NCBI GenBank assembly: GCA_020723105.1 | Contig: DYJL01000024.1 | Span: forward strand, 1-46,291 | Direction of reading: 5' to 3' | Length of the DNA: 46,291 bases | DNA from: Nitrospira japonica | GTDB taxonomy: Bacteria > Nitrospirota > Thermodesulfovibrionia > UBA6902 | Part shown: piece after piece, positions 1 to 46,291 of the stretch | Layout of the letters: each line of letters opens with the position of its first letter | Position numbering within the stretch: the first letter of the stretch is position 1 | The notes under the pieces: generated by a model | What the model saw: only the letters and a program-made list of their open reading frames with translations | Told to the model about the DNA's origin: nothing | Database searches by the model: none | Translations under genes and position numbers: made by a program

Positions 1-4
1 CTGG

Positions 5-79
5 CGTCCCCACGGGGATTCGAACCCCGGTTACCGCCGTGAAAGGGCGATGTCCTAAGCCGGGCTAGACGATGGGGAC
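5..79 (-). tRNA. tRNA-Glu (anticodon TTC)
   Basis: Read on the minus strand, a complete cloverleaf is visible. The 7-bp acceptor stem pairs GTCCCCA with TGGGGAC, the T-arm carries the GGTTCGAATCC signature, and the anticodon loop CTTTCAC gives TTC (Glu). The discriminator base is G, and CCA is encoded directly after it at positions 2-4. It lies two bases behind tRNA-Lys and is probably processed from the same transcript. Confidence 0.95.
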
Positions 80-84
80 TCTGG

Positions 85-157
85 TGAGCCGCGTTGGATT
101 CGAACCAACGACCCACGCCTTAAAAGGGCGTTGCTCTACCAACTGAGCTAGCGGCCC
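85..157 (-). tRNA. tRNA-Lys (anticodon TTT)
   Basis: The minus strand folds as a 73-nt tRNA. The acceptor stem pairs GGGCCGC with GCGGCTC (one G-U pair), the D-arm has AGCTCAGTTGGTAGAGC, the anticodon loop CTTTTAA gives TTT (Lys), and the T-loop is TTCGAAT. The discriminator is A and CCA is encoded at 82-84. It precedes tRNA-Glu in a two-tRNA unit. Confidence 0.95.
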
Positions 158-197
158 TTTTTAAAAGGGCTGATTATCCACCCGATAACAGGGAAAT

Positions 198-226
198 AGT
201 ATAGCAAAAAGGCTAATTAAAAAAAC
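198..226 (-). promoter_or_regulatory. candidate promoter of the tRNA-Lys/Glu unit
   Basis: On the minus strand a TATACT -10 hexamer (198-203) lies about 40 bp upstream of tRNA-Lys, with a 17-bp spacer to a weak -35 (GTTTTT, 221-226). Transcription would start near 191. The -10 is good and the -35 is poor, so the assignment rests mainly on position. Confidence 0.4.
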
Positions 227-236
227 AGACTTCGTT

Positions 237-281
237 GATTAGTTCTATTAGTTCAATTGGTTTTATTGATTCTATTAGTTG
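237..281. repeat. short direct repeat in the purA-tRNA spacer
   Basis: The 11-mer TTCTATTAGTT occurs at 243-253 and again at 270-280, with related ATTAGTT/TTGATT words around it. The 158-321 spacer is otherwise A+T-rich and holds no gene. No clear terminator for purA is visible. Confidence 0.4.
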
Positions 282-321
282 AAAACAAATAAAACTAATT
301 TAACTTTTTATTAATCTTTGG

Positions 322-1656
<1,335 letters not shown>

Positions 1657-1765
1657 TTATTATTCTCCTGTCACCTTTTATCCAAGAATGCATTTTAGAA
1701 GATGAGTAAAAACATATGACTTTTCTCAACTTCTTACCTTCCTATCTTCTTAACTTCTCCTCATG

Positions 1766-3349
1766 TCACACCGGCAGATGAATCTGCTTTACCGATAAAA
1801 TATTAGGCAGATTTTTCAGCTCTGCCAGAATTTCCTTTGATACAGAAGTATCAACGCTGACGACGGATATTGATTTGCCGCCTTGTTGTTCCCTTCCAAA
1901 TTGCATCCTTGCGATATTGATATTGTTTTTTCCAAGCACCGTTCCCAGTCCCCCGATGACACCGGGCTTGTCGTTATTAAAAAGCACCAGCATTTCCCCT
2001 TCAGGTACAACCTCAACCATAAAATTATCTATTGCAATAATCCTTGGATATTTTTTTCCGTGAAGGATGCCTGAAACCGAACTTTCTTTGGAACCTGATT
2101 TTATCCTGATTATCAGCATACTGTGATAATCACCTGCATCATCAGTAGTAATTTCCTTGACTTCTATGCCTCTCTCTTTCGCTATCACCGGCGCATTTAC
2201 AAAATTCACCGTTTCCAGAAGTATCGGGGTTAAAATACCTTTCAGCACCGCAATAGTTATAGGCGTACAATTGAGACTCGCTACCTCGCCTCTGTATTCT
2301 ATAACCACTCCTTCCAGGCCCCCCTCAAATTTCTGCACCAGGAAGGTCCCCATTCTCTCTGCAAGATTAATATACGGCTGCACAAGAGAAAGCGCATCTG
2401 CTGATAAGGAAGGAAAATTAACTGCGTTCCTTATGGTGCCGTGAACAAGATAATCAACTATCTGATCCGAAACGGCAAGCGCCACATTCTCCTGAGCGTC
2501 TTCTGTTGAGGCGCCGAGGTGAGGCGTGCAGATAAAGTTATTAAGTTCCAGAAGAGGATTTTTTTCCGGCGGTTCTTTTTCAAATACATCCAGCGCTGCT
2601 GCTGCTACCTGTCCGGATTTTAATGCTTCATACAGTGCTGTTTCGTCAACAATGCCGCCTCGTGAAGCATTGATTATCCTTACTCCCTTTTTCATTTTGG
2701 AGATGCGCTCTGCATTTATCAAATTCTTTGTCTCGTTTGTCATAGGGATGTGAAGGGTTATAAAATCAGATTTTGTGATTACTTCCTCGAGAGCTACAAC
2801 CTTGACCCCGAGGCTTTTTGCCTTCTCTTCGCTCAGATATGGATCAAATGTTATTACATTCATCCCCATGCCAAGGGCCATTTTTGCAACATGCGAACCG
2901 ATATTGCCAAGCCCGATGATCCCGAGAACCTTGTTATAAAGTTCTACGCCCATAAACTTTTTCTTTTCCCATTTTCCCGCCTTCATGGAAGCTGTGGCCT
3001 GAGGGATCTGCCTTGCCATGGAAAGAATAAGGGCCATTGTATGTTCAGCAGTTGTTATGGTATTGCCGCCAGGGGTATTCATCACAACAATGCCTCTCTT
3101 TGTAGCAGTATTTTTGTCAACGTTGTCAAGCCCTGAACCGGCCCTGCCGATGACTTTAAGATTTTTTGCAGCCTCGATAATTTCTGCTGTTGCCTTTGTA
3201 GCACTCCTTACAATCAGGGCCTCATACTCCCCTATAATCTTTTTCAGTTCCTCAGGCGGAAGCCCTGTTTTGACATCCACCTCAAGTCCCGCTTTTTTGA
3301 GGATGTCAACGCCCTTTGATGATATGCTGTCGCTTACAAGTACCTTCAT
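1766..3349 (-). CDS. serA: D-3-phosphoglycerate dehydrogenase (long form with ACT domain)
   Basis: It oxidises 3-phosphoglycerate to 3-phosphohydroxypyruvate with NAD, the first step of serine synthesis. The protein is 527 aa, the long bacterial form. It has a substrate/NAD-binding dehydrogenase core (about 1-310) with the Rossmann motif GLGNIGSHVAK, catalytic Arg in NASRGGIVDE and catalytic His in TPHLGAST. An intervening ASB-type domain and a C-terminal ACT domain (about 455-527) follow. In this family the ACT domain can mediate serine feedback. Its ATG overlaps the serC stop by four bases, so the two genes are translationally coupled. Together they encode the first two steps of the pathway; the phosphatase serB is not next to them. 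Confidence 0.97.
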   Translation of the reverse strand: MKVLVSDSISSKGVDILKKAGLEVDVKTGLPPEELKKIIGEYEALIVRSATKATAEIIEAAKNLKVIGRAGSGLDNVDKNTATKRGIVVMNTPGGNTITTAEHTMALILSMARQIPQATASMKAGKWEKKKFMGVELYNKVLGIIGLGNIGSHVAKMALGMGMNVITFDPYLSEEKAKSLGVKVVALEEVITKSDFITLHIPMTNETKNLINAERISKMKKGVRIINASRGGIVDETALYEALKSGQVAAAALDVFEKEPPEKNPLLELNNFICTPHLGASTEDAQENVALAVSDQIVDYLVHGTIRNAVNFPSLSADALSLVQPYINLAERMGTFLVQKFEGGLEGVVIEYRGEVASLNCTPITIAVLKGILTPILLETVNFVNAPVIAKERGIEVKEITTDDAGDYHSMLIIRIKSGSKESSVSGILHGKKYPRIIAIDNFMVEVVPEGEMLVLFNNDKPGVIGGLGTVLGKNNINIARMQFGREQQGGKSISVVSVDTSVSKEILAELKNLPNILSVKQIHLPV

Positions 3350-4440
3350 AATATTTTCCTTGATGAGCTCCTTTCAAATTCCTGCATAAAGGCAATTAAT
3401 GCCTCTACGCCTTCCTCCGGCATGGCATTGTAAATACTGGCCCTCATGCCACCTACACTGCGATGTCCCTTTAATGCCACCAGGCCTGAGGCCTTGGCCT
3501 GCTCCAGAAATTTACTGTCGAGTTCAGGATTCTTCAGAGTAAAAGGCACGTTCATCCACGAACGATACAATGGATCAACCGGATTTTTATAAAAGTTTGA
3601 TTTATCAATTGCAGCATAAAGTTTATCGGCTTTGCGTTTGTTTATTTCTGCCATGGCTTCAAGCCCGCCTTTTCTCTTAATCCATTCAAACACCAGGCCT
3701 GCTATATACCAGGCATATGTCGGCGGGGTATTATACATGGAATCATTATCAGAATGTGTTTTATAGCTGAACATCAACGGCGTGCTTTGCGTTACTTCTC
3801 CAATAAGGTCTTCTCTTATTATCACTATCGTCAAACCTGCCGGGCCAATGTTTTTCTGCGCTCCGGCATAAATAAGACCGAATTTTGATACATCAACAGG
3901 CCGTGAAAGAATGGTTGAAGACATATCAGCAACAAGCGGAATACGGCCCACATCGGGGATATAATGAAATTCAACTCCTCCTATGGTTTCATTTGGCGTG
4001 TAATGAAAGTATGCTGCATCGGGATTCAGTTTCCACTCGGATTGAGGAGGAATAGTTGAAAAATTGGAAGCCTCGCTTGTTGCAGCAACGTTTACATTAC
4101 AGTAGCGCTTTGCCTCTGAAATCGCTTTTTTCGACCACTGTCCCGTGTTGATGTAATCGGCGCCGTTTTTCCCTTTTAATAAATTCATAGGGACCATGGC
4201 AAACTGGCTTGTTGCGCCTCCCTGAAGAAAAAGCACTTTATAACTGTCCGGGATTTTCATTATCTCTCTCAGGTCTGCCTCAGTTTTTTTGGCGATAGAG
4301 ATAAATTCCTTTCCCCTGTGACTCATCTCCATCACAGACATACCACTGCCTTGCCAGTCTGTCATTTCCGATGCAGCCTGCTTTAATACATCTTCCGGCA
4401 ATATGGCCGGGCCTGCGCTAAAATTAAATACCCGTGACAT
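3346..4440 (-). CDS. serC: phosphoserine aminotransferase
   Basis: This PLP enzyme transfers an amino group from glutamate to 3-phosphohydroxypyruvate, giving phosphoserine. The protein is 364 aa, normal for SerC. The N-terminus FNFSAGPAILPEDVL and the GMSVMEMSHRGKEF segment are typical, and the PLP lysine lies in YAGAQKNIGPAG. It is the first gene of the serC-serA-purA run and faces polA across a 424-bp A+T-rich spacer. I found no convincing promoter for it by eye: a TATACA hexamer lies near 4458 on the minus strand, but no matching -35 does. Confidence 0.97.
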   Translation of the reverse strand: MSRVFNFSAGPAILPEDVLKQAASEMTDWQGSGMSVMEMSHRGKEFISIAKKTEADLREIMKIPDSYKVLFLQGGATSQFAMVPMNLLKGKNGADYINTGQWSKKAISEAKRYCNVNVAATSEASNFSTIPPQSEWKLNPDAAYFHYTPNETIGGVEFHYIPDVGRIPLVADMSSTILSRPVDVSKFGLIYAGAQKNIGPAGLTIVIIREDLIGEVTQSTPLMFSYKTHSDNDSMYNTPPTYAWYIAGLVFEWIKRKGGLEAMAEINKRKADKLYAAIDKSNFYKNPVDPLYRSWMNVPFTLKNPELDSKFLEQAKASGLVALKGHRSVGGMRASIYNAMPEEGVEALIAFMQEFERSSSRKIL

Positions 4441-4769
4441 TTAATTCTTTTTTTATTCTCTGTATAAAATTTGTGGAATGCTGATGAATATTTGTTAACA
4501 ACTTTGCAGTTAATATTATGGTATGCATCCCCGTTTAAAGCTATATTTGAAAAAAATATTTATGCATTTTTTGTCTATATAATTTATATCTTATTAAACA
4601 GGAAATATTGATAATTCCGGCATGTAATAAGTTAACCTTTACGATTTTGAAGGGTATCATTTCGACCTTAATTTGTCAAGCTTTTCATTTTAACTTTTTA
4701 ACAGATTATCAACTATGAATTTCGGGTTCTTTCATGTATTATCTTGTCAATTAACACTTTCAACAACCT

Positions 4770-4849
4770 TATTATTCTTACTATTTTTCATATAAATAAG
4801 AAATAAGAATAATAGAGAGGATAAATATATATAAATTCTTATCAAGAAT
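4770..4849. repeat. inverted repeats upstream of polA
   Basis: Perfect 11-bp arms TATTATTCTTA (4770-4780) and TAAGAATAATA (4804-4814) flank a 23-nt loop. A second, tighter inverted repeat, ATTCTT-atc-AAGAAT, lies at 4835-4849, 15 bp before the polA ATG. The shared TTCTTA/TAAGAA words could be operator half-sites or simply A+T-rich structure. The rest of the 4441-4864 spacer shows no gene. Confidence 0.45.
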
Positions 4850-4864
4850 ATTTTTGGTTAACAT

Positions 4865-7522
4865 ATGCAAACATTGTATCTTATAGACGGCAATTCTTAT
4901 CTCTACCGCGCTTTTTACGCAATAAGAAATCTCTCATCTCCTGACGGGTTCCCCACAAATGCCATTTATGGTTTTACCAGCATGATATTAAAGATATTAC
5001 GGGAAAAAAAACCAGACTACTTTGCGGTTATCTTTGATACACCTGCTCCTACCAAACGACATGAAATATATGAAAAATATAAGGCTCATCGCCGACCGAT
5101 GCCGGATGAGCTCAGACAACAGGTACCGTTTATCAAAGAAATCATTAAGGCCTTACAAATTGTAAGTATTGAGAAACCTGGATATGAGGCTGATGATATA
5201 TTGGGAGCTCTTGCAAGAGAGGCGGCAAAAGAAGGAATGGATGTTTATATCGTAACAGGTGATAAAGATATGTGCCAGGTGGTAAGTCCAAAAATTAAAT
5301 TATATGACACTATGAAAGAAACCATCACAGAAGAACGAGATGTTCTTGAACGGTTCGGCGTGGAGCCTTCACGTTTTCCGGAAATCATTGCGCTTATGGG
5401 CGATGCCTCCGATAATATTCCGGGAGCGCCCGGTATTGGAGAGAAAACGGCTGTCAAGCTTCTGCAGGAATTTGGAAGCCTCGACAGATTATTGGAAAAA
5501 CATGATGAAATAAAAAATGCCAAGGCCCGGAAGGCAGTCTCTGAACATATAGAAAACATTAAATTAAGCAGGGAGCTTGCAACCATTCACCCTGAAATTC
5601 CCATTGATATGCCAGTAAAAAATCTCAAACAGGGTGAACCTGAATGGGACAAACTGATGGAATTTTTTCGCAGATTTAATTTCAGCAGTTTTATGAAACT
5701 AATTCCGGAGCAAAATACAGCGGCCCCCGGTAAAACAGAATATATAGCTGTCTTTGATGAAGAAAAACTGGAACAGGCTATTCAGGATGTAACAGATGAA
5801 ATTTCCATTGATACCGAAACAACATCAAAGTCTCCAGTGACAGCGGAGCTTGTGGGAATCTCTTTTTCAATAAACCCGGCCAAGGCATATTATATCCCTT
5901 TAACTCATTCATACCTTGGTGCGCCGCGGCAAATGTCAAAAGAAGCAGCCTTTGGAAAATTAAAGGAGGTTCTCGAAAATCCCGGAATAAAAAAAGCAGG
6001 GCACAATATAAAATATGACCTGATAGTGCTGAAGAATGAAGGAATAAATTTAAAGTGCCTCAGCTTTGACACCATGCTTGCTTCTTACCTTTTAAATCCC
6101 AACAAAGCGAATCATAACCTTGAAGATGTGTGTCTGGATTATCTTGGCATTAAAAAAAGTTCATTTAATGATGTCACAGACAAGGGCAAATTGAATTTCA
6201 GAGAAGTGCCTGTTGATGATGCAACGCAATATTCAGGAGAGGACGCAGCAGCAGTATTAAAACTTAAGAAACAACTCGCCCCGGTACTTGAAAAAGAAGA
6301 GCTGGCAAAATTGTTTAATGATATAGAGGTGCCTCTTATAGAAGTCCTTGCAGACATGGAAATGGCAGGGGTAAAAATAAATGCATCCTTGATGAATGAC
6401 TTTTCAGGACAACTGCAAAGTGAACTTGCAAGCATTGAAAAAAGGATTTACTTTATCGCCGGAGAGGAATTCAATATCAATTCACCGAAACAGCTTCAGG
6501 AGATTCTTTTTGAAAAGCTGGGCCTTAAGACCATTAAGAAAACCAAGACCGGCTATTCGACAGATATCGAAGTTCTGGAGCAATTGGCGACTGAACACGA
6601 ACTCCCGCGGGAGATAATCGAACACAGGACATTGTCCAAGTTAAAAAACACATATGTTGATGCCTTGCCCAAACTGATAAATCCCGGGACCAGCCGGCTT
6701 CACACTTCATTCAATCAGACAATTACAGCAACTGGAAGGCTCAGCAGTTCTGAGCCTAATTTACAGAATATACCGATCAGAGGCAACTGGGGCGTGAAGA
6801 TCCGGGAAGCTTTCATAGCAGAGAGCGGGCATCTCCTGTTGTCTTCTGATTATTCTCAGATAGAGCTCCGCGTACTTGCACACCTGAGTAAGGACCAGGG
6901 ATTTATCGAAGTCTTTCAGCATGACGGCGACATTCATACAAGAACAGCGATAGAATTATTCGGGGTTCCGGCAGGGGAAGTTACGCCGGAGATGAGAAGA
7001 CGCGCAAAGACAGTGAATTTCGGAATCGTCTACGGCATCAGCCCGTTCGGGCTGGGCAAACAATTAGGGATTCCACCGGATGAAGCAAGGGCGTACATAG
7101 ACACATTTTTTGTGAAACACGCCGGAGTAAAAAAATATATGGACCAGGCCATTGAACAGGCTGCGGAAAAAGGATTTGTATTGACAATGTTCAACAGAAA
7201 ACGCCAAATTCCCGAACTCCGAAGCGCAAATAAAAACATACAGCAGCTTGGCGAAAGACTTGCAATAAACACCCCGGTCCAGGGCTCTGCGGCTGATATA
7301 ATTAAAATATCCATGCTTAACATATGGCGGAGACTGAAAAAGGAAAAGTTCAAAACCAGAATGCTTCTTCAGGTCCACGATGAATTGTTGTTTGAAATAC
7401 CCGAAGAAGAGAAAGATACAATTGTGCCGCTTGTCAGAGAAGAAATGGAAAATGCGGTAAAACTTGATGTACCGCTCAAGGTGGATATCGGTGCAGGGAA
7501 AAATTGGGCGGAGGCACATTGA
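4865..7522 (+). CDS. polA: DNA polymerase I with both exonuclease domains
   Basis: It fills gaps and removes primers during replication and repair. The protein is 885 aa with three parts: a 5'-3' exonuclease/FEN domain (about 1-290), a 3'-5' proofreading domain (about 300-470) and a family A polymerase domain. The proofreading residues look intact: DTET near 316, the HNIKYD motif and YSGED. This differs from many PolA proteins whose proofreading site has decayed. Polymerase motif A (DYSQIELR, near 661), motif B (RRRAKTVNFGIVYG) and motif C (QVHDELLFE, near 837) are present. There is no clear Shine-Dalgarno before the ATG. It is monocistronic, with a terminator-like hairpin just behind it. Confidence 0.97.
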   Translation: MQTLYLIDGNSYLYRAFYAIRNLSSPDGFPTNAIYGFTSMILKILREKKPDYFAVIFDTPAPTKRHEIYEKYKAHRRPMPDELRQQVPFIKEIIKALQIVSIEKPGYEADDILGALAREAAKEGMDVYIVTGDKDMCQVVSPKIKLYDTMKETITEERDVLERFGVEPSRFPEIIALMGDASDNIPGAPGIGEKTAVKLLQEFGSLDRLLEKHDEIKNAKARKAVSEHIENIKLSRELATIHPEIPIDMPVKNLKQGEPEWDKLMEFFRRFNFSSFMKLIPEQNTAAPGKTEYIAVFDEEKLEQAIQDVTDEISIDTETTSKSPVTAELVGISFSINPAKAYYIPLTHSYLGAPRQMSKEAAFGKLKEVLENPGIKKAGHNIKYDLIVLKNEGINLKCLSFDTMLASYLLNPNKANHNLEDVCLDYLGIKKSSFNDVTDKGKLNFREVPVDDATQYSGEDAAAVLKLKKQLAPVLEKEELAKLFNDIEVPLIEVLADMEMAGVKINASLMNDFSGQLQSELASIEKRIYFIAGEEFNINSPKQLQEILFEKLGLKTIKKTKTGYSTDIEVLEQLATEHELPREIIEHRTLSKLKNTYVDALPKLINPGTSRLHTSFNQTITATGRLSSSEPNLQNIPIRGNWGVKIREAFIAESGHLLLSSDYSQIELRVLAHLSKDQGFIEVFQHDGDIHTRTAIELFGVPAGEVTPEMRRRAKTVNFGIVYGISPFGLGKQLGIPPDEARAYIDTFFVKHAGVKKYMDQAIEQAAEKGFVLTMFNRKRQIPELRSANKNIQQLGERLAINTPVQGSAADIIKISMLNIWRRLKKEKFKTRMLLQVHDELLFEIPEEEKDTIVPLVREEMENAVKLDVPLKVDIGAGKNWAEAH

Positions 7523-7558
7523 TTCTCGTTTGCGTCATTCCCGTCCCATAACGTGGAA

Positions 7559-7592
7559 CGGGGTAAACTTCGGTGTAACCCCAAGTTTTTTA
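7559..7592 (+). terminator. Rho-independent terminator candidate after polA
   Basis: GGGGTAAAC and GTGTAACCCC pair around a TTCG tetraloop and are followed by a run of T (7586-7591). The position, about 40 bp past the polA stop, fits. The DNA just before it (from 7534) resembles a GTCATTCCCG repeat half, so the hairpin may have arrived with a repeat. Confidence 0.6.
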
Positions 7593-7617
7593 TATTTAAA
7601 AATAAGAAGTTGTATAG

Positions 7618-7881
7618 TTTGCCCTCTCTACTAATCAACACCAACTTGCCCGTCGAGGCTCGCATATGCCAATGGTCCCTAAATCTGCTTTTGAGAATAT
7701 GACAGTAGACATTCCGGATATCGAAACTCAGAAGAAAATAATAGCTTTAGATAATCTACTTGAGAAAGAACGCAGTTTCTTAACTCAGCTTCAAGAAAGG
7801 CGAAATCAGCTTGTTAACACTATTTGTTTAAAAGCCACAAGAAATAAACTTCATAAGACGCAGGAGGCATTAAATGTCTGA
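7618..7881 (+). pseudogene. 3' remnant of a type I specificity subunit (hsdS)
   Basis: The open frame runs from just after a TAG at 7615 to a TGA overlapping the hsdM start, with an internal ATG at 7666 giving 71 aa. The sequence resembles the C-terminal end of HsdS proteins: the MVPKSAFENMTVDIPDI segment that closes a target recognition domain, then QKKIIALDNLLEKERSFL and a helical QLQERRNQLVNTI tail. Only about a sixth of a normal HsdS (about 400 aa) is left, so no DNA-recognition domain can form. The 5' part was probably lost when the island joined the polA downstream region. Its stop overlaps hsdM as an intact gene's would. Confidence 0.7.
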
Positions 7882-9412
7882 ACAAGGCAATAAAGATGAA
7901 ATTAATAATATCGTATGGAAAGTATGTGATACATTTAGAGGCGCAGTTGATCCATCCGAATATAAAAACTACATTCTCACTATGCTTTTCATTAAATATC
8001 TAAGCGACCTCTGGAAGGATAAACGTGAGGAATATGAGAAACAGTATCGCGGGGAAAAACAGAGAGTCGAGCGTGCTCTTAGTCGTGAACGTTTTATAAT
8101 TCCCCTTGTTGAGCTGCGAGACAGCAAAACCAATAAAATAACAGAATCATTTGTAGCCAATTTTGACAGCCTTTATGAACGCCGTGACCGCAGCAATATC
8201 GGTGAGCTTATTAATATTGTCCTGGAGCATATTGAAGATGCCAATAAAGCAAAGCTCGAAAACGTGTTTCGTAACATTGACTTTAACAGCGAACCGGCGC
8301 TTGGACAGACCAAAGAGCGAAACCGCCGCCTTAAACACGTTCTCGAAGACTTCAACGATCCAAAGCTTGATCTCCGCCCTTCCAAAATCGGCAACAGGGA
8401 TGTAATCGGCGATGTCTATGAATATCTGATTGCGCGATTCGCTGCCGGCGCCGGCAAGAAGGCAGGAGAGTTTTACACGCCGCCTGAAGTCTCTACGCTT
8501 CTTGCAAAGCTTCTCGATCCTAAGCCGGGGAACCGCATATGCGATCCAACAACCGGCTCCGGCTCGCTGCTTATACATGTGGCTAAAGAGAGTCATAGTG
8601 AAAATTTCTATCTCGCCGGACAAGAGAGTAACGGGAGCACATGGGCGCTTTGCAAAATGAATATGTTTCTTCACGGCATTGACAATGCCCGTGTAGAATG
8701 GTGCGACACTATCACGAATCCTAAATTAATAGAAGGTGACAACCTTATGAAATTCGACATCGTTGTTGCCAATCCTCCTTTTTCACTGGATAAATGGGGC
8801 GCTGACCACGCAGAAAACGAACATTTTCACCGCTTCTGGAGAGGTATCCCGCCAAAGAGTAAAGGTGATTATGCCTTCATCAGCCACATGGTTGAGATTG
8901 CAATTGAGGGAGAGGGAAAAGTCGGCGTTATCGTTCCGCATGGCGTGCTGTTCAGAGGCGGCTCAGAAGGAATAATCCGCAGAAAGCTAATTGAGGAAAA
9001 TTTTCTTGAAGCGGTTATCGGCCTTCCGTCCAATTTGTTCTTTGGTACGCCGATACCGGCAGCAATTCTGTTATTCAATAAAGGTAAAAAGACAACGGAT
9101 GTCTTGTTCATTGATGCCAGCCGTGAATATCTGGACGGAAAGAACCAGAACTATCTGCGCTCCGAGGATATAGAGAAGATAGTTAAGACATTCAAGGCAT
9201 TTGAGACTATCGAGAGATATGCTTACCGCGCCACCTTCAAGGAGATAGAGGAGAATGAATTCAACCTCAACATACCTCGTTATGTAGATACGTTTGAAGA
9301 GGAGAAAGAGATTGATATTGATGTTGTGCAAAAGGAGATTATAAGCATTGAGGCGGAGCTCACTGAAACAAGAAAAGAGATGGGCAAATATCTGAAGGAG
9401 CTCGGGTTATGA
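7874..9412 (+). CDS. hsdM: type I restriction-modification DNA methyltransferase subunit
   Basis: This is the N6-adenine methyltransferase subunit of a type I restriction system. The 512-aa length is normal. An N-terminal helical HsdM_N domain (about 10-150) is followed by the SAM-binding motif PTTGSGSLL (near 225) and the catalytic motif IV VVANPPF (near 299). A coiled-coil C-terminal tail that normally docks to HsdS is present. A strong AGGAGG lies before the ATG. The gene overlaps the next gene by four bases (ATGA). Its usual partner HsdS is only a remnant here, so methylation would need an S subunit encoded elsewhere. Confidence 0.95.
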   Translation: MSEQGNKDEINNIVWKVCDTFRGAVDPSEYKNYILTMLFIKYLSDLWKDKREEYEKQYRGEKQRVERALSRERFIIPLVELRDSKTNKITESFVANFDSLYERRDRSNIGELINIVLEHIEDANKAKLENVFRNIDFNSEPALGQTKERNRRLKHVLEDFNDPKLDLRPSKIGNRDVIGDVYEYLIARFAAGAGKKAGEFYTPPEVSTLLAKLLDPKPGNRICDPTTGSGSLLIHVAKESHSENFYLAGQESNGSTWALCKMNMFLHGIDNARVEWCDTITNPKLIEGDNLMKFDIVVANPPFSLDKWGADHAENEHFHRFWRGIPPKSKGDYAFISHMVEIAIEGEGKVGVIVPHGVLFRGGSEGIIRRKLIEENFLEAVIGLPSNLFFGTPIPAAILLFNKGKKTTDVLFIDASREYLDGKNQNYLRSEDIEKIVKTFKAFETIERYAYRATFKEIEENEFNLNIPRYVDTFEEEKEIDIDVVQKEIISIEAELTETRKEMGKYLKELGL

Positions 9413-10182
9413 AAAAACAAAGTTCGGATATTCTCATCTATCAGACTGAAGATGGTCAGACAAAAATACAGGTTCATTTGCAGGATGAAACAGTTTGGTT
9501 AAGTCAAAAACTCATGGCTGACCTGTTTCAAAAGGATGTGCGCACCATAAATGAGCACATTAAAAATATTTACGATGAGGGTGAATTGACGCAGGAATCA
9601 ACTATCCGGAATTTCCGGATAGTTCAAACCGAAGGGAATCGGGAGATTACCCGCAATGTTGACCACTATAATCTGGATGTCATTATTTCCGTAGGTTACA
9701 GAGTGAAATCTCATCGGGGCACCCAATTCAGAATATGGGCCACGCGGAGATTGCGAGAATATATTATTAAGGGCTTTACGCTGGATGATGAAAGGCTCAA
9801 GCAGGCAGGCGGCGGCAGTTACTTTGATGAATTGCTCGCGCGTATCCGGGATATCCGATCGTCTGAGAAGGTATTCTGGCGCAAAGTCCTCGACATTTAT
9901 GCCACAAGCATTGATTACGACCCAAAAGTTGATATGTCCCGTGAAGTTTTCGCTATTGTTCAGAACAAGATGCACTGGGCTGCGCACGGACACACGGCTG
10001 CTGAAATTGTTGCCAAACGCGCAGACTCCAAAAAAACAAACATGGGACTGACCTCATGGTCAGGAGCACGGCCCCGTAAAGCAGACACAGAAATCGCCAA
10101 AAATTATTTGAATGAAAAAGAACTCGATACCTTAAACCGTATTGTAAACATGTATCTTGAAGTTGCTGACAGGGCAGATTAG
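9409..10182 (+). CDS. RhuM family protein, apparently C-terminally short
   Basis: The 257-aa product matches the RhuM/virulence-protein family. The N-terminal winged-helix-like segment has VWLSQKLMADLFQKDVRTI and ESTIRNFRIVQTEG, followed by YNLDVIISVGYRVKS and RGTQFRIWATRRLREYI. Family members are usually about 330-350 aa; this one stops at YLEVADRAD, where about 70 more residues would be expected. Genes of this family are often found inside type I restriction operons, and its exact role is not settled. It overlaps hsdM by four bases and lies 25 bp before hsdR, which has its own GGAGG site. It may be truncated but functional, or decaying. Confidence 0.8.
   Translation: MKKQSSDILIYQTEDGQTKIQVHLQDETVWLSQKLMADLFQKDVRTINEHIKNIYDEGELTQESTIRNFRIVQTEGNREITRNVDHYNLDVIISVGYRVKSHRGTQFRIWATRRLREYIIKGFTLDDERLKQAGGGSYFDELLARIRDIRSSEKVFWRKVLDIYATSIDYDPKVDMSREVFAIVQNKMHWAAHGHTAAEIVAKRADSKKTNMGLTSWSGARPRKADTEIAKNYLNEKELDTLNRIVNMYLEVADRAD
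9600..9624. repeat. 25-bp perfect palindrome inside the RhuM gene
   Basis: AACTATCCGGAA (9600-9611) and TTCCGGATAGTT (9613-9624) are perfect inverted arms around one T. The palindrome encodes the conserved STIRNFRIV segment, so it could be a coding coincidence or an intragenic operator or hairpin. Confidence 0.7.
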
Positions 10183-10207
10183 GGTAAAGGTATAAAAGGA
10201 GGGCCGA

Positions 10208-13200
10208 ATGGAACAAGCCCCGTTAATGAAGGAAGATCATATTTCACAGATACCTGCACTGCAGCTTCTGCAGAATCTTGGATATACCTATCTCACCCCC
10301 GATGAGGCGCTTGCCCTTCGCGGCGGCAAAACACGGAATGTGATTCTGGATGGGATTCTCGAAGCCCAGCTTCGCAGGATGAACGTTGTTCGCTATAAAG
10401 GAGAGACATATCCATTCACAGAGGGCAATATTTTCTCCGCCATTCAGTCATTGAAGGATATTATCTACGACGGACTCGTCCGTACAAATGAAAAGGTATA
10501 CGATCTACTTTGCCTTGGCAGGAGCCTTCAGCAATCTATTGAAGGAGACATTAAGAGCTTCTCCTTACAGTACATTGACTGGGAGCATCTGGATAATAAT
10601 GTCTATCATGTCACTGAGGAATTCAACGTTGAACGCACAGGCAGCAAGAATGAATATCGGCCGGACATTGTGCTTTTTGTAAATGGGATCCCGCTGGCGA
10701 TAATTGAATGCAAGAGAGCTGATCTCGGTCCGGGCAAGGACCCTATTGTTCAGGCAATCTCACAGCACATTCGAAATCAAAAGGACGATGGGATACCTTA
10801 CCTCTTTCTATATTCACAGCTCTTATTGGCAGTCTCAAAGAATGGGGCAAAATATGCTACGACAGGCACAGCTATGGATTTCTGGGCCGTCTGGCGCGAA
10901 GATAAAGATGTAAGCAAAGAGATTTTTTCTCTCATAAACAAGCCGCTTTCAGCTTATCAAAAAGACAAACTGTTTCAGAACAGGTTCAAATATGTCCGTG
11001 CAAGCTTTGATTTGATTGAGCAACAAGGAGGCAGGGAGATTACCGAACAGGATCAGGCTATATATTCACTCTGCCGGACAGACCGCCTTTTGGAATTAAC
11101 CTACCGATACATACTCTATGACGCAGGGGAGAAGAAGATAGCCCGTTACCAGCAGTATTTTTGTGTGAAAAGCATATTGGATAGAATAAGAACATCTGAT
11201 CATGAAGGAAGACGTCTTGGCGGTGTGGTGTGGCATACACAGGGAAGCGGCAAGTCGCTTACTATGGTGATGCTTGCAAAGGCAATCGCCCTTGATCCGG
11301 GGATTGAGAACCACAAGATTGTCCTTGTCACTGACCGCATTGACCTTGATGATCAAATTTATAAGACATTCCATCACTGCGGAAAAGATATTGAGCAGGC
11401 AAAGACCGGAAAGAATTTAATAGAACTGATCGAGGGGCACAAGGAGCGCATTATTACGACCGTTATTGATAAGTTTGACGCAGCCATCGGCGCTAAAGAT
11501 GTCTGTAACCCCAATCCGAATATTTTTGTCCTCGTTGACGAAGGTCACCGGGGACAATACGGACCACGCCATGCCAAGATGAGAAAGACCTTGCCAAAAG
11601 CCTGTTATATAGCATTTACCGGCACGCCAATTAAGAAGAAAGATAAAAACACTATGGCGCAGTTTGGCGGGTTAATACAGCCGTCATACACAATCAATCA
11701 GGCGGTAACGGACAAGGCTGTAGTTCCTTTGCTTTATGAAGGGCGTCATGTTGAACAGAAGGTAGATTCTCAATCCATTGACAGTTGGTTCGAGAAGATC
11801 ACTGAGAAACTAACCAGAGAACAAGTTGCTGATCTGAAGAAAAAATTTGCCACTACCGACCAATTGAACAAGGCTGAACAGAAAGTCATGCGTATAGCAT
11901 GGGACATCAGCGAACATTTCAGAGACAACTGGCAGGGAACTCCATTCAAGGGCCAACTGGTTACCCAGGACAAAGCAACAGCGCTGCTCTATAAAAAATA
12001 TCTCGATGAGTTTGCAATGGTCACTTCGGAAGTCCTTATTTCAGGCCCCGATGAACGCGAAGGCGAAGAAGATATTTACAAGGAAAACAAAGAAGAGGTT
12101 ATACGTTTTTGGAAAGTGATGATGTCAAAGTATGGCAGCGAAAAAGAATACAATAAGCAGATCATTAACGCTTTTAAATATGGCGAAACGCCGGAGATCA
12201 TTATTGTCGTTGATAAATTGATTACAGGCTTTGACGCTCCGCGTAATACTGTTCTTTATCTTACGCGTATGCTGAAGGATCATACCCTGCTTCAGGCGAT
12301 TGCCCGTGTGAACCGTCTCTACGAAGGTAAGGACTTTGGATACGTTATTGATTACAGAGGAGTGCTGGAAAACCTTGATCAGGCGCTGGACATTTACAGC
12401 GCCCTATCTGAATTTGATAAAGACGATCTTGCGAATACATTAACGGATGTATCAGTTCAAGTGCAAACACTTCCTCAGAAGCATTCTGTTTTATGGGATA
12501 TTTTTAAGGAGGTAAAAAATAAATATGACGAAGAGGCGTATGAACGACTTTTGGCTGATGACGCCTTGAGGGCGCGATTTTATGAACGGTTTTCCGAGTA
12601 TGGCCGGACGTTGGCAATTGCATTATCAACGGTCAGCTTTATAGAAGATATCCCCCAAAAGAAACTTGAACAGTATCAAAAAGATTTCCGCTTCTTCAAG
12701 GAGCTGAGACAGTCTGTAAGAAAACGGTATGCTGAGGTAGTGGATTTCTCCGAATATGAGCCCAAGATTAAGAAATTAATTGATACATATGTTGGAACCG
12801 GCGAGGTAGAACAGATCACCGGGTTGGTCAATATCTTTGATAAAGAAGAATTCAGTAAAGAAGTAGATAAATTGAAGAGCGAGTCAGCTAAAGCAGATAC
12901 GAGTGCTCATCGAACCATGAAAACAATAACAGAAAGGATGCAGGAAGACCCGGCTTTCTACAGAAAGTTCTCCGAACTCCTGCAGGAAACAATAAGGACA
13001 TTCCGTGAAGAACGCATTAAAGCATCTGAATATCTCAAGCGGGTGAAGGATATTATGAATTCCGTGGTTAATCGGACCGGCGATGATATTCCTGAAGGCC
13101 TCAGATACAAAGAAGCAGCGATGGCATATTATGGAGTTGTTCGTGAAACAATGGGAAAGTACGGAGATGATAGTTCTTTCACTGCAAAGGCTGCTGAAAA

Positions 13201-13405
13201 AACAAGCCTGATCATTGACGAAATTATTAGAAGATTGCGTATCGTAAACTGGAGCACGAATACCGATATTCAAAATCAAATCCGTAATAAGATCGAGGAC
13301 TTTCTTTTTGAAATAAAAAATGAATATAAGATCGACCTTACTTTTGAAGACATGGATTCGATTATGGAGCAGTGTCTGGATATAGCAAAAGTGAGAGTGC
13401 CTTGA
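10208..13405 (+). CDS. hsdR: type I restriction endonuclease subunit R
   Basis: This is the ATP-driven translocase and nuclease subunit of a type I restriction enzyme; the 1065-aa length is normal. The N-terminal PD-(D/E)xK nuclease is visible as RPDIVLFVNG then IECKRAD (about 150-170). The SF2 motor follows: Walker A TQGSGKS near 345, DEGHR (motif II), FTGTPI (motif III), and the C-terminal RecA domain with KLITGFDAP and LLQAIARVNR (motif VI). A helical C-terminal region for binding HsdM/HsdS completes it. No break is visible. With only an hsdS remnant nearby, activity depends on an S subunit from elsewhere. Confidence 0.95.
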   Translation: MEQAPLMKEDHISQIPALQLLQNLGYTYLTPDEALALRGGKTRNVILDGILEAQLRRMNVVRYKGETYPFTEGNIFSAIQSLKDIIYDGLVRTNEKVYDLLCLGRSLQQSIEGDIKSFSLQYIDWEHLDNNVYHVTEEFNVERTGSKNEYRPDIVLFVNGIPLAIIECKRADLGPGKDPIVQAISQHIRNQKDDGIPYLFLYSQLLLAVSKNGAKYATTGTAMDFWAVWREDKDVSKEIFSLINKPLSAYQKDKLFQNRFKYVRASFDLIEQQGGREITEQDQAIYSLCRTDRLLELTYRYILYDAGEKKIARYQQYFCVKSILDRIRTSDHEGRRLGGVVWHTQGSGKSLTMVMLAKAIALDPGIENHKIVLVTDRIDLDDQIYKTFHHCGKDIEQAKTGKNLIELIEGHKERIITTVIDKFDAAIGAKDVCNPNPNIFVLVDEGHRGQYGPRHAKMRKTLPKACYIAFTGTPIKKKDKNTMAQFGGLIQPSYTINQAVTDKAVVPLLYEGRHVEQKVDSQSIDSWFEKITEKLTREQVADLKKKFATTDQLNKAEQKVMRIAWDISEHFRDNWQGTPFKGQLVTQDKATALLYKKYLDEFAMVTSEVLISGPDEREGEEDIYKENKEEVIRFWKVMMSKYGSEKEYNKQIINAFKYGETPEIIIVVDKLITGFDAPRNTVLYLTRMLKDHTLLQAIARVNRLYEGKDFGYVIDYRGVLENLDQALDIYSALSEFDKDDLANTLTDVSVQVQTLPQKHSVLWDIFKEVKNKYDEEAYERLLADDALRARFYERFSEYGRTLAIALSTVSFIEDIPQKKLEQYQKDFRFFKELRQSVRKRYAEVVDFSEYEPKIKKLIDTYVGTGEVEQITGLVNIFDKEEFSKEVDKLKSESAKADTSAHRTMKTITERMQEDPAFYRKFSELLQETIRTFREERIKASEYLKRVKDIMNSVVNRTGDDIPEGLRYKEAAMAYYGVVRETMGKYGDDSSFTAKAAEKTSLIIDEIIRRLRIVNWSTNTDIQNQIRNKIEDFLFEIKNEYKIDLTFEDMDSIMEQCLDIAKVRVP

Positions 13406-14136
13406 TAATAGAAAAAATACAGACATCACATAAACAATACAGCATTCAATATGGACGGGAAAAGATTGCTTTCTCGTTGTCTTTTAACCATCGTAAGAGC
13501 CTTAAAATCAATGTTCATCCCGATAAAACAGTTACTGTAGTAGCGCCTAAGAATACATCGTTAGAAAATATTATTCTTCGTATAAAGAGACGCGCATTCT
13601 GGATAATTAAACAGAAGAACTATTTTGAACGATTTCAGCCATTACCGAGCAAGAGATTGTATGTCAGTGGAGAGAGCCATTACTATCTTGGGAAACAATA
13701 TCGTCTCAAAGTCCGTAAAGACTCAGGACAAGGCGTTAAACTTATTGGAAAGTATATTAATGTTTATACACCCAATGTTCATGATACCAACGAAGTCAAG
13801 AAACTCCTTCAAGGGTGGTATCGAAAACACGCCGAATCCATTTTTGCTCAACGGTTGCTCTTTTGTCATGAGGCCATAAAACGCATAAAAATTGGCCAAC
13901 CCCCAATCCGAATCCTGCATATGAAAAAAAGATGGGGAAGTTGCAGTAAATCAGGAGAGATTTTGTTAAACACAGAACTGGTCAAAGCCCCTTTGCACTG
14001 CATTGATTATGTAATTATTCATGAAATATGTCATCTAAAAATTAGACCACATAATAAGGAGTTCTACAAATTGCTGACAAGATGCTTACCTGACTGGATA
14101 CAAAGAAAAGAAAAACTTGAAAGAGTCGTAATATAA
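13372..14136 (+). CDS. YgjP-type (DUF45) metallopeptidase-like protein
   Basis: This is a predicted zinc-dependent hydrolase of the YgjP/WLM (DUF45) group. The zinc site HEICH (HExxH, near 217) and the third ligand region in RPHNKEFY are present, as is the family segment KKRWGSCS. An N-terminal beta-rich region carries KSLKINVHPDKTVTV. Genes of this family commonly sit at the 3' end of type I restriction operons; their substrate is unknown. The start is uncertain. A GTG at 13372 overlaps hsdR by 34 bp. A TTG at 13402 overlaps the hsdR stop as TTGA and would give a shorter N-terminus, closer to family members. Confidence 0.88.
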   Translation: MSGYSKSESALIIEKIQTSHKQYSIQYGREKIAFSLSFNHRKSLKINVHPDKTVTVVAPKNTSLENIILRIKRRAFWIIKQKNYFERFQPLPSKRLYVSGESHYYLGKQYRLKVRKDSGQGVKLIGKYINVYTPNVHDTNEVKKLLQGWYRKHAESIFAQRLLFCHEAIKRIKIGQPPIRILHMKKRWGSCSKSGEILLNTELVKAPLHCIDYVIIHEICHLKIRPHNKEFYKLLTRCLPDWIQRKEKLERVVI

Positions 14137-14170
14137 TAATAGAAACAACAATTAAAATTCGGAGGCAACC

Positions 14171-15802
14171 ATTCCATCTGTTTACGGCAACATCTCCGGC
14201 TTAAAGGGAAGCGAAATCAAGGCGCTTGAAAGAATTTACAGGAGGCGCATACCAAAGGACCGGCCGGTGACCGGCGAGCTTGCACGGTACATGGCAGAAT
14301 GGTCCGGCTCTATCGGCCGCCAGCTTGGGGTGCTTGCTGACAGGAGCGGGAACATCAGCCACGTAATTGTAGGAGACGCAAAGGGAATATTCATTCCGGA
14401 GCTTGCCGATTACCCGCTTGGCAGAAAAGTACTTCGCGGGTTGAGGCTCATCCATACACATCTTAGAAGCGAGGCCGTCAATCAGGATGATATCACGGAC
14501 CTTTCACTGTTGAGACTTGACGCCCTTATAGTGATAGGATTAAAAGACGGCCAGCCTAGTACTATTTCCCTGGCACATCTGTCCCCGTCTGATGCAGCGG
14601 CATCATATGAGATTGCAGGCCCTGTGTCCTTTCAAAAAATTGATACCTTCTTTGAGGACTTCGATATTATGATGTCTTCAGTCGAAGATAGCCTGCAATC
14701 ACGCAGGACCGGATTTGATATAAAAGACCAGCGTGAACGGGCCATTCTTGTCAGCGTCTCAACAGGTCCCCGGCATGCACAGGAAGAATCCATTGAAGAA
14801 CTCAAAGAACTTGCTCATTCGAGTGATGTTGTTGTTCTTGATACGATTCTTCAGAGGCCCAAGGAGATCAATCCAAAATTTCTGATGGGTCAGGGAAAAA
14901 TAAAAGACCTTGTTATTAACGCATTGAACAAGGGCGCCACAGTGCTAATCTTTGATCAGGACTTAAACCCTTCACAGATTAAGGCCATAGGCGATTTGAC
15001 GGAACTAAAGGTCATCGATCGCTCGCAGCTTATCCTTGACATATTTGCACGGCGTGCACACAGCAGAGATGGAAAGGTGCAGGTCGAGCTTGCGCAACTG
15101 CGTTACCGGCTGCCGCGACTTACCGGAAAAGGCACGGCCATGTCCCGATTGATGGGAGGAGTCGGCGGAAGGGGCCCCGGTGAGATGAAGCTTGAAGTTG
15201 ACAGAAGAAGGGTGAGAGAGCGAATAACCCTGCTTGAAAAACAGCTCGAATCCCTGAGCCGCGCAAGACAGCAAAGAAAGGCGCGCAGGGTACAACAGGA
15301 GCTGCCTATAATATCTATTATCGGTTATACGAACGCTGGCAAGTCAACCTTACTCAACAACCTCACAAGAAGCGCTACTTTTATTGAAGACAAGATGTTT
15401 GCCACTTTGGACACGGCAAGCAGAAGATTACGGTTTCCAAGAGAAAGGGATGTCATAATTACCGATACGGTCGGCTTCATACGGGACCTTCCCAAAGACC
15501 TGTTTGCTGCTTTTAAATCAACCCTTGAAGAGCTTGAGGATGCAGACCTTCTTCTTCACGTGGTTGACATATCAAATCCAAGATTTGAGCAGCATATGAA
15601 ATCTGTAGAGAAGATACTTGGTGATTTGGGACTTTCTCAAAAGCCGCAGCTTCTGGCCTTCAATAAGGAAGATCTTGTGGACAGGGAAGAGAGTGAGAAT
15701 ATATGCAAACGATTCGGAGGTGTTTCTATTTCAGCAAAACATCCTGAGACGTTTCATGAGCTGCTTGATGAAATAGAGGCAAGTCTCTGGCCAGCGGAAT
15801 AA
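14171..15802 (+). CDS. hflX: GTPase HflX, apparent AUU start codon
   Basis: HflX is a ribosome-associated GTPase that splits stalled or stressed ribosomes. The GTPase domain has G1 GYTNAGKST (near 384-392), G3 DTVGF and G4 NKED; the HflX N-terminal domain has PKFLMGQGKI and a glycine-rich GGVGGRGPGE linker. The first conventional start is a GTG at 14267 with no ribosome site at usable distance. Thirty-two codons of family-typical sequence precede it in frame (VYGNISGL, then LERIYRRRIPKDR). They reach back to ATT-CCA at 14171, 5 nt after a GGAGG. No ATG, GTG or TTG lies between the upstream in-frame stop (14153) and that ATT. I therefore place the start at ATT (543 aa); a base error in an ATG is the alternative. 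Confidence 0.9.
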   Translation: MPSVYGNISGLKGSEIKALERIYRRRIPKDRPVTGELARYMAEWSGSIGRQLGVLADRSGNISHVIVGDAKGIFIPELADYPLGRKVLRGLRLIHTHLRSEAVNQDDITDLSLLRLDALIVIGLKDGQPSTISLAHLSPSDAAASYEIAGPVSFQKIDTFFEDFDIMMSSVEDSLQSRRTGFDIKDQRERAILVSVSTGPRHAQEESIEELKELAHSSDVVVLDTILQRPKEINPKFLMGQGKIKDLVINALNKGATVLIFDQDLNPSQIKAIGDLTELKVIDRSQLILDIFARRAHSRDGKVQVELAQLRYRLPRLTGKGTAMSRLMGGVGGRGPGEMKLEVDRRRVRERITLLEKQLESLSRARQQRKARRVQQELPIISIIGYTNAGKSTLLNNLTRSATFIEDKMFATLDTASRRLRFPRERDVIITDTVGFIRDLPKDLFAAFKSTLEELEDADLLLHVVDISNPRFEQHMKSVEKILGDLGLSQKPQLLAFNKEDLVDREESENICKRFGGVSISAKHPETFHELLDEIEASLWPAE

Positions 15803-15824
15803 CCCTTCTCGTCTCATTTCTGAA

Positions 15825-15853
15825 TTGATTAAAAACTGTAATGAAATTACAAT
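15825..15853 (+). promoter_or_regulatory. candidate sigma70 promoter of the HAF-repeat gene
   Basis: TTGATT (15825-15830), a 17-bp spacer and TACAAT (15848-15853) place the transcription start at about 15860, which is the A of the ATG. No Shine-Dalgarno is present, so the mRNA may be leaderless. Confidence 0.55.
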
Positions 15854-15859
15854 CTAATT

Positions 15860-17245
15860 ATGGCGTCTTTAAAATTATTGGTACTTGCATTCCTATTAAT
15901 CTGCTTTGCAGGTTTTCCTGATCAAACACTGGCATTACAATATACTTATACTGAAATCTTACCAGCCGGTTGGTCCCGGTCGTATGCTCATGGCATTAAT
16001 GACAATGGAGATATAGTAGGATATGGCGAAGTCAATTCTATAGAGAAGAGCTTTCTTTACAGTAACGGGCTGGTTACAGAACTGATACCACCAAATTGGA
16101 CCTCAGCGTATGCCCTGACCATAAACAGTGGAGGCGAGATTGTGGGATACGGCATGGTTAGCGGTAGTTATAAGGCGTTTCTTTATATCAATGGCTCATA
16201 TACTGAGTTGCTGCCTTCTGGCTGGTCATGGGCCTGGGGAATAAGAATCAATGACAATGGTGATGTAGTTGGAGGCGGTAATAATAATGGTAATCCAAGA
16301 GGGTTTCTTTACAGCAATGAGGTATATACAGAATTGCTGCCTTCTGGCTGGTCAGCGAGTACAGCATACGGTATAAATAGTAGTGGTGTCATTGCAGGCT
16401 GGGGCACCGACGGTCAGGGTGTCGAGAAAGGATTTATATACCGCAATGGATTATATACCGAATTGCTGCCGCCAGGCTGGATATCAGCCACTGCATATAA
16501 TATTAATGAAAACAATGAAGTTATAGGCGAAGGAGTTGACGGTGATGGCAATGCAAAGGGGTATATTTACAACAATGGAGAATATACTGAATTGCTGCCC
16601 AATGGCTGGACAGATGTGGTGCCGGAGGATATCAATGACAGCGGAGTAGCAGCAGGATATGGCACAGATGGAGCGGATGGGAATATTGTTAAGGGTTTTG
16701 TTTACAGTAATGGCACATATCTTATATTGACTTCTCCGCTCAGTCCAAATACCACAATAATCGGAATCAATAATAACAGGGAAGTAGTAGGACTGGCATA
16801 TAACCCCGGGAGAGGTTTTGTATCTACTTTATGCTCGGCGGAAATAATCAACAACGGGATTGATGATGATTGCGACCCTGAAACACCGGAAGTATCTATA
16901 TCAGGCAATGGGAAGATTGGTTACAAGGGACATATTACGGTTAATGTTTCAGAATCATCGTTGCAAACAGGCATTGTCAGATATAAAAATAAAAACAAAA
17001 AAATACATCTTGTAAGCACATCCATAACAATGCTGACTATAGAAGGCAGCTCAGCAACTATTGCAGGAAAAGGCAGGGTCAATGGCAAACCAAATTATTC
17101 TTTTACCTTATCAATGTCAAAAGTAAATGGCAGCATCGAGCAAATGAGAATCGAAATTGACAGGCCCAACGGCAAACCTTATTACGAATATCCAAAGACA
17201 AACATGGTAAATATTAAGGGGAGTTTAGCTGCGGTGGACGAATAA
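15860..17245 (+). CDS. secreted HAF-repeat protein with a MopE-like Asp motif
   Basis: The product is a 461-aa exported protein of unknown function. It opens with a signal peptide (about 1-25, hydrophobic LLVLAFLLICFAGF). About seven tandem repeats of roughly 45-50 aa follow (residues 26-320), each of the form YTELLPSGW...A.GIN..G.VVG.G......GFLY.NG. These match the HAF-repeat pattern and probably fold as a beta-propeller. After them comes NNGIDDDCD, an Asp-rich motif like the MopE/thrombospondin type 3 metal-binding segment, then a beta-rich C-terminus (about 345-461). No PEP-CTERM or other sorting tail is visible. It stands alone, facing the minus-strand PLD-like gene. Confidence 0.8.
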   Translation: MASLKLLVLAFLLICFAGFPDQTLALQYTYTEILPAGWSRSYAHGINDNGDIVGYGEVNSIEKSFLYSNGLVTELIPPNWTSAYALTINSGGEIVGYGMVSGSYKAFLYINGSYTELLPSGWSWAWGIRINDNGDVVGGGNNNGNPRGFLYSNEVYTELLPSGWSASTAYGINSSGVIAGWGTDGQGVEKGFIYRNGLYTELLPPGWISATAYNINENNEVIGEGVDGDGNAKGYIYNNGEYTELLPNGWTDVVPEDINDSGVAAGYGTDGADGNIVKGFVYSNGTYLILTSPLSPNTTIIGINNNREVVGLAYNPGRGFVSTLCSAEIINNGIDDDCDPETPEVSISGNGKIGYKGHITVNVSESSLQTGIVRYKNKNKKIHLVSTSITMLTIEGSSATIAGKGRVNGKPNYSFTLSMSKVNGSIEQMRIEIDRPNGKPYYEYPKTNMVNIKGSLAAVDE

Positions 17246-17271
17246 CTGTTGCAAAAACTTTATAGCAGAAG

Positions 17272-17937
17272 CTATCCCATTATTTTCTTCAATTCTTCTT
17301 CGTCAATCTGATATTCACGTGCGAGGTACTGCAGAGTAGCGCCAGTTTGATGCATTACCTCTTTTAAGTAATCCTTAAAAGAAGTTTGTCTTTCACAGGC
17401 GTTGAAATAGTTCCTGAGCACCATTGCCAGTCCCTCGGAGGGAATCCGGTATCCTTTTTTGGTTGCTTCGGTTTCCCCGATAATCTCAGGGACGCCGATT
17501 ACAACAATCTGTTCGTCAACAATAATGAAACGCATATTGTGCACCATGAGGCAACTGCTATAGAAAATCTCTGCGCCAGCTTTTGCATAAAGATAGCCGA
17601 TATGCAGCCGGTCCGGAAATTTCGGTAGCAGATACTTAATGCGAACTCCTTTTTTGGTAAGACCCCCCAGAGTGGCTATGATATCTCTGGCCATTTGCCT
17701 GTCATCACCGCCGGGAAGCCTGCCAGTTATACAGCCAATTATCTCTTCCTTTGCATCCATCATGGTATCAAGGACTGTAAGAAAGTATTCCTGACGGGTA
17801 AGAATCTTTGTTGTCTTGCCCATTTCCATCAAAAGTTTGTCCCTTTGTTTGCCTTCCAGAATGCTGTAAATGAGAAGAATGATAGTTGCTATAAGCAATA
17901 TGGATTCAAGAACGAGAAGGCCGGTTTCAATAGTCAT
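17272..17937 (-). CDS. membrane-anchored PLD-like protein
   Basis: The product is 221 aa with one N-terminal membrane segment (about 5-26, LLVLESILLIATIILLIYSI). The soluble domain resembles the single phospholipase-D-like fold of regulatory proteins: KEEIIGCITGRLPG, VRIKYLLPKFPDR and then HNMRFIIVDEQIVVIGVPE. The position equivalent to the catalytic HxK has HNM, so the lysine is missing and enzyme activity is doubtful; a binding or sensing role is more likely. A short helical C-terminal segment (YLAREYQIDEEELKKIM) follows. Its ATG overlaps the manB stop (ATGA), so it is translationally coupled to manB. Confidence 0.65.
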   Translation of the reverse strand: MTIETGLLVLESILLIATIILLIYSILEGKQRDKLLMEMGKTTKILTRQEYFLTVLDTMMDAKEEIIGCITGRLPGGDDRQMARDIIATLGGLTKKGVRIKYLLPKFPDRLHIGYLYAKAGAEIFYSSCLMVHNMRFIIVDEQIVVIGVPEIIGETEATKKGYRIPSEGLAMVLRNYFNACERQTSFKDYLKEVMHQTGATLQYLAREYQIDEEELKKIMG

Positions 17938-19307
17938 TGTTTATATTCCTTCATTATCCTGTTTAATCTTTTCTCAACAAAGCTCTTGATCTCCGCAAGC
18001 CGGGCTTTGTTTATTGCCTCAAAACGGAGAACCAGAACAGGCTGGGTATTTGATGCGCGGATAAGGGCCCAGCCGTCATCAAAGTTTATTCGTATTCCAT
18101 CAATAGTAATTGATTTATATTCATTAAAGGCCTGCTGCGCCTTTTCAACAATTGCAAATTTAATATCATCAGGGCAGTCAAAGCGTATCTCCGGAGTCGC
18201 TACCACGTCCGGTATATCCTGCAGCAATTTCCTGGTGCTGTAGGGTGTTCCGGCTTTTTTGATGATTTCGAGAAGCCTCAGGCTTGCATAGATTGCATCA
18301 TCATAGCCGAAATACCTGTGCTTGAAAAACATATGACCGCTCATCTCTCCGGCAAGCAGCGCCTCCTCTTTCTTCATCTTTTCCTTGATCAGGGAATGAC
18401 CGGTCTTCCACATTATCGGCGTACCCCCGCTGGCAGCTATATCGTCGTACATTGTTTGAGAGCACTTGACTTCACCAATAATTTTTGCGCCAGGGTTGTC
18501 TTTAAGAATATCCCTTGAAAATATGATCATGAGCTTGTCACCCCATATGATGTTGCCACCTTCATCAACCACCCCGATCCGGTCTGCGTCACCATCGTAA
18601 CCTATTCCTGCATGAGCCCCTTGCTCCTTTACTTTTGCTATAAGGTGCTGGAGGCTTTCTACTACTGTTGGATCAGGATGATGGTTAGGAAATCTTCCAT
18701 CAGGCTCGCAAAAAAGCTCAACGACCTCTGCACCGAGGGCCTTCATAATTTGGGGAGCAACAAGACCGCCTGTGCCATTGCCTGCATCTACCACAACCTT
18801 GAGGCCGGAGAGATCGGGGAATTTATCTTTCAGAAAATCAATGTAATCATCAATTACCAAATATCTTTCCACCTTGCTGTTTCCACTTTTGAAATCATTT
18901 GCATTAATAATTTTTCTGATATCCTGAATGGCATCTCCAAAAATAGTGGTCTTGCCGACACTCAACTTAAATCCGTTGAATTCCGGAGGATTATGGCTGC
19001 CGGTAATCATGACACCACCGTCGAGAGACAGTTTGTACATGGAATAATACTGAAGTGGCGTGGGGCAAACACCAAGGTCCATGACGTCAATACCTGATTC
19101 AATTAGTCCTGTTACGAGGCGGTCCCTGATTATCGGCGAATGGAGCCTTGTGTCCATTCCTACGCTTATTCTTGCTTTTTCTTTATTAATTTCTTTCAGC
19201 AGATACGAGGCAAACCCTTTCCCAATAAGTTCGGCAACTTCGGGAGTTAAATCCTTTTCCCATATTCCCCTTATATCGTATTGCCTGAAAATGGTCGGGG
19301 TTATCAT
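17934..19307 (-). CDS. manB: phosphomannomutase/phosphoglucomutase
   Basis: It interconverts hexose 6- and 1-phosphates, feeding GDP-mannose or UDP-glucose synthesis for surface polysaccharides. The 457-aa length fits the AlgC/ManB alpha-D-phosphohexomutase group. The N-terminus IFRQYDIRGIW, the phosphoserine loop MITGSHNPPEFNG (near residue 100), the metal loop GYDGDADRIG, the sugar loop AGEMSGHMFF and the C-terminal phosphate site RASNTQPVL are all intact. Family members often use both mannose and glucose substrates, and the sequence alone does not settle which. Its position near a large LPS cluster supports a role in envelope sugars. Confidence 0.93.
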   Translation of the reverse strand: MITPTIFRQYDIRGIWEKDLTPEVAELIGKGFASYLLKEINKEKARISVGMDTRLHSPIIRDRLVTGLIESGIDVMDLGVCPTPLQYYSMYKLSLDGGVMITGSHNPPEFNGFKLSVGKTTIFGDAIQDIRKIINANDFKSGNSKVERYLVIDDYIDFLKDKFPDLSGLKVVVDAGNGTGGLVAPQIMKALGAEVVELFCEPDGRFPNHHPDPTVVESLQHLIAKVKEQGAHAGIGYDGDADRIGVVDEGGNIIWGDKLMIIFSRDILKDNPGAKIIGEVKCSQTMYDDIAASGGTPIMWKTGHSLIKEKMKKEEALLAGEMSGHMFFKHRYFGYDDAIYASLRLLEIIKKAGTPYSTRKLLQDIPDVVATPEIRFDCPDDIKFAIVEKAQQAFNEYKSITIDGIRINFDDGWALIRASNTQPVLVLRFEAINKARLAEIKSFVEKRLNRIMKEYKQ

Positions 19308-19402
19308 AATTCTCCTTTAACAAGTCGGCTCATATGCATGGTGAATACTGATACAACCATTGTAACAGAGTTTAAAATGAATTATCTGGATGAGAGGAAT
19401 TA

Positions 19403-19431
19403 TTGACTTACCACAAAGGTATCCTTAAACT
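19403..19431 (+). promoter_or_regulatory. candidate promoter of argS
   Basis: TTGACT (19403-19408), a 17-bp spacer and TAAACT (19426-19431) place the start of transcription at about 19438, next to the ATG at 19440. No Shine-Dalgarno is seen, so argS may be leaderless or have a minimal leader. Confidence 0.5.
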
Positions 19432-19439
19432 TATTGATT

Positions 19440-21179
19440 ATGAAACAGGAAGTTGTCGAAACAATCAGGAAAACCCTGGAACTCCTCAATCGGCAATGGG
19501 GCCTTGACAGCATACCTGATATAGATATTGAAATCCCGAAAAATGAGGCCATGGGAGATATTGCAACAACTGTTGCCATGGGACTGACAAAAATACTTAA
19601 AAAACCGCCAAGAAAAATCGCAGAGGAAATTGTTGATGCAATCAAAACAAACATAATCCCACCGCTTCCCGTTGCAATGCTTCGCAGCAACGGGAGCCCA
19701 GCCCCTTTTCTAAAGGGGGGCGAGGGGGGATTTGATATCTTCGAAAGTATTGAAATAGCCGGCCCCGGTTTTATTAACTTCAGATTCAGGAAAGAATTCT
19801 TTCATCAAGAGCTTAAAAAGCTTTTAACTAAAGAGCATTCATCCCTGCGTACGGATACTGGAAAAGGCATGAAGGTGCAGGTTGAATTTGTAAGCGCTAA
19901 TCCAACTGGGCCCCTGCATGTTGGACACGGACGGGGAGCTGCTGTTGGCAATGCCTTATGCAATATTCTGAAGGCTGCCGGGTTTGAGGTGCAAAAAGAA
20001 TTTTATATCAACGATGCAGGACTGCAGGTGAAACTCCTTGGAAAATCTGTCTGGGCCCGTTATCTGCAATTATTAGGCGATGACATACCCTTCCCGGAAG
20101 ACGGTTACAAAGGGGATTATGTCGAATCCATTGCAAAGGAGATTATCAATAAAAAGGGTGAAGAGTACCGGAATAAATCTTTTGAAGAATGCGGCGGGTT
20201 TTTTACAACCTATGCTTATAAAATGATGCTTGCCAATATAGCAAAAGACCTGAAAGACTTTGGCATTACCTTCGACAAATGGCAGAGCGAAAAAGAACTT
20301 TATGAAAAAGGACATGTGCAGAACGCCCTGCAAAACCTCCGGCAGAAAGAGCTGCTCTATGAAAAAGACGGTGCGATGTGGTTCAATTCGACTGGATTCG
20401 GAGACGATAAAGACAGAGTCGTAATAAAACAGGACGGCGAATACACCTACTTTGCTTCTGATATTGCCTATCACAAAGACAAGCTCGACAGGGGGTTTGA
20501 TACAATTATAGATATATGGGGCGCAGACCATCATGGATATATTCCAAGGATAAGGTCAGCGCTTGCGGCTTTTGGCCTGCCAAAGGAAAAATTCAAGGTA
20601 ATACTTATTCAAATGGTGGCCTTGCTCAGGCGGGGAGTGCCGGTACAGATGTCAAAGCGCTCAGGAGAATTTGTAACATTGCGCGAGGTTGTTGATGAGG
20701 TCGGCGCCGATATAACTAAATTTATTTTCCTTACACGAAGAGCTGACAGCCATCTGGAATTTGATATAGAAGTTGCTAAAGAGCAATCCTCGGAAAACCC
20801 GGTTTTTTATGTACAGTATGCATTTGCAAGGATATCAAGCATATTCCGGCAGGCGGAGGAACGAAAGGGGCAAGGGGATGACGAAGACAAGAGGCAATGC
20901 CTCGCCCTTCTGACGGAAGATGAGGAGCTTTTGCTGATAAAAAAACTCCTTCAGTACCCGATGGTCTTTGAAGGGTCTGCAATCTCCTGCGAGCCGCACA
21001 GGATAACCTATTATCTGCAGGAGCTTGCCGGGATGTTTCACTCATACTACAACAAACACAGGGTGATATCGGACGATGCAGGGCTTACAGATGCCAGACT
21101 GTGCCTTTGCAAAGCAGTACAGATTGTGCTAAAAGAAGGATTAAACATGCTTGGAGTCAGCGCTCCGGAAAGGATGTGA
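19440..21179 (+). CDS. argS: arginyl-tRNA synthetase with an in-frame palindromic-repeat insertion
   Basis: It charges tRNA-Arg. The class I catalytic core has SANPTGPLHVGHGRG (HxGH near 160) and the KMSKS-like VQMSKRSGEF (near 402). The N-terminal tRNA-binding domain and the C-terminal anticodon domain (ending GLNMLGVSAPERM) are present. The ATG at 19440 is preferred over a TTG two codons earlier. About 25 extra residues (about 77-101, PVAMLRSNGSPAPFLKGGEG) interrupt the N-terminal domain between the IAEEIVDAIK helix and the conserved IEIAGPGFINF strand. They are encoded by two G+C-rich hairpins of intergenic-repeat type. The frame is kept and the rest of the enzyme is complete, so it is probably functional. 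Confidence 0.95.
   Translation: MKQEVVETIRKTLELLNRQWGLDSIPDIDIEIPKNEAMGDIATTVAMGLTKILKKPPRKIAEEIVDAIKTNIIPPLPVAMLRSNGSPAPFLKGGEGGFDIFESIEIAGPGFINFRFRKEFFHQELKKLLTKEHSSLRTDTGKGMKVQVEFVSANPTGPLHVGHGRGAAVGNALCNILKAAGFEVQKEFYINDAGLQVKLLGKSVWARYLQLLGDDIPFPEDGYKGDYVESIAKEIINKKGEEYRNKSFEECGGFFTTYAYKMMLANIAKDLKDFGITFDKWQSEKELYEKGHVQNALQNLRQKELLYEKDGAMWFNSTGFGDDKDRVVIKQDGEYTYFASDIAYHKDKLDRGFDTIIDIWGADHHGYIPRIRSALAAFGLPKEKFKVILIQMVALLRRGVPVQMSKRSGEFVTLREVVDEVGADITKFIFLTRRADSHLEFDIEVAKEQSSENPVFYVQYAFARISSIFRQAEERKGQGDDEDKRQCLALLTEDEELLLIKKLLQYPMVFEGSAISCEPHRITYYLQELAGMFHSYYNKHRVISDDAGLTDARLCLCKAVQIVLKEGLNMLGVSAPERM
19668..19731. repeat. palindromic repeats inserted in argS
   Basis: CCCGTTGC (19668-19675) pairs perfectly with GCAACGGG (19687-19694). 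This hairpin is followed by a second one, CCCCTTT/AAAGGGG, and the run GGGGGGCGAGGGGGGA. These are typical intergenic repeat motifs, here read in frame within argS. Confidence 0.75.
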
Positions 21180-21181
21180 CT

Positions 21182-21622
21182 ATGTTATATCCAATAGCAT
21201 TAACAATTCATATAATCTCAATCATCATATGGATAGGAGGCGTGGCCTTCGTTACTATGGTGACATTTCCCATGATCCAGAGGGGCACCAGTTCGCTGGA
21301 GCAGGTCATGATGTTTCAGGGCACGGAGCACAGATTTGGAAAAATCGCAAAGACAATGGTCATCCTCGCGGGACTTTCAGGGTTGTATCTAATAAATGTA
21401 AAAGGAATGAGCCTGGGGGTCTGGATCATGATGGTCCTCTGGGCCGTGTACGCATCTCTCCTGTTCGGGCTCGAAAAAAAGATCTTCAAAAGCCTCTTTG
21501 GCAAACCTTCAGACCAGATAGATACGAAAAAGATATTTGCCATTCTTCAGGGCTTTCACTGGATCGTGCTGACGCTGAGCTTCCTCGCGGTCGCCGCCGG
21601 GATCTGGGTTGCGCATTACTAA
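21182..21622 (+). CDS. CopD/DUF2269-like four-helix membrane protein
   Basis: The product is 146 aa with four predicted membrane helices (about 3-27, 53-71, 77-97 and 120-143). Histidines near the membrane (THIIS-like N-terminus, TEHRFGK, GFHWIV) resemble the CopD/DUF2269 integral membrane group. Some members of that group bind haem or copper, but the function here is not established. The ATG two bases after the argS stop is the natural start; an upstream in-frame codon would overlap argS heavily. It probably shares the argS transcript. Confidence 0.6.
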   Translation: MLYPIALTIHIISIIIWIGGVAFVTMVTFPMIQRGTSSLEQVMMFQGTEHRFGKIAKTMVILAGLSGLYLINVKGMSLGVWIMMVLWAVYASLLFGLEKKIFKSLFGKPSDQIDTKKIFAILQGFHWIVLTLSFLAVAAGIWVAHY

Positions 21623-21626
21623 AAAA

Positions 21627-21893
21627 ATGAAAACCATAACATTCTCAGATCATGCTAAATTACAAATGACCCTAAGAGGTGCCTCTGAAGAAGAAGTAAG
21701 AATAGCTATCCGGAGAGCTAAGTGGGAGACTGCCAAGCTTGGCAAGCTTAAGACAAAATATAGATTTGATTTTAATAAAGTGTCGTTGACGAATCAAAAG
21801 ATTTACAAATACAAAACAGTCGAACCTATCTTCGCTGACGAAAGTGACAAAATCGTTGTAATAACTGTAAAAGTATATTATTCTAACGAATAA
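21627..21893 (+). CDS. DUF4258 small protein, possible toxin of a pair
   Basis: An 88-aa protein beginning MKTITFSDHAKLQMTLRGAS, with the His and ARGxS-like pattern (HAKLQM.LRG) of DUF4258. That family is related to RelE/HigB-like small toxins and is often found beside DUF2283 genes. A TTG at 21609 would overlap the preceding gene, so the ATG at 21627 is preferred. The next gene follows 12 bp later with an AAGGAGG site, so the two form a unit. Toxin activity is inferred from family and context only. Confidence 0.7.
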   Translation: MKTITFSDHAKLQMTLRGASEEEVRIAIRRAKWETAKLGKLKTKYRFDFNKVSLTNQKIYKYKTVEPIFADESDKIVVITVKVYYSNE

Positions 21894-21905
21894 GGAGGCT
21901 TAATT

Positions 21906-22130
21906 ATGAAAATTCAATATGACGCAGAAGTAGATGCTCTGTACATTGAATTCAAACCTCTTGAACCCGGAACAGCCGAAAACAGGGAAATGAGCGAAGA
22001 TGTTGTCGCCAATTATGGACCGGATGGCAAGCTTGCAGGACTTGAAATTCTTAATGCGAGTGTTGTGGTAGGCGAGACATTAAAAAAGATCGTTGTGGAA
22101 GTAAGTCCTGTACAACGCGTTGCAGCATAA
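21906..22130 (+). CDS. DUF2283 small protein, possible antitoxin of the pair
   Basis: A 74-aa protein with the DUF2283 pattern: IQYDAEVDALYIEF near the start, then DVVANYGPDGKLAGLEILNAS. DUF2283 proteins are small, usually lie next to DUF4258 genes, and are widely suspected of being the antitoxin half. An AAGGAGG ribosome site precedes the ATG. The family assignment is solid; the antitoxin role is inferred. Confidence 0.75.
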   Translation: MKIQYDAEVDALYIEFKPLEPGTAENREMSEDVVANYGPDGKLAGLEILNASVVVGETLKKIVVEVSPVQRVAA

Positions 22131-22149
22131 ATCATTCATGCACCACCCC

Positions 22150-22326
22150 TTAGACCTTCCTTAACACTGTATACACGCATGCCTTCCTGACTTTTAGATT
22201 GTCTTTTATCTCTGTATGATAGCCGTCTATAAATAAGGCGAAAATATCCCGGGGCAACTCCCGTCTTTTGAAATCATTAAGTCTTTCCTTAATAACATTT
22301 AATGAGTCAGCGAATGATATTACTTT
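22150..22326 (-). pseudogene. IS256-type (mutator) transposase remnant
   Basis: On the minus strand an open stretch of about 58 codons ending at a TAA (22150-22152) encodes ISFADSLNVIKERLNDFKRR, then RELPRDIFALFIDGYHTEIK and a VRKACVYTVL segment. The FIDGYHTEIK motif, with the first catalytic Asp, and the following KxCVYTVLxI strand resemble IS256-family transposases. Both ends are missing, there is no start codon, and the frame stops early. It is a relic. I recognise it by pattern only. Confidence 0.5.
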
Positions 22327-22330
22327 GGTA

Positions 22331-22339
22331 TGCTATAAT
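22331..22339 (+). promoter_or_regulatory. extended -10 promoter motif before the nucleotidyltransferase remnant
   Basis: TG-C-TATAAT (22331-22339) is an extended -10 element. It lies 5 nt before the ATG at 22345, so transcripts would start at or next to the start codon. No -35 or Shine-Dalgarno is evident. Confidence 0.45.
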
Positions 22340-22344
22340 TTCCC

Positions 22345-23823
<1,479 letters not shown>

Positions 23824-23841
23824 CGTTTTATTCCCCCTGAA

Positions 23842-23961
23842 TTAATTTCTGAGTTTGATGCTGTTATTAACCTTGCAGGAGAGCCGATTGCCCCGGGAAG
23901 GTGGACGAGGTACAGGGCTGCGTCGAAGTCTTTGCAGGATGTGCCTGATAAGGAGTTCTGA
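23842..23961 (+). pseudogene. remnant of a YfcH-type (TIGR01777) epimerase
   Basis: The frame reads LISEFDAVINLAGEPIAPGRW and then an unrelated short tail ending in TGA. DAVINLAGEPIA.GRWT is the hallmark of YfcH/TIGR01777 SDR epimerases, normally about 300 aa. Only about 25 recognisable residues are left, immediately after the repeat that ends tgt. It has no start of its own and is a relic. Confidence 0.6.
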
Positions 23962-23977
23962 GCTTCCTCTCAAGAAC

Positions 23978-24976
23978 CTAATCCTTCCACTTCAAACTTT
24001 TCAGAAAATTTTTGTTCTCTAAAAACCACCTTACCGTATTCTCAACGCCTTGTTCAAGGGACATCTTTGGCTTCCAGCCCAGCATTGTTTTAGCCTTGTC
24101 TATATGCGCCCATGTGGCTGTAACGTCGGCAGGATGCAGTTTAAACCTTTTGATCTTAGCCTTTTTGCCGAGATGTTTTTCCAGGAGGCCTATCACATAG
24201 TTCAATTGAACAGGATGGTCGCTGCCGAGATTGATTATTTCGTAGCCGACGGGCTTGAGCGCCCGTATCGTTCCATCAGCAATGTCGTCAATATATGTAA
24301 AATCCCTTGTCTGAGTGCCATCACCAAAAAGCGGGATCGGCTTGCCCGCGTCCATGTTTTTTACAAACTTGAAAATGCTCATGTCCGGCCGGCCTGCCGG
24401 GCCGTACACAGTGAAATATCTCAACACGGTTATATCAATACCGTAAAGATAATGATATGCATGGCATAGCGCCTCCGCTCCTTTTTTTGTAGCGGAATAA
24501 GGCGCAAGCGGCGTATCGGTTTTAGAGGTCTCTTTAAACGGCATATCCAGTGATGCATAAAGACTTGATGTTGAGGCGAGGACAAATTTTTTGACTTTAT
24601 GGTCTTTGCAGCATTCAAGGAGATTCAAAGTCCCTTTTGTGTTTGTATCGAGATAAACCCAGGGGTCTTCCACGGAGGCTCTGACTCCTGCCCTTGCAGC
24701 AAGATTGATTACCGCATCTATTTTGTTTTCACTGAAAATCTTTCTGGTCTTCTTATAATCACCGATATCAGCTTTATAGAATTTAAAGTCAGGATATTTT
24801 TTTAATATGCCAAGCCTCCATATTTTGAGCGCCGGGTCGTAGTAATTATTGATATTGTCCACGCCGATAACGTTTTTATTCATCTCAAGAAGCAATTGAG
24901 ACACCTTCCATCCGATGAATCCCGCACAGCCTGTTACCAGGATGGTCCTGCCTTTGAAGTTTCCTTTTGATTTCAT
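23978..24976 (-). CDS. NAD-dependent nucleotide-sugar epimerase (UDP-glucuronate 4-epimerase-like)
   Basis: A 332-aa extended SDR enzyme. The NAD motif VTGCAGFIGWKVSQ (about 14-27), the catalytic YSATKKGAE (YxxxK) with the Ser/Thr of LASTSSLYA, and RYFTVYGPAGRPDM and the later RDFTYIDDIADG are typical of UDP-hexuronate or UDP-glucose 4-epimerases. The RYFTVYGP and GRPDM pattern is closest to the UDP-glucuronate 4-epimerase group (LspL/WbnF type), although substrate cannot be fixed by eye. It is transcribed away from msbA across a 90-bp spacer and probably supplies a sugar donor to the LPS cluster. It ends 16 bp from the YfcH remnant. Confidence 0.88.
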   Translation of the reverse strand: MKSKGNFKGRTILVTGCAGFIGWKVSQLLLEMNKNVIGVDNINNYYDPALKIWRLGILKKYPDFKFYKADIGDYKKTRKIFSENKIDAVINLAARAGVRASVEDPWVYLDTNTKGTLNLLECCKDHKVKKFVLASTSSLYASLDMPFKETSKTDTPLAPYSATKKGAEALCHAYHYLYGIDITVLRYFTVYGPAGRPDMSIFKFVKNMDAGKPIPLFGDGTQTRDFTYIDDIADGTIRALKPVGYEIINLGSDHPVQLNYVIGLLEKHLGKKAKIKRFKLHPADVTATWAHIDKAKTMLGWKPKMSLEQGVENTVRWFLENKNFLKSLKWKD

Positions 24977-25066
24977 AGAAAGTTCCTTTCGGTTTCAGCA
25001 AAATTGAATTTGTTATAATACAGCAAAAAATAGCTAAAAAACAAAGACAGACAGTATACTATCTCC

Positions 25067-26782
25067 ATGAATATTACCGGGAAGATCATTAAGCTTGCAA
25101 AACCATATTGGCACAGAGTACTTACTGGTATTGTACTAAGCCTTATGGTGTCAGGCATAACTGCAGCCATTGCCTGGGCTGTCAAGCCGGCACTTGATGA
25201 AATCTTTACCGATAAAAAATACGAATATCTGAAGTTTTTCCCGGCCGCAATTTTTATCCTTTTTGCATTAAAGGGAATATTAAATTTCGGGCAAAGTTAT
25301 TTAATGAAATCCGCGGGAATGAAGCTGGTAAGAGATATGCGCAATAAATTATATAATCACGTCCTCAGCCTGCCGGTCGGATATTTCACCAAAGAGTCTT
25401 CCGGTGTGATCATCTCCAGGATTATGTATGATGCTGAAATGCTGCGTGGTTTGATGTCAGACGTTATAAAGGCCTTTGTGCTTGAAGTGCCAACAATACT
25501 GTTCCTGATGGGGCTTGCATGTTACAGAAGCTGGAGTTTGACCCTTATGATTTTAGCGTTGCTTCCGTTGATAGCATACAGCACAAGAAAAATCGGCAAG
25601 AGCGTCAAAAAAAGGAGAAAAGAGTCTCAGAGAAAACTTTCGTTCCTCACGCAGAAAATCAGCGAGAGCATACTGGGCATACGTATTATCAAGGTCTTTA
25701 ACCGTGAAATAACAAAAAGCAACAACTTTACAGATGAAAACCAGAGATATTACAGAGAGATGTTGAGAGTTGAAAGATTTAAAGAGGTTGCCAAGCTGAT
25801 TATTGAAATCGCTACAGGCCTGGGAATCGCTGTGGTCCTGTGGTACGGCGGCAACATGGTGGTAAAAAATACTATTACCCCGGGAGATTTTGCGTCCATC
25901 ATAGTTGCTATATACATGATTTTTTCACCGACGAGAAAGATCGGCGAGGCCTATACTACACTGCAGGAAACACGCGCCTCTATTGAAAGGGTGGACACCC
26001 TGCTTGATATAGCGCCTGAGGAAAGCAGAAATATCAAGCTTGAGAATTTCAAGGATTCAATAAACTTTACAAATGTGTCCTTTGCGTATCCGGGAAGGCA
26101 AGCTTCTGTTTTAAAAGAGCTAAACCTTGAGATAAAACACGGTGAGGTTATTGCTGTTGTGGGCCCAAGCGGCGTGGGAAAATCAACGCTCGTTGATATG
26201 ATTCCAGCCTTTAATAAGCCTTCAAAAGGAAAAATAACCATTGACGGAACAGACATAAATGAGCTGGATCTACGTTCTCTCAGGGAGTTAATAGGGATTG
26301 TAAGTCAGGAAATTATCCTCTTTAATGACACGGTTAAGGAAAATATCGCCTTTGGCAGGCACAACGCAACAAAAGAGGAAATAATTGAAGCGGCCCAGTT
26401 AGCGTTTGCAGATGATTTCATACAGGAGTTGCCGGAGAAATACGATACGGTTATAGGCGAAAGGGGCCTCAAACTTTCAGGCGGACAAAAACAGAGGCTC
26501 GCTATTGCACGGGCTGTTTTAAAAAATCCCCCGATATTGATACTTGATGAAGCCACATCGTCTCTCGACTCGGTTTCCGAAGCCCTTGTTCAAAAGGCTC
26601 TGGAAAAATTAATGAAGGGCCGGACCACTATTGTCATTGCCCACCGTCTTTCAACTATTAAAAATGCAGACCGGATAGTAATTCTTGATAAAGGGAAAAT
26701 CATTGATATCGGTTCACATGAACAGCTCATGTCAAGGAATGAAACATATATGAAACTATATAATGCGTTTGCGTTGAGCTGA
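25067..26782 (+). CDS. msbA: lipid A/core exporter MsbA-type ABC transporter
   Basis: This homodimeric exporter flips lipid A-core across the inner membrane. The 571-aa protein has six membrane helices (about 15-310) fused to an ATPase domain. The ATPase has Walker A GPSGVGKST (near 366), Q-loop SQEIILFN, signature LSGGQKQR (near 469), Walker B ILILDEATSSLD (near 492) and the H-loop IVIAHRLST. It heads the plus-strand LPS-core run, which fits lipid A export better than drug export. TATAAT at 25014-25019 and TATACT at 25055-25060 are possible -10 elements, neither with a good -35. Confidence 0.93.
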   Translation: MNITGKIIKLAKPYWHRVLTGIVLSLMVSGITAAIAWAVKPALDEIFTDKKYEYLKFFPAAIFILFALKGILNFGQSYLMKSAGMKLVRDMRNKLYNHVLSLPVGYFTKESSGVIISRIMYDAEMLRGLMSDVIKAFVLEVPTILFLMGLACYRSWSLTLMILALLPLIAYSTRKIGKSVKKRRKESQRKLSFLTQKISESILGIRIIKVFNREITKSNNFTDENQRYYREMLRVERFKEVAKLIIEIATGLGIAVVLWYGGNMVVKNTITPGDFASIIVAIYMIFSPTRKIGEAYTTLQETRASIERVDTLLDIAPEESRNIKLENFKDSINFTNVSFAYPGRQASVLKELNLEIKHGEVIAVVGPSGVGKSTLVDMIPAFNKPSKGKITIDGTDINELDLRSLRELIGIVSQEIILFNDTVKENIAFGRHNATKEEIIEAAQLAFADDFIQELPEKYDTVIGERGLKLSGGQKQRLAIARAVLKNPPILILDEATSSLDSVSEALVQKALEKLMKGRTTIVIAHRLSTIKNADRIVILDKGKIIDIGSHEQLMSRNETYMKLYNAFALS

Positions 26783-26797
26783 GCAGGGAAACGTTAT

Positions 26798-27544
26798 ATG
26801 GCATTAAGAGAAGAATTTGTAAAATCAGGCAATTGGCTTTTCAGATGGCGAAGTTATTTCCCGCTGTTTATAGTACCGCTTCTTCTGATTGCTTTACGGG
26901 AATCCAAGTATCTGGAGCGAAACGCTGGAGAGACTGCAGAATATCTCTGGGAGGGTCTTTGCGCGGTGCTGTCTTTTTCAGGATTGATAGTACGTTGTAT
27001 GGTGGTAGGCTACGCTCCTAAAAGAACCTCCGGGAGAAACACGGATAAACAAAAGGCAGAAACACTTAATACAACAGGTTTATATTCTGTAATAAGACAT
27101 CCGCTTTATCTCGGGAATTTTTTAATTTTTCTGGGAATGGTGTTGTTTATTCAGGTACCCTGGTTTATCATCTTTGCTGTTCTGTCATTCTGGCTGTACT
27201 ATGAAAGGATAATGTTTGCTGAAGAGGAGTTTCTAAGGGAGAAATTCGGCGAACCATTTATCAGGTGGGCTGAAAAGACACCAGCCTTTCTCCCTAAATT
27301 CAGCAACTGGCAGCAGCCGGTATTAACATTTTCATTAAGAAATGTCCTTAAAAGGGAATATACCGCTTTTTTTCTCATCATTGCGTCCTTCACTTTACTG
27401 GATATAGCCGGAGACCTGTTTACAAAAGGCAAATTCCATATAGATATAATGTGGCTGATATCCTTTATATTCGGTCTTGTTGTATATGTAATTCTAAGGA
27501 CACTGAAGACCAAAACGAAGATCTTGCATGTTGAAGGCAGATGA
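26798..27544 (+). CDS. ICMT-like integral membrane methyltransferase
   Basis: A 248-aa membrane protein with about five or six helices. The central part has the isoprenylcysteine carboxyl methyltransferase (ICMT/PEMT-like) signature: GLYSVIRHPLYLGNFL (about 101-116), then the downstream acidic EEEFLREKFGEPFIRWAE. These segments bind SAM in the family. In other bacteria a related protein (Leptospira LmtA) methylates lipid A phosphate. The position directly after msbA and overlapping an LPS-cluster gene by four bases (ATGA) makes a lipid or LPS substrate likely, but this is inference. Confidence 0.75.
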   Translation: MALREEFVKSGNWLFRWRSYFPLFIVPLLLIALRESKYLERNAGETAEYLWEGLCAVLSFSGLIVRCMVVGYAPKRTSGRNTDKQKAETLNTTGLYSVIRHPLYLGNFLIFLGMVLFIQVPWFIIFAVLSFWLYYERIMFAEEEFLREKFGEPFIRWAEKTPAFLPKFSNWQQPVLTFSLRNVLKREYTAFFLIIASFTLLDIAGDLFTKGKFHIDIMWLISFIFGLVVYVILRTLKTKTKILHVEGR

Positions 27545-28362
27545 AGAAAAAAAATGTCAGTATCCCGGTCCTGATGTATCATCATGTTAATCCCGAGGGG
27601 AACTTTATCAATGTTACGCCTGATGTCTTCGAAAAACAGATAAGGCATCTCAAAGAACATGGCTATACCACGCTGCACTCCAGCGAACTTTTATCAATCA
27701 TAAAAGGTGAACAGACGCCCCCTGAAAAGCCGCTAATGATTACCTTTGACGACGGATGGCTTGATAACTGGCTCTTTGCCTATCCAACACTTAAAAAATA
27801 TGGCATGAAGGCAATAATCTTTGTAATAACTTCCCGGCTTAATGAAAAAGGCAGGAGAAAACGTTCCGATGAAGGGACTGTTAAAGGATTGCCTTCTCAT
27901 AAAGACTGTCAGCAGATGATCGAGGCCGGGGCAGCAACAGAAGTGATGCTTTCATGGGAAGAGTGCAGGGAAATGGAAGATAGCGGCCTGATAGATATAC
28001 AGTCCCATACTCATACCCACCGGAGATGGTATAAATTATATCCTCATCCTGAAGAAAGAAGGGCCGTGCTTAACGAAGAACTTACGACCTCAAAAGAAAT
28101 AATAGAGAATAAATTAAAGAAGCCGTGCAATGCGCTCTGCTGGCCTTGGGGAAAATATGATGAAGAATACCTGGAAGCTGCCAGGGCTTCGGGGTATCAG
28201 CTTATTTTTACCACCGAAAAAGGCACCAATACGTACGCAACTGAACCCTGGAGAATCAAACGGATAGTCATCGGGAACGTAAGTAAATTTTCATTTAGAA
28301 AAAAACTCATTATATATTCAAGGGACTGGTTAAGCAGGGCTTACCTGAAGTATTTTAAGTAA
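27541..28362 (+). CDS. polysaccharide deacetylase (NodB family)
   Basis: A 273-aa carbohydrate esterase family 4 protein. The metal site appears as MITFDDGWLDN (TFDDG) and SHTHTHRRW (HxxxH), with the C-terminal ALCWPWGKYDEEY segment. It should remove N- or O-acetyl groups from a sugar. It has no signal peptide, so it probably acts in the cytoplasm on a lipid-linked core or glycan intermediate. It is coupled to the methyltransferase gene (ATGA overlap), and the GT4 gene follows directly with no gap. Confidence 0.88.
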   Translation: MKKKNVSIPVLMYHHVNPEGNFINVTPDVFEKQIRHLKEHGYTTLHSSELLSIIKGEQTPPEKPLMITFDDGWLDNWLFAYPTLKKYGMKAIIFVITSRLNEKGRRKRSDEGTVKGLPSHKDCQQMIEAGAATEVMLSWEECREMEDSGLIDIQSHTHTHRRWYKLYPHPEERRAVLNEELTTSKEIIENKLKKPCNALCWPWGKYDEEYLEAARASGYQLIFTTEKGTNTYATEPWRIKRIVIGNVSKFSFRKKLIIYSRDWLSRAYLKYFK

Positions 28363-29469
28363 ATGAGAATTCTTCATACAGAATGGTCTGACGGACTTGG
28401 CGGGCAGGAAAAAAGGGTGCTTGCAGAAGCTGCCGGCCTGATTGAAAGAGGGCACTATGTAGCCCTGGTCTGCAGGGAACATGCAAGGATAAGAAATGAA
28501 GCAGCAAGGCTCGGAATTAATATTCATGCCATCCCCATGAGAAGGACTTATGACATCGCCGGCATTATTGCACTGGCTAAGTATTTAAAGCAGGAAAAGT
28601 TTGACATCGTAAACACTCATAGCGGCGTGGACTCATGGATAGGTGGGATTGCTGCAAAAATCGCAGGAGTTCCTGTGCTTATAAGAACAAGACATCTCAA
28701 TATCCCGCTCAAAAGAAATATTTTTAACTTCATACACTATTTGCCTGATATATACATAACCTGCGGCGACAACATGCAGAGCAATCTTGTCAACAACTGC
28801 GGTTTCCCGGCAGACCGGGTGGTTAGTATTCCTACAGGCGTTGGCATGGAATATTTTAATGTGAAGAAAAACAATGAAGCCAAACTGAAATATGGCCTGG
28901 ATATAAATTCAATAGTTATAACGAACGTTGGTATTTTAAGAAAAGTTAAAGGACATGAGATAACGCTGAAATCGGTAAAGACCGTCACAGAGGCTTTTCC
29001 AAATGCCAGTTTTTTAATAGTTGGTGACGGGCCGAGAAAAGAGGCGCTTGCAAGCCTTATTAATGAACTTGATATCAGACGCAATGTGATATTTACCGGT
29101 TTTATAGAAAATATACCCGAGATATACTCATTCACCGATGTTGCAATACTCAGTTCCTGGTCCGAAGGACTTCCACAAAGCCTTCTGCAAGCCATGGCAT
29201 CGGATGTTCCGGTTGTAGCTACAAAAGTCGGCGGCGTGCCGCAGGTTGTCATGCATGAAAAAACCGGCCTTCTCGTTGAGGCAGGAGATAGTGAAGGCCT
29301 TGCAAAAGAGATAATAAGGCTTTTGAAGGACCCTGACAAGGCATCACGTTTTGCCGCGGATGCGAAAGAGCTTGTCCTTGAAAGACATTCGGTAGGGCAC
29401 ATGATTGATAAGATTGAGAATCTTTATAAACATTTATTAAAACAAAAAGCAAAACATGATGCGTTCTGA
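28363..29469 (+). CDS. glycosyltransferase family 4
   Basis: A 368-aa GT-B retaining glycosyltransferase. The N-terminal donor loop is GLGGQEKRVLAEAAG; the C-terminal half has GILRKVKGHEI, FLIVGDGPRKEAL and the nucleotide-sugar site SEGLPQSLLQAMASDVPVV. The second acid of the usual EX7E motif is Gln here, a variant I have seen in related LPS enzymes. It starts at the ATG directly after the deacetylase stop. The next gene encodes a close paralogue with the same N-terminal pattern (HTE...GGQ.NRVL), so the two probably add related sugars in sequence. Confidence 0.88.
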   Translation: MRILHTEWSDGLGGQEKRVLAEAAGLIERGHYVALVCREHARIRNEAARLGINIHAIPMRRTYDIAGIIALAKYLKQEKFDIVNTHSGVDSWIGGIAAKIAGVPVLIRTRHLNIPLKRNIFNFIHYLPDIYITCGDNMQSNLVNNCGFPADRVVSIPTGVGMEYFNVKKNNEAKLKYGLDINSIVITNVGILRKVKGHEITLKSVKTVTEAFPNASFLIVGDGPRKEALASLINELDIRRNVIFTGFIENIPEIYSFTDVAILSSWSEGLPQSLLQAMASDVPVVATKVGGVPQVVMHEKTGLLVEAGDSEGLAKEIIRLLKDPDKASRFAADAKELVLERHSVGHMIDKIENLYKHLLKQKAKHDAF

Positions 29470-29471
29470 AT

Positions 29472-29536
29472 GTCATTCCCGCGAAGGCCTGCGTGCCTGC
29501 CCTTATAAAGGGCAACCACATAGGGTTGCCCCTACA
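29472..29536. repeat. chimeric palindromic repeat between two GT4 genes
   Basis: The left end is a GTCATTCCCGCG repeat half and the right end is a GTAGGGGC-family half (GCCCCTAC at 29527-29534), with CCTGCGTGCCTGCCC and AAGGGCAACC between. It ends 4 bp before the next ATG, in the space where a ribosome site would be expected. Confidence 0.75.
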
Positions 29537-29538
29537 AC

Positions 29539-30621
29539 ATGAACATCTTTCACACAGAAACATTAAAAAAGTGGGGCGGGCAGCAAAACCGGGTGTTGCT
29601 TGAGGCACTAGGGCTTCAAGACAGAGGGCACAAGGTCATCATCGCCTGTCACAGGGAGAGCGTTCTTTCACAAAAAGCAAAACACTCTGGCATAAAGGTT
29701 TACGAAATGAATATGGTAAAGCAGGCTTATCCCGCAATTATTATAAAACTGATAAAAATTATCAGAGAGGAAAATATTGATATAGTATCTACACACAGTT
29801 CCGTAGACAGTTGGGCCGGCGGGATTGCGGCCAGGCTCGCAGGCCGGAAACTTGTCAGGTTCCGGCACAATCTTTATCCTCCCGGAAGGGGTTTACTAGT
29901 AAAATTTATCTATACAATACCAGACAAAATAATAGCCATAAGCAACACAGTAAAAGATGTGCTTATTAACAGTGGAGTCAATAAAGATAAGCTGACCATA
30001 ATACCAAGCGCTGTTGATACACAAAGATTCCAGTATGAGGTTCAAGACTTTCGTGACGAACTAAAAATATCCCCCGAAACTCTTATCATTGGAAATACAT
30101 CCACATTTACCGAGGTAAAAGGACAGATTTATCTTCTTCAGGCCTTTAATAGTATCAGCAAAAAAATCCCCTGTGTCCTGATGTTTGCCGGAAGACTTAA
30201 TGAGCCTTCATTAAGCCGCTATTTATCATATGTAAACAAAGAATTCAGAGACAAGGTTGTTTTTCTGGGACATCGGGATGATATTCCGAAAGTTTTAAAG
30301 ACGATAGATATTTTTGTGTATCCGTCATATATGGAAGGCCTCGGTACGGCGCTTCTTGAAGCCATGACGATGAAAAGGCCTGTAGCAGTGTCTGATATAC
30401 CGACATTTCACGAATTTATTGAGGATGGTATGAATGGTTTATATTTCAAACCCAAAGACCCTGACGACCTGGCCAAAAAAGTTGTCGTACTGTTACAGAA
30501 CAGGGAGCTCAGGGAGAAACTTGGCAGTAATGCCGGAGCAACTGCGATTAAACGCTTTACAGTAAGCCGAATGATAGAGCTGACAGAGACTTGCTACAAA
30601 GAGGTTGTTCATGCTATATAG
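29539..30621 (+). CDS. glycosyltransferase family 4
   Basis: A 360-aa GT-B glycosyltransferase with the same N-terminal pattern as the preceding gene (MNIFHTETLKKWGGQQNRVL). The donor site has TEVKGQIYLLQAF, VLMFAGRL and an intact EX7E motif in MEGLGTALLEAMTMKRPV. It probably adds a core sugar at the inner membrane. It has no Shine-Dalgarno, because the spacer before it is filled by a palindromic repeat. Translation may depend on coupling to the upstream gene or on the repeat's own structure. Confidence 0.88.
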   Translation: MNIFHTETLKKWGGQQNRVLLEALGLQDRGHKVIIACHRESVLSQKAKHSGIKVYEMNMVKQAYPAIIIKLIKIIREENIDIVSTHSSVDSWAGGIAARLAGRKLVRFRHNLYPPGRGLLVKFIYTIPDKIIAISNTVKDVLINSGVNKDKLTIIPSAVDTQRFQYEVQDFRDELKISPETLIIGNTSTFTEVKGQIYLLQAFNSISKKIPCVLMFAGRLNEPSLSRYLSYVNKEFRDKVVFLGHRDDIPKVLKTIDIFVYPSYMEGLGTALLEAMTMKRPVAVSDIPTFHEFIEDGMNGLYFKPKDPDDLAKKVVVLLQNRELREKLGSNAGATAIKRFTVSRMIELTETCYKEVVHAI

Positions 30622-30665
30622 TTCTATCACCCGGGAAACTGTCTGCGGCTAACCAAATAACTATC

Positions 30666-31445
30666 ATGGAACACATAAAAAATGATGTAGCGTCTTTTTA
30701 TTGTTTAGAAGAATTCCTGCCGCCTCTTGTAAAACTTTGCGAAATTGTCAGACGAAGTCCTGCCTGCATCAAGCCGTTTAGAGGCGCCAATAAAAAGATG
30801 GCCGGGATATTTGCAGAAGAAGGATTTCAGCTTTATTCTACGGTAAAAAAGACCACCCTGCTGTATGACCCGGCTTCCATGAGTTTTCTGAAAATCCTTC
30901 ATCCGATGAATCTGAAAAGCAAAGGAGTCTTTCTTTTTATAAATAAGGCAAAGTCCATCTATAATATTTCAGAACAGTTATCTTCAAAAGGCATAAAGAT
31001 AGCGCAAGTGGTTGCTTACGGAGTTATCAGCTCCCACAAGCGCCCTTTTTTTGCCATGAAAAAGTTAGAGGGCGAATCCCTTTACAATATTTTAATCAGG
31101 GGGAAAAAGACATTGCCGATGGAGACATATATACATGTTGCAGATGATGTGGTAAGGCTTCATCAGTCAGGTTACTGGCTTGGCGATGCGCATCTTTCAC
31201 ATATTTTTATAAAGGATGGTAACGTGACAGGCCTGATAGATATTGACAGTATCAGAAAGAACCATCCCTTCATGCTCAGGCATCTTGCAAAGGATCTCGC
31301 CGGTCTGAATCACCCCTCGCTTCCGGTTACTGCAGATGAAAAAAAGAAGTTGCTGGATTATTATCTCGGCAAGGTGAAGATAACAAATGAGAAGAAGTTT
31401 TTGCAGATGGTAAAACATTATACGGAGCAACGATGGAAGGCATAA
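30666..31445 (+). CDS. LPS-core sugar kinase-like protein (WaaP/Kdo-kinase fold)
   Basis: A 259-aa kinase-fold protein from the ATG at 30666; an upstream in-frame start at 30591 overlaps the GT4 gene and has no support. The pattern fits small LPS or aminoglycoside-like kinases: FFAMKKLEGESLY (hinge), HVADDVVRLHQSGY, the catalytic loop LGDAHLSHIFI (catalytic Asp near 173) and LIDIDSIR (metal Asp near 192). The nucleotide loop is poorly conserved. In LPS clusters such proteins phosphorylate heptose or Kdo; which sugar is used here cannot be told. It overlaps the next GT2 gene by 13 bp. Confidence 0.7.
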   Translation: MEHIKNDVASFYCLEEFLPPLVKLCEIVRRSPACIKPFRGANKKMAGIFAEEGFQLYSTVKKTTLLYDPASMSFLKILHPMNLKSKGVFLFINKAKSIYNISEQLSSKGIKIAQVVAYGVISSHKRPFFAMKKLEGESLYNILIRGKKTLPMETYIHVADDVVRLHQSGYWLGDAHLSHIFIKDGNVTGLIDIDSIRKNHPFMLRHLAKDLAGLNHPSLPVTADEKKKLLDYYLGKVKITNEKKFLQMVKHYTEQRWKA

Positions 31446-32263
31446 GCATTATCATTGCTGTCTTCAACAAAGTTGAAACCACTGTAAAGTGTGTTGAACT
31501 TATAACTGAGGAAAACAGAGGCGACCCCTTTGAAATTATTATTGTTGACAACGGCTCAACGGATGAGACGCCAAATGTCATTGCGAGGAGCGTCAGCGAC
31601 GAAGCAATCTTAGTGGATGAGATTGCTTCGCCTACGGCTCGCAATGACAAGAAGTCAAATATCACCTACATCCGTAACGAACAAAACCTCGGTGTTGCAA
31701 GAGCTTTAAATATCGGGGCTGCTGCTGCCAGATATGAAATCCTCTGTTTCATGCACAACGATGTTTTTATCCATGAAAAAAACTGGAGCGCAAAAATAGG
31801 GGACTTTATTCTCAAAACACCGACGGCAGGGGTTGTCGGTCTTTACGGCGCAAAGATCCTGCGCAAAGACGGTAGTTTCAGAGGCAAAACAATTGTGCAT
31901 GCAAAAAGGGGCGGCCCCTCTATGAATACACCTTTTGAACAGGTAGCTGTTGTAGACGGCCTTCTCATGGCGATAAAAAAACCGGTGTTTAAAAAGATCG
32001 GGGGATTCTACGACGGGTTCATTATGCATTTCTATGATAAAGACATTTCTCTCAGGGCATATGAAAACGGCCTGGCTAATTATGTCCTGAAAATCCCGTT
32101 TGAGCATCGCTGTGGTACCACAAGGGAACAGATAAAAAAAGATGATACCATACGAGATGAGGCACAGAAAAAATTTGTCGAGATATGGAAGAAGCATCTG
32201 CCGGCGGATGTGAGTAAGTGGCAGGAGAGAGTTGCATATATTTTCAGAAAAGGAGCTTCATGA
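31433..32263 (+). CDS. glycosyltransferase family 2 with an in-frame palindromic-repeat insertion
   Basis: A 276-aa GT-A inverting glycosyltransferase. The N-terminus SIIIAVFNKVETTVKCVEL, IIIVDNGSTDETP, the acceptor-side CFMHNDVFIHE (an HND in place of the usual DxD) and the later GGFYDGFIMHFYDKDISLRA are typical of LPS and O-antigen GT2 enzymes. Residues 49-72 (VIARSVSDEAILVDEIASPT and a few more) are the translation of a 72-bp GTCATTGCGAG palindrome between the second beta-strand and the IRNEQNLGVARALN helix. The length, a multiple of three, keeps the frame. The gene is otherwise complete and ends in an ATGA overlap with the next GT4. Confidence 0.88.
   Translation: MEGISIIIAVFNKVETTVKCVELITEENRGDPFEIIIVDNGSTDETPNVIARSVSDEAILVDEIASPTARNDKKSNITYIRNEQNLGVARALNIGAAAARYEILCFMHNDVFIHEKNWSAKIGDFILKTPTAGVVGLYGAKILRKDGSFRGKTIVHAKRGGPSMNTPFEQVAVVDGLLMAIKKPVFKKIGGFYDGFIMHFYDKDISLRAYENGLANYVLKIPFEHRCGTTREQIKKDDTIRDEAQKKFVEIWKKHLPADVSKWQERVAYIFRKGAS
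31577..31648. repeat. GTCATTGCGAG palindromic repeat inside a GT2 gene
   Basis: The 72-bp element has inverted ends GTCATTGCGAG (31577-31587) and CTCGCAATGAC (31638-31648), with inner arms GAAGCAATCT and GAGATTGCTTC. It contributes exactly 24 codons. Confidence 0.85.
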
Positions 32264-33381
32264 CCCAAAAATTCAACATCCTTCATGTTGTCAGCAGGCT
32301 CCCTGTCGGCGGCGTTGAAAATATGATTATGAAGGTTGTCAGTGAATATGACAAAAGCCGGTTCAATGCCAGCATCTGCTGCATTAAAGAAGGCGGTGCA
32401 GTTGCCGAGGACCTGATACGGTCCGGATATAGAGTGGATATATTGAATAAAATGAAAAGCCGTTCTGCCGGATGGGATGCCGTAACAGCCGTTTATCATA
32501 TTTTAAAAAGAGACAACATTCATATCATACGAACACATCAGTATCATGCAAATCTTTACGGAAGGCTTGCCGGAATACTTGCGAGAGTTCCTGTTATTAT
32601 CCCCTCTTTTCACAACATCTATGTATCCCCGGACCAGCCCAAGCTGCACCGGCGGATATTCAATCACATTCTCAGTTATTTCAGCAGCGCCCTGGTTGCT
32701 GTGTCCAGCGCTATTGCTTCCGATATAATGCGATATGACAGGGTCTGTCCAAAAAAAATAAAAGTGATTCACAACGGCATTAAGCTCGATAACTTCGATA
32801 GTGCGCTTTCAAAAAACGAGGCCCGGAAGCTCTTTAATCTGCCCGAAGATACTATACTAATCGGCGCTGTCGGAAGGCTTACCCCGCAGAAAGGACAACG
32901 CTATCTGATAGAGGCGCTGTCAGAAATTAACAACACTGCTGTTGCCATTGCAGGAGATGGGCCGCTTATAAATGAATTGAAGAATCTCGCAACCCGGCTC
33001 AATGTTAATTGTATTTTTACTGGCAAGCTGCATCATGACAAAATTCCGCTTTTTCTGAGAGCAGCAGATATTTATTGCATCCCCTCCCTTTGGGAAGGAA
33101 TGCCGTCTGCGCTTGTAGAGGCCATGGCTTCAGGGCTTCCCATTATTGCATCGGATATTCTGCCTCATAAAGAGGTGCTCAATGATGCAGGAATATTTGT
33201 GCCCTCAGAAAAAGCAGCTACACTGGCAGAAAAGATAAGGCAATTGATTAGAGATCCTTCTCTCAGAGACTCTCTGGCTCAAAAAGCAAAAGAAAGGTCC
33301 AGGATTTTTTCCATTAAACATACTGTAAAGTCATATGAAAATTTGTATGAAGAAATACTGAGAAAGAAGAAGCTGCTATGA
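32260..33381 (+). CDS. glycosyltransferase family 4
   Basis: A 373-aa GT-B enzyme. The start at 32260 is supported by AGGAG at 32251 and the ATGA overlap with the GT2 stop; a GTG at 32218 would overlap more. The N-terminal HVVSRLPVGGVENMIMK loop, GRLTPQKGQRYLIEAL, VAIAGDGPLINELKN and the EX7E motif in WEGMPSALVEAMASGLP are intact. The pattern resembles LPS and exopolysaccharide GT4 enzymes. The next gene overlaps by four bases. Confidence 0.88.
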   Translation: MTQKFNILHVVSRLPVGGVENMIMKVVSEYDKSRFNASICCIKEGGAVAEDLIRSGYRVDILNKMKSRSAGWDAVTAVYHILKRDNIHIIRTHQYHANLYGRLAGILARVPVIIPSFHNIYVSPDQPKLHRRIFNHILSYFSSALVAVSSAIASDIMRYDRVCPKKIKVIHNGIKLDNFDSALSKNEARKLFNLPEDTILIGAVGRLTPQKGQRYLIEALSEINNTAVAIAGDGPLINELKNLATRLNVNCIFTGKLHHDKIPLFLRAADIYCIPSLWEGMPSALVEAMASGLPIIASDILPHKEVLNDAGIFVPSEKAATLAEKIRQLIRDPSLRDSLAQKAKERSRIFSIKHTVKSYENLYEEILRKKKLL

Positions 33382-34346
33382 AAATTCTGCTCATCACTGA
33401 ATTTTCAAAGCCGTGGAATAACGGCTGGTACTATAAAGCGGGTTTTGAAAAAAACGGAATTGCAGCAATTCCGTTTGATCCTGCCTCTGTTGAGCAACCT
33501 GAGATAAAGGTTTTTAAATTAATAAAAGAACACTCTCCTGACTTTATTCTTCACACAAAAGACGAACTTGCAGCAGAGACGTTTCAGAAATTAAGAACGC
33601 TTGCAAAAGTAATAATGTGGTATCCCGACCCGGTGATTCCGGTTTGGTTGCCCCCGTATGTGAGGGCTGCTGATATATTTTTCACCATGTCAGAGGGCCT
33701 CGTTGAAGAATTCAGAAAGTATAATCCCAACATATTCTGGCTGTCACAGGCCTTTGAACCGGCATTTTTCAAAGTAAAAGAAATCACGGACGAAGACAGG
33801 AAGACTTATTCTGCAGATGTAACCTTTGTCGGAAATCTCGGCTCCAAGGAGCAGTATCTTTCAAGAAGGAATTCCATTGAAAAGATCATTGATACCGGTT
33901 TTAAACTTAAATGGTGGGGGCCGAAGATACCAAGAAAATTTTCCACCATTCCCCTGTTACTCGGAAAACTCGGCAGGGCCTATGGAGGCAAGTTTGTCTG
34001 GGGTGAAGAATATGCAAAGGTTGCAAGACTGTCTAAAATATTCCTCGCCTTTGATTCAATGCCTGATATCAGAAAATCCATGAGCGCTCGAATGTACACT
34101 GCGGTCGGTTGCGGCGCTTTCTACATGTGCCGGCATGTAAATGGCATGGAAGATATTTTAGAACCGGGAAAGGAAATCGTGACCTTCCGGTCTGATGATG
34201 AGATGATAGATATGATAAGATATTACCTTAAAAATGATGACTTGCGAATAAAAATCGCAGAGGCGGGGGCAAATCGTGTGTTGAAAGATCATACATATGA
34301 AGTAAGAATCGGACAGATGATTAAGCTGCTGGAAGAAGTATTTTAA
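33378..34346 (+). CDS. CgeB-like glycosyltransferase
   Basis: A 322-aa protein of the CgeB/DUF3880 GT-B group. Typical segments are the N-terminal KILLITEFSKPWNNGWYY, IMWYPDPVIPVWLPPYVRAAD, ADVTFVGNLGSKEQYLSRR and the C-terminal SARMYTAVGCGAFYMCRHV with GKEIVTFRSDDEM. In the family the C-terminal segment binds the donor nucleotide sugar. It is translationally coupled to the GT4 before it and abuts the ligase gene. It probably adds a peripheral core sugar; acceptor and donor are unknown. Confidence 0.78.
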   Translation: MKILLITEFSKPWNNGWYYKAGFEKNGIAAIPFDPASVEQPEIKVFKLIKEHSPDFILHTKDELAAETFQKLRTLAKVIMWYPDPVIPVWLPPYVRAADIFFTMSEGLVEEFRKYNPNIFWLSQAFEPAFFKVKEITDEDRKTYSADVTFVGNLGSKEQYLSRRNSIEKIIDTGFKLKWWGPKIPRKFSTIPLLLGKLGRAYGGKFVWGEEYAKVARLSKIFLAFDSMPDIRKSMSARMYTAVGCGAFYMCRHVNGMEDILEPGKEIVTFRSDDEMIDMIRYYLKNDDLRIKIAEAGANRVLKDHTYEVRIGQMIKLLEEVF

Positions 34347-35570
34347 ATGGAAAAACGATATGAAGTCATAGACAAAATCATTGCAGCAGAAATTTATCTG
34401 TACATTATCTTTATGTTTCTTACGAGAGGAGAAGCAATACGGAATATCCTGCTGTTTTCGAGTTTTTTCTTGTGGCTTATAACCCTGAAATACAGGAGCA
34501 ATAAATGGATCCTGAAGGAGCCTGTTCCCTTACTATTCTGGGGACTTATGGCAAGCATTTTAATATCGGCAATTTTTTCTATAGCGCCTCTCTATTCCCT
34601 GAAGAATTTAGTAACTGACCCATTAAAGTCCGCTATATTCTTTTGCCTGTTAGCCACTACACTTTCCGAGCAAAAACGGTTAAGAATGTTTGTTTATATA
34701 TCGTGCGTTATATTGGTGTTTACAATATCCGTTGGCTATTACAGCTACTGGGCCTATAACCTTCCCTTAATGAAGCCCGTTACATGGATCAGACATGCCT
34801 GGCATTCAAGGTTTGCTATGGATATTAATACGCTGCTTCCCTTTACACTTATCATCTTGTTATTGAGTAACGATGTGAAATTAAAACTCCTTATCCTTTT
34901 TATAATTATGACCGGAATATTGGGGGTTATCCTCAGTACTGCAAGGGGAGGTCTGGCAGGATTTACAGGCATTGCTCTTATATGGATGGTATATTTCCTC
35001 AAAACAAAAAAGGTTGGCTTTAAAATTATTACTGCGATAGTGGCCTCAGTTGTTATTCTTTTCAGTGCTGCGTTATTTCTGTCTCCGTTAATGAAAGAAA
35101 AATTTATTTCCAACAAGAAAAATATCGCGTCCCTCGGCAAAAGGACCGAAATCTGGAAACCCCTTGTTGCTGCTGCGCTTGAAAGGCCGATATTCGGCTG
35201 GGGATACGGCAGTAAAATATTTTCAATGGATACGCCTTTTGAAGATACGCTTTATAAGGTTGCTCCTGTAAATAGAAAGCAGGCGTTCAGAAATCCTCAT
35301 AATGCCTTTCTCAAAATTTTTTTTCATCAGGGGATAGTTGGTTTAATTTTATATCTTGCATTAATCATTACAGCAACCAGAACTTTTTGGAAGGGAATAG
35401 CTAACGCAGAAATTTTTAAGAGCTATGTCCTTACAGCCTGTGCCAGCATAATGACAGGCACTTTTTTTATTAACTCGCTTTCTGAAAATCCACGCTTAAT
35501 AAGTTTAACCTTTATCCTGGGTATCGGCCTTGCCGCTCATTACATGAAAAATGAAAATAGCCATTCTTAG
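34347..35570 (+). CDS. waaL: O-antigen ligase / polymerase-like membrane protein
   Basis: A 407-aa membrane protein with about ten to twelve helices and one larger periplasmic loop (about 255-325). The loop carries the Wzy_C/WaaL features: RTEIWKPLVAAALERPIFGWGY and the RNPHNAFLKIFFHQGIVGL motif with the conserved His. WaaL attaches O-antigen to lipid A-core in the periplasm. A Wzy-type polymerase cannot be excluded by sequence alone, but the core-cluster setting favours the ligase. It overlaps the next gene by 20 bp. Confidence 0.85.
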   Translation: MEKRYEVIDKIIAAEIYLYIIFMFLTRGEAIRNILLFSSFFLWLITLKYRSNKWILKEPVPLLFWGLMASILISAIFSIAPLYSLKNLVTDPLKSAIFFCLLATTLSEQKRLRMFVYISCVILVFTISVGYYSYWAYNLPLMKPVTWIRHAWHSRFAMDINTLLPFTLIILLLSNDVKLKLLILFIIMTGILGVILSTARGGLAGFTGIALIWMVYFLKTKKVGFKIITAIVASVVILFSAALFLSPLMKEKFISNKKNIASLGKRTEIWKPLVAAALERPIFGWGYGSKIFSMDTPFEDTLYKVAPVNRKQAFRNPHNAFLKIFFHQGIVGLILYLALIITATRTFWKGIANAEIFKSYVLTACASIMTGTFFINSLSENPRLISLTFILGIGLAAHYMKNENSHS

Positions 35571-36681
35571 AAAAAAATATACCTTCCACGGAGGGGCGGA
35601 AGGTTTTTCAAGCAGCTTTATAGAGAGGCTTGCAGCAGACGGACATGAGGTGCATATTTTTGCAATCAAATGGCAGAGTGACGATAAGCATGGAAATATT
35701 CATTTCCATAAAGTGCCTGTAATTGCACTCAATTCTTTTCTCAGAGATTTCTCTTTTGCAATATCATCATATCTCATGTTGAAAAGAAGGAGAAAACAAT
35801 TTGACATTATCCAGACCCACGATAAGACTATTTATCAGGAACTTTACCGCGCAGGAGACGGGTGCCACATTGAATGGCTTAAACAGAGATGGAGGAGGAT
35901 AGGATTTTTGGAAAAACTCTCTATCATTCTTAACCCGTATCACTGGCTGATTCTGGAACTTGAACGCAGCATTTTCAAGCAGCATAGATATAAAAAAATC
36001 ATCGCCATTTCAGAGATGGTAAAAAGGAATATCATTGAAAATTACAGGGTCCAGCCCTCGGATATAGATGTGATTTACAATGGCGTAGACATAGAAAAAT
36101 ATCATCCCCGAAACAGGGATAAATATAGAAGCGAAATAAGACAGAAACACGGTTTAAAGGATACCGATTTTGTGGTGCTTTTTATGGGCTCAGGTTTTGA
36201 GAGAAAAGGAGTTAAGTATTTAATAGAGGCAGTTGGACGGATACCCGAGGCTGTAACATTATTGATTGTGGGCAAGGGGTCTCCGCATCTTCGCTTCTCT
36301 CATTCCCCGCGTCAAAGTATAATCTTCTGTGGTCCCCAGAAAGAAAATTACAAATATTACGCTGCGGCCGATGTCTTTGTTTTTCCCACTATCTATGAGC
36401 CATTTGGTAACGTTCATCTGGAGGCGCTTGCAAGCGGGCTGCCTGTAATAACCACAAAAAACAGCGGCGCTGCTGAAATAATAAAAGACGCGGTGCATGG
36501 TTTTGTTATCAACAAACCAGAGGATGTCGCATCAATTGCTGAGAAGATAGGGGTTTTTATAAACGATAGAGACGCCCTTGAGTCCATGAGCAAAAAGGCC
36601 CGGCAACTTGCAGAGGAATTTACTTTTGAAAAACATATCAGCAAAATAAAAGACCTGTATGAAAGGGTAATTGCCTTATAG
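35551..36681 (+). CDS. WaaG-like glycosyltransferase family 4
   Basis: A 376-aa GT-B enzyme closest in pattern to WaaG/RfaG core glucosyltransferases. The N-terminus IAILRKKYTFHGGAEGFSSS and the YRAGDGCHIEWLKQRWRR segment are characteristic of that group. The donor site has MGSGFERKGVKYLIEAVG, VGKGSPH and an EX7E motif in YEPFGNVHLEALASGLP. WaaG adds glucose to the inner-core heptose; here the donor is inferred. It overlaps the ligase gene and ends the tightly packed part of the cluster. Confidence 0.85.
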   Translation: MKIAILRKKYTFHGGAEGFSSSFIERLAADGHEVHIFAIKWQSDDKHGNIHFHKVPVIALNSFLRDFSFAISSYLMLKRRRKQFDIIQTHDKTIYQELYRAGDGCHIEWLKQRWRRIGFLEKLSIILNPYHWLILELERSIFKQHRYKKIIAISEMVKRNIIENYRVQPSDIDVIYNGVDIEKYHPRNRDKYRSEIRQKHGLKDTDFVVLFMGSGFERKGVKYLIEAVGRIPEAVTLLIVGKGSPHLRFSHSPRQSIIFCGPQKENYKYYAAADVFVFPTIYEPFGNVHLEALASGLPVITTKNSGAAEIIKDAVHGFVINKPEDVASIAEKIGVFINDRDALESMSKKARQLAEEFTFEKHISKIKDLYERVIAL

Positions 36682-36794
36682 TTATGCTATTAATCATTAA
36701 ACATCTTAAAAATCATTTAAGATCTTTCAGCAGACATGAAAGCCTGTTTCAGCATTTCTATAATCGACATTTTTATAACGACCCGTTTAAGCTG
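36682..36794 (+). pseudogene. duplicated copy of the 5' region of the downstream HAD gene
   Basis: The DNA from 36682 aligns colinearly with the upstream and first codons of the HAD gene at 39511, once a 173-bp insertion there is removed: 54 bp separate the shared TTATG word from the ATG in both copies. Here the ATG at 36736 starts MKACFSISIIDIFITT, against MEACFRLILFDIDGTLITT in the intact gene. Three codons of the DxD motif are deleted, and the frame then runs on in phase into the next GT2 gene. Confidence 0.75.
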
Positions 36795-36815
36795 TTTAAA
36801 CCGCTTAAACCGTTT
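36785..36815. repeat. degenerate 9-bp tandem repeat
   Basis: GTTTAAGCT, GTTTAAACC, GCTTAAACC and GTTT follow one another, and then a CTACACGCTACACCCTACGC stretch. This low-complexity DNA lies between the HAD relic and the GT2 start. Confidence 0.6.
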
Positions 36816-36888
36816 CTTGTTTATACCCCCTACACGCTACACCCTACGCCCTGTCTTTTTGTCTGCAACCATTGGAACAGAATTCACC

Positions 36889-37638
36889 ATGGATAAGGAG
36901 GCCTATTTGTTCCCCGTTTCTGTTGCCATCATTACAAAGAACGAAGAGCAAAACATCGAAGATGCTCTGAAAAGCGTTGTTGATGCAAAAGAAATTGTCA
37001 TCGTTGATGCATTCAGCAGCGACAGGACCGTTGAGATATGCAGAAAGTATACCGATAAAATCTTTCAGCATGAGTGGGAAGGGTTTGCTTTGCAGAAACA
37101 GAAGGCTGTTGATTATGCAAAAGGCGAATGGATTCTAATACTCGATGCTGATGAAAGAGTAACGCCCGAGCTTAAGGCAGAGATAATAAATGCTGTATCT
37201 GCTTTTGATTGCAACGGATTTTATATACCGAGGGAAAATTATTTTTTAGGAAAATGGATAAAACACAGCGGCTGGTGGCCTGATTATACGTTGAGATTAT
37301 TCAGAAAAAATAAAGGCTATTTTGAAATTCGAGAGGTTCATGAAAAAATTATAGTCGAAGGAAAAACAGAATATCTAAAACAACCTCTTAAACATTTCAC
37401 ATACCGAAGCCTCTCAGACTTTATATTTAGAATGGATAACTATTCAGCCCTTGCTGCCAGAGAACTAAAGAAAAAAAAGGGGGCTGCGGGTTTGCTTTCT
37501 CTTCTTATAAGACCCCCTGCAACATTTATTAAGATGTATTGCCTTCGGCTTGGGTTTCTCGATGGCATTCACGGATTGATACTTGCCGTGCTTTACAGTT
37601 ATTACACATTTCTCAAATATGCAAAGACGCGGGATTGA
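36889..37638 (+). CDS. WaaE-like glycosyltransferase family 2
   Basis: A GT-A inverting enzyme of about 249 aa resembling WaaE/KdtX core beta-glucosyltransferases. Typical segments are VAIITKNEEQNIEDALKSV, EIVIVDAFSSDRTVEI, the metal motif LILDADERVTPEL (DxD as DAD), SGWWPDYTLRLFRKNKG and REVHEKIIVEG. The start is uncertain. The ATG at 36889 has no ribosome site, whereas a TTG at 36907 lies 5 bp after AAGGAGG and would give MFPVSVAIITKNEE, a normal family N-terminus. An in-frame ATG at 36736 belongs to the HAD relic and would add 51 unrelated residues. It ends 3 bp before a long palindrome shared with speB. Confidence 0.88.
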   Translation: MDKEAYLFPVSVAIITKNEEQNIEDALKSVVDAKEIVIVDAFSSDRTVEICRKYTDKIFQHEWEGFALQKQKAVDYAKGEWILILDADERVTPELKAEIINAVSAFDCNGFYIPRENYFLGKWIKHSGWWPDYTLRLFRKNKGYFEIREVHEKIIVEGKTEYLKQPLKHFTYRSLSDFIFRMDNYSALAARELKKKKGAAGLLSLLIRPPATFIKMYCLRLGFLDGIHGLILAVLYSYYTFLKYAKTRD

Positions 37639-37641
37639 AGT

Positions 37642-37714
37642 GTCATTTCGAACGAAGTGAGAAATTTTAAATGTCAAAATACAAAGAAAGATTCCTCACT
37701 TCGTTCGGAATGAC
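37642..37714. repeat. palindromic repeat at the GT2/speB convergence
   Basis: Two 20-bp arms, GTCATTTCGAACGAAGTGAG (37642-37661) and CTCACTTCGTTCGGAATGAC (37695-37714), are inverted with one mismatch. The element lies between convergent genes and could act as a two-way terminator. It also encodes the end of speB. Confidence 0.85.
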
Positions 37715-38574
37715 AACTTTGCAAACCGCAAACTCAAAAGCTTATAGATCAGCTTTGCTGCGAGAAAATCAGGAGCAGGATTGCTCTTTGACGGGCAGAG
37801 CTCTACAACATCAAATCCCACGATATTTTTATTTTTTGAAACGCTCTCTAATAAATCTAATACGTCATACCATCCCAGGCCACCAGGTTCAGGCGTCCCT
37901 GTGGAGGGCATTATAGAAGCATCAAATACATCGAGGTCCATGGAGATATAAACATTGTGAGAGAGTTTTTTAACAACCTTTTTTATCCAGTCTGTTGAGT
38001 GATGAATAGATGATGCATAGAAGGTATTTTGCCTGTTAATATTTTTCAGTTCGGAAGAATCGCTGCTTCTTATCCCAACAGACACAATGTGTTCGGTAAA
38101 TTCCTTCACCTTTGCCATAATACAGGCATGACTGTATTTATTCCCTTCATAGGAATCTCTCATGTCCGAATGAGCGTCAAGATGAAGAATGCTGATATTC
38201 TCAAAAAAATCAGCGTGTGCCCGAATGGTTCCAAGAGAAACAGTATGTTCTCCACCAAGCACAGTAACAAACTTGTTGTCTTCTAAAAAAGCGCTGACTT
38301 TGTCTTGAACTTTAACTGCCATTGCTTGCGGGCTGCCTGCTGTAACTGCTCTCGCTGTATGAATGCCTTTCCTATAAACCTCTGAATTCGTTTCTATGTC
38401 ATATAGTTCCATATTCAGGGAGGCATTAATAATAGCGCAGGGCCCTTTATCAGATCCCTTGATCCATGAACTGGATTTATCAAACGGAACTGGCAAAATT
38501 ATTATCTTTGCATTTCTATAAGCTGAATATTGCTTAGGCAGGCCGCCGAAATTGTATGGGAGATCGTTCGCCAA
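37696..38574 (-). CDS. speB: agmatinase (ureohydrolase family)
   Basis: It hydrolyses agmatine to putrescine and urea with a two-manganese centre. The 292-aa protein has VTVLGGEHT (near 107), HLDAHSDMRD (near 131) and SMDLDVFDAS (near 211), which carry the metal ligands, and the later GFDVVELCPSKS. It directly follows pdaD on the minus strand: the TAA of pdaD is followed at once by the TTG start of speB. The last residues, LSFRTK and the TGA, are encoded by the arm of a palindromic repeat, so the native C-terminus has been replaced. Arginase or another ureohydrolase is possible in isolation; the pdaD partner favours agmatinase. Confidence 0.9.
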   Translation of the reverse strand: MANDLPYNFGGLPKQYSAYRNAKIIILPVPFDKSSSWIKGSDKGPCAIINASLNMELYDIETNSEVYRKGIHTARAVTAGSPQAMAVKVQDKVSAFLEDNKFVTVLGGEHTVSLGTIRAHADFFENISILHLDAHSDMRDSYEGNKYSHACIMAKVKEFTEHIVSVGIRSSDSSELKNINRQNTFYASSIHHSTDWIKKVVKKLSHNVYISMDLDVFDASIMPSTGTPEPGGLGWYDVLDLLESVSKNKNIVGFDVVELCPSKSNPAPDFLAAKLIYKLLSLRFAKLSFRTK

Positions 38575-39141
38575 TTATTCTTCTAATAACATAACTGCTG
38601 CAGCAATGACTGTGGTCCAAAGCCCGTCTTTGTGTCCTTCTGCAGACTGACATATATGAGTGGATTTAAATATATACCGGCTTGCTTTGTAAACCTGTTT
38701 TCTTGCATCCCATGCAAGGTCCGGGTCAAAAGGAATGCCGAGTGTGGTTGCAAGCATGGTTGCGGCAAGATCTTCAGCATATTCTCCAGATTTTTTTGCT
38801 GTCTCGCCAAAGGTATGATGTTCAGATATATATCCGTAATTCTTTCTGTCTGAGGGCACCGCTAACCCAATAGCAGTGGAAACAAGCCTGTTAGGCTCGT
38901 TAGTCTCATTTCGTGCCATAACACAAAAAGTAATCTGTCCCGGTTTAATTAGTTGCAGACCTCTTCTTTTAGTTATAATCTTGCAGTTAGGGGGGAAAAT
39001 ACTGGAGACGTAAACGAGATTGCTTTTTTCTATTCCTGCTTGCCGGAGGGCGAGCTCAAAAGATGCAAGCTTGTCTTTATGAATGCCAACACCTTTTGTG
39101 AAAAAAATCTTTTTGGGTATTAAATAATCTATCATTCTCAC
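38575..39141 (-). CDS. pdaD: pyruvoyl-dependent arginine decarboxylase
   Basis: It decarboxylates arginine to agmatine, using a pyruvoyl group made by self-cleavage. The protein is 188 aa, normal for PdaD. The cleavage site is the Ser-Ser pair at 46-47 in YVSSIFPP; the N-terminal piece becomes the beta subunit and the new N-terminal Ser becomes pyruvate. The [12 protein letters not shown] strand and the [18 protein letters not shown] segment are family-typical. A GGGGGTGAG ribosome site precedes the ATG. With speB behind it, the pair makes putrescine from arginine without a PLP enzyme. Confidence 0.93.
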
Positions 39142-39168
39142 CCCCTGGAAAATATTTTATGCGCAGGG

Positions 39169-39198
39169 AATATAACGCAAATGAACACATTTTTTCAA
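39169..39198 (-). promoter_or_regulatory. candidate promoter of pdaD-speB
   Basis: On the minus strand TTGAAA (39198-39193), an 18-bp spacer and TATATT (39174-39169) lie about 28 bp upstream of the pdaD ATG. Both hexamers match consensus at five of six positions. Confidence 0.55.
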
Positions 39199-39319
39199 GT
39201 CTATATATCTTTTTTGTCAAAACATATAATTTGTGGATTGCTATCCTGCATTACACGTAAATTTGGAGGAAGCATTGCAAAACTTATGTTATTAATCATC
39301 ATACATCTTAAAATTTATT

Positions 39320-39484
39320 GGTTCATTCGTAAAAAAGTTGAATAATATGAAATAAACACAGAGACACAGAGGCACGGAGAAAGAAAAAAATAATAAACTC
39401 TATGTTTTTATTACTTATTTTCTCTGTGTCTCAGTGCCTCAGTGGTTTTAAAAATTGTTTTTTCAACTAAAATACGAAAGAAGG
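39320..39484. mobile_element. MITE-like palindromic insertion with 8-bp target duplication
   Basis: A 165-bp imperfect palindrome is flanked by AATTTATT at 39312-39319 and again at 39485-39492. Its ends pair imperfectly (GGTTCATTCGTA...AGTTGAA against the reverse complement CCTTCTTTCGTA...AGTTGAA). Inner arms are ACAGAGACACAGAGGCAC and CTCTGTGTCTCAGTGCCTC. The related sequence at 36682-36794 lacks exactly 173 bp here and so shows the empty site. No transposase is encoded. Confidence 0.75.
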
Positions 39485-39510
39485 AATTTATTTAGGATCT
39501 TTCAGCCGAT

Positions 39511-40209
39511 ATGGAAGCATGTTTCAGATTAATTCTTTTTGATATTGATGGAACCTTAATAACTACCGGAGGTGCGGGAGTTCATGCCCTTGAAAGGGCG
39601 TTTCATACCCTTTTTGATATTAAAGATGCTGTTAACTCTATACCAATGGCGGGAAAAACCGACGTACAGATTATCAAAGAAGTCCTCGGATTACACGGAT
39701 TATCCTATCTGGATGGTAACGTTAAGAAAATGCAGGAAATGTATCTCCATTATTTACAAGAAGAAATATGTAACCGGGATAAAAAGCTAAAGCCTGGCGT
39801 GAAAGAGCTTCTTAACCTATTGAAAAATAAAGATATTCCATTAGGTCTCCTCACTGGCAATCTTGAAAGAGGCGCAAAGATAAAGCTCCATCCTTTTAAC
39901 CTTAATGAATATTTTATTGATGGTGCATTTGGCAGTGACCACGAAGACAGAGATGAGCTTTTGCCAATTGCTATAGACAAATTCCGGAGAAAGGGGTTCA
40001 CATTCACTCCGAAGCAATGCATTATTATTGGGGATACGCCAAGAGACGTTAGGTGCGCCAAAATACATGGTGCCAGATGTATTGCAGTGGCAACGGGACC
40101 TTATTCAAAAGAAGAGTTGCTAACTACAGATGCAGACATGGTCCTTGACTCTCTTAGTGAGACAGAACAATATTTAACTCTCTTAACCGGGAATACTGAG
40201 CTTATCTAA
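39511..40209 (+). CDS. HAD-superfamily phosphatase (phosphoglycolate phosphatase-like)
   Basis: A 232-aa HAD hydrolase. Motif I LFDIDGT (catalytic Asp 11, acid Asp 13), motif II LLTGN, a motif III Lys region and motif IV IIGDTPRDVRCA are intact. A helical cap between motifs I and II (about 20-95) is of the phosphoglycolate phosphatase/Gph kind. It could dephosphorylate 2-phosphoglycolate or another small sugar phosphate; the substrate is not certain. Its upstream region carries a MITE-like insertion ending 19 bp before the ATG, which may have altered expression. A decayed copy of its 5' region lies at 36682. Confidence 0.85.
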   Translation: MEACFRLILFDIDGTLITTGGAGVHALERAFHTLFDIKDAVNSIPMAGKTDVQIIKEVLGLHGLSYLDGNVKKMQEMYLHYLQEEICNRDKKLKPGVKELLNLLKNKDIPLGLLTGNLERGAKIKLHPFNLNEYFIDGAFGSDHEDRDELLPIAIDKFRRKGFTFTPKQCIIIGDTPRDVRCAKIHGARCIAVATGPYSKEELLTTDADMVLDSLSETEQYLTLLTGNTELI

Positions 40210-40360
40210 GACCTATCTGTTTTATTGATATCCTATTGCTTTATAATGCTACAACCCATTGATTTAATTACATTTAATGCTATATTGTGTTAGGTTCATG
40301 GGTGCGATCATGGAGGATTATGAAAGGGTTTCCATTTGCTTTTGAAATATCTTTGAACTA

Positions 40361-40386
40361 TATATTGTTCCACGTGGAACAATATA
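40361..40386. promoter_or_regulatory. parS-like ParB-binding palindrome
   Basis: The 16-bp core TGTTCCACGTGGAACA (40366-40381) is a perfect palindrome and matches the chromosomal parS form known from Pseudomonas. The B. subtilis form is TGTTTCACGTGAAACA. The symmetry continues to 26 bp (TATAT and ATATA flanks). It lies in a 720-bp gene-free stretch between the HAD gene and tsaD. Confidence 0.85.
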
Positions 40387-40415
40387 GTCATGGCTATTAA
40401 AATGTTTTAACCTAT

Positions 40416-40575
40416 GTAACCATTCAGTTGTGGGTGGTGTCTGTCATTCCGGCTTGTCCGGAATCAATTTGCAAGAAGGATTCTCGCCTCGGCGAGTCGC
40501 CTGATGTGACCCGACGCGCTTTGCTTGCGGGAATGACAACTCGAATAGTTTTTTAATCAATAACTGAATGGTTAC
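40416..40575. mobile_element. MITE-like element with GTAA ends and 8-bp target duplication
   Basis: The 160-bp element begins GTAACCATTCAGTT (40416-40429) and ends with the perfect inverse AACTGAATGGTTAC (40562-40575). The 8-bp duplication TAACCTAT abuts both ends (40408-40415 and 40576-40583). Inside is a second palindrome with arms GTCATTCC (40443-40450) and GGAATGAC (40530-40537). 5'-GTAA termini with 8-bp duplications are the pattern of IS66-family elements, so mobilisation by an IS66-type transposase is likely. No coding region is present. Confidence 0.85.
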
Positions 40576-40583
40576 TAACCTAT

Positions 40584-40929
40584 AAAAAGAAGTTGGCCAC
40601 AGACTAACACAGACAATAAAAGTAAGAAGTGAAAGGCAAAGGGAAAAACAGCCTTCCATGTCTGCAGCAATTGTAGCAGGGTTCGCTATGAACAAAACAA
40701 GATGGGGTTGCAAGAGGTATTTTATAGTAATTGTAAAGCATGTTATCAAGATATTATTAACAGGTGTTGATATCTTTTTCCCTCGATATATAACTATATA
40801 ATTAAATTAATAATTTTGAATAAATGAATAACAATTAAACGGGGTGTATTTGTTTAATTATTGCTAATCCGGACTAACGAGTTAAAGCTGAGCTTTTATT
40901 TTATTAGTCAAATCAGTAAGATAACTAAT
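40584..40929. other. gene-free spacer before tsaD
   Basis: A+T-rich DNA with no supported gene. It includes a GGCCACAGACTAACACAGAC-type repeat word near 40594 and a TAATCCGGACTAACGAG word (40865-40881) that partly recurs near the ileS promoter (TAATCCGG at 45481, ACTAACGAG at 45503). I see no strong promoter. Confidence 0.4.
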
Positions 40930-41928
40930 ATGCTTATACTTGGAATTGATACATCTTGTGACGATACAGCAGCTTCTGTTGTTGAGAATGGACATAAAAT
41001 AATTTCCAATGTTGTCTCAAGTCAAAATGAAATCCATAAAAAATATGGTGGAATAGTGCCAGAACTCGCATCGAGAAGGCATTTGGAAATGATAATGCCT
41101 GTTGTTGACGAAGCAATGAGCAGGGCAAACGCGAAATTTAAGGATATTTCTGCTATCGCAGTAAGTAAGGGCCCCGGACTTATCGGCTCTCTCCTGGTTG
41201 GCGTTTGTTTTGCCAAGTCGCTTTCATTTGTAAAGAAAATCCCCTTGGTGGCAATTAATCATCTGGAGGGGCACATATTTTCTATATTTCTTGAGGAGAA
41301 ACCAGAGTTCCCGTTTCTTGCACTTGTTGTATCAGGGGGACATACCAGTGTTTATAAAGTAAGCGCCTTTGGTCAGTACATTGAACTGGGCAGGACAAGA
41401 GATGATGCGGCGGGTGAAGCCTATGATAAGGTTGCAAAACTTCTTGGTTTTGGTTATCCGGGGGGTCCAATTATGGATACAATAGCAGAGAAAGGTGACG
41501 CTAATGCTATTGTATTTCCGAGGGGTCTTCTTAAAGAAAGTTTTGACGTTAGCTTTAGTGGATTAAAAACCGCTGTGCTAAATCATGTAAGAAAATACCC
41601 CGAATCTAAAAAAGAAGATATTGCTGCAAGTTTTCAATCAGCCGTTATAGATGTTTTAATAAAAAGGGCGTTGGCCTGCGCGACTGAAAACAAGTTAAAA
41701 AATATAGTATTGTCTGGCGGTGTCGCTGCAAACAGTGCTTTAAGAAAACAGCTTGTTAAAAAAGCCCTTGATCAAGATATAAGGGTCTATTTATCATCAT
41801 TGTACTTGTGCACTGATAACGCAGCAATGATAGCTGTTGCAGGATTTTATCATTTTAAAAACAACGACTTGGCAGATTTTTCTTTGAATCCAAAGGCTTT
41901 TTTACCTCTTGGCTCAGCCAACGGCTGA
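40930..41928 (+). CDS. tsaD: tRNA threonylcarbamoyladenosine synthesis protein TsaD
   Basis: It transfers the threonylcarbamoyl group to A37 of ANN-decoding tRNAs, working with TsaB, TsaE and TsaC. The 332-aa protein has the N-terminal LGIDTSCDDTAASVV, the metal-binding HLEGH (H111 and H115), LVVSGGHTSVYKV and the C-terminal DNAAMIAVAG with its conserved Asp. An in-frame TTG at 40861 would add 23 residues not typical of the family; the ATG at 40930 gives the normal MLILGIDTSCDDT start. No Shine-Dalgarno is obvious. It converges with the lspA operon. Confidence 0.96.
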   Translation: MLILGIDTSCDDTAASVVENGHKIISNVVSSQNEIHKKYGGIVPELASRRHLEMIMPVVDEAMSRANAKFKDISAIAVSKGPGLIGSLLVGVCFAKSLSFVKKIPLVAINHLEGHIFSIFLEEKPEFPFLALVVSGGHTSVYKVSAFGQYIELGRTRDDAAGEAYDKVAKLLGFGYPGGPIMDTIAEKGDANAIVFPRGLLKESFDVSFSGLKTAVLNHVRKYPESKKEDIAASFQSAVIDVLIKRALACATENKLKNIVLSGGVAANSALRKQLVKKALDQDIRVYLSSLYLCTDNAAMIAVAGFYHFKNNDLADFSLNPKAFLPLGSANG

Positions 41929-41944
41929 CCTTGATATTATATTA

Positions 41945-42130
41945 TCAGGTACAGTGTCTTTTGAGATGGGCGCCAAATTCTGATATACCTTGGAGAATTT
42001 CTCTGCAAAAGGGACAGGTGTATTGCTTCTGCCTAATTTTAAGTAGTTGATTCTCAATGAATATTTTTAATTTTGATTTGCCGGGAGCCTGATGCATGGT
42101 CATTTTATTTTCAGGATGTTTTTGAGTCAT
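41945..42130 (-). CDS. small C2H2 zinc-finger protein behind lspA
   Basis: A 61-aa basic protein ending in YTCPFCREILQGISEFGAHL followed by KRHCT. The cysteine and histidine spacing is C-x2-C-x12-H-x3-H, which is the classical C2H2 zinc finger; a further Cys follows the last His. The N-terminal half is Lys-rich and probably helical. I prefer the ATG at 42130, which has a strong AAGGAAGG site; an ATG at 42175 would give 76 aa but lacks one. It is the third gene of the ileS-lspA run, where other bacteria sometimes carry a DksA/TraR-type zinc-finger gene. A nucleic-acid-binding role is a guess. Confidence 0.65.
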   Translation of the reverse strand: MTQKHPENKMTMHQAPGKSKLKIFIENQLLKIRQKQYTCPFCREILQGISEFGAHLKRHCT

Positions 42131-42186
42131 GATTCCTTCCTTTGAAAGATTTATATCGGGCTTAGAACTTGCCATAAATAATCATT

Positions 42187-42648
42187 CTATTTCTTAAATT
42201 TTTCTGACCGTATATTAGATATAATAAATAATGTGATTCCGACCGTCAGAGCTGAATCAGCAACATTAAAAGCAGGCCAATGCCAATTACCAATAAAAAC
42301 ATCAATGAAGTCAATGACTTTACCAATGGTAAGCCGGTCTATCAGGTTGCCTATGGCTCCGCCAATTATCAAAGATAAACAAGAAGCTTCCATTTTGTTA
42401 GATGTCTTCATTGCATATATTATAATGAAACTTATTGCAATGATAGAGACAGCTATGAAAAAACTGTTACCGAGATTTGAGAATAAACCAAAAGCAGCGC
42501 CTTTATTTTCAACATAAACAATTCTCAGAAAGGGCAATATATCAATTTTATCATATGGCATTACCTTGGCAACAATAGCTTTTTTAGTTAAAAAATCAAG
42601 GGTTATGACTAAAGAAGCTATTAAAAATATGTGGATGCCTTTTCTCAC
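42187..42648 (-). CDS. lspA: lipoprotein signal peptidase
   Basis: This aspartyl protease in the inner membrane cleaves the signal peptide of prolipoproteins after lipidation. The 153-aa length is usual and four membrane helices are visible. The catalytic dyad fits D113 in GKVIDFIDVF and D131 in FNVADSAL, with GGAIGNLIDR between the helices. Its ATG overlaps the ileS stop by four bases, the common ileS-lspA arrangement. Confidence 0.95.
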   Translation of the reverse strand: MRKGIHIFLIASLVITLDFLTKKAIVAKVMPYDKIDILPFLRIVYVENKGAAFGLFSNLGNSFFIAVSIIAISFIIIYAMKTSNKMEASCLSLIIGGAIGNLIDRLTIGKVIDFIDVFIGNWHWPAFNVADSALTVGITLFIISNIRSEKFKK

Positions 42649-45452
42649 GTGTTAACCGCTTCGCAACACTTGCTGCATAGCTCAGGAAACTTCTCGTGCT
42701 CACCAACAGAGGTATTCCAGTTCCAGCACCTTTGACATTTACTGCCAACAGCTTTTTCAACAAGGATTGCAGTATTTTCAAGTTCTGTACTTTTGTATGC
42801 TGCCTCTGGGGCAATCGTGTCCTTTAAAACGTCTGCCGCAGAAACAATAAAAAGTGTGGGTACGAAATGATTATATTTTTCAAGAAGGTTATAAGTTTCC
42901 GCACCAGTATAAATAGTTACTTTGGCTTCCAGTGCATTTCCAATGAATTTTTCCTGACGCTTTATTTCTAAAGCTTTGTTAACTTCATCACGAATTTTTG
43001 ATAGATTTTTCCATTTCTCCTCCAGCTCCTTGTCAATCCATTCGGACTTAACTTCTGGAAAAGCAGCAAGGAATACACTTTCTTCTTTTTTCCCTGGTGT
43101 AAACTTCCAGATTTCTTCCGCAGTAAAAGAGAGAATGGGGGCTATCATTTTTGTCAATGAAATCAAGATGTTATACAGAACAATCTGTGATGATCGCCGC
43201 TCTTTTGAATCTGACTTAAATGTGTATAAACGATCTTTTAAGATGTCCAGATAAAAAGCACTCATATCAATTACACAAAATTTGTATATGGAATGATAAA
43301 CCTCATGAAAGGCAAATGTCTCATAAGCGCTATAGACCTTCTGTATAAGTTCCTGAAGTATACTCAGGGCATATCTATCTATTTCAAGCAGTTCATCTTT
43401 ATTCAATTGGTCCAGGTCTGCAGTTAATGGATCTAAATCATTAATATTGCCAAGCAGAAACCTGCATGTGTTCCTTATTTTCCTGTATGCTTCCACAAGG
43501 CGGGCCATGATTTCATTTGAAATCCTCATGTCCTCTCTATAATCAGCAGATGACGTCCAGAGTCTCAAAATTTCAGCGCCATGTTTTTTGGTAATTTCCT
43601 GTGGAGCTATGACATTTCCAAGTGATTTGGACATCTTTTTTCCCTGTCCATCAACCACAAAACCATGAGTCAGCACAGCCTTATAAGGCGCCCTCCCTCT
43701 GGTCCCGACAGAAGCAAGAAGAGAGCTCTGAAACCAGCCCCTGTGCTGATCGCTACCCTCAAGATACAGATCAGCCGGGCTTGATAACCTGGCATCTGCC
43801 TCCATAACTGCTGCATGACTTACCCCGGAATCAAACCAAACATCAAGGATGTCTGTTTCCTTAATAAACTCCTGGGAGCTGCACTTTGGACACTTATAAT
43901 CAGGCGGCAGCATATCGGCCTCACTTTTTTCAAACCAGATATCAGCGCCATACGTTTCAACTTCCTTTTCAATGCGGGCCATAATGGCTTTATCGGATAC
44001 AAACTCCTTGCATCTTTTACATTTTAATAAAGTAATGGGCACGCCCCATGCTCTTTGTCTTGAGATGCACCAGTCAGGCCTGTTCTCAACCATGCCCAAA
44101 ATCCGGTCCATTCCCCATTTGGGAATCCATTCGGTTTTCTTAATTTCGTTTAGTGCAGTGGATCTCAAATCGTTTTTTTCCATTGAGATGAACCATTGCT
44201 CAGTGGCCCTGAATATAACGGGCTTCTTGCATCTCCAGCAATGCGGATATGAGTGTTTTACAGCATCGGATGATCCCAGTAAAGCATGTATCTCTTTGAG
44301 TTTATTGATAATTTCAGGATTTGCCTTAAAAACATATTGCCCTGCAAATTCTGCAACATCTTCTGTAAAACAGCCTTTGACATCAACGGGTGCATATATA
44401 TCCAGACCATATTTTAATCCCATTTCAAAATCTTCCTCACCATGTCCCGGCGCTGTATGAACAATGCCAGTCCCCTGCTCCAAAGTAACATGCTCACCAA
44501 CTATAGTATTTACATCACGGTCAATCCAGGGATGCCTGCATATAATGCCTTCAAGCTCTGCACCGGTCCATCCACTTGCAGGTACAGTATAATCTTTCTC
44601 TGTATATCCGATTTTCTCCATGCAGTCTTTGATCAAATCCTGAGCGAGGATAAGCTCTCCTTCCGGTGTTTGGACAAGACGATAAATAAATTTCGGGTGC
44701 AATGCCAAAGCCATATTGGCGGGAAGCGTCCACGGTGTTGTTGTCCATATTACAAAGTAAGTCCCGTTCACGGCATCCGGCGTGAACTTACCCTTTGGAT
44801 TTTTCACTTTGAATTTCACATAGATCGAAGGCGATTCTTTATCAGCATATTCAACCTCAGCTTCTGCAAGAGCAGTTGTACATGTGGGACACCAGTGAAC
44901 GGGCTTTTTCCCTTTATAAACTGAACCCTTTTGATAAAATTTGTTGAACTCCCTGACAATGGAAGCCTCGTATGAAAAATTCATAGTAATATAAGGAAGT
45001 TGCCAGTCGCCGAATACTCCAAGCCGCTTAAATTCTTCCCTCTGAATATCTACAAATTTTGCAGCATATTCTCTGCAAAGCCTTCGCTTTTCAATTTTGG
45101 TTGTACGGTCTTTTTTTGAGCCGAGGTTTTTGTCTACCTGATGTTCAATGGGCAAACCGTGACAGTCCCAGCCGGGAACATACGGCGCATAATAGCCTTT
45201 CATTGCTTTGAATTTAATAATCATGTCCTTAAGGATTTTATTGAGAGCATGCCCGATATGAATGTTTCCATTTGCATAAGGCGGGCCGTCATGCAGAATA
45301 TAACTCTTTTCCCGGTCCTTTTTCTGCATTTTCTGATAAATATCTGCCTTTTTCCAGAAGTCGAGAAGCTCCAGCTCCTTTTGTGCTAAATTTGCCTTCA
45401 TTGGAAAAGCTGTATTGGGAAGATTTAAGGTGTTTTTATAGTCAATTGTCAT
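42645..45452 (-). CDS. ileS: isoleucyl-tRNA synthetase
   Basis: It charges tRNA-Ile and edits valine. The 935-aa protein has the class Ia signature HIGHALNK (near 65), an editing domain (about 190-400) with the TTPWTLPANMAL segment, and KKMSKSLGNV (near 606). The zinc ribbon at the C-terminus (CQRCWNWNTSVGEHEKFPEL, then CSKCC) is of the bacterial mupirocin-sensitive group. It is the first gene of ileS-lspA-zinc finger, with a good sigma70 promoter about 60 bp upstream. I saw no T-box or other riboswitch in the short leader. Confidence 0.97.
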   Translation of the reverse strand: MTIDYKNTLNLPNTAFPMKANLAQKELELLDFWKKADIYQKMQKKDREKSYILHDGPPYANGNIHIGHALNKILKDMIIKFKAMKGYYAPYVPGWDCHGLPIEHQVDKNLGSKKDRTTKIEKRRLCREYAAKFVDIQREEFKRLGVFGDWQLPYITMNFSYEASIVREFNKFYQKGSVYKGKKPVHWCPTCTTALAEAEVEYADKESPSIYVKFKVKNPKGKFTPDAVNGTYFVIWTTTPWTLPANMALALHPKFIYRLVQTPEGELILAQDLIKDCMEKIGYTEKDYTVPASGWTGAELEGIICRHPWIDRDVNTIVGEHVTLEQGTGIVHTAPGHGEEDFEMGLKYGLDIYAPVDVKGCFTEDVAEFAGQYVFKANPEIINKLKEIHALLGSSDAVKHSYPHCWRCKKPVIFRATEQWFISMEKNDLRSTALNEIKKTEWIPKWGMDRILGMVENRPDWCISRQRAWGVPITLLKCKRCKEFVSDKAIMARIEKEVETYGADIWFEKSEADMLPPDYKCPKCSSQEFIKETDILDVWFDSGVSHAAVMEADARLSSPADLYLEGSDQHRGWFQSSLLASVGTRGRAPYKAVLTHGFVVDGQGKKMSKSLGNVIAPQEITKKHGAEILRLWTSSADYREDMRISNEIMARLVEAYRKIRNTCRFLLGNINDLDPLTADLDQLNKDELLEIDRYALSILQELIQKVYSAYETFAFHEVYHSIYKFCVIDMSAFYLDILKDRLYTFKSDSKERRSSQIVLYNILISLTKMIAPILSFTAEEIWKFTPGKKEESVFLAAFPEVKSEWIDKELEEKWKNLSKIRDEVNKALEIKRQEKFIGNALEAKVTIYTGAETYNLLEKYNHFVPTLFIVSAADVLKDTIAPEAAYKSTELENTAILVEKAVGSKCQRCWNWNTSVGEHEKFPELCSKCCEAVNT

Positions 45453-45513
45453 GATAATAATTTAGTATATGTGCAATGGTTAATCCGGTTTGCCTAAAAC
45501 AAACTAACGAGAA

Positions 45514-45542
45514 ATTAAACAACATTTTAAAGCTTGTGTCAA
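45514..45542 (-). promoter_or_regulatory. sigma70 promoter of the ileS operon
   Basis: On the minus strand TTGACA (45542-45537) is a perfect -35, followed by a 17-bp spacer and TTTAAT (45519-45514) as -10. Transcription would start near 45507, giving a leader of about 55 nt. Confidence 0.75.
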
Positions 45543-45601
45543 GAACAATGAAAAGACCATAACCCGTTTTCAGCCATATGCGTTTTCAACTTGGGTTAAG
45601 G

Positions 45602-46060
45602 TTATTGTTTGCCTTGAATCTTTTTAATAATCCCGGTAGTGGATACTCCTTCAACAAATGGAATAGTCCGCACCTCTTTCACAATATCCGCACCGACGAT
45701 ATTTTTTATATCCCAGTCCGCTCCTTTAACAAGGATATCAGGCTGAATTTCTTTGACAAGTTCATATGGGGTATCTTCATCAAAAAGCGCCACATAATCA
45801 ACCATGTATAATGCGGCGAGAACCTCTGCCCGCTCTCCTTCTGAATTGATGGGCCTGCCGGGTTTTATCCTTGATACCGAACTGTCAGAGTTTAATCCTA
45901 TGACAAGAATGTCCCCTAACTGCTTCGCCTCTGAGAGATAGCGAACATGTCCGACATGAATTATATCAAAACAGCCGTTTGTAAAGACTATTTTCTTGCC
46001 TTCTTTTTTTAGTTGTGTAATGAGGTCCTTTAGTTCAGATCTGTCAATGACTTTATTCAT
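45602..46060 (-). CDS. rfaE2: heptose 1-phosphate adenylyltransferase
   Basis: It makes ADP-heptose from D-glycero-beta-D-manno-heptose 1-phosphate and ATP for the LPS inner core. This is the stand-alone C-terminal half of HldE (152 aa from MNKVID). The nucleotidyltransferase motif FTNGCFDIIHVGHVRYL, the GLNSDSSVSRIKPGRP segment, LVKGADW and the C-terminal VSTTGIIKKI are present. ATG codons at 46072 and 46099 are in frame upstream, but none has a clear ribosome site; the 46060 start fits family length. The kinase half is not in the window. It ties this end to the LPS cluster functionally. Confidence 0.93.
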   Translation of the reverse strand: MNKVIDRSELKDLITQLKKEGKKIVFTNGCFDIIHVGHVRYLSEAKQLGDILVIGLNSDSSVSRIKPGRPINSEGERAEVLAALYMVDYVALFDEDTPYELVKEIQPDILVKGADWDIKNIVGADIVKEVRTIPFVEGVSTTGIIKKIQGKQ

Positions 46061-46085
46061 GATACTAAGCATTTTAATTTCTAAA

Positions 46086-46244
46086 TCATAAATTTGCAAT
46101 TGCCAGAGTGTGTAACCTAATATTATTCACAAATACATTGACAGGTCTGTCTTTACTCTTCGGCAAAATAAGCCGCTCAAAGCCAAACCTGTCAATGTAT
46201 TTTTTTGCACCTGCTGCAAAATTTATAAATAATACAGGCCAGTT
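46086..46244 (-). CDS. unidentified partial frame upstream of rfaE2
   Basis: On the minus strand an open frame ends at TGA (46086-46088) and runs back to another TGA near 46245. It reads GNWPVLFINFAAGAKKYIDR and then FGFERLILPKSKDRPVNVF. The sequence looks protein-like but I do not recognise it, and no start codon is certain. It may be the end of a gene broken near the window edge, or noise. Confidence 0.2.
   Translation of the reverse strand, partial: NWPVLFINFAAGAKKYIDRFGFERLILPKSKDRPVNVFVNNIRLHTLAIANL
46131..46202. repeat. 16-bp perfect inverted repeat near the window end
   Basis: AAATACATTGACAGGT (46131-46146) and ACCTGTCAATGTATTT (46187-46202) are perfect inverted arms around a 40-nt loop, and the second arm runs into a T tract. 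On the plus strand it could terminate transcription; on the minus strand it lies upstream of rfaE2. Confidence 0.65.
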
Positions 46245-46291
46245 GCCTCAGAATAAAATGTTACCGAAGGAACGTTGACTCAGGGTGATTT

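What the first reader, a model, noticed from the sequence alone, without database searches (positions are those of the whole stretch)
14161..14269. hflX appears to start at an AUU codon
Family-typical HflX sequence (VYGNISGL and LERIYRRRIPKDR) is encoded in frame upstream of the first conventional start, a GTG at 14267. The only start-like position is ATT at 14171, 5 nt after a GGAGG, and no ATG, GTG or TTG lies between it and the in-frame stop at 14153. AUU starts are rare and are known from infC, where IF3 discriminates against them. That would link a ribosome-rescue GTPase to IF3 level. The direct evidence is the reading frame and ribosome site; the regulation is inference.
Basis: partly seen in the sequence, partly recalled or inferred. 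Interest (0 to 1): 0.6.

Follow-up and report, generated by a model that had tools for sequence, protein, structure and literature searches.

The report
Ribosome-splitting gene with conserved AUU-type start
The gene for a ribosome-splitting protein, HflX, begins with a rare, inefficient start signal (AUU, AUC or AUA instead of AUG) that has been kept through several bacterial phyla, which suggests that its production is tied to the initiation factor that polices start signals.

Summary
hflX in the window has an in-frame stop at 14153-14155, GGAGG at 14161-14165 and ATT at 14171. The next conventional start, GTG 14267, would cut into the folded N-terminal domain.

It is not a sequencing error or a local oddity. 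In 9 of 9 same-genus relatives read, the codon is ATT or ATC, never ATG. In 199 distinct long-hflX loci from Nitrospirota, Desulfobacterota and Acidobacteriota, 177 have ATT/ATC/ATA, nearly always behind a Shine-Dalgarno site. In the same clade infC (IF3) starts AUA/AUC in 30 of 30, while the controls obg and frr start ATG/GTG in 30 of 30 each.

Best explanation: hflX carries an infC-type start that IF3 discriminates against, so HflX output is held low and rises when IF3 is scarce relative to ribosomes. The start codon is strongly supported; IF3 control is inferred from the codon class and literature, not shown. Plain low expression (as for pcnB) is the main rival.

The mechanism is known; the gene and its breadth appear new (five paper searches found no report). 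Some lineages use ATG, twice behind a clear Shine-Dalgarno site; several of these look leaderless, but leaderless genes seem common in this clade.

The parts
14153..14155 (+). in-frame TAA that closes the hflX frame upstream
   Evidence: sequence
14161..14165 (+). Shine-Dalgarno site GGAGG, 5 nt before the start codon
   Evidence: sequence; a Shine-Dalgarno match by the strict rule in 173 of 177 AUH loci
14171..14173 (+). AUU start codon of hflX
   Evidence: ATT/ATC/ATA at this place in 30 of 30 first relatives and 177 of 199 distinct loci
14171..15802 (+). hflX, long form, 543 aa
   Evidence: TIGR03156 over cut-off; open frame; full-length matches in relatives
14267..14269 (+). first conventional in-frame start (GTG), judged not to be the start
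   Evidence: it would remove the first strand and helix and invariant residues of the N-terminal domain
14255..14659 (+). N-terminal domain of long HflX, possible JAMM/MPN-like fold
   Evidence: model, fold comparison; lead only
14738..15784 (+). HflX core with GTPase domain
   Evidence: TIGR03156 residues 190-538; PF13167, PF16360, PF01926

Best explanation
hflX is translated from AUU at 14171, decoded as fMet by the initiator tRNA, from a strong Shine-Dalgarno site on a short leader. AUU, AUC and AUA are the start codons that IF3 rejects. The start therefore works like that of infC: while IF3 is plentiful, most initiation complexes on hflX are rejected and HflX stays low; when IF3 is short relative to 30S subunits, both IF3 and HflX are made faster. 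Because HflX splits 70S ribosomes and IF3 keeps the freed 30S apart, this would couple ribosome splitting to the supply of the anti-association factor. Shown by sequence: the start codon, its Shine-Dalgarno site, its conservation and the parallel with infC. Inferred: repression by IF3, and its physiological sense.
For: AUH start in 177 of 199 distinct loci: Nitrospirota 117 of 128, Desulfobacterota 42 of 51 (43 after one hand correction, L224), Acidobacteriota 18 of 20; 173 of the 177 with a strict Shine-Dalgarno match, spacing mostly 4-9 nt. No ATG/GTG/TTG between the upstream in-frame stop (or the edge of the fetched stretch) and the AUH in 141 of 177; in 12 the stop codon directly precedes the AUH. 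On a tree, about 51 changes among ATT/ATC/ATA against about 6 from AUH to ATG. infC: ATA 29, ATC 1 of 30; obg: ATG 29, GTG 1; frr: ATG 29, GTG 1. -10-like boxes peak 15-39 nt before the AUH, e.g. 39 seen against 8.9 expected at 20-24 nt, so leaders are often short and an upstream coding part is unlikely. Literature passages: 3'-G starts are not discriminated by IF3, the others are (PMC4611024); IF3 represses noncanonical starts and autoregulates infC (PMC5472188); IF3 acts as anti-association factor after splitting, HflX splits 70S (PMC9067457).
Against: No data on IF3 or protein. Constant low expression would leave the same sequence pattern. Avoidance of G is not unique to this codon: the third base of the Gly6 codon is G in only 9 of 199, with about the same share of changes to G. 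NTG starts are called in 21 of 199 loci (one, L224, a false call), including ATG behind a clear Shine-Dalgarno site in L194 and L235. Fusobacterium long hflX has Shine-Dalgarno plus ATG in 2 of 2. Loci were not drawn at random: best matches plus a hand-picked spread over families.
Confidence: 0.75

Rival explanations
1. The AUH start only keeps HflX constantly low (as reported for E. coli pcnB), because too much of a ribosome splitter is harmful; IF3 level is not a signal.
For: Non-canonical starts gave about 10% of AUG expression in S. aureus reporters (PMC13009471 passage). E. coli hflX itself starts with TTG. Conventional starts in long hflX often come with a lost Shine-Dalgarno site (12 of 20 against 2 of 178 AUH loci; independent pairs 6 to 0, median p 0.03), which also lowers expression.
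Against: If low output were all that is needed, GUG/UUG or a weak Shine-Dalgarno site would do; instead a strong site is kept with AUH in 173 of 177, and GTG/TTG are called in only 8 of 199. The architecture is that of infC in the same genomes.
Confidence: 0.2
2. Translation starts at the downstream GTG 14267 and the conserved upstream codons are not translated or are remnants.
For: GTG is a conventional start and table-11 ORF finders choose it.
Against: Upstream residues are conserved as protein, fold as part of the domain, and the Shine-Dalgarno site is kept in front of the AUH. In relatives the first NTG after residue 1 lies at widely scattered places, from codon 7 to beyond 130.
Confidence: 0.02
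3. The gene starts further upstream and the AUH is an internal conserved Ile codon.
For: ATT/ATC/ATA are the three Ile codons, the pattern expected of a conserved Ile; some loci have in-frame NTG upstream (54 of 179 have an NTG somewhere between the stop and residue 5).
Against: In the window TAA lies five codons upstream with no NTG between. In 12 relatives the stop codon directly precedes the AUH, and 141 of 177 have no NTG upstream at all. The Shine-Dalgarno spacing fits the AUH.
Confidence: 0.01
4. ATT at 14171 is an assembly or base-call error for ATG.
For: The window comes from a draft genome in 94 contigs.
Against: 9 of 9 other genomes of the genus have ATT or ATC; 177 of 199 loci have AUH.
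Confidence: 0.01

Closest known systems
infC (IF3) AUU/AUC/AUA start with IF3 autoregulation
   Same: AUH start behind a strong Shine-Dalgarno site, conserved; same class of start in the same clade (30 of 30); product acts on ribosomal subunits
   Different: different gene; regulation by IF3 not shown here; hflX uses AUU, AUC and AUA about equally, infC in this clade nearly always AUA
E. coli pcnB AUU start (reported low expression; seen only as a citation in passages)
   Same: AUU start
   Different: described as a single E. coli case; here the AUH is kept over three phyla or more
ccpN and cvfC1 (AUA/AUU with extended Shine-Dalgarno; S. aureus, ccpN also B. subtilis; PMC13009471 passages)
   Same: conserved non-canonical start compensated by a strong Shine-Dalgarno site
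   Different: unrelated genes; shown there by ribosome profiling and reporters
Streptomyces sigR GTC start repressed by IF3 (PMC5472188 passages)
   Same: a gene other than infC with a non-canonical start
   Different: GTC instead of AUH; IF3 repression demonstrated there, not here
hflX/hflXr control by leader peptide and attenuation (Listeria rli80, PMC6310831; Bacillales uORF candidate, PMC8632094; passages)
   Same: translation-responsive control of an HflX gene
   Different: acts through a leader RNA; here no Rfam match and no unusual fold at the start

Membership tests
genes with an IF3-discriminated AUH start (infC type) | start codon AUU, AUC or AUA with no usable NTG | tested here: met
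   window; 177 of 199 loci; no NTG upstream to the stop in 141 of 177
genes with an IF3-discriminated AUH start (infC type) | strong Shine-Dalgarno site at proper spacing | tested here: met
   GGAGG, 5 nt; 173 of 177 AUH loci by the strict rule
genes with an IF3-discriminated AUH start (infC type) | AUH kept in relatives rather than replaced by AUG | tested here: met
   exceptions listed
genes with an IF3-discriminated AUH start (infC type) | expression repressed by IF3, derepressed by AUH-to-AUG change or IF3-fidelity mutants | not testable with these tools
   needs a reporter or protein assay
genes with an IF3-discriminated AUH start (infC type) | IF3 present in the genome | tested here: met
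   PF05198 in the own genome and in 56 of 61 genomes searched
HflX GTPase (TIGR03156) | family profile over cut-off | tested here: met
   439.9 bits against 216.75
HflX GTPase (TIGR03156) | splits 70S ribosomes | not testable with these tools
   from literature on E. coli HflX (PMC9067457 passages)
JAMM/MPN domain (N-terminal domain of long HflX) | JAMM/MPN fold | tested here: inconclusive
   top VIA-align rows are JAMM/MPN chains, Z up to 7.9; Foldseek best E 3.8e-3; no sequence family match
JAMM/MPN domain (N-terminal domain of long HflX) | metal-binding motif His-x-His and Asp (motif recalled) | tested here: inconclusive
   H95, H97 and D107 invariant in 35 sequences, but the His-to-Asp spacing differs by one from the recalled motif

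The most novel reading that the evidence does not exclude
An ancient IF3-HflX circuit: in several phyla the ribosome-splitting factor and the factor that keeps split subunits apart are both read from start codons that IF3 itself vetoes, so that a shortage of free IF3 raises both together. Where hflX has an AUG it is often leaderless, another class that IF3 is reported to antagonize.
Probability: 0.45. Interest if true: 0.85.

Novelty: new member of a known kind. Interest (0 to 1): 0.72.

Why it matters
Genes known to start at AUU/AUC/AUA are few. A second one, besides infC, that keeps such a start across phyla and also acts on ribosomal subunits would make an old question directly testable: whether IF3 level is a regulatory signal for genes other than its own. 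It also means that annotation limited to ATG/GTG/TTG probably truncates or wrongly extends HflX in many genomes (inference).

Tried and rejected
Rejected: start at GTG 14267; upstream start with an internal Ile; assembly error (see rivals). Tried without result: Rfam search around the start (none); RNA fold of 14130-14230 (z 0.75, nothing unusual); promoter scan 13950-14300 (no site suited to hflX in the window itself, so it may be read from the upstream gene); PDB sequence search of the N-terminal domain (two hits, E 0.36 and 0.72, taken as chance); genomes of the phylum of G244 (0 of 114 matched the N-terminal domain); plasmids (two Fusobacterium records only).

Weakened: I first took leaderless ATG forms (L051, L157, L163, L195, and three short hflX of family f6, L366-L368) as support for selection on IF3-sensitivity. 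Control: obg of the same clade also lacks a Shine-Dalgarno site in 27 of 30 and has a close -10-like box in 5 of 30, so leaderless genes seem common there and the argument is weak. The association of NTG starts with a lost Shine-Dalgarno site (6 to 0 independent pairs, median p 0.03) falls to 4 to 0, p 0.125, with ATG forms alone. I also dropped the claim that G is specially avoided at the third base, since Gly6 shows the same.

Rows dropped before counts: L001 (overlaps the own gene), L013 and L107 (contig end too near), L112-L121 (no N-terminal domain), and duplicates of the stretch -30..+60 around the start (for the first 179, for all 199). In one search one locus (L174) had no call. The rule sets L224 as TTG; I count it as AUH by eye where said. 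The start positions of L157 and L177 were set by hand. In one search the AUH called for L181 (codon -7) and L040 (codon 4) are doubtful.

Limits: only part of the genomes with a match were read at the start codon: of 61, 30 loci plus 20 regions; of 189 matching, the 30 listed loci plus 40 chosen regions; of 181 matching, 30 loci plus 20 chosen regions; of 34 matching, 20 loci. infC, obg and frr were read in 30 loci of each search (the loci the tool returned), which are not the same 30 genomes.

Full report
What is there. Window 14171-15802 encodes HflX (543 aa; TIGR03156 440 bits). The frame is closed by TAA at 14153-14155. After five further codons stands ATT at 14171, with GGAGG at 14161-14165. 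The first conventional start is GTG at 14267. The 32 residues in between carry invariant positions of the family (G6, L11, Y23 in 35 aligned sequences) and form a strand and a helix in a confident model of the N-terminal domain.

Relatives. A search of 61 related genomes gave matches in all 61, but in six of them (G011, G020, G031, G034, G043, G044) only to other GTPases, so hflX was seen in 55. In the 30 loci read first, own genome included, the codon at residue 1 is ATT, ATC or ATA in 30 of 30, behind a G-rich site. In the genus, own genome included, it is ATT 5 and ATC 5. Named records place the group in Thermodesulfovibrionia, Nitrospirota. I then read start regions across Nitrospirota, across the phylum of a Syntrophaceae genome, which I take as Desulfobacterota, and across the phylum of an Acidobacteria genome.

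Counts. Of 199 distinct long-hflX loci, a rule that prefers conventional starts where they have a Shine-Dalgarno site gives: AUH with Shine-Dalgarno 173, AUH without a strict match 4, NTG with Shine-Dalgarno 7, NTG without 14, none 1. By group, AUH: Nitrospirota 117 of 128, Desulfobacterota 42 of 51 (43 with L224 corrected by eye), Acidobacteriota 18 of 20. Codons among the AUH: ATT 65, ATC 59, ATA 53. In 141 of 177 AUH loci no NTG lies between the in-frame stop, or the edge of the stretch, and the AUH; in 12 the stop codon directly precedes it. This rules out an internal Ile for those 12 and makes it unlikely for the rest.

History. On a FastTree tree of about 245 residues from residue 6 on, the start codon changed at least 65 times: about 51 times among ATT, ATC and ATA and about 6 times from AUH to ATG. 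A control weakens one reading: the Gly6 codon also rarely ends in G (9 of 199), while Gly10 ends in G in 40 of 196 and fourfold sites overall in 28%. So avoidance of G alone proves little. What is unusual is that a start codon, where AUG is normally favoured, has stayed AUH over three phyla.

Controls in the same clade. infC starts ATA 29 and ATC 1 of 30. obg starts ATG 29 and GTG 1 of 30. frr, the ribosome recycling factor, starts ATG 29 and GTG 1 of 30. AUH starts are thus not general in these genomes.

Leader. -10-like hexamers are concentrated 15-39 nt before the AUH (39 seen, 8.9 expected at 20-24 nt), so the transcript often begins just before the Shine-Dalgarno site. The window itself has no such promoter by the scan, no Rfam match and no unusual fold.

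Exceptions. ATG forms occur in Nitrospirota family f7 (L046, L047, L051), in L157, L163, L177 and L184, and in some Desulfobacterota and Acidobacteriota loci. L194 and L235 combine ATG with a clear Shine-Dalgarno site. L051, L157, L163 and L195 have a -10-like box 6-7 nt before the ATG and no Shine-Dalgarno site, as expected of leaderless messages. Three short hflX genes of family f6 of the same class, read after this idea was formed, also have TATAAT about 7 nt before the ATG. This fits selection for IF3-sensitivity, because IF3 is reported to antagonize leaderless messages (PMC4611024 and PMC8138138, passages). But obg in the clade also looks leaderless, so I give it little weight.

Outside the long form. 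In the phylum of an Aerophobetes genome, which has short HflX, 9 of 11 loci not cut by a contig end have no NTG before the first conserved residue, and 6 of 11 have AUH behind a Shine-Dalgarno-like site; three have neither and remain unexplained. Short hflX of single genomes from other groups has an NTG in 6 of 7 (L113, L115-L120). Fusobacterium long hflX has Shine-Dalgarno plus ATG in 2 of 2. E. coli hflX starts with TTG.

Mechanism. IF3 rejects start codons without a 3' G (PMC4611024 passage). It autoregulates infC through its AUU or AUC start and represses the GTC start of sigR in Streptomyces (PMC5472188 passages). After splitting, IF3 holds the 30S apart, and HflX splits 70S under stress (PMC9067457 passages). 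The simplest joint reading is that hflX output follows the inverse of free IF3. Shown here: the codon, its context, its conservation and the infC parallel. Inferred: IF3 repression, and its sense. The main rival is constant low expression, as reported for pcnB.

Novelty. Conserved AUH starts with strong Shine-Dalgarno sites are a known kind: infC, and S. aureus ccpN and cvfC1 (PMC13009471 passages). For hflX I found no report. One search listed 40 of 54 papers holding 'hflX' and 'start codon', and I read start-codon passages in only two of them, so this is not proof of absence.

Side result. The first 190 residues of long HflX have no Pfam match (none for the window protein at E 1). The model resembles JAMM/MPN domains (top rows, Z up to 7.9; Foldseek E 3.8e-3), with invariant H95, T96, H97 and D107. 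A Z under 8 can be a common arrangement, so this is a lead only.

Noticed in passing
window 14255-14659 (HflX residues 29-163): The N-terminal domain of long HflX has no Pfam match; its predicted fold resembles JAMM/MPN metalloprotease-type domains and it has an invariant His-Thr-His and Asp.
   Followed up: partly
L237-L266 (infC of the same clade); own genome G000:C57:240242: infC starts at ATA in 29 and ATC in 1 of 30 loci, behind a strong Shine-Dalgarno site.
   Followed up: yes
L267-L296 (obg): obg lacks a Shine-Dalgarno site in 27 of 30 loci and often has a stretch like TGTATCGTTAAACC just before the ATG; it is probably leaderless in this clade.
   Followed up: partly
L350 (G016:C20:1600-2400): A second, truncated copy of the hflX 5' end (38 aa match) with AGGAGG and ATT, about 4 kb upstream of the full hflX start on the same contig.
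   Followed up: partly
L356, L357, L363 (phylum of G243, Aerophobetes): Short hflX with neither NTG nor AUH behind a Shine-Dalgarno site before the first conserved residue; the start is unclear.
   Followed up: partly
L297 1173 (E. coli K-12 hflX): E. coli hflX itself starts with TTG.
   Followed up: no
G015:C45:6012-7383: hflX of this relative appears in separate pieces with one stop inside, possibly a frameshifted gene or an assembly fault.
   Followed up: no
window 10208-14136: Upstream of hflX lie an ORF that looks like a type I restriction HsdR subunit and one that looks like a small metallopeptidase with HEICH (my reading of the ORF list; not tested).
   Followed up: no

Follow-up and report, generated by a model that had tools for sequence, protein, structure and literature searches.

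The 165-bp sequence at positions 39320–39484 (plus strand) of the window, the whole 46,291-nucleotide stretch of Nitrospira japonica DNA analysed here, is very probably (roughly 0.92) a non-autonomous MITE of an ISL3-family insertion sequence (IS), which would have been moved in trans with a CACAGAG palindrome as its passenger. Comparison within the genome and with relatives showed the ends of the element, the duplication of its target and an empty site; it also showed that complete ISL3 elements share these ends and duplications, that the cores vary, and that a transposase of this kind is not detectable in its own genome. From these comparisons we infer that the element was moved by an ISL3 transposase acting in trans, and that the reaction does not depend on the core. 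We favour an ISL3-derived MITE with a passenger palindrome because the duplication follows the ends, the cores vary, and CACAGAG palindromes that lack the ends also lack the duplication.

The element, its footprint and its empty site

The left terminal inverted repeat, GGTTCATTCGTAAAAAAGTTGAA, occupies positions 39320–39342 on the plus strand, and the right one, which reads CCTTCTTTCGTATTTTAGTTGAA on the minus strand, occupies 39462–39484. Immediately outside them, the sequence could be read directly as two plus-strand copies of AATTTATT, at 39312–39319 and 39485–39492, matching at 8/8 positions. The original prediction had described the insertion as a 165-bp imperfect palindrome plus a second copy of this 8-mer, and had stated that its removal leaves a 21-bp junction with three mismatches; both statements held, since removal of the element and one 8-mer gave junctions AAAAATCATTTAAGATCTTTC and AAAATTTATTTAGGATCTTTC, each of 21 nt and differing at 3 positions. 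The core, an imperfect palindrome running from CACAGAGACACAGAGGCACGGAG to CTCTGTGTCTCAGTGCCTCAGTGG at 39357–39446, is presumably a passenger, and similar palindromes without these ends are present in the same genome (L002, L003). The folding energy of the 165-nt element was −50.1 kcal/mol, as against −24.0 ± 3.4 in shuffles (z −7.8), and CACAGAGACACAGAGG-like matches occurred three times in the window where 0.11 were expected; the palindrome is therefore not a product of chance. The element is short and has no transposase gene, as is the case for MITEs, and the ORF listing contained no ORF of at least 100 aa within it. A search of Rfam with the hairpin returned only sub-threshold matches to microRNA families, far under the gathering scores, which we took as chance. 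Regulatory roles were also considered and set aside: the single promoter-like match in the region (2.6 expected) lies outside the element, and a scan of the region found no terminator.

The DNA on both sides of the element (39284–39319 and 39485–39527) belongs to one partial copy of a host repeat at 39284–39527 (plus strand), which repeat comparison and a genome search showed to be interrupted by the MITE. A longer, uninterrupted copy at 36682–36888 (plus strand, right boundary approximate), delimited by the genome search and by oriented copies, served as the empty-site comparison. Repeat finding matched 36682–36717 to 39284–39319 at 86% and 36710–36752 to 39485–39527 at 84%; the similarity that had been noted between the DNA upstream of the HAD gene and 36682–36794 is thus real, but ends near 36752/39527 and not at 36794. 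When 36682–36794 was used as the query, 40 matching places were found in the genome, and we rejected the idea that the flanks are a private local duplication, since the flank belongs to a repeat present in 40 or more copies. The insertion point was crossed without the element in 19 of 30 sampled host-repeat copies, so that, together with 36682–36752, the empty site that had been proposed is visible repeatedly. In oriented copies the host repeat starts with TTATGTTATTAATCATCAAACATCTTAAAATTTATTTAAGATC, shows inverted symmetry and ends near CATGTCTGCAACCATTGGAACAGAATTCACCATG. This dispersed palindromic repeat (L031–L060) is roughly 200–250 bp long and was not matched to any known family; many of its copies end beside gene starts (...GAATTCACCATG).

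Neither the host repeat nor the element is present at the HAD loci of the same-genus relatives G008 and G005. A nested insertion, in which the host repeat arrived before the element, is therefore the simplest sequence of events. Since these orthologous loci lack the host repeat altogether, the exact empty site for 39320–39484 is known from paralogous copies of the host repeat only, though many times over.

The element lies upstream of a gene for a HAD-superfamily hydrolase (39511–40209, plus strand; Pfam HAD_2), delimited by the ORF listing, Pfam and orthologue comparison, whose predicted start codon falls in the host repeat, 26 bases past the end of the MITE. In the region 39493–39531, this predicted start (MEACFR...) is encoded by the host repeat, and same-genus orthologues have different starts, for example MN...KKLILFDIDGT in G008; the native start region of the gene seems to have been replaced by the host repeat. 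A separate inverted repeat of TCATTCC-like type, TGTCATTTCGAACGAAGTGAG.../...CTCACTTCGTTCGGAATGACA (89% complementary), is found at 37641–37715, with a glycosyltransferase gene on one side and an arginase-family gene on the other.

Target duplication and the palindromic core

We searched 101 genomes, comprising its own and those of relatives, for the element, and found near-full-length relatives with 83–86% identity in G004, G006 and G044, each of which holds several copies in differing flanks. A scan of the genomes of about 85,000 species with the left-end pattern returned at least 115 stretches, which among the matches listed came from Nitrospirota, Desulfobacterota, Nitrospinota, Brocadia and others; a scan of viral contigs for the end motif returned none. 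Of the 119 left ends among the matches listed, a right end could be assigned to only 53, of which 51 had both flanks readable; many of the unpaired left ends lie near contig ends.

Exact 8-bp duplications were seen in 22 of the 51 paired copies among the matches listed, in several phyla, and the flanks agreed at 7/8 or more positions in 35. When left and right flanks were deliberately mismatched, only 0.27% of pairings were exact and 3.4% agreed at 7/8 or better, and the maxima in 20,000 shuffles were 5 exact and 9 at 7/8 or better. The exact duplications were 91% A+T. The original prediction of a MITE-like, once mobile element that duplicates 8 bp of its target is borne out by these copies and by the exact duplication in the window. 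The flanks of the other 16 of the 51 listed copies fell below 7/8, as might be seen in copies that are old or rearranged.

The interiors of the 51 paired copies among the matches listed differed widely. CACAGAG cores were present between the ISL3-type ends in 11 copies (7 exact duplications), TCATTCC cores in 22 (8 exact), both in 2 (1 exact) and other interiors in 12 (3 exact), while 4 copies had the interior of a complete IS (3 exact); some interiors are remnants of a transposase gene. Hairpin cores are nevertheless the rule despite their differing sequences, since 34 of 44 MITE cores folded with z below −3 in mononucleotide shuffles. Across this set the 8-bp duplication accompanies the ISL3-type ends, irrespective of what lies between them.

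We then considered CACAGAG palindromes without ISL3-type ends, of which 22 were available (20 from relatives and 2 from its own genome). Their best match to the ends within 150 bp was 13–16 of 23 positions, as compared to at most 15 in shuffles, and no target duplication was found at them for lengths of 4–9 over 13 × 13 end offsets (within 6). The largest excess of duplications, 0.127, was the highest among some 1000 combinations and was attributed to chance. In four genomes (G002, G003, G009 and G017) the element had at least 10 matches each, most of them in the CACAGAG core, and the end motif was nowhere matched exactly. Because these palindrome-rich genomes lack the exact end motif and the 22 palindromes lack a duplication, the CACAGAG palindrome appears to spread by some other way too, and to be cargo here.

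These data bear directly on the idea, put forward in the original prediction, that the CACAGAG palindrome is itself mobile, in which case it would be served by a transposase of its own and the TTCGTA-type ends would be mere margins in one subfamily. Such palindromes are numerous in relatives, where they outnumber ISL3-type ends and must have spread somehow, and 7 of the 11 paired MITEs with a CACAGAG core have exact duplications. However, the same ends with the same duplication also enclose unrelated cores and are found on complete ISL3 elements, and the 22 palindromes without the ends have no duplication. As the duplication tracks the ISL3-type ends, we consider mobility of the palindrome itself improbable.

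A tentative extension of the passenger reading, which we hold to be possible but rather less likely than its opposite, is that CACAGAG and TCATTCC palindromes are hitchhikers: they would enter MITEs belonging to several unrelated families of transposon, and any transposase at hand would then carry them from genome to genome. Both types are found between ISL3-type ends with their 8-bp duplication. Comparison of L186 with L257 revealed an insertion with ends TACATGACG.../...CTATGTA, a TA duplication and a TCATTCC palindrome, and comparison of L279 with L225 revealed another, with ends CACAAATTGAGCGATT/CCCAAGTTGAGCGATT, a TATTA duplication and again a TCATTCC palindrome. The insertions in L279 and L186 are second-level events, nested inside ISL3-type MITEs of a single MAG (Nitrospira sp. 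M_DeepCast), and would fit the picture of the palindrome as cargo. Several CACAGAG palindromes in G039 (L315–L321) are enclosed by a further pair of flanks that recurs (AAAAATGCATTAAAGAA-like), at which no duplication could be defined; these perhaps represent a different MITE family.

ISL3-family elements with the same ends

Relatives were screened for ISL3 transposases with PF01610. The first bases of one contig of G006 (C24) are identical to the left end of the window element, and this contig encodes an ISL3 transposase that scored over the PF01610 cut-off; two others (C76 and C79) contain the C-terminus of the transposase followed by the matching right end. The complete IS in this genome is split over contigs. 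In the copy on C24 (L165, about 1240–1320), a TTCCGG-type palindrome cuts the 3′ part of the ISL3 element, and the transposase reading frame continues into the palindrome sequence.

Four complete IS with both ends, 1365–1389 bp long, were identified elsewhere (L256 from a Syntrophaceae MAG, L258, L264 from a Nitrospiraceae MAG, and L276). Three of them (L256, L264 and L276) have perfect 8-bp duplications and a right end similar to that of the window element, and the flanking 8-mers of the fourth, L258, match at 4/8 positions. Pfam identified DDE_Tnp_ISL3 (PF01610; E 1.6e-51 to 1.6e-57) and Zn_ribbon_ISL3 (PF14690; E 1.4e-8 to 3.9e-7) in the same three. The full-length transposon with the same ends that had been sought thus exists, and its transposases are of the ISL3 family. 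Close to one of the end motifs (L079) lies a fragment of an IS3-like transposase, which was judged unrelated.

The only other place in its own genome with both ends, C9:79149–79378, is a ∼220-bp internal-deletion derivative of the ISL3 IS seen in G006 and has no CACAGAG core; its ORF remnant gave no Pfam match alone and was identified through comparison with the G006 IS. A profile search found no ISL3 transposase anywhere in this genome, and the MITE is therefore probably stranded there. The window element cannot be an autonomous ISL3 insertion sequence, being 165 bp long with no transposase of its own.

Several IS families generate 8-bp duplications (for example those of the IS256, IS6 or IS66 type), and the MITE could in principle have been moved by a transposase from one of them. 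Such MITEs do occur in G004 and G007, where an ISL3 transposase was not detectable. We regard movement by a transposase of another family as very improbable, since in the complete elements it is ISL3 transposases that are encoded between the same ends, with the same duplication outside them, and the other copy with these ends in its own genome is a visible deletion derivative of an ISL3 IS. That no transposition took place, and that deletion or recombination between host-repeat copies left a chance 8-bp match, can be practically dismissed: the target is AT-rich and repeats do recombine, but exact duplications were about 160 times as frequent over copies (43%) as in the mismatched control, and related elements occupy unrelated flanks in several genomes.

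A putative route of insertion and its significance

Taking the MITE to be ISL3-derived, and by analogy with that family, an ISL3 transposase acting in trans would recognise and bind the ∼23-bp terminal inverted repeats, and the ends would be cut and joined to AT-rich DNA at staggered positions 8 bp apart. The target would have been AT-rich sequence from the loop region of a small hairpin, part of the dispersed palindromic repeat upstream of the HAD gene. Gap repair would then duplicate the 8 bp (AATTTATT), and the CACAGAG palindrome would be carried along with the ends as a passenger.

The element resembles the ISL3 family (IS204/IS1001/IS1096/IS1165 group) through its complete relatives, which share its ends, encode DDE_Tnp_ISL3 together with the ISL3 zinc ribbon and are about 1.37–1.39 kb long, and through ends that start with GG and an 8-bp AT-rich duplication. 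The ends of the published ISL3-family transposon Tn7546 are GGGTCTTCGGA, and its duplication, AAAATAAG, is also of 8 bp (PMC9782665). Unlike members of this family, the window element lacks a transposase gene and has only about the terminal 23 bp in common with the IS. With bacterial MITEs, which are IS-derived (compare the Tn3-derived TIMEs, PMC4133298), it shares its short length, the lack of a transposase gene, inverted ends, a target duplication, several copies in relatives and a larger coding relative. In contrast to them, it does not contain a shrunken IS: its interior is a dispersed palindrome that is also found without these ends, and the same ends can enclose different palindromes. 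In being dispersed and forming strong hairpins, the cores of CACAGAG and TCATTCC type resemble REP/BIME/ERIC-type intergenic palindromes, whereas the window element is bounded by IS-type ends and a target duplication. A literature search returned nothing on the CACAGAG string or on such MITEs in Nitrospirae, and the ISL3-derived MITE at 39320–39484 is not described in the literature searched.

The recurrence of the same palindromes in other types of element is an interesting loose end, and the more interesting question raised is how unrelated dispersed palindromes get between the same MITE ends. The end motif GGTTCWTTCGTAAAAAAGTTGAA may be used to annotate this ISL3 lineage and its MITEs in Nitrospirota, Desulfobacterota, Nitrospinota and Brocadia genomes. 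Taken together, these results connect a common, so far unexplained environmental palindrome, in one setting at least, with a named mechanism of mobile elements, and the 8-bp footprint is accounted for by the ends of the transposon and not by the palindrome.

Follow-up and report, generated by a model that had tools for sequence, protein, structure and literature searches.

A 160-bp element in the interval separating a HAD-hydrolase gene (39511-40209) from tsaD (starting at about 40930) was best explained as a non-autonomous IS66-type MITE that duplicated its target TAACCTAT, a reading to which we assign a probability of roughly 0.9. The window, the whole stretch of DNA analysed (46,291 nucleotides), is the entire contig C62 of the 3.13-Mb, 94-contig draft genome of Nitrospira japonica. 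According to the proposed mechanism, the MITE would have retained only roughly 21-23-bp IS66 ends (GTAACCATTCAGTTAYGGGTGG), on which IS66 TnpC and accessory proteins probably acted in trans to move it. Its insertion between the two genes would have duplicated the 8-bp target, and the IS66 source was presumably lost from the lineage or missed by the assembly. The element is an ordinary kind of transposable element, and its MITE family appears to be undescribed.

Structure of the element

The features of the element and its immediate neighbourhood were as follows.

40366-40381, plus strand: parS-like palindrome TGTTCCACGTGGAACA, a neighbour outside the element
40408-40415, plus strand: left copy of the 8-bp target duplication TAACCTAT
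40416-40438, plus strand: left end GTAACCATTCAGTTGTGGGTGGT, of which the first 14 bp form the perfect inverted repeat; 22 of 23 bases identical to one end of an IS66 element in G025
40443-40537, plus strand: nested palindromic module GTCATTCC...GGAATGAC, also dispersed alone in this and related genomes
40484-40511, plus strand: third-layer 28-bp insert TCGCCTCGGCGAGTCGCCTGATGTGACC within the module; a near-identical short repeat occurs by itself at other places in the genome (L017, L018, L023)
40562-40575, minus strand: right end, perfect 14-bp inverted repeat, reading GTAACCATTCAGTT on this strand
40576-40583, plus strand: right copy of the 8-bp target duplication TAACCTAT

The perfect 14-bp ends and 8-bp duplication described in the initial annotation were exact. 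The inverted ends (40416-40429 and 40562-40575) were 100% complementary (14/14) and lay 132 bp apart, and the duplication matched at 8/8 positions on either side, giving 176 bp with both copies included. Four pairs of exact 14-bp inverted repeats no more than 400 bp apart were observed in the window against 0.25 expected, and only the element's pair was flanked by an exact 8-bp duplication. The combination of both features occurred in 0 of 100 dinucleotide-shuffled windows. At 160 bp the element was below the upper MITE size of about 600 bp and carried no transposase gene; the sole open reading frame that overlaps it, 101 aa long and on the minus strand (40444-40749), extended beyond it and by eye was unlike any transposase. 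The folding of the element strand was stronger than that of shuffled sequences (z -3.9), as expected because its palindromes are nested.

A dispersed MITE family

The exact 14-mer end had no second copy anywhere in the same genome, but the genome-wide search proposed in the initial annotation did recover five diverged relatives:

C25:10767-10900, target duplication AGACGCAC (8/8)
C79:151101-151234
C66:19664-19797, target duplication 7/8
C63:119861-120019
C79:121189-121289

Two insertions in this genome, those in the window and on C25, had perfect target duplications, and the one on C66 matched at 7/8 positions. Across the phylum, the 15-mer GTAACCATTCAGTTA was present in 12 of 395 genomes, and the reversed control in none. 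Complete elements of 134-160 bp with the same end type and a perfect 8/8 duplication numbered 13 (window, C25, L035, L047, L095, L099, L102, L103, L104, L111, L120, L148 and L159) in eight Nitrospirae genomes: four in G008, two each in G000 (the genome of the window) and G407, and one each in G001, G009, G018, G022 and G275. The duplications of these 13 insertions were mutually unrelated in sequence, and several copies occupied unrelated sites, each flanked by a separate duplication. Among loci chosen partly by motif, GTAA/TTAC pairs spanning 61-260 bp with an exact 8-bp duplication occurred 10 times, whereas the average across all possible 4-mer ends was 0.12. The consensus end of the family was GTAACC[A/C]TTCAGT, followed by TAYGGGTG or GAAGGGTG. 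Viral contigs searched for the element gave no match. These observations support the earlier MITE claim and place the element in a dispersed MITE family.

Origin of the ends

IS66 elements have inverted repeats of 20-30 bp starting with GTAAGCG and produce an 8-bp target duplication (PMC11946415). The element shares the GTAA start (GTAACCATTCAGTT...), the end length of about 20-30 bp and the 8-bp duplication, and differs from the published start at the fifth and later bases. The initial annotation had guessed an IS66 origin from the GTAA start and the 8-bp duplication, and sequence support came from relatives rather than from the genome itself. The same ends were found 80-185 bp past the C-terminus of a TnpC (DDE_Tnp_IS66) gene in four relatives, as partial elements in two of them and beside short tails in the other two. 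In G012, of the same family, a TnpC C-terminus (L074; PF03050, E 2e-8) was followed about 98-100 bp downstream by the end ...CCACCCTTCACTGAAGGGTTAC. In G222, TnpC C-termini (L096/L158; PF03050, E 1e-5) faced GTAACCATTCAGTTACGGG at a distance of up to 185 bp. In G008, of the same genus, and G025 (MAG JACQZD), of the same order, contigs stopped inside a multi-copy element whose end was GTAACCCTTCAGTGAAAGGTGG or GTAACCATTCAGTTACGGGTGG, with about 28 and 7-8 contig-end copies, respectively, at which the assemblies were broken. The frame facing this end closed with LSKDITLDPSPLLFHKDTPPP and KDITLDPFTILFHKDIPPP, each before a stop codon, and these tails, only about 20 residues long, were similar to the G012 TnpC tail LSQKMTLDPFQLLFPP, likewise before a stop. 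Furthermore, the left end of the window element shared 22 of 23 bases with the opposite end of the IS66 element in G025.

Each source element recovered was truncated, either where its contig stopped or by an insertion. None was a complete IS66 element carrying these ends, and in none did tnpA/tnpB occur together with the two ends of a single copy. Most PF03050 matches from genomes of the order and from selected genomes of the class lacked matching ends, among them a complete-looking IS66 element in G222 (L181). A short reading frame (MEKDGERVKGNVL) read inward from the G025 and G008 ends was rejected as antisense to the TnpC tail. As a separate observation, the IS66-type element at the contig ends of G008 (MAG JACRLN; about 28 copies) largely sets the fragmentation of that assembly.

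The 94-contig draft of the genome itself gave 0 matches to PF03050 and 0 to the G012 TnpC query. The initial annotation had proposed a comparison with the ends of an IS66 element in the same genome and had named the lack of one as half of what would count against its reading; with no IS66 transposase there, that half holds for the genome itself. Present mobility would require a transposase in the same genome, but an IS66 origin of the ends would not. The absence of the transposase is what favours movement of the MITE by another DDE family whose insertions likewise give 8-bp duplications, the end similarity to IS66 being coincidental. This explanation is very unlikely, because IS66 TnpC C-termini or tails abut the same end type in four relatives, the identity to the G025 element end is 22/23, and a GTAA start with an 8-bp duplication is an IS66 trait (PMC11946415). 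Taken together, the TnpC termini beside the same ends, the end identity and the joint GTAA and 8-bp pattern make IS66 the likely source family on sequence grounds, with a partner known only from relatives.

Interior modules

The second repeat that had been noticed inside the element proved real, as the GTCATTCC module, and contained a further layer. The 28-bp repeat was an insertion relative to shorter copies of the module. The short TCGCCTCGGCGAGTCGCCTG repeat was observed both standing alone (L017, L018, L023) and inside GTCATTCC modules, as the third nesting layer.

Among the fetched loci, the GTCATTCC module was mostly solitary, with 49 of 57 distinct places having no GTAA end nearby. This abundance would suit a mobile unit consisting of the inner repeat, with the outer inverted repeat merely its extended stem. 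However, the target duplications directly flanked the GTAA ends on their outer side, and unrelated interiors were enclosed by the same ends with duplications: another palindromic module, CCCCTC...GAGGGG, in G001, G008, G275, G335 and G407, and yet another in G018. The inner repeat as the mobile unit is therefore highly improbable, and each copy examined with a supporting duplication carried one of at least three types of palindromic module within the IS66-type ends.

The junctions between module and flank were common to the elements of the window, G008 and G007. Read inward, the junction on the right side of the window element was AAAAAACTATTCGAGTT abutting GTCATTCC, and that in G008 was AAAAAACTATTTGGATT abutting GTCATTCC. 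Given these shared junctions, the GTCATTCC hairpin module, judged from sequence comparison, is part of the family body in this genus and not a chance later insertion into one copy.

Genomic setting and age of the insertion

The exact parS-like palindrome ended 26 bp before the left duplication, upstream of the element, close to the 30 bp given earlier. This palindrome was found at the same place upstream of tsaD in most congeners (L220-L224 and L226; one mismatch in L225), within a spacer that was itself not conserved among them. Although such conservation could point to a host regulatory or chromosome-segregation feature tied to the parS-like site, a non-mobile inverted repeat of this kind is scarcely credible, with the element absent from the orthologous parS-tsaD spacer in 7/7 congeners read and copies present at unrelated loci, each with its own duplication. 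Because of its absence from these seven spacers, the MITE insertion is suggested to have arrived after this species split from the seven congeners.

The insertion had been called probably recent. An intact duplication together with perfect 14-bp ends would fit this, but recency was not established, as the left and right ends agreed at only 17 of their first 23 positions and the exact 14-mer had no other copy in the genome. The GGGTG block seen in the family consensus had been lost from the right end, and the fuller ends (about 21 bp) had already diverged beyond the perfect 14 bp.

The empty TAACCTAT site that the initial annotation suggested seeking was not found in exact form, the congener spacers being too diverged. 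A repeat in G007 (L197, L204) spanning a single AACCTAT copy agreed with the two flanks, once joined, at 87% of 62 bp, but is weak evidence for an empty site because on the left it extended only two bases past the duplication. The right flank AACCTATAAAAAGNAGTTGGCCACAGACTAACACAGA (40576-40640) was itself an interspersed repeat in this congener (L197, about 1498-1557; L204, about 487-546).

Comparison with known systems

The element resembles IS66 family insertion sequences in its GTAA-starting ends, its 8-bp duplication and the matching ends beside PF03050 transposase genes in relatives, and differs from them in its 160-bp gene-free body, in GTAACC against the published GTAAGCG, and in having no source element in the genome. 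Like the Chunjie MITE of Geobacter uraniireducens (PMC10969869) and the IS982-derived MITECca01 of Cardinium (PMC9769881), it is short and gene-free, with TIRs, a duplication, intergenic copies and a variable interior. Unlike these, it has IS66-type ends, and its interior is itself a palindromic repeat that is dispersed in the genome, with three or more unrelated kinds represented across copies. The interior modules are, as REP-like palindromes are, dispersed hairpin repeats in intergenic DNA; REP-like palindromes lack GTAA ends and an 8-bp duplication, whereas here a transposon carries the hairpins as passengers.

The literature searched yielded no paper describing an IS66-derived MITE, and searches by end sequence strings returned nothing relevant. 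Since a review of bacterial MITEs also does not mention IS66 (PMC10969869), IS66 is probably an addition to the IS families for which miniature derivatives are reported. A family spread over several Nitrospirae families thereby gains a likely source family, and three repeat classes are nested in layers within 160 bp.

Putative solo ends

Palindromes of 23 bp resembling single ends were observed at three places in the genome (loci also L228 1501 and L230 1501), of which only one had a duplication:

C2:34681, solo palindrome GTAACCCTTCAGTGAAGGGTTAC
C54:32989, solo palindrome GTAACCCTTCAGTGAAGGGTTAC
C63:99673-99695 (L231 1501-1523), solo palindrome GTAACCCTTCAGTGAATAGTTAC with a perfect 8-bp duplication ACTCTGAA

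Either end of one subtype was an imperfect palindrome, so that the pair can equally be read as direct repeats, as with the left ACCCTTCAGTGAAGGGT and right ACCCTTCACTGAAGGGT ends of the G012 type, and collapse is possible. Recombination or slippage between such ends would leave exactly a 23-mer solo end. From these three cases, the solo palindromes look like collapsed IS66-type elements. We tentatively propose, as a possible though rather doubtful generalization, that IS66-type ends act as carriers of dispersed hairpin repeats of unrelated kinds and that the elements can collapse to 23-bp solo ends such as GTAACCCTTCAGTGAAGGGTTAC. If so, the solo ends would be a bacterial counterpart of solo LTRs and would indicate a simple decay route for IS66 elements.
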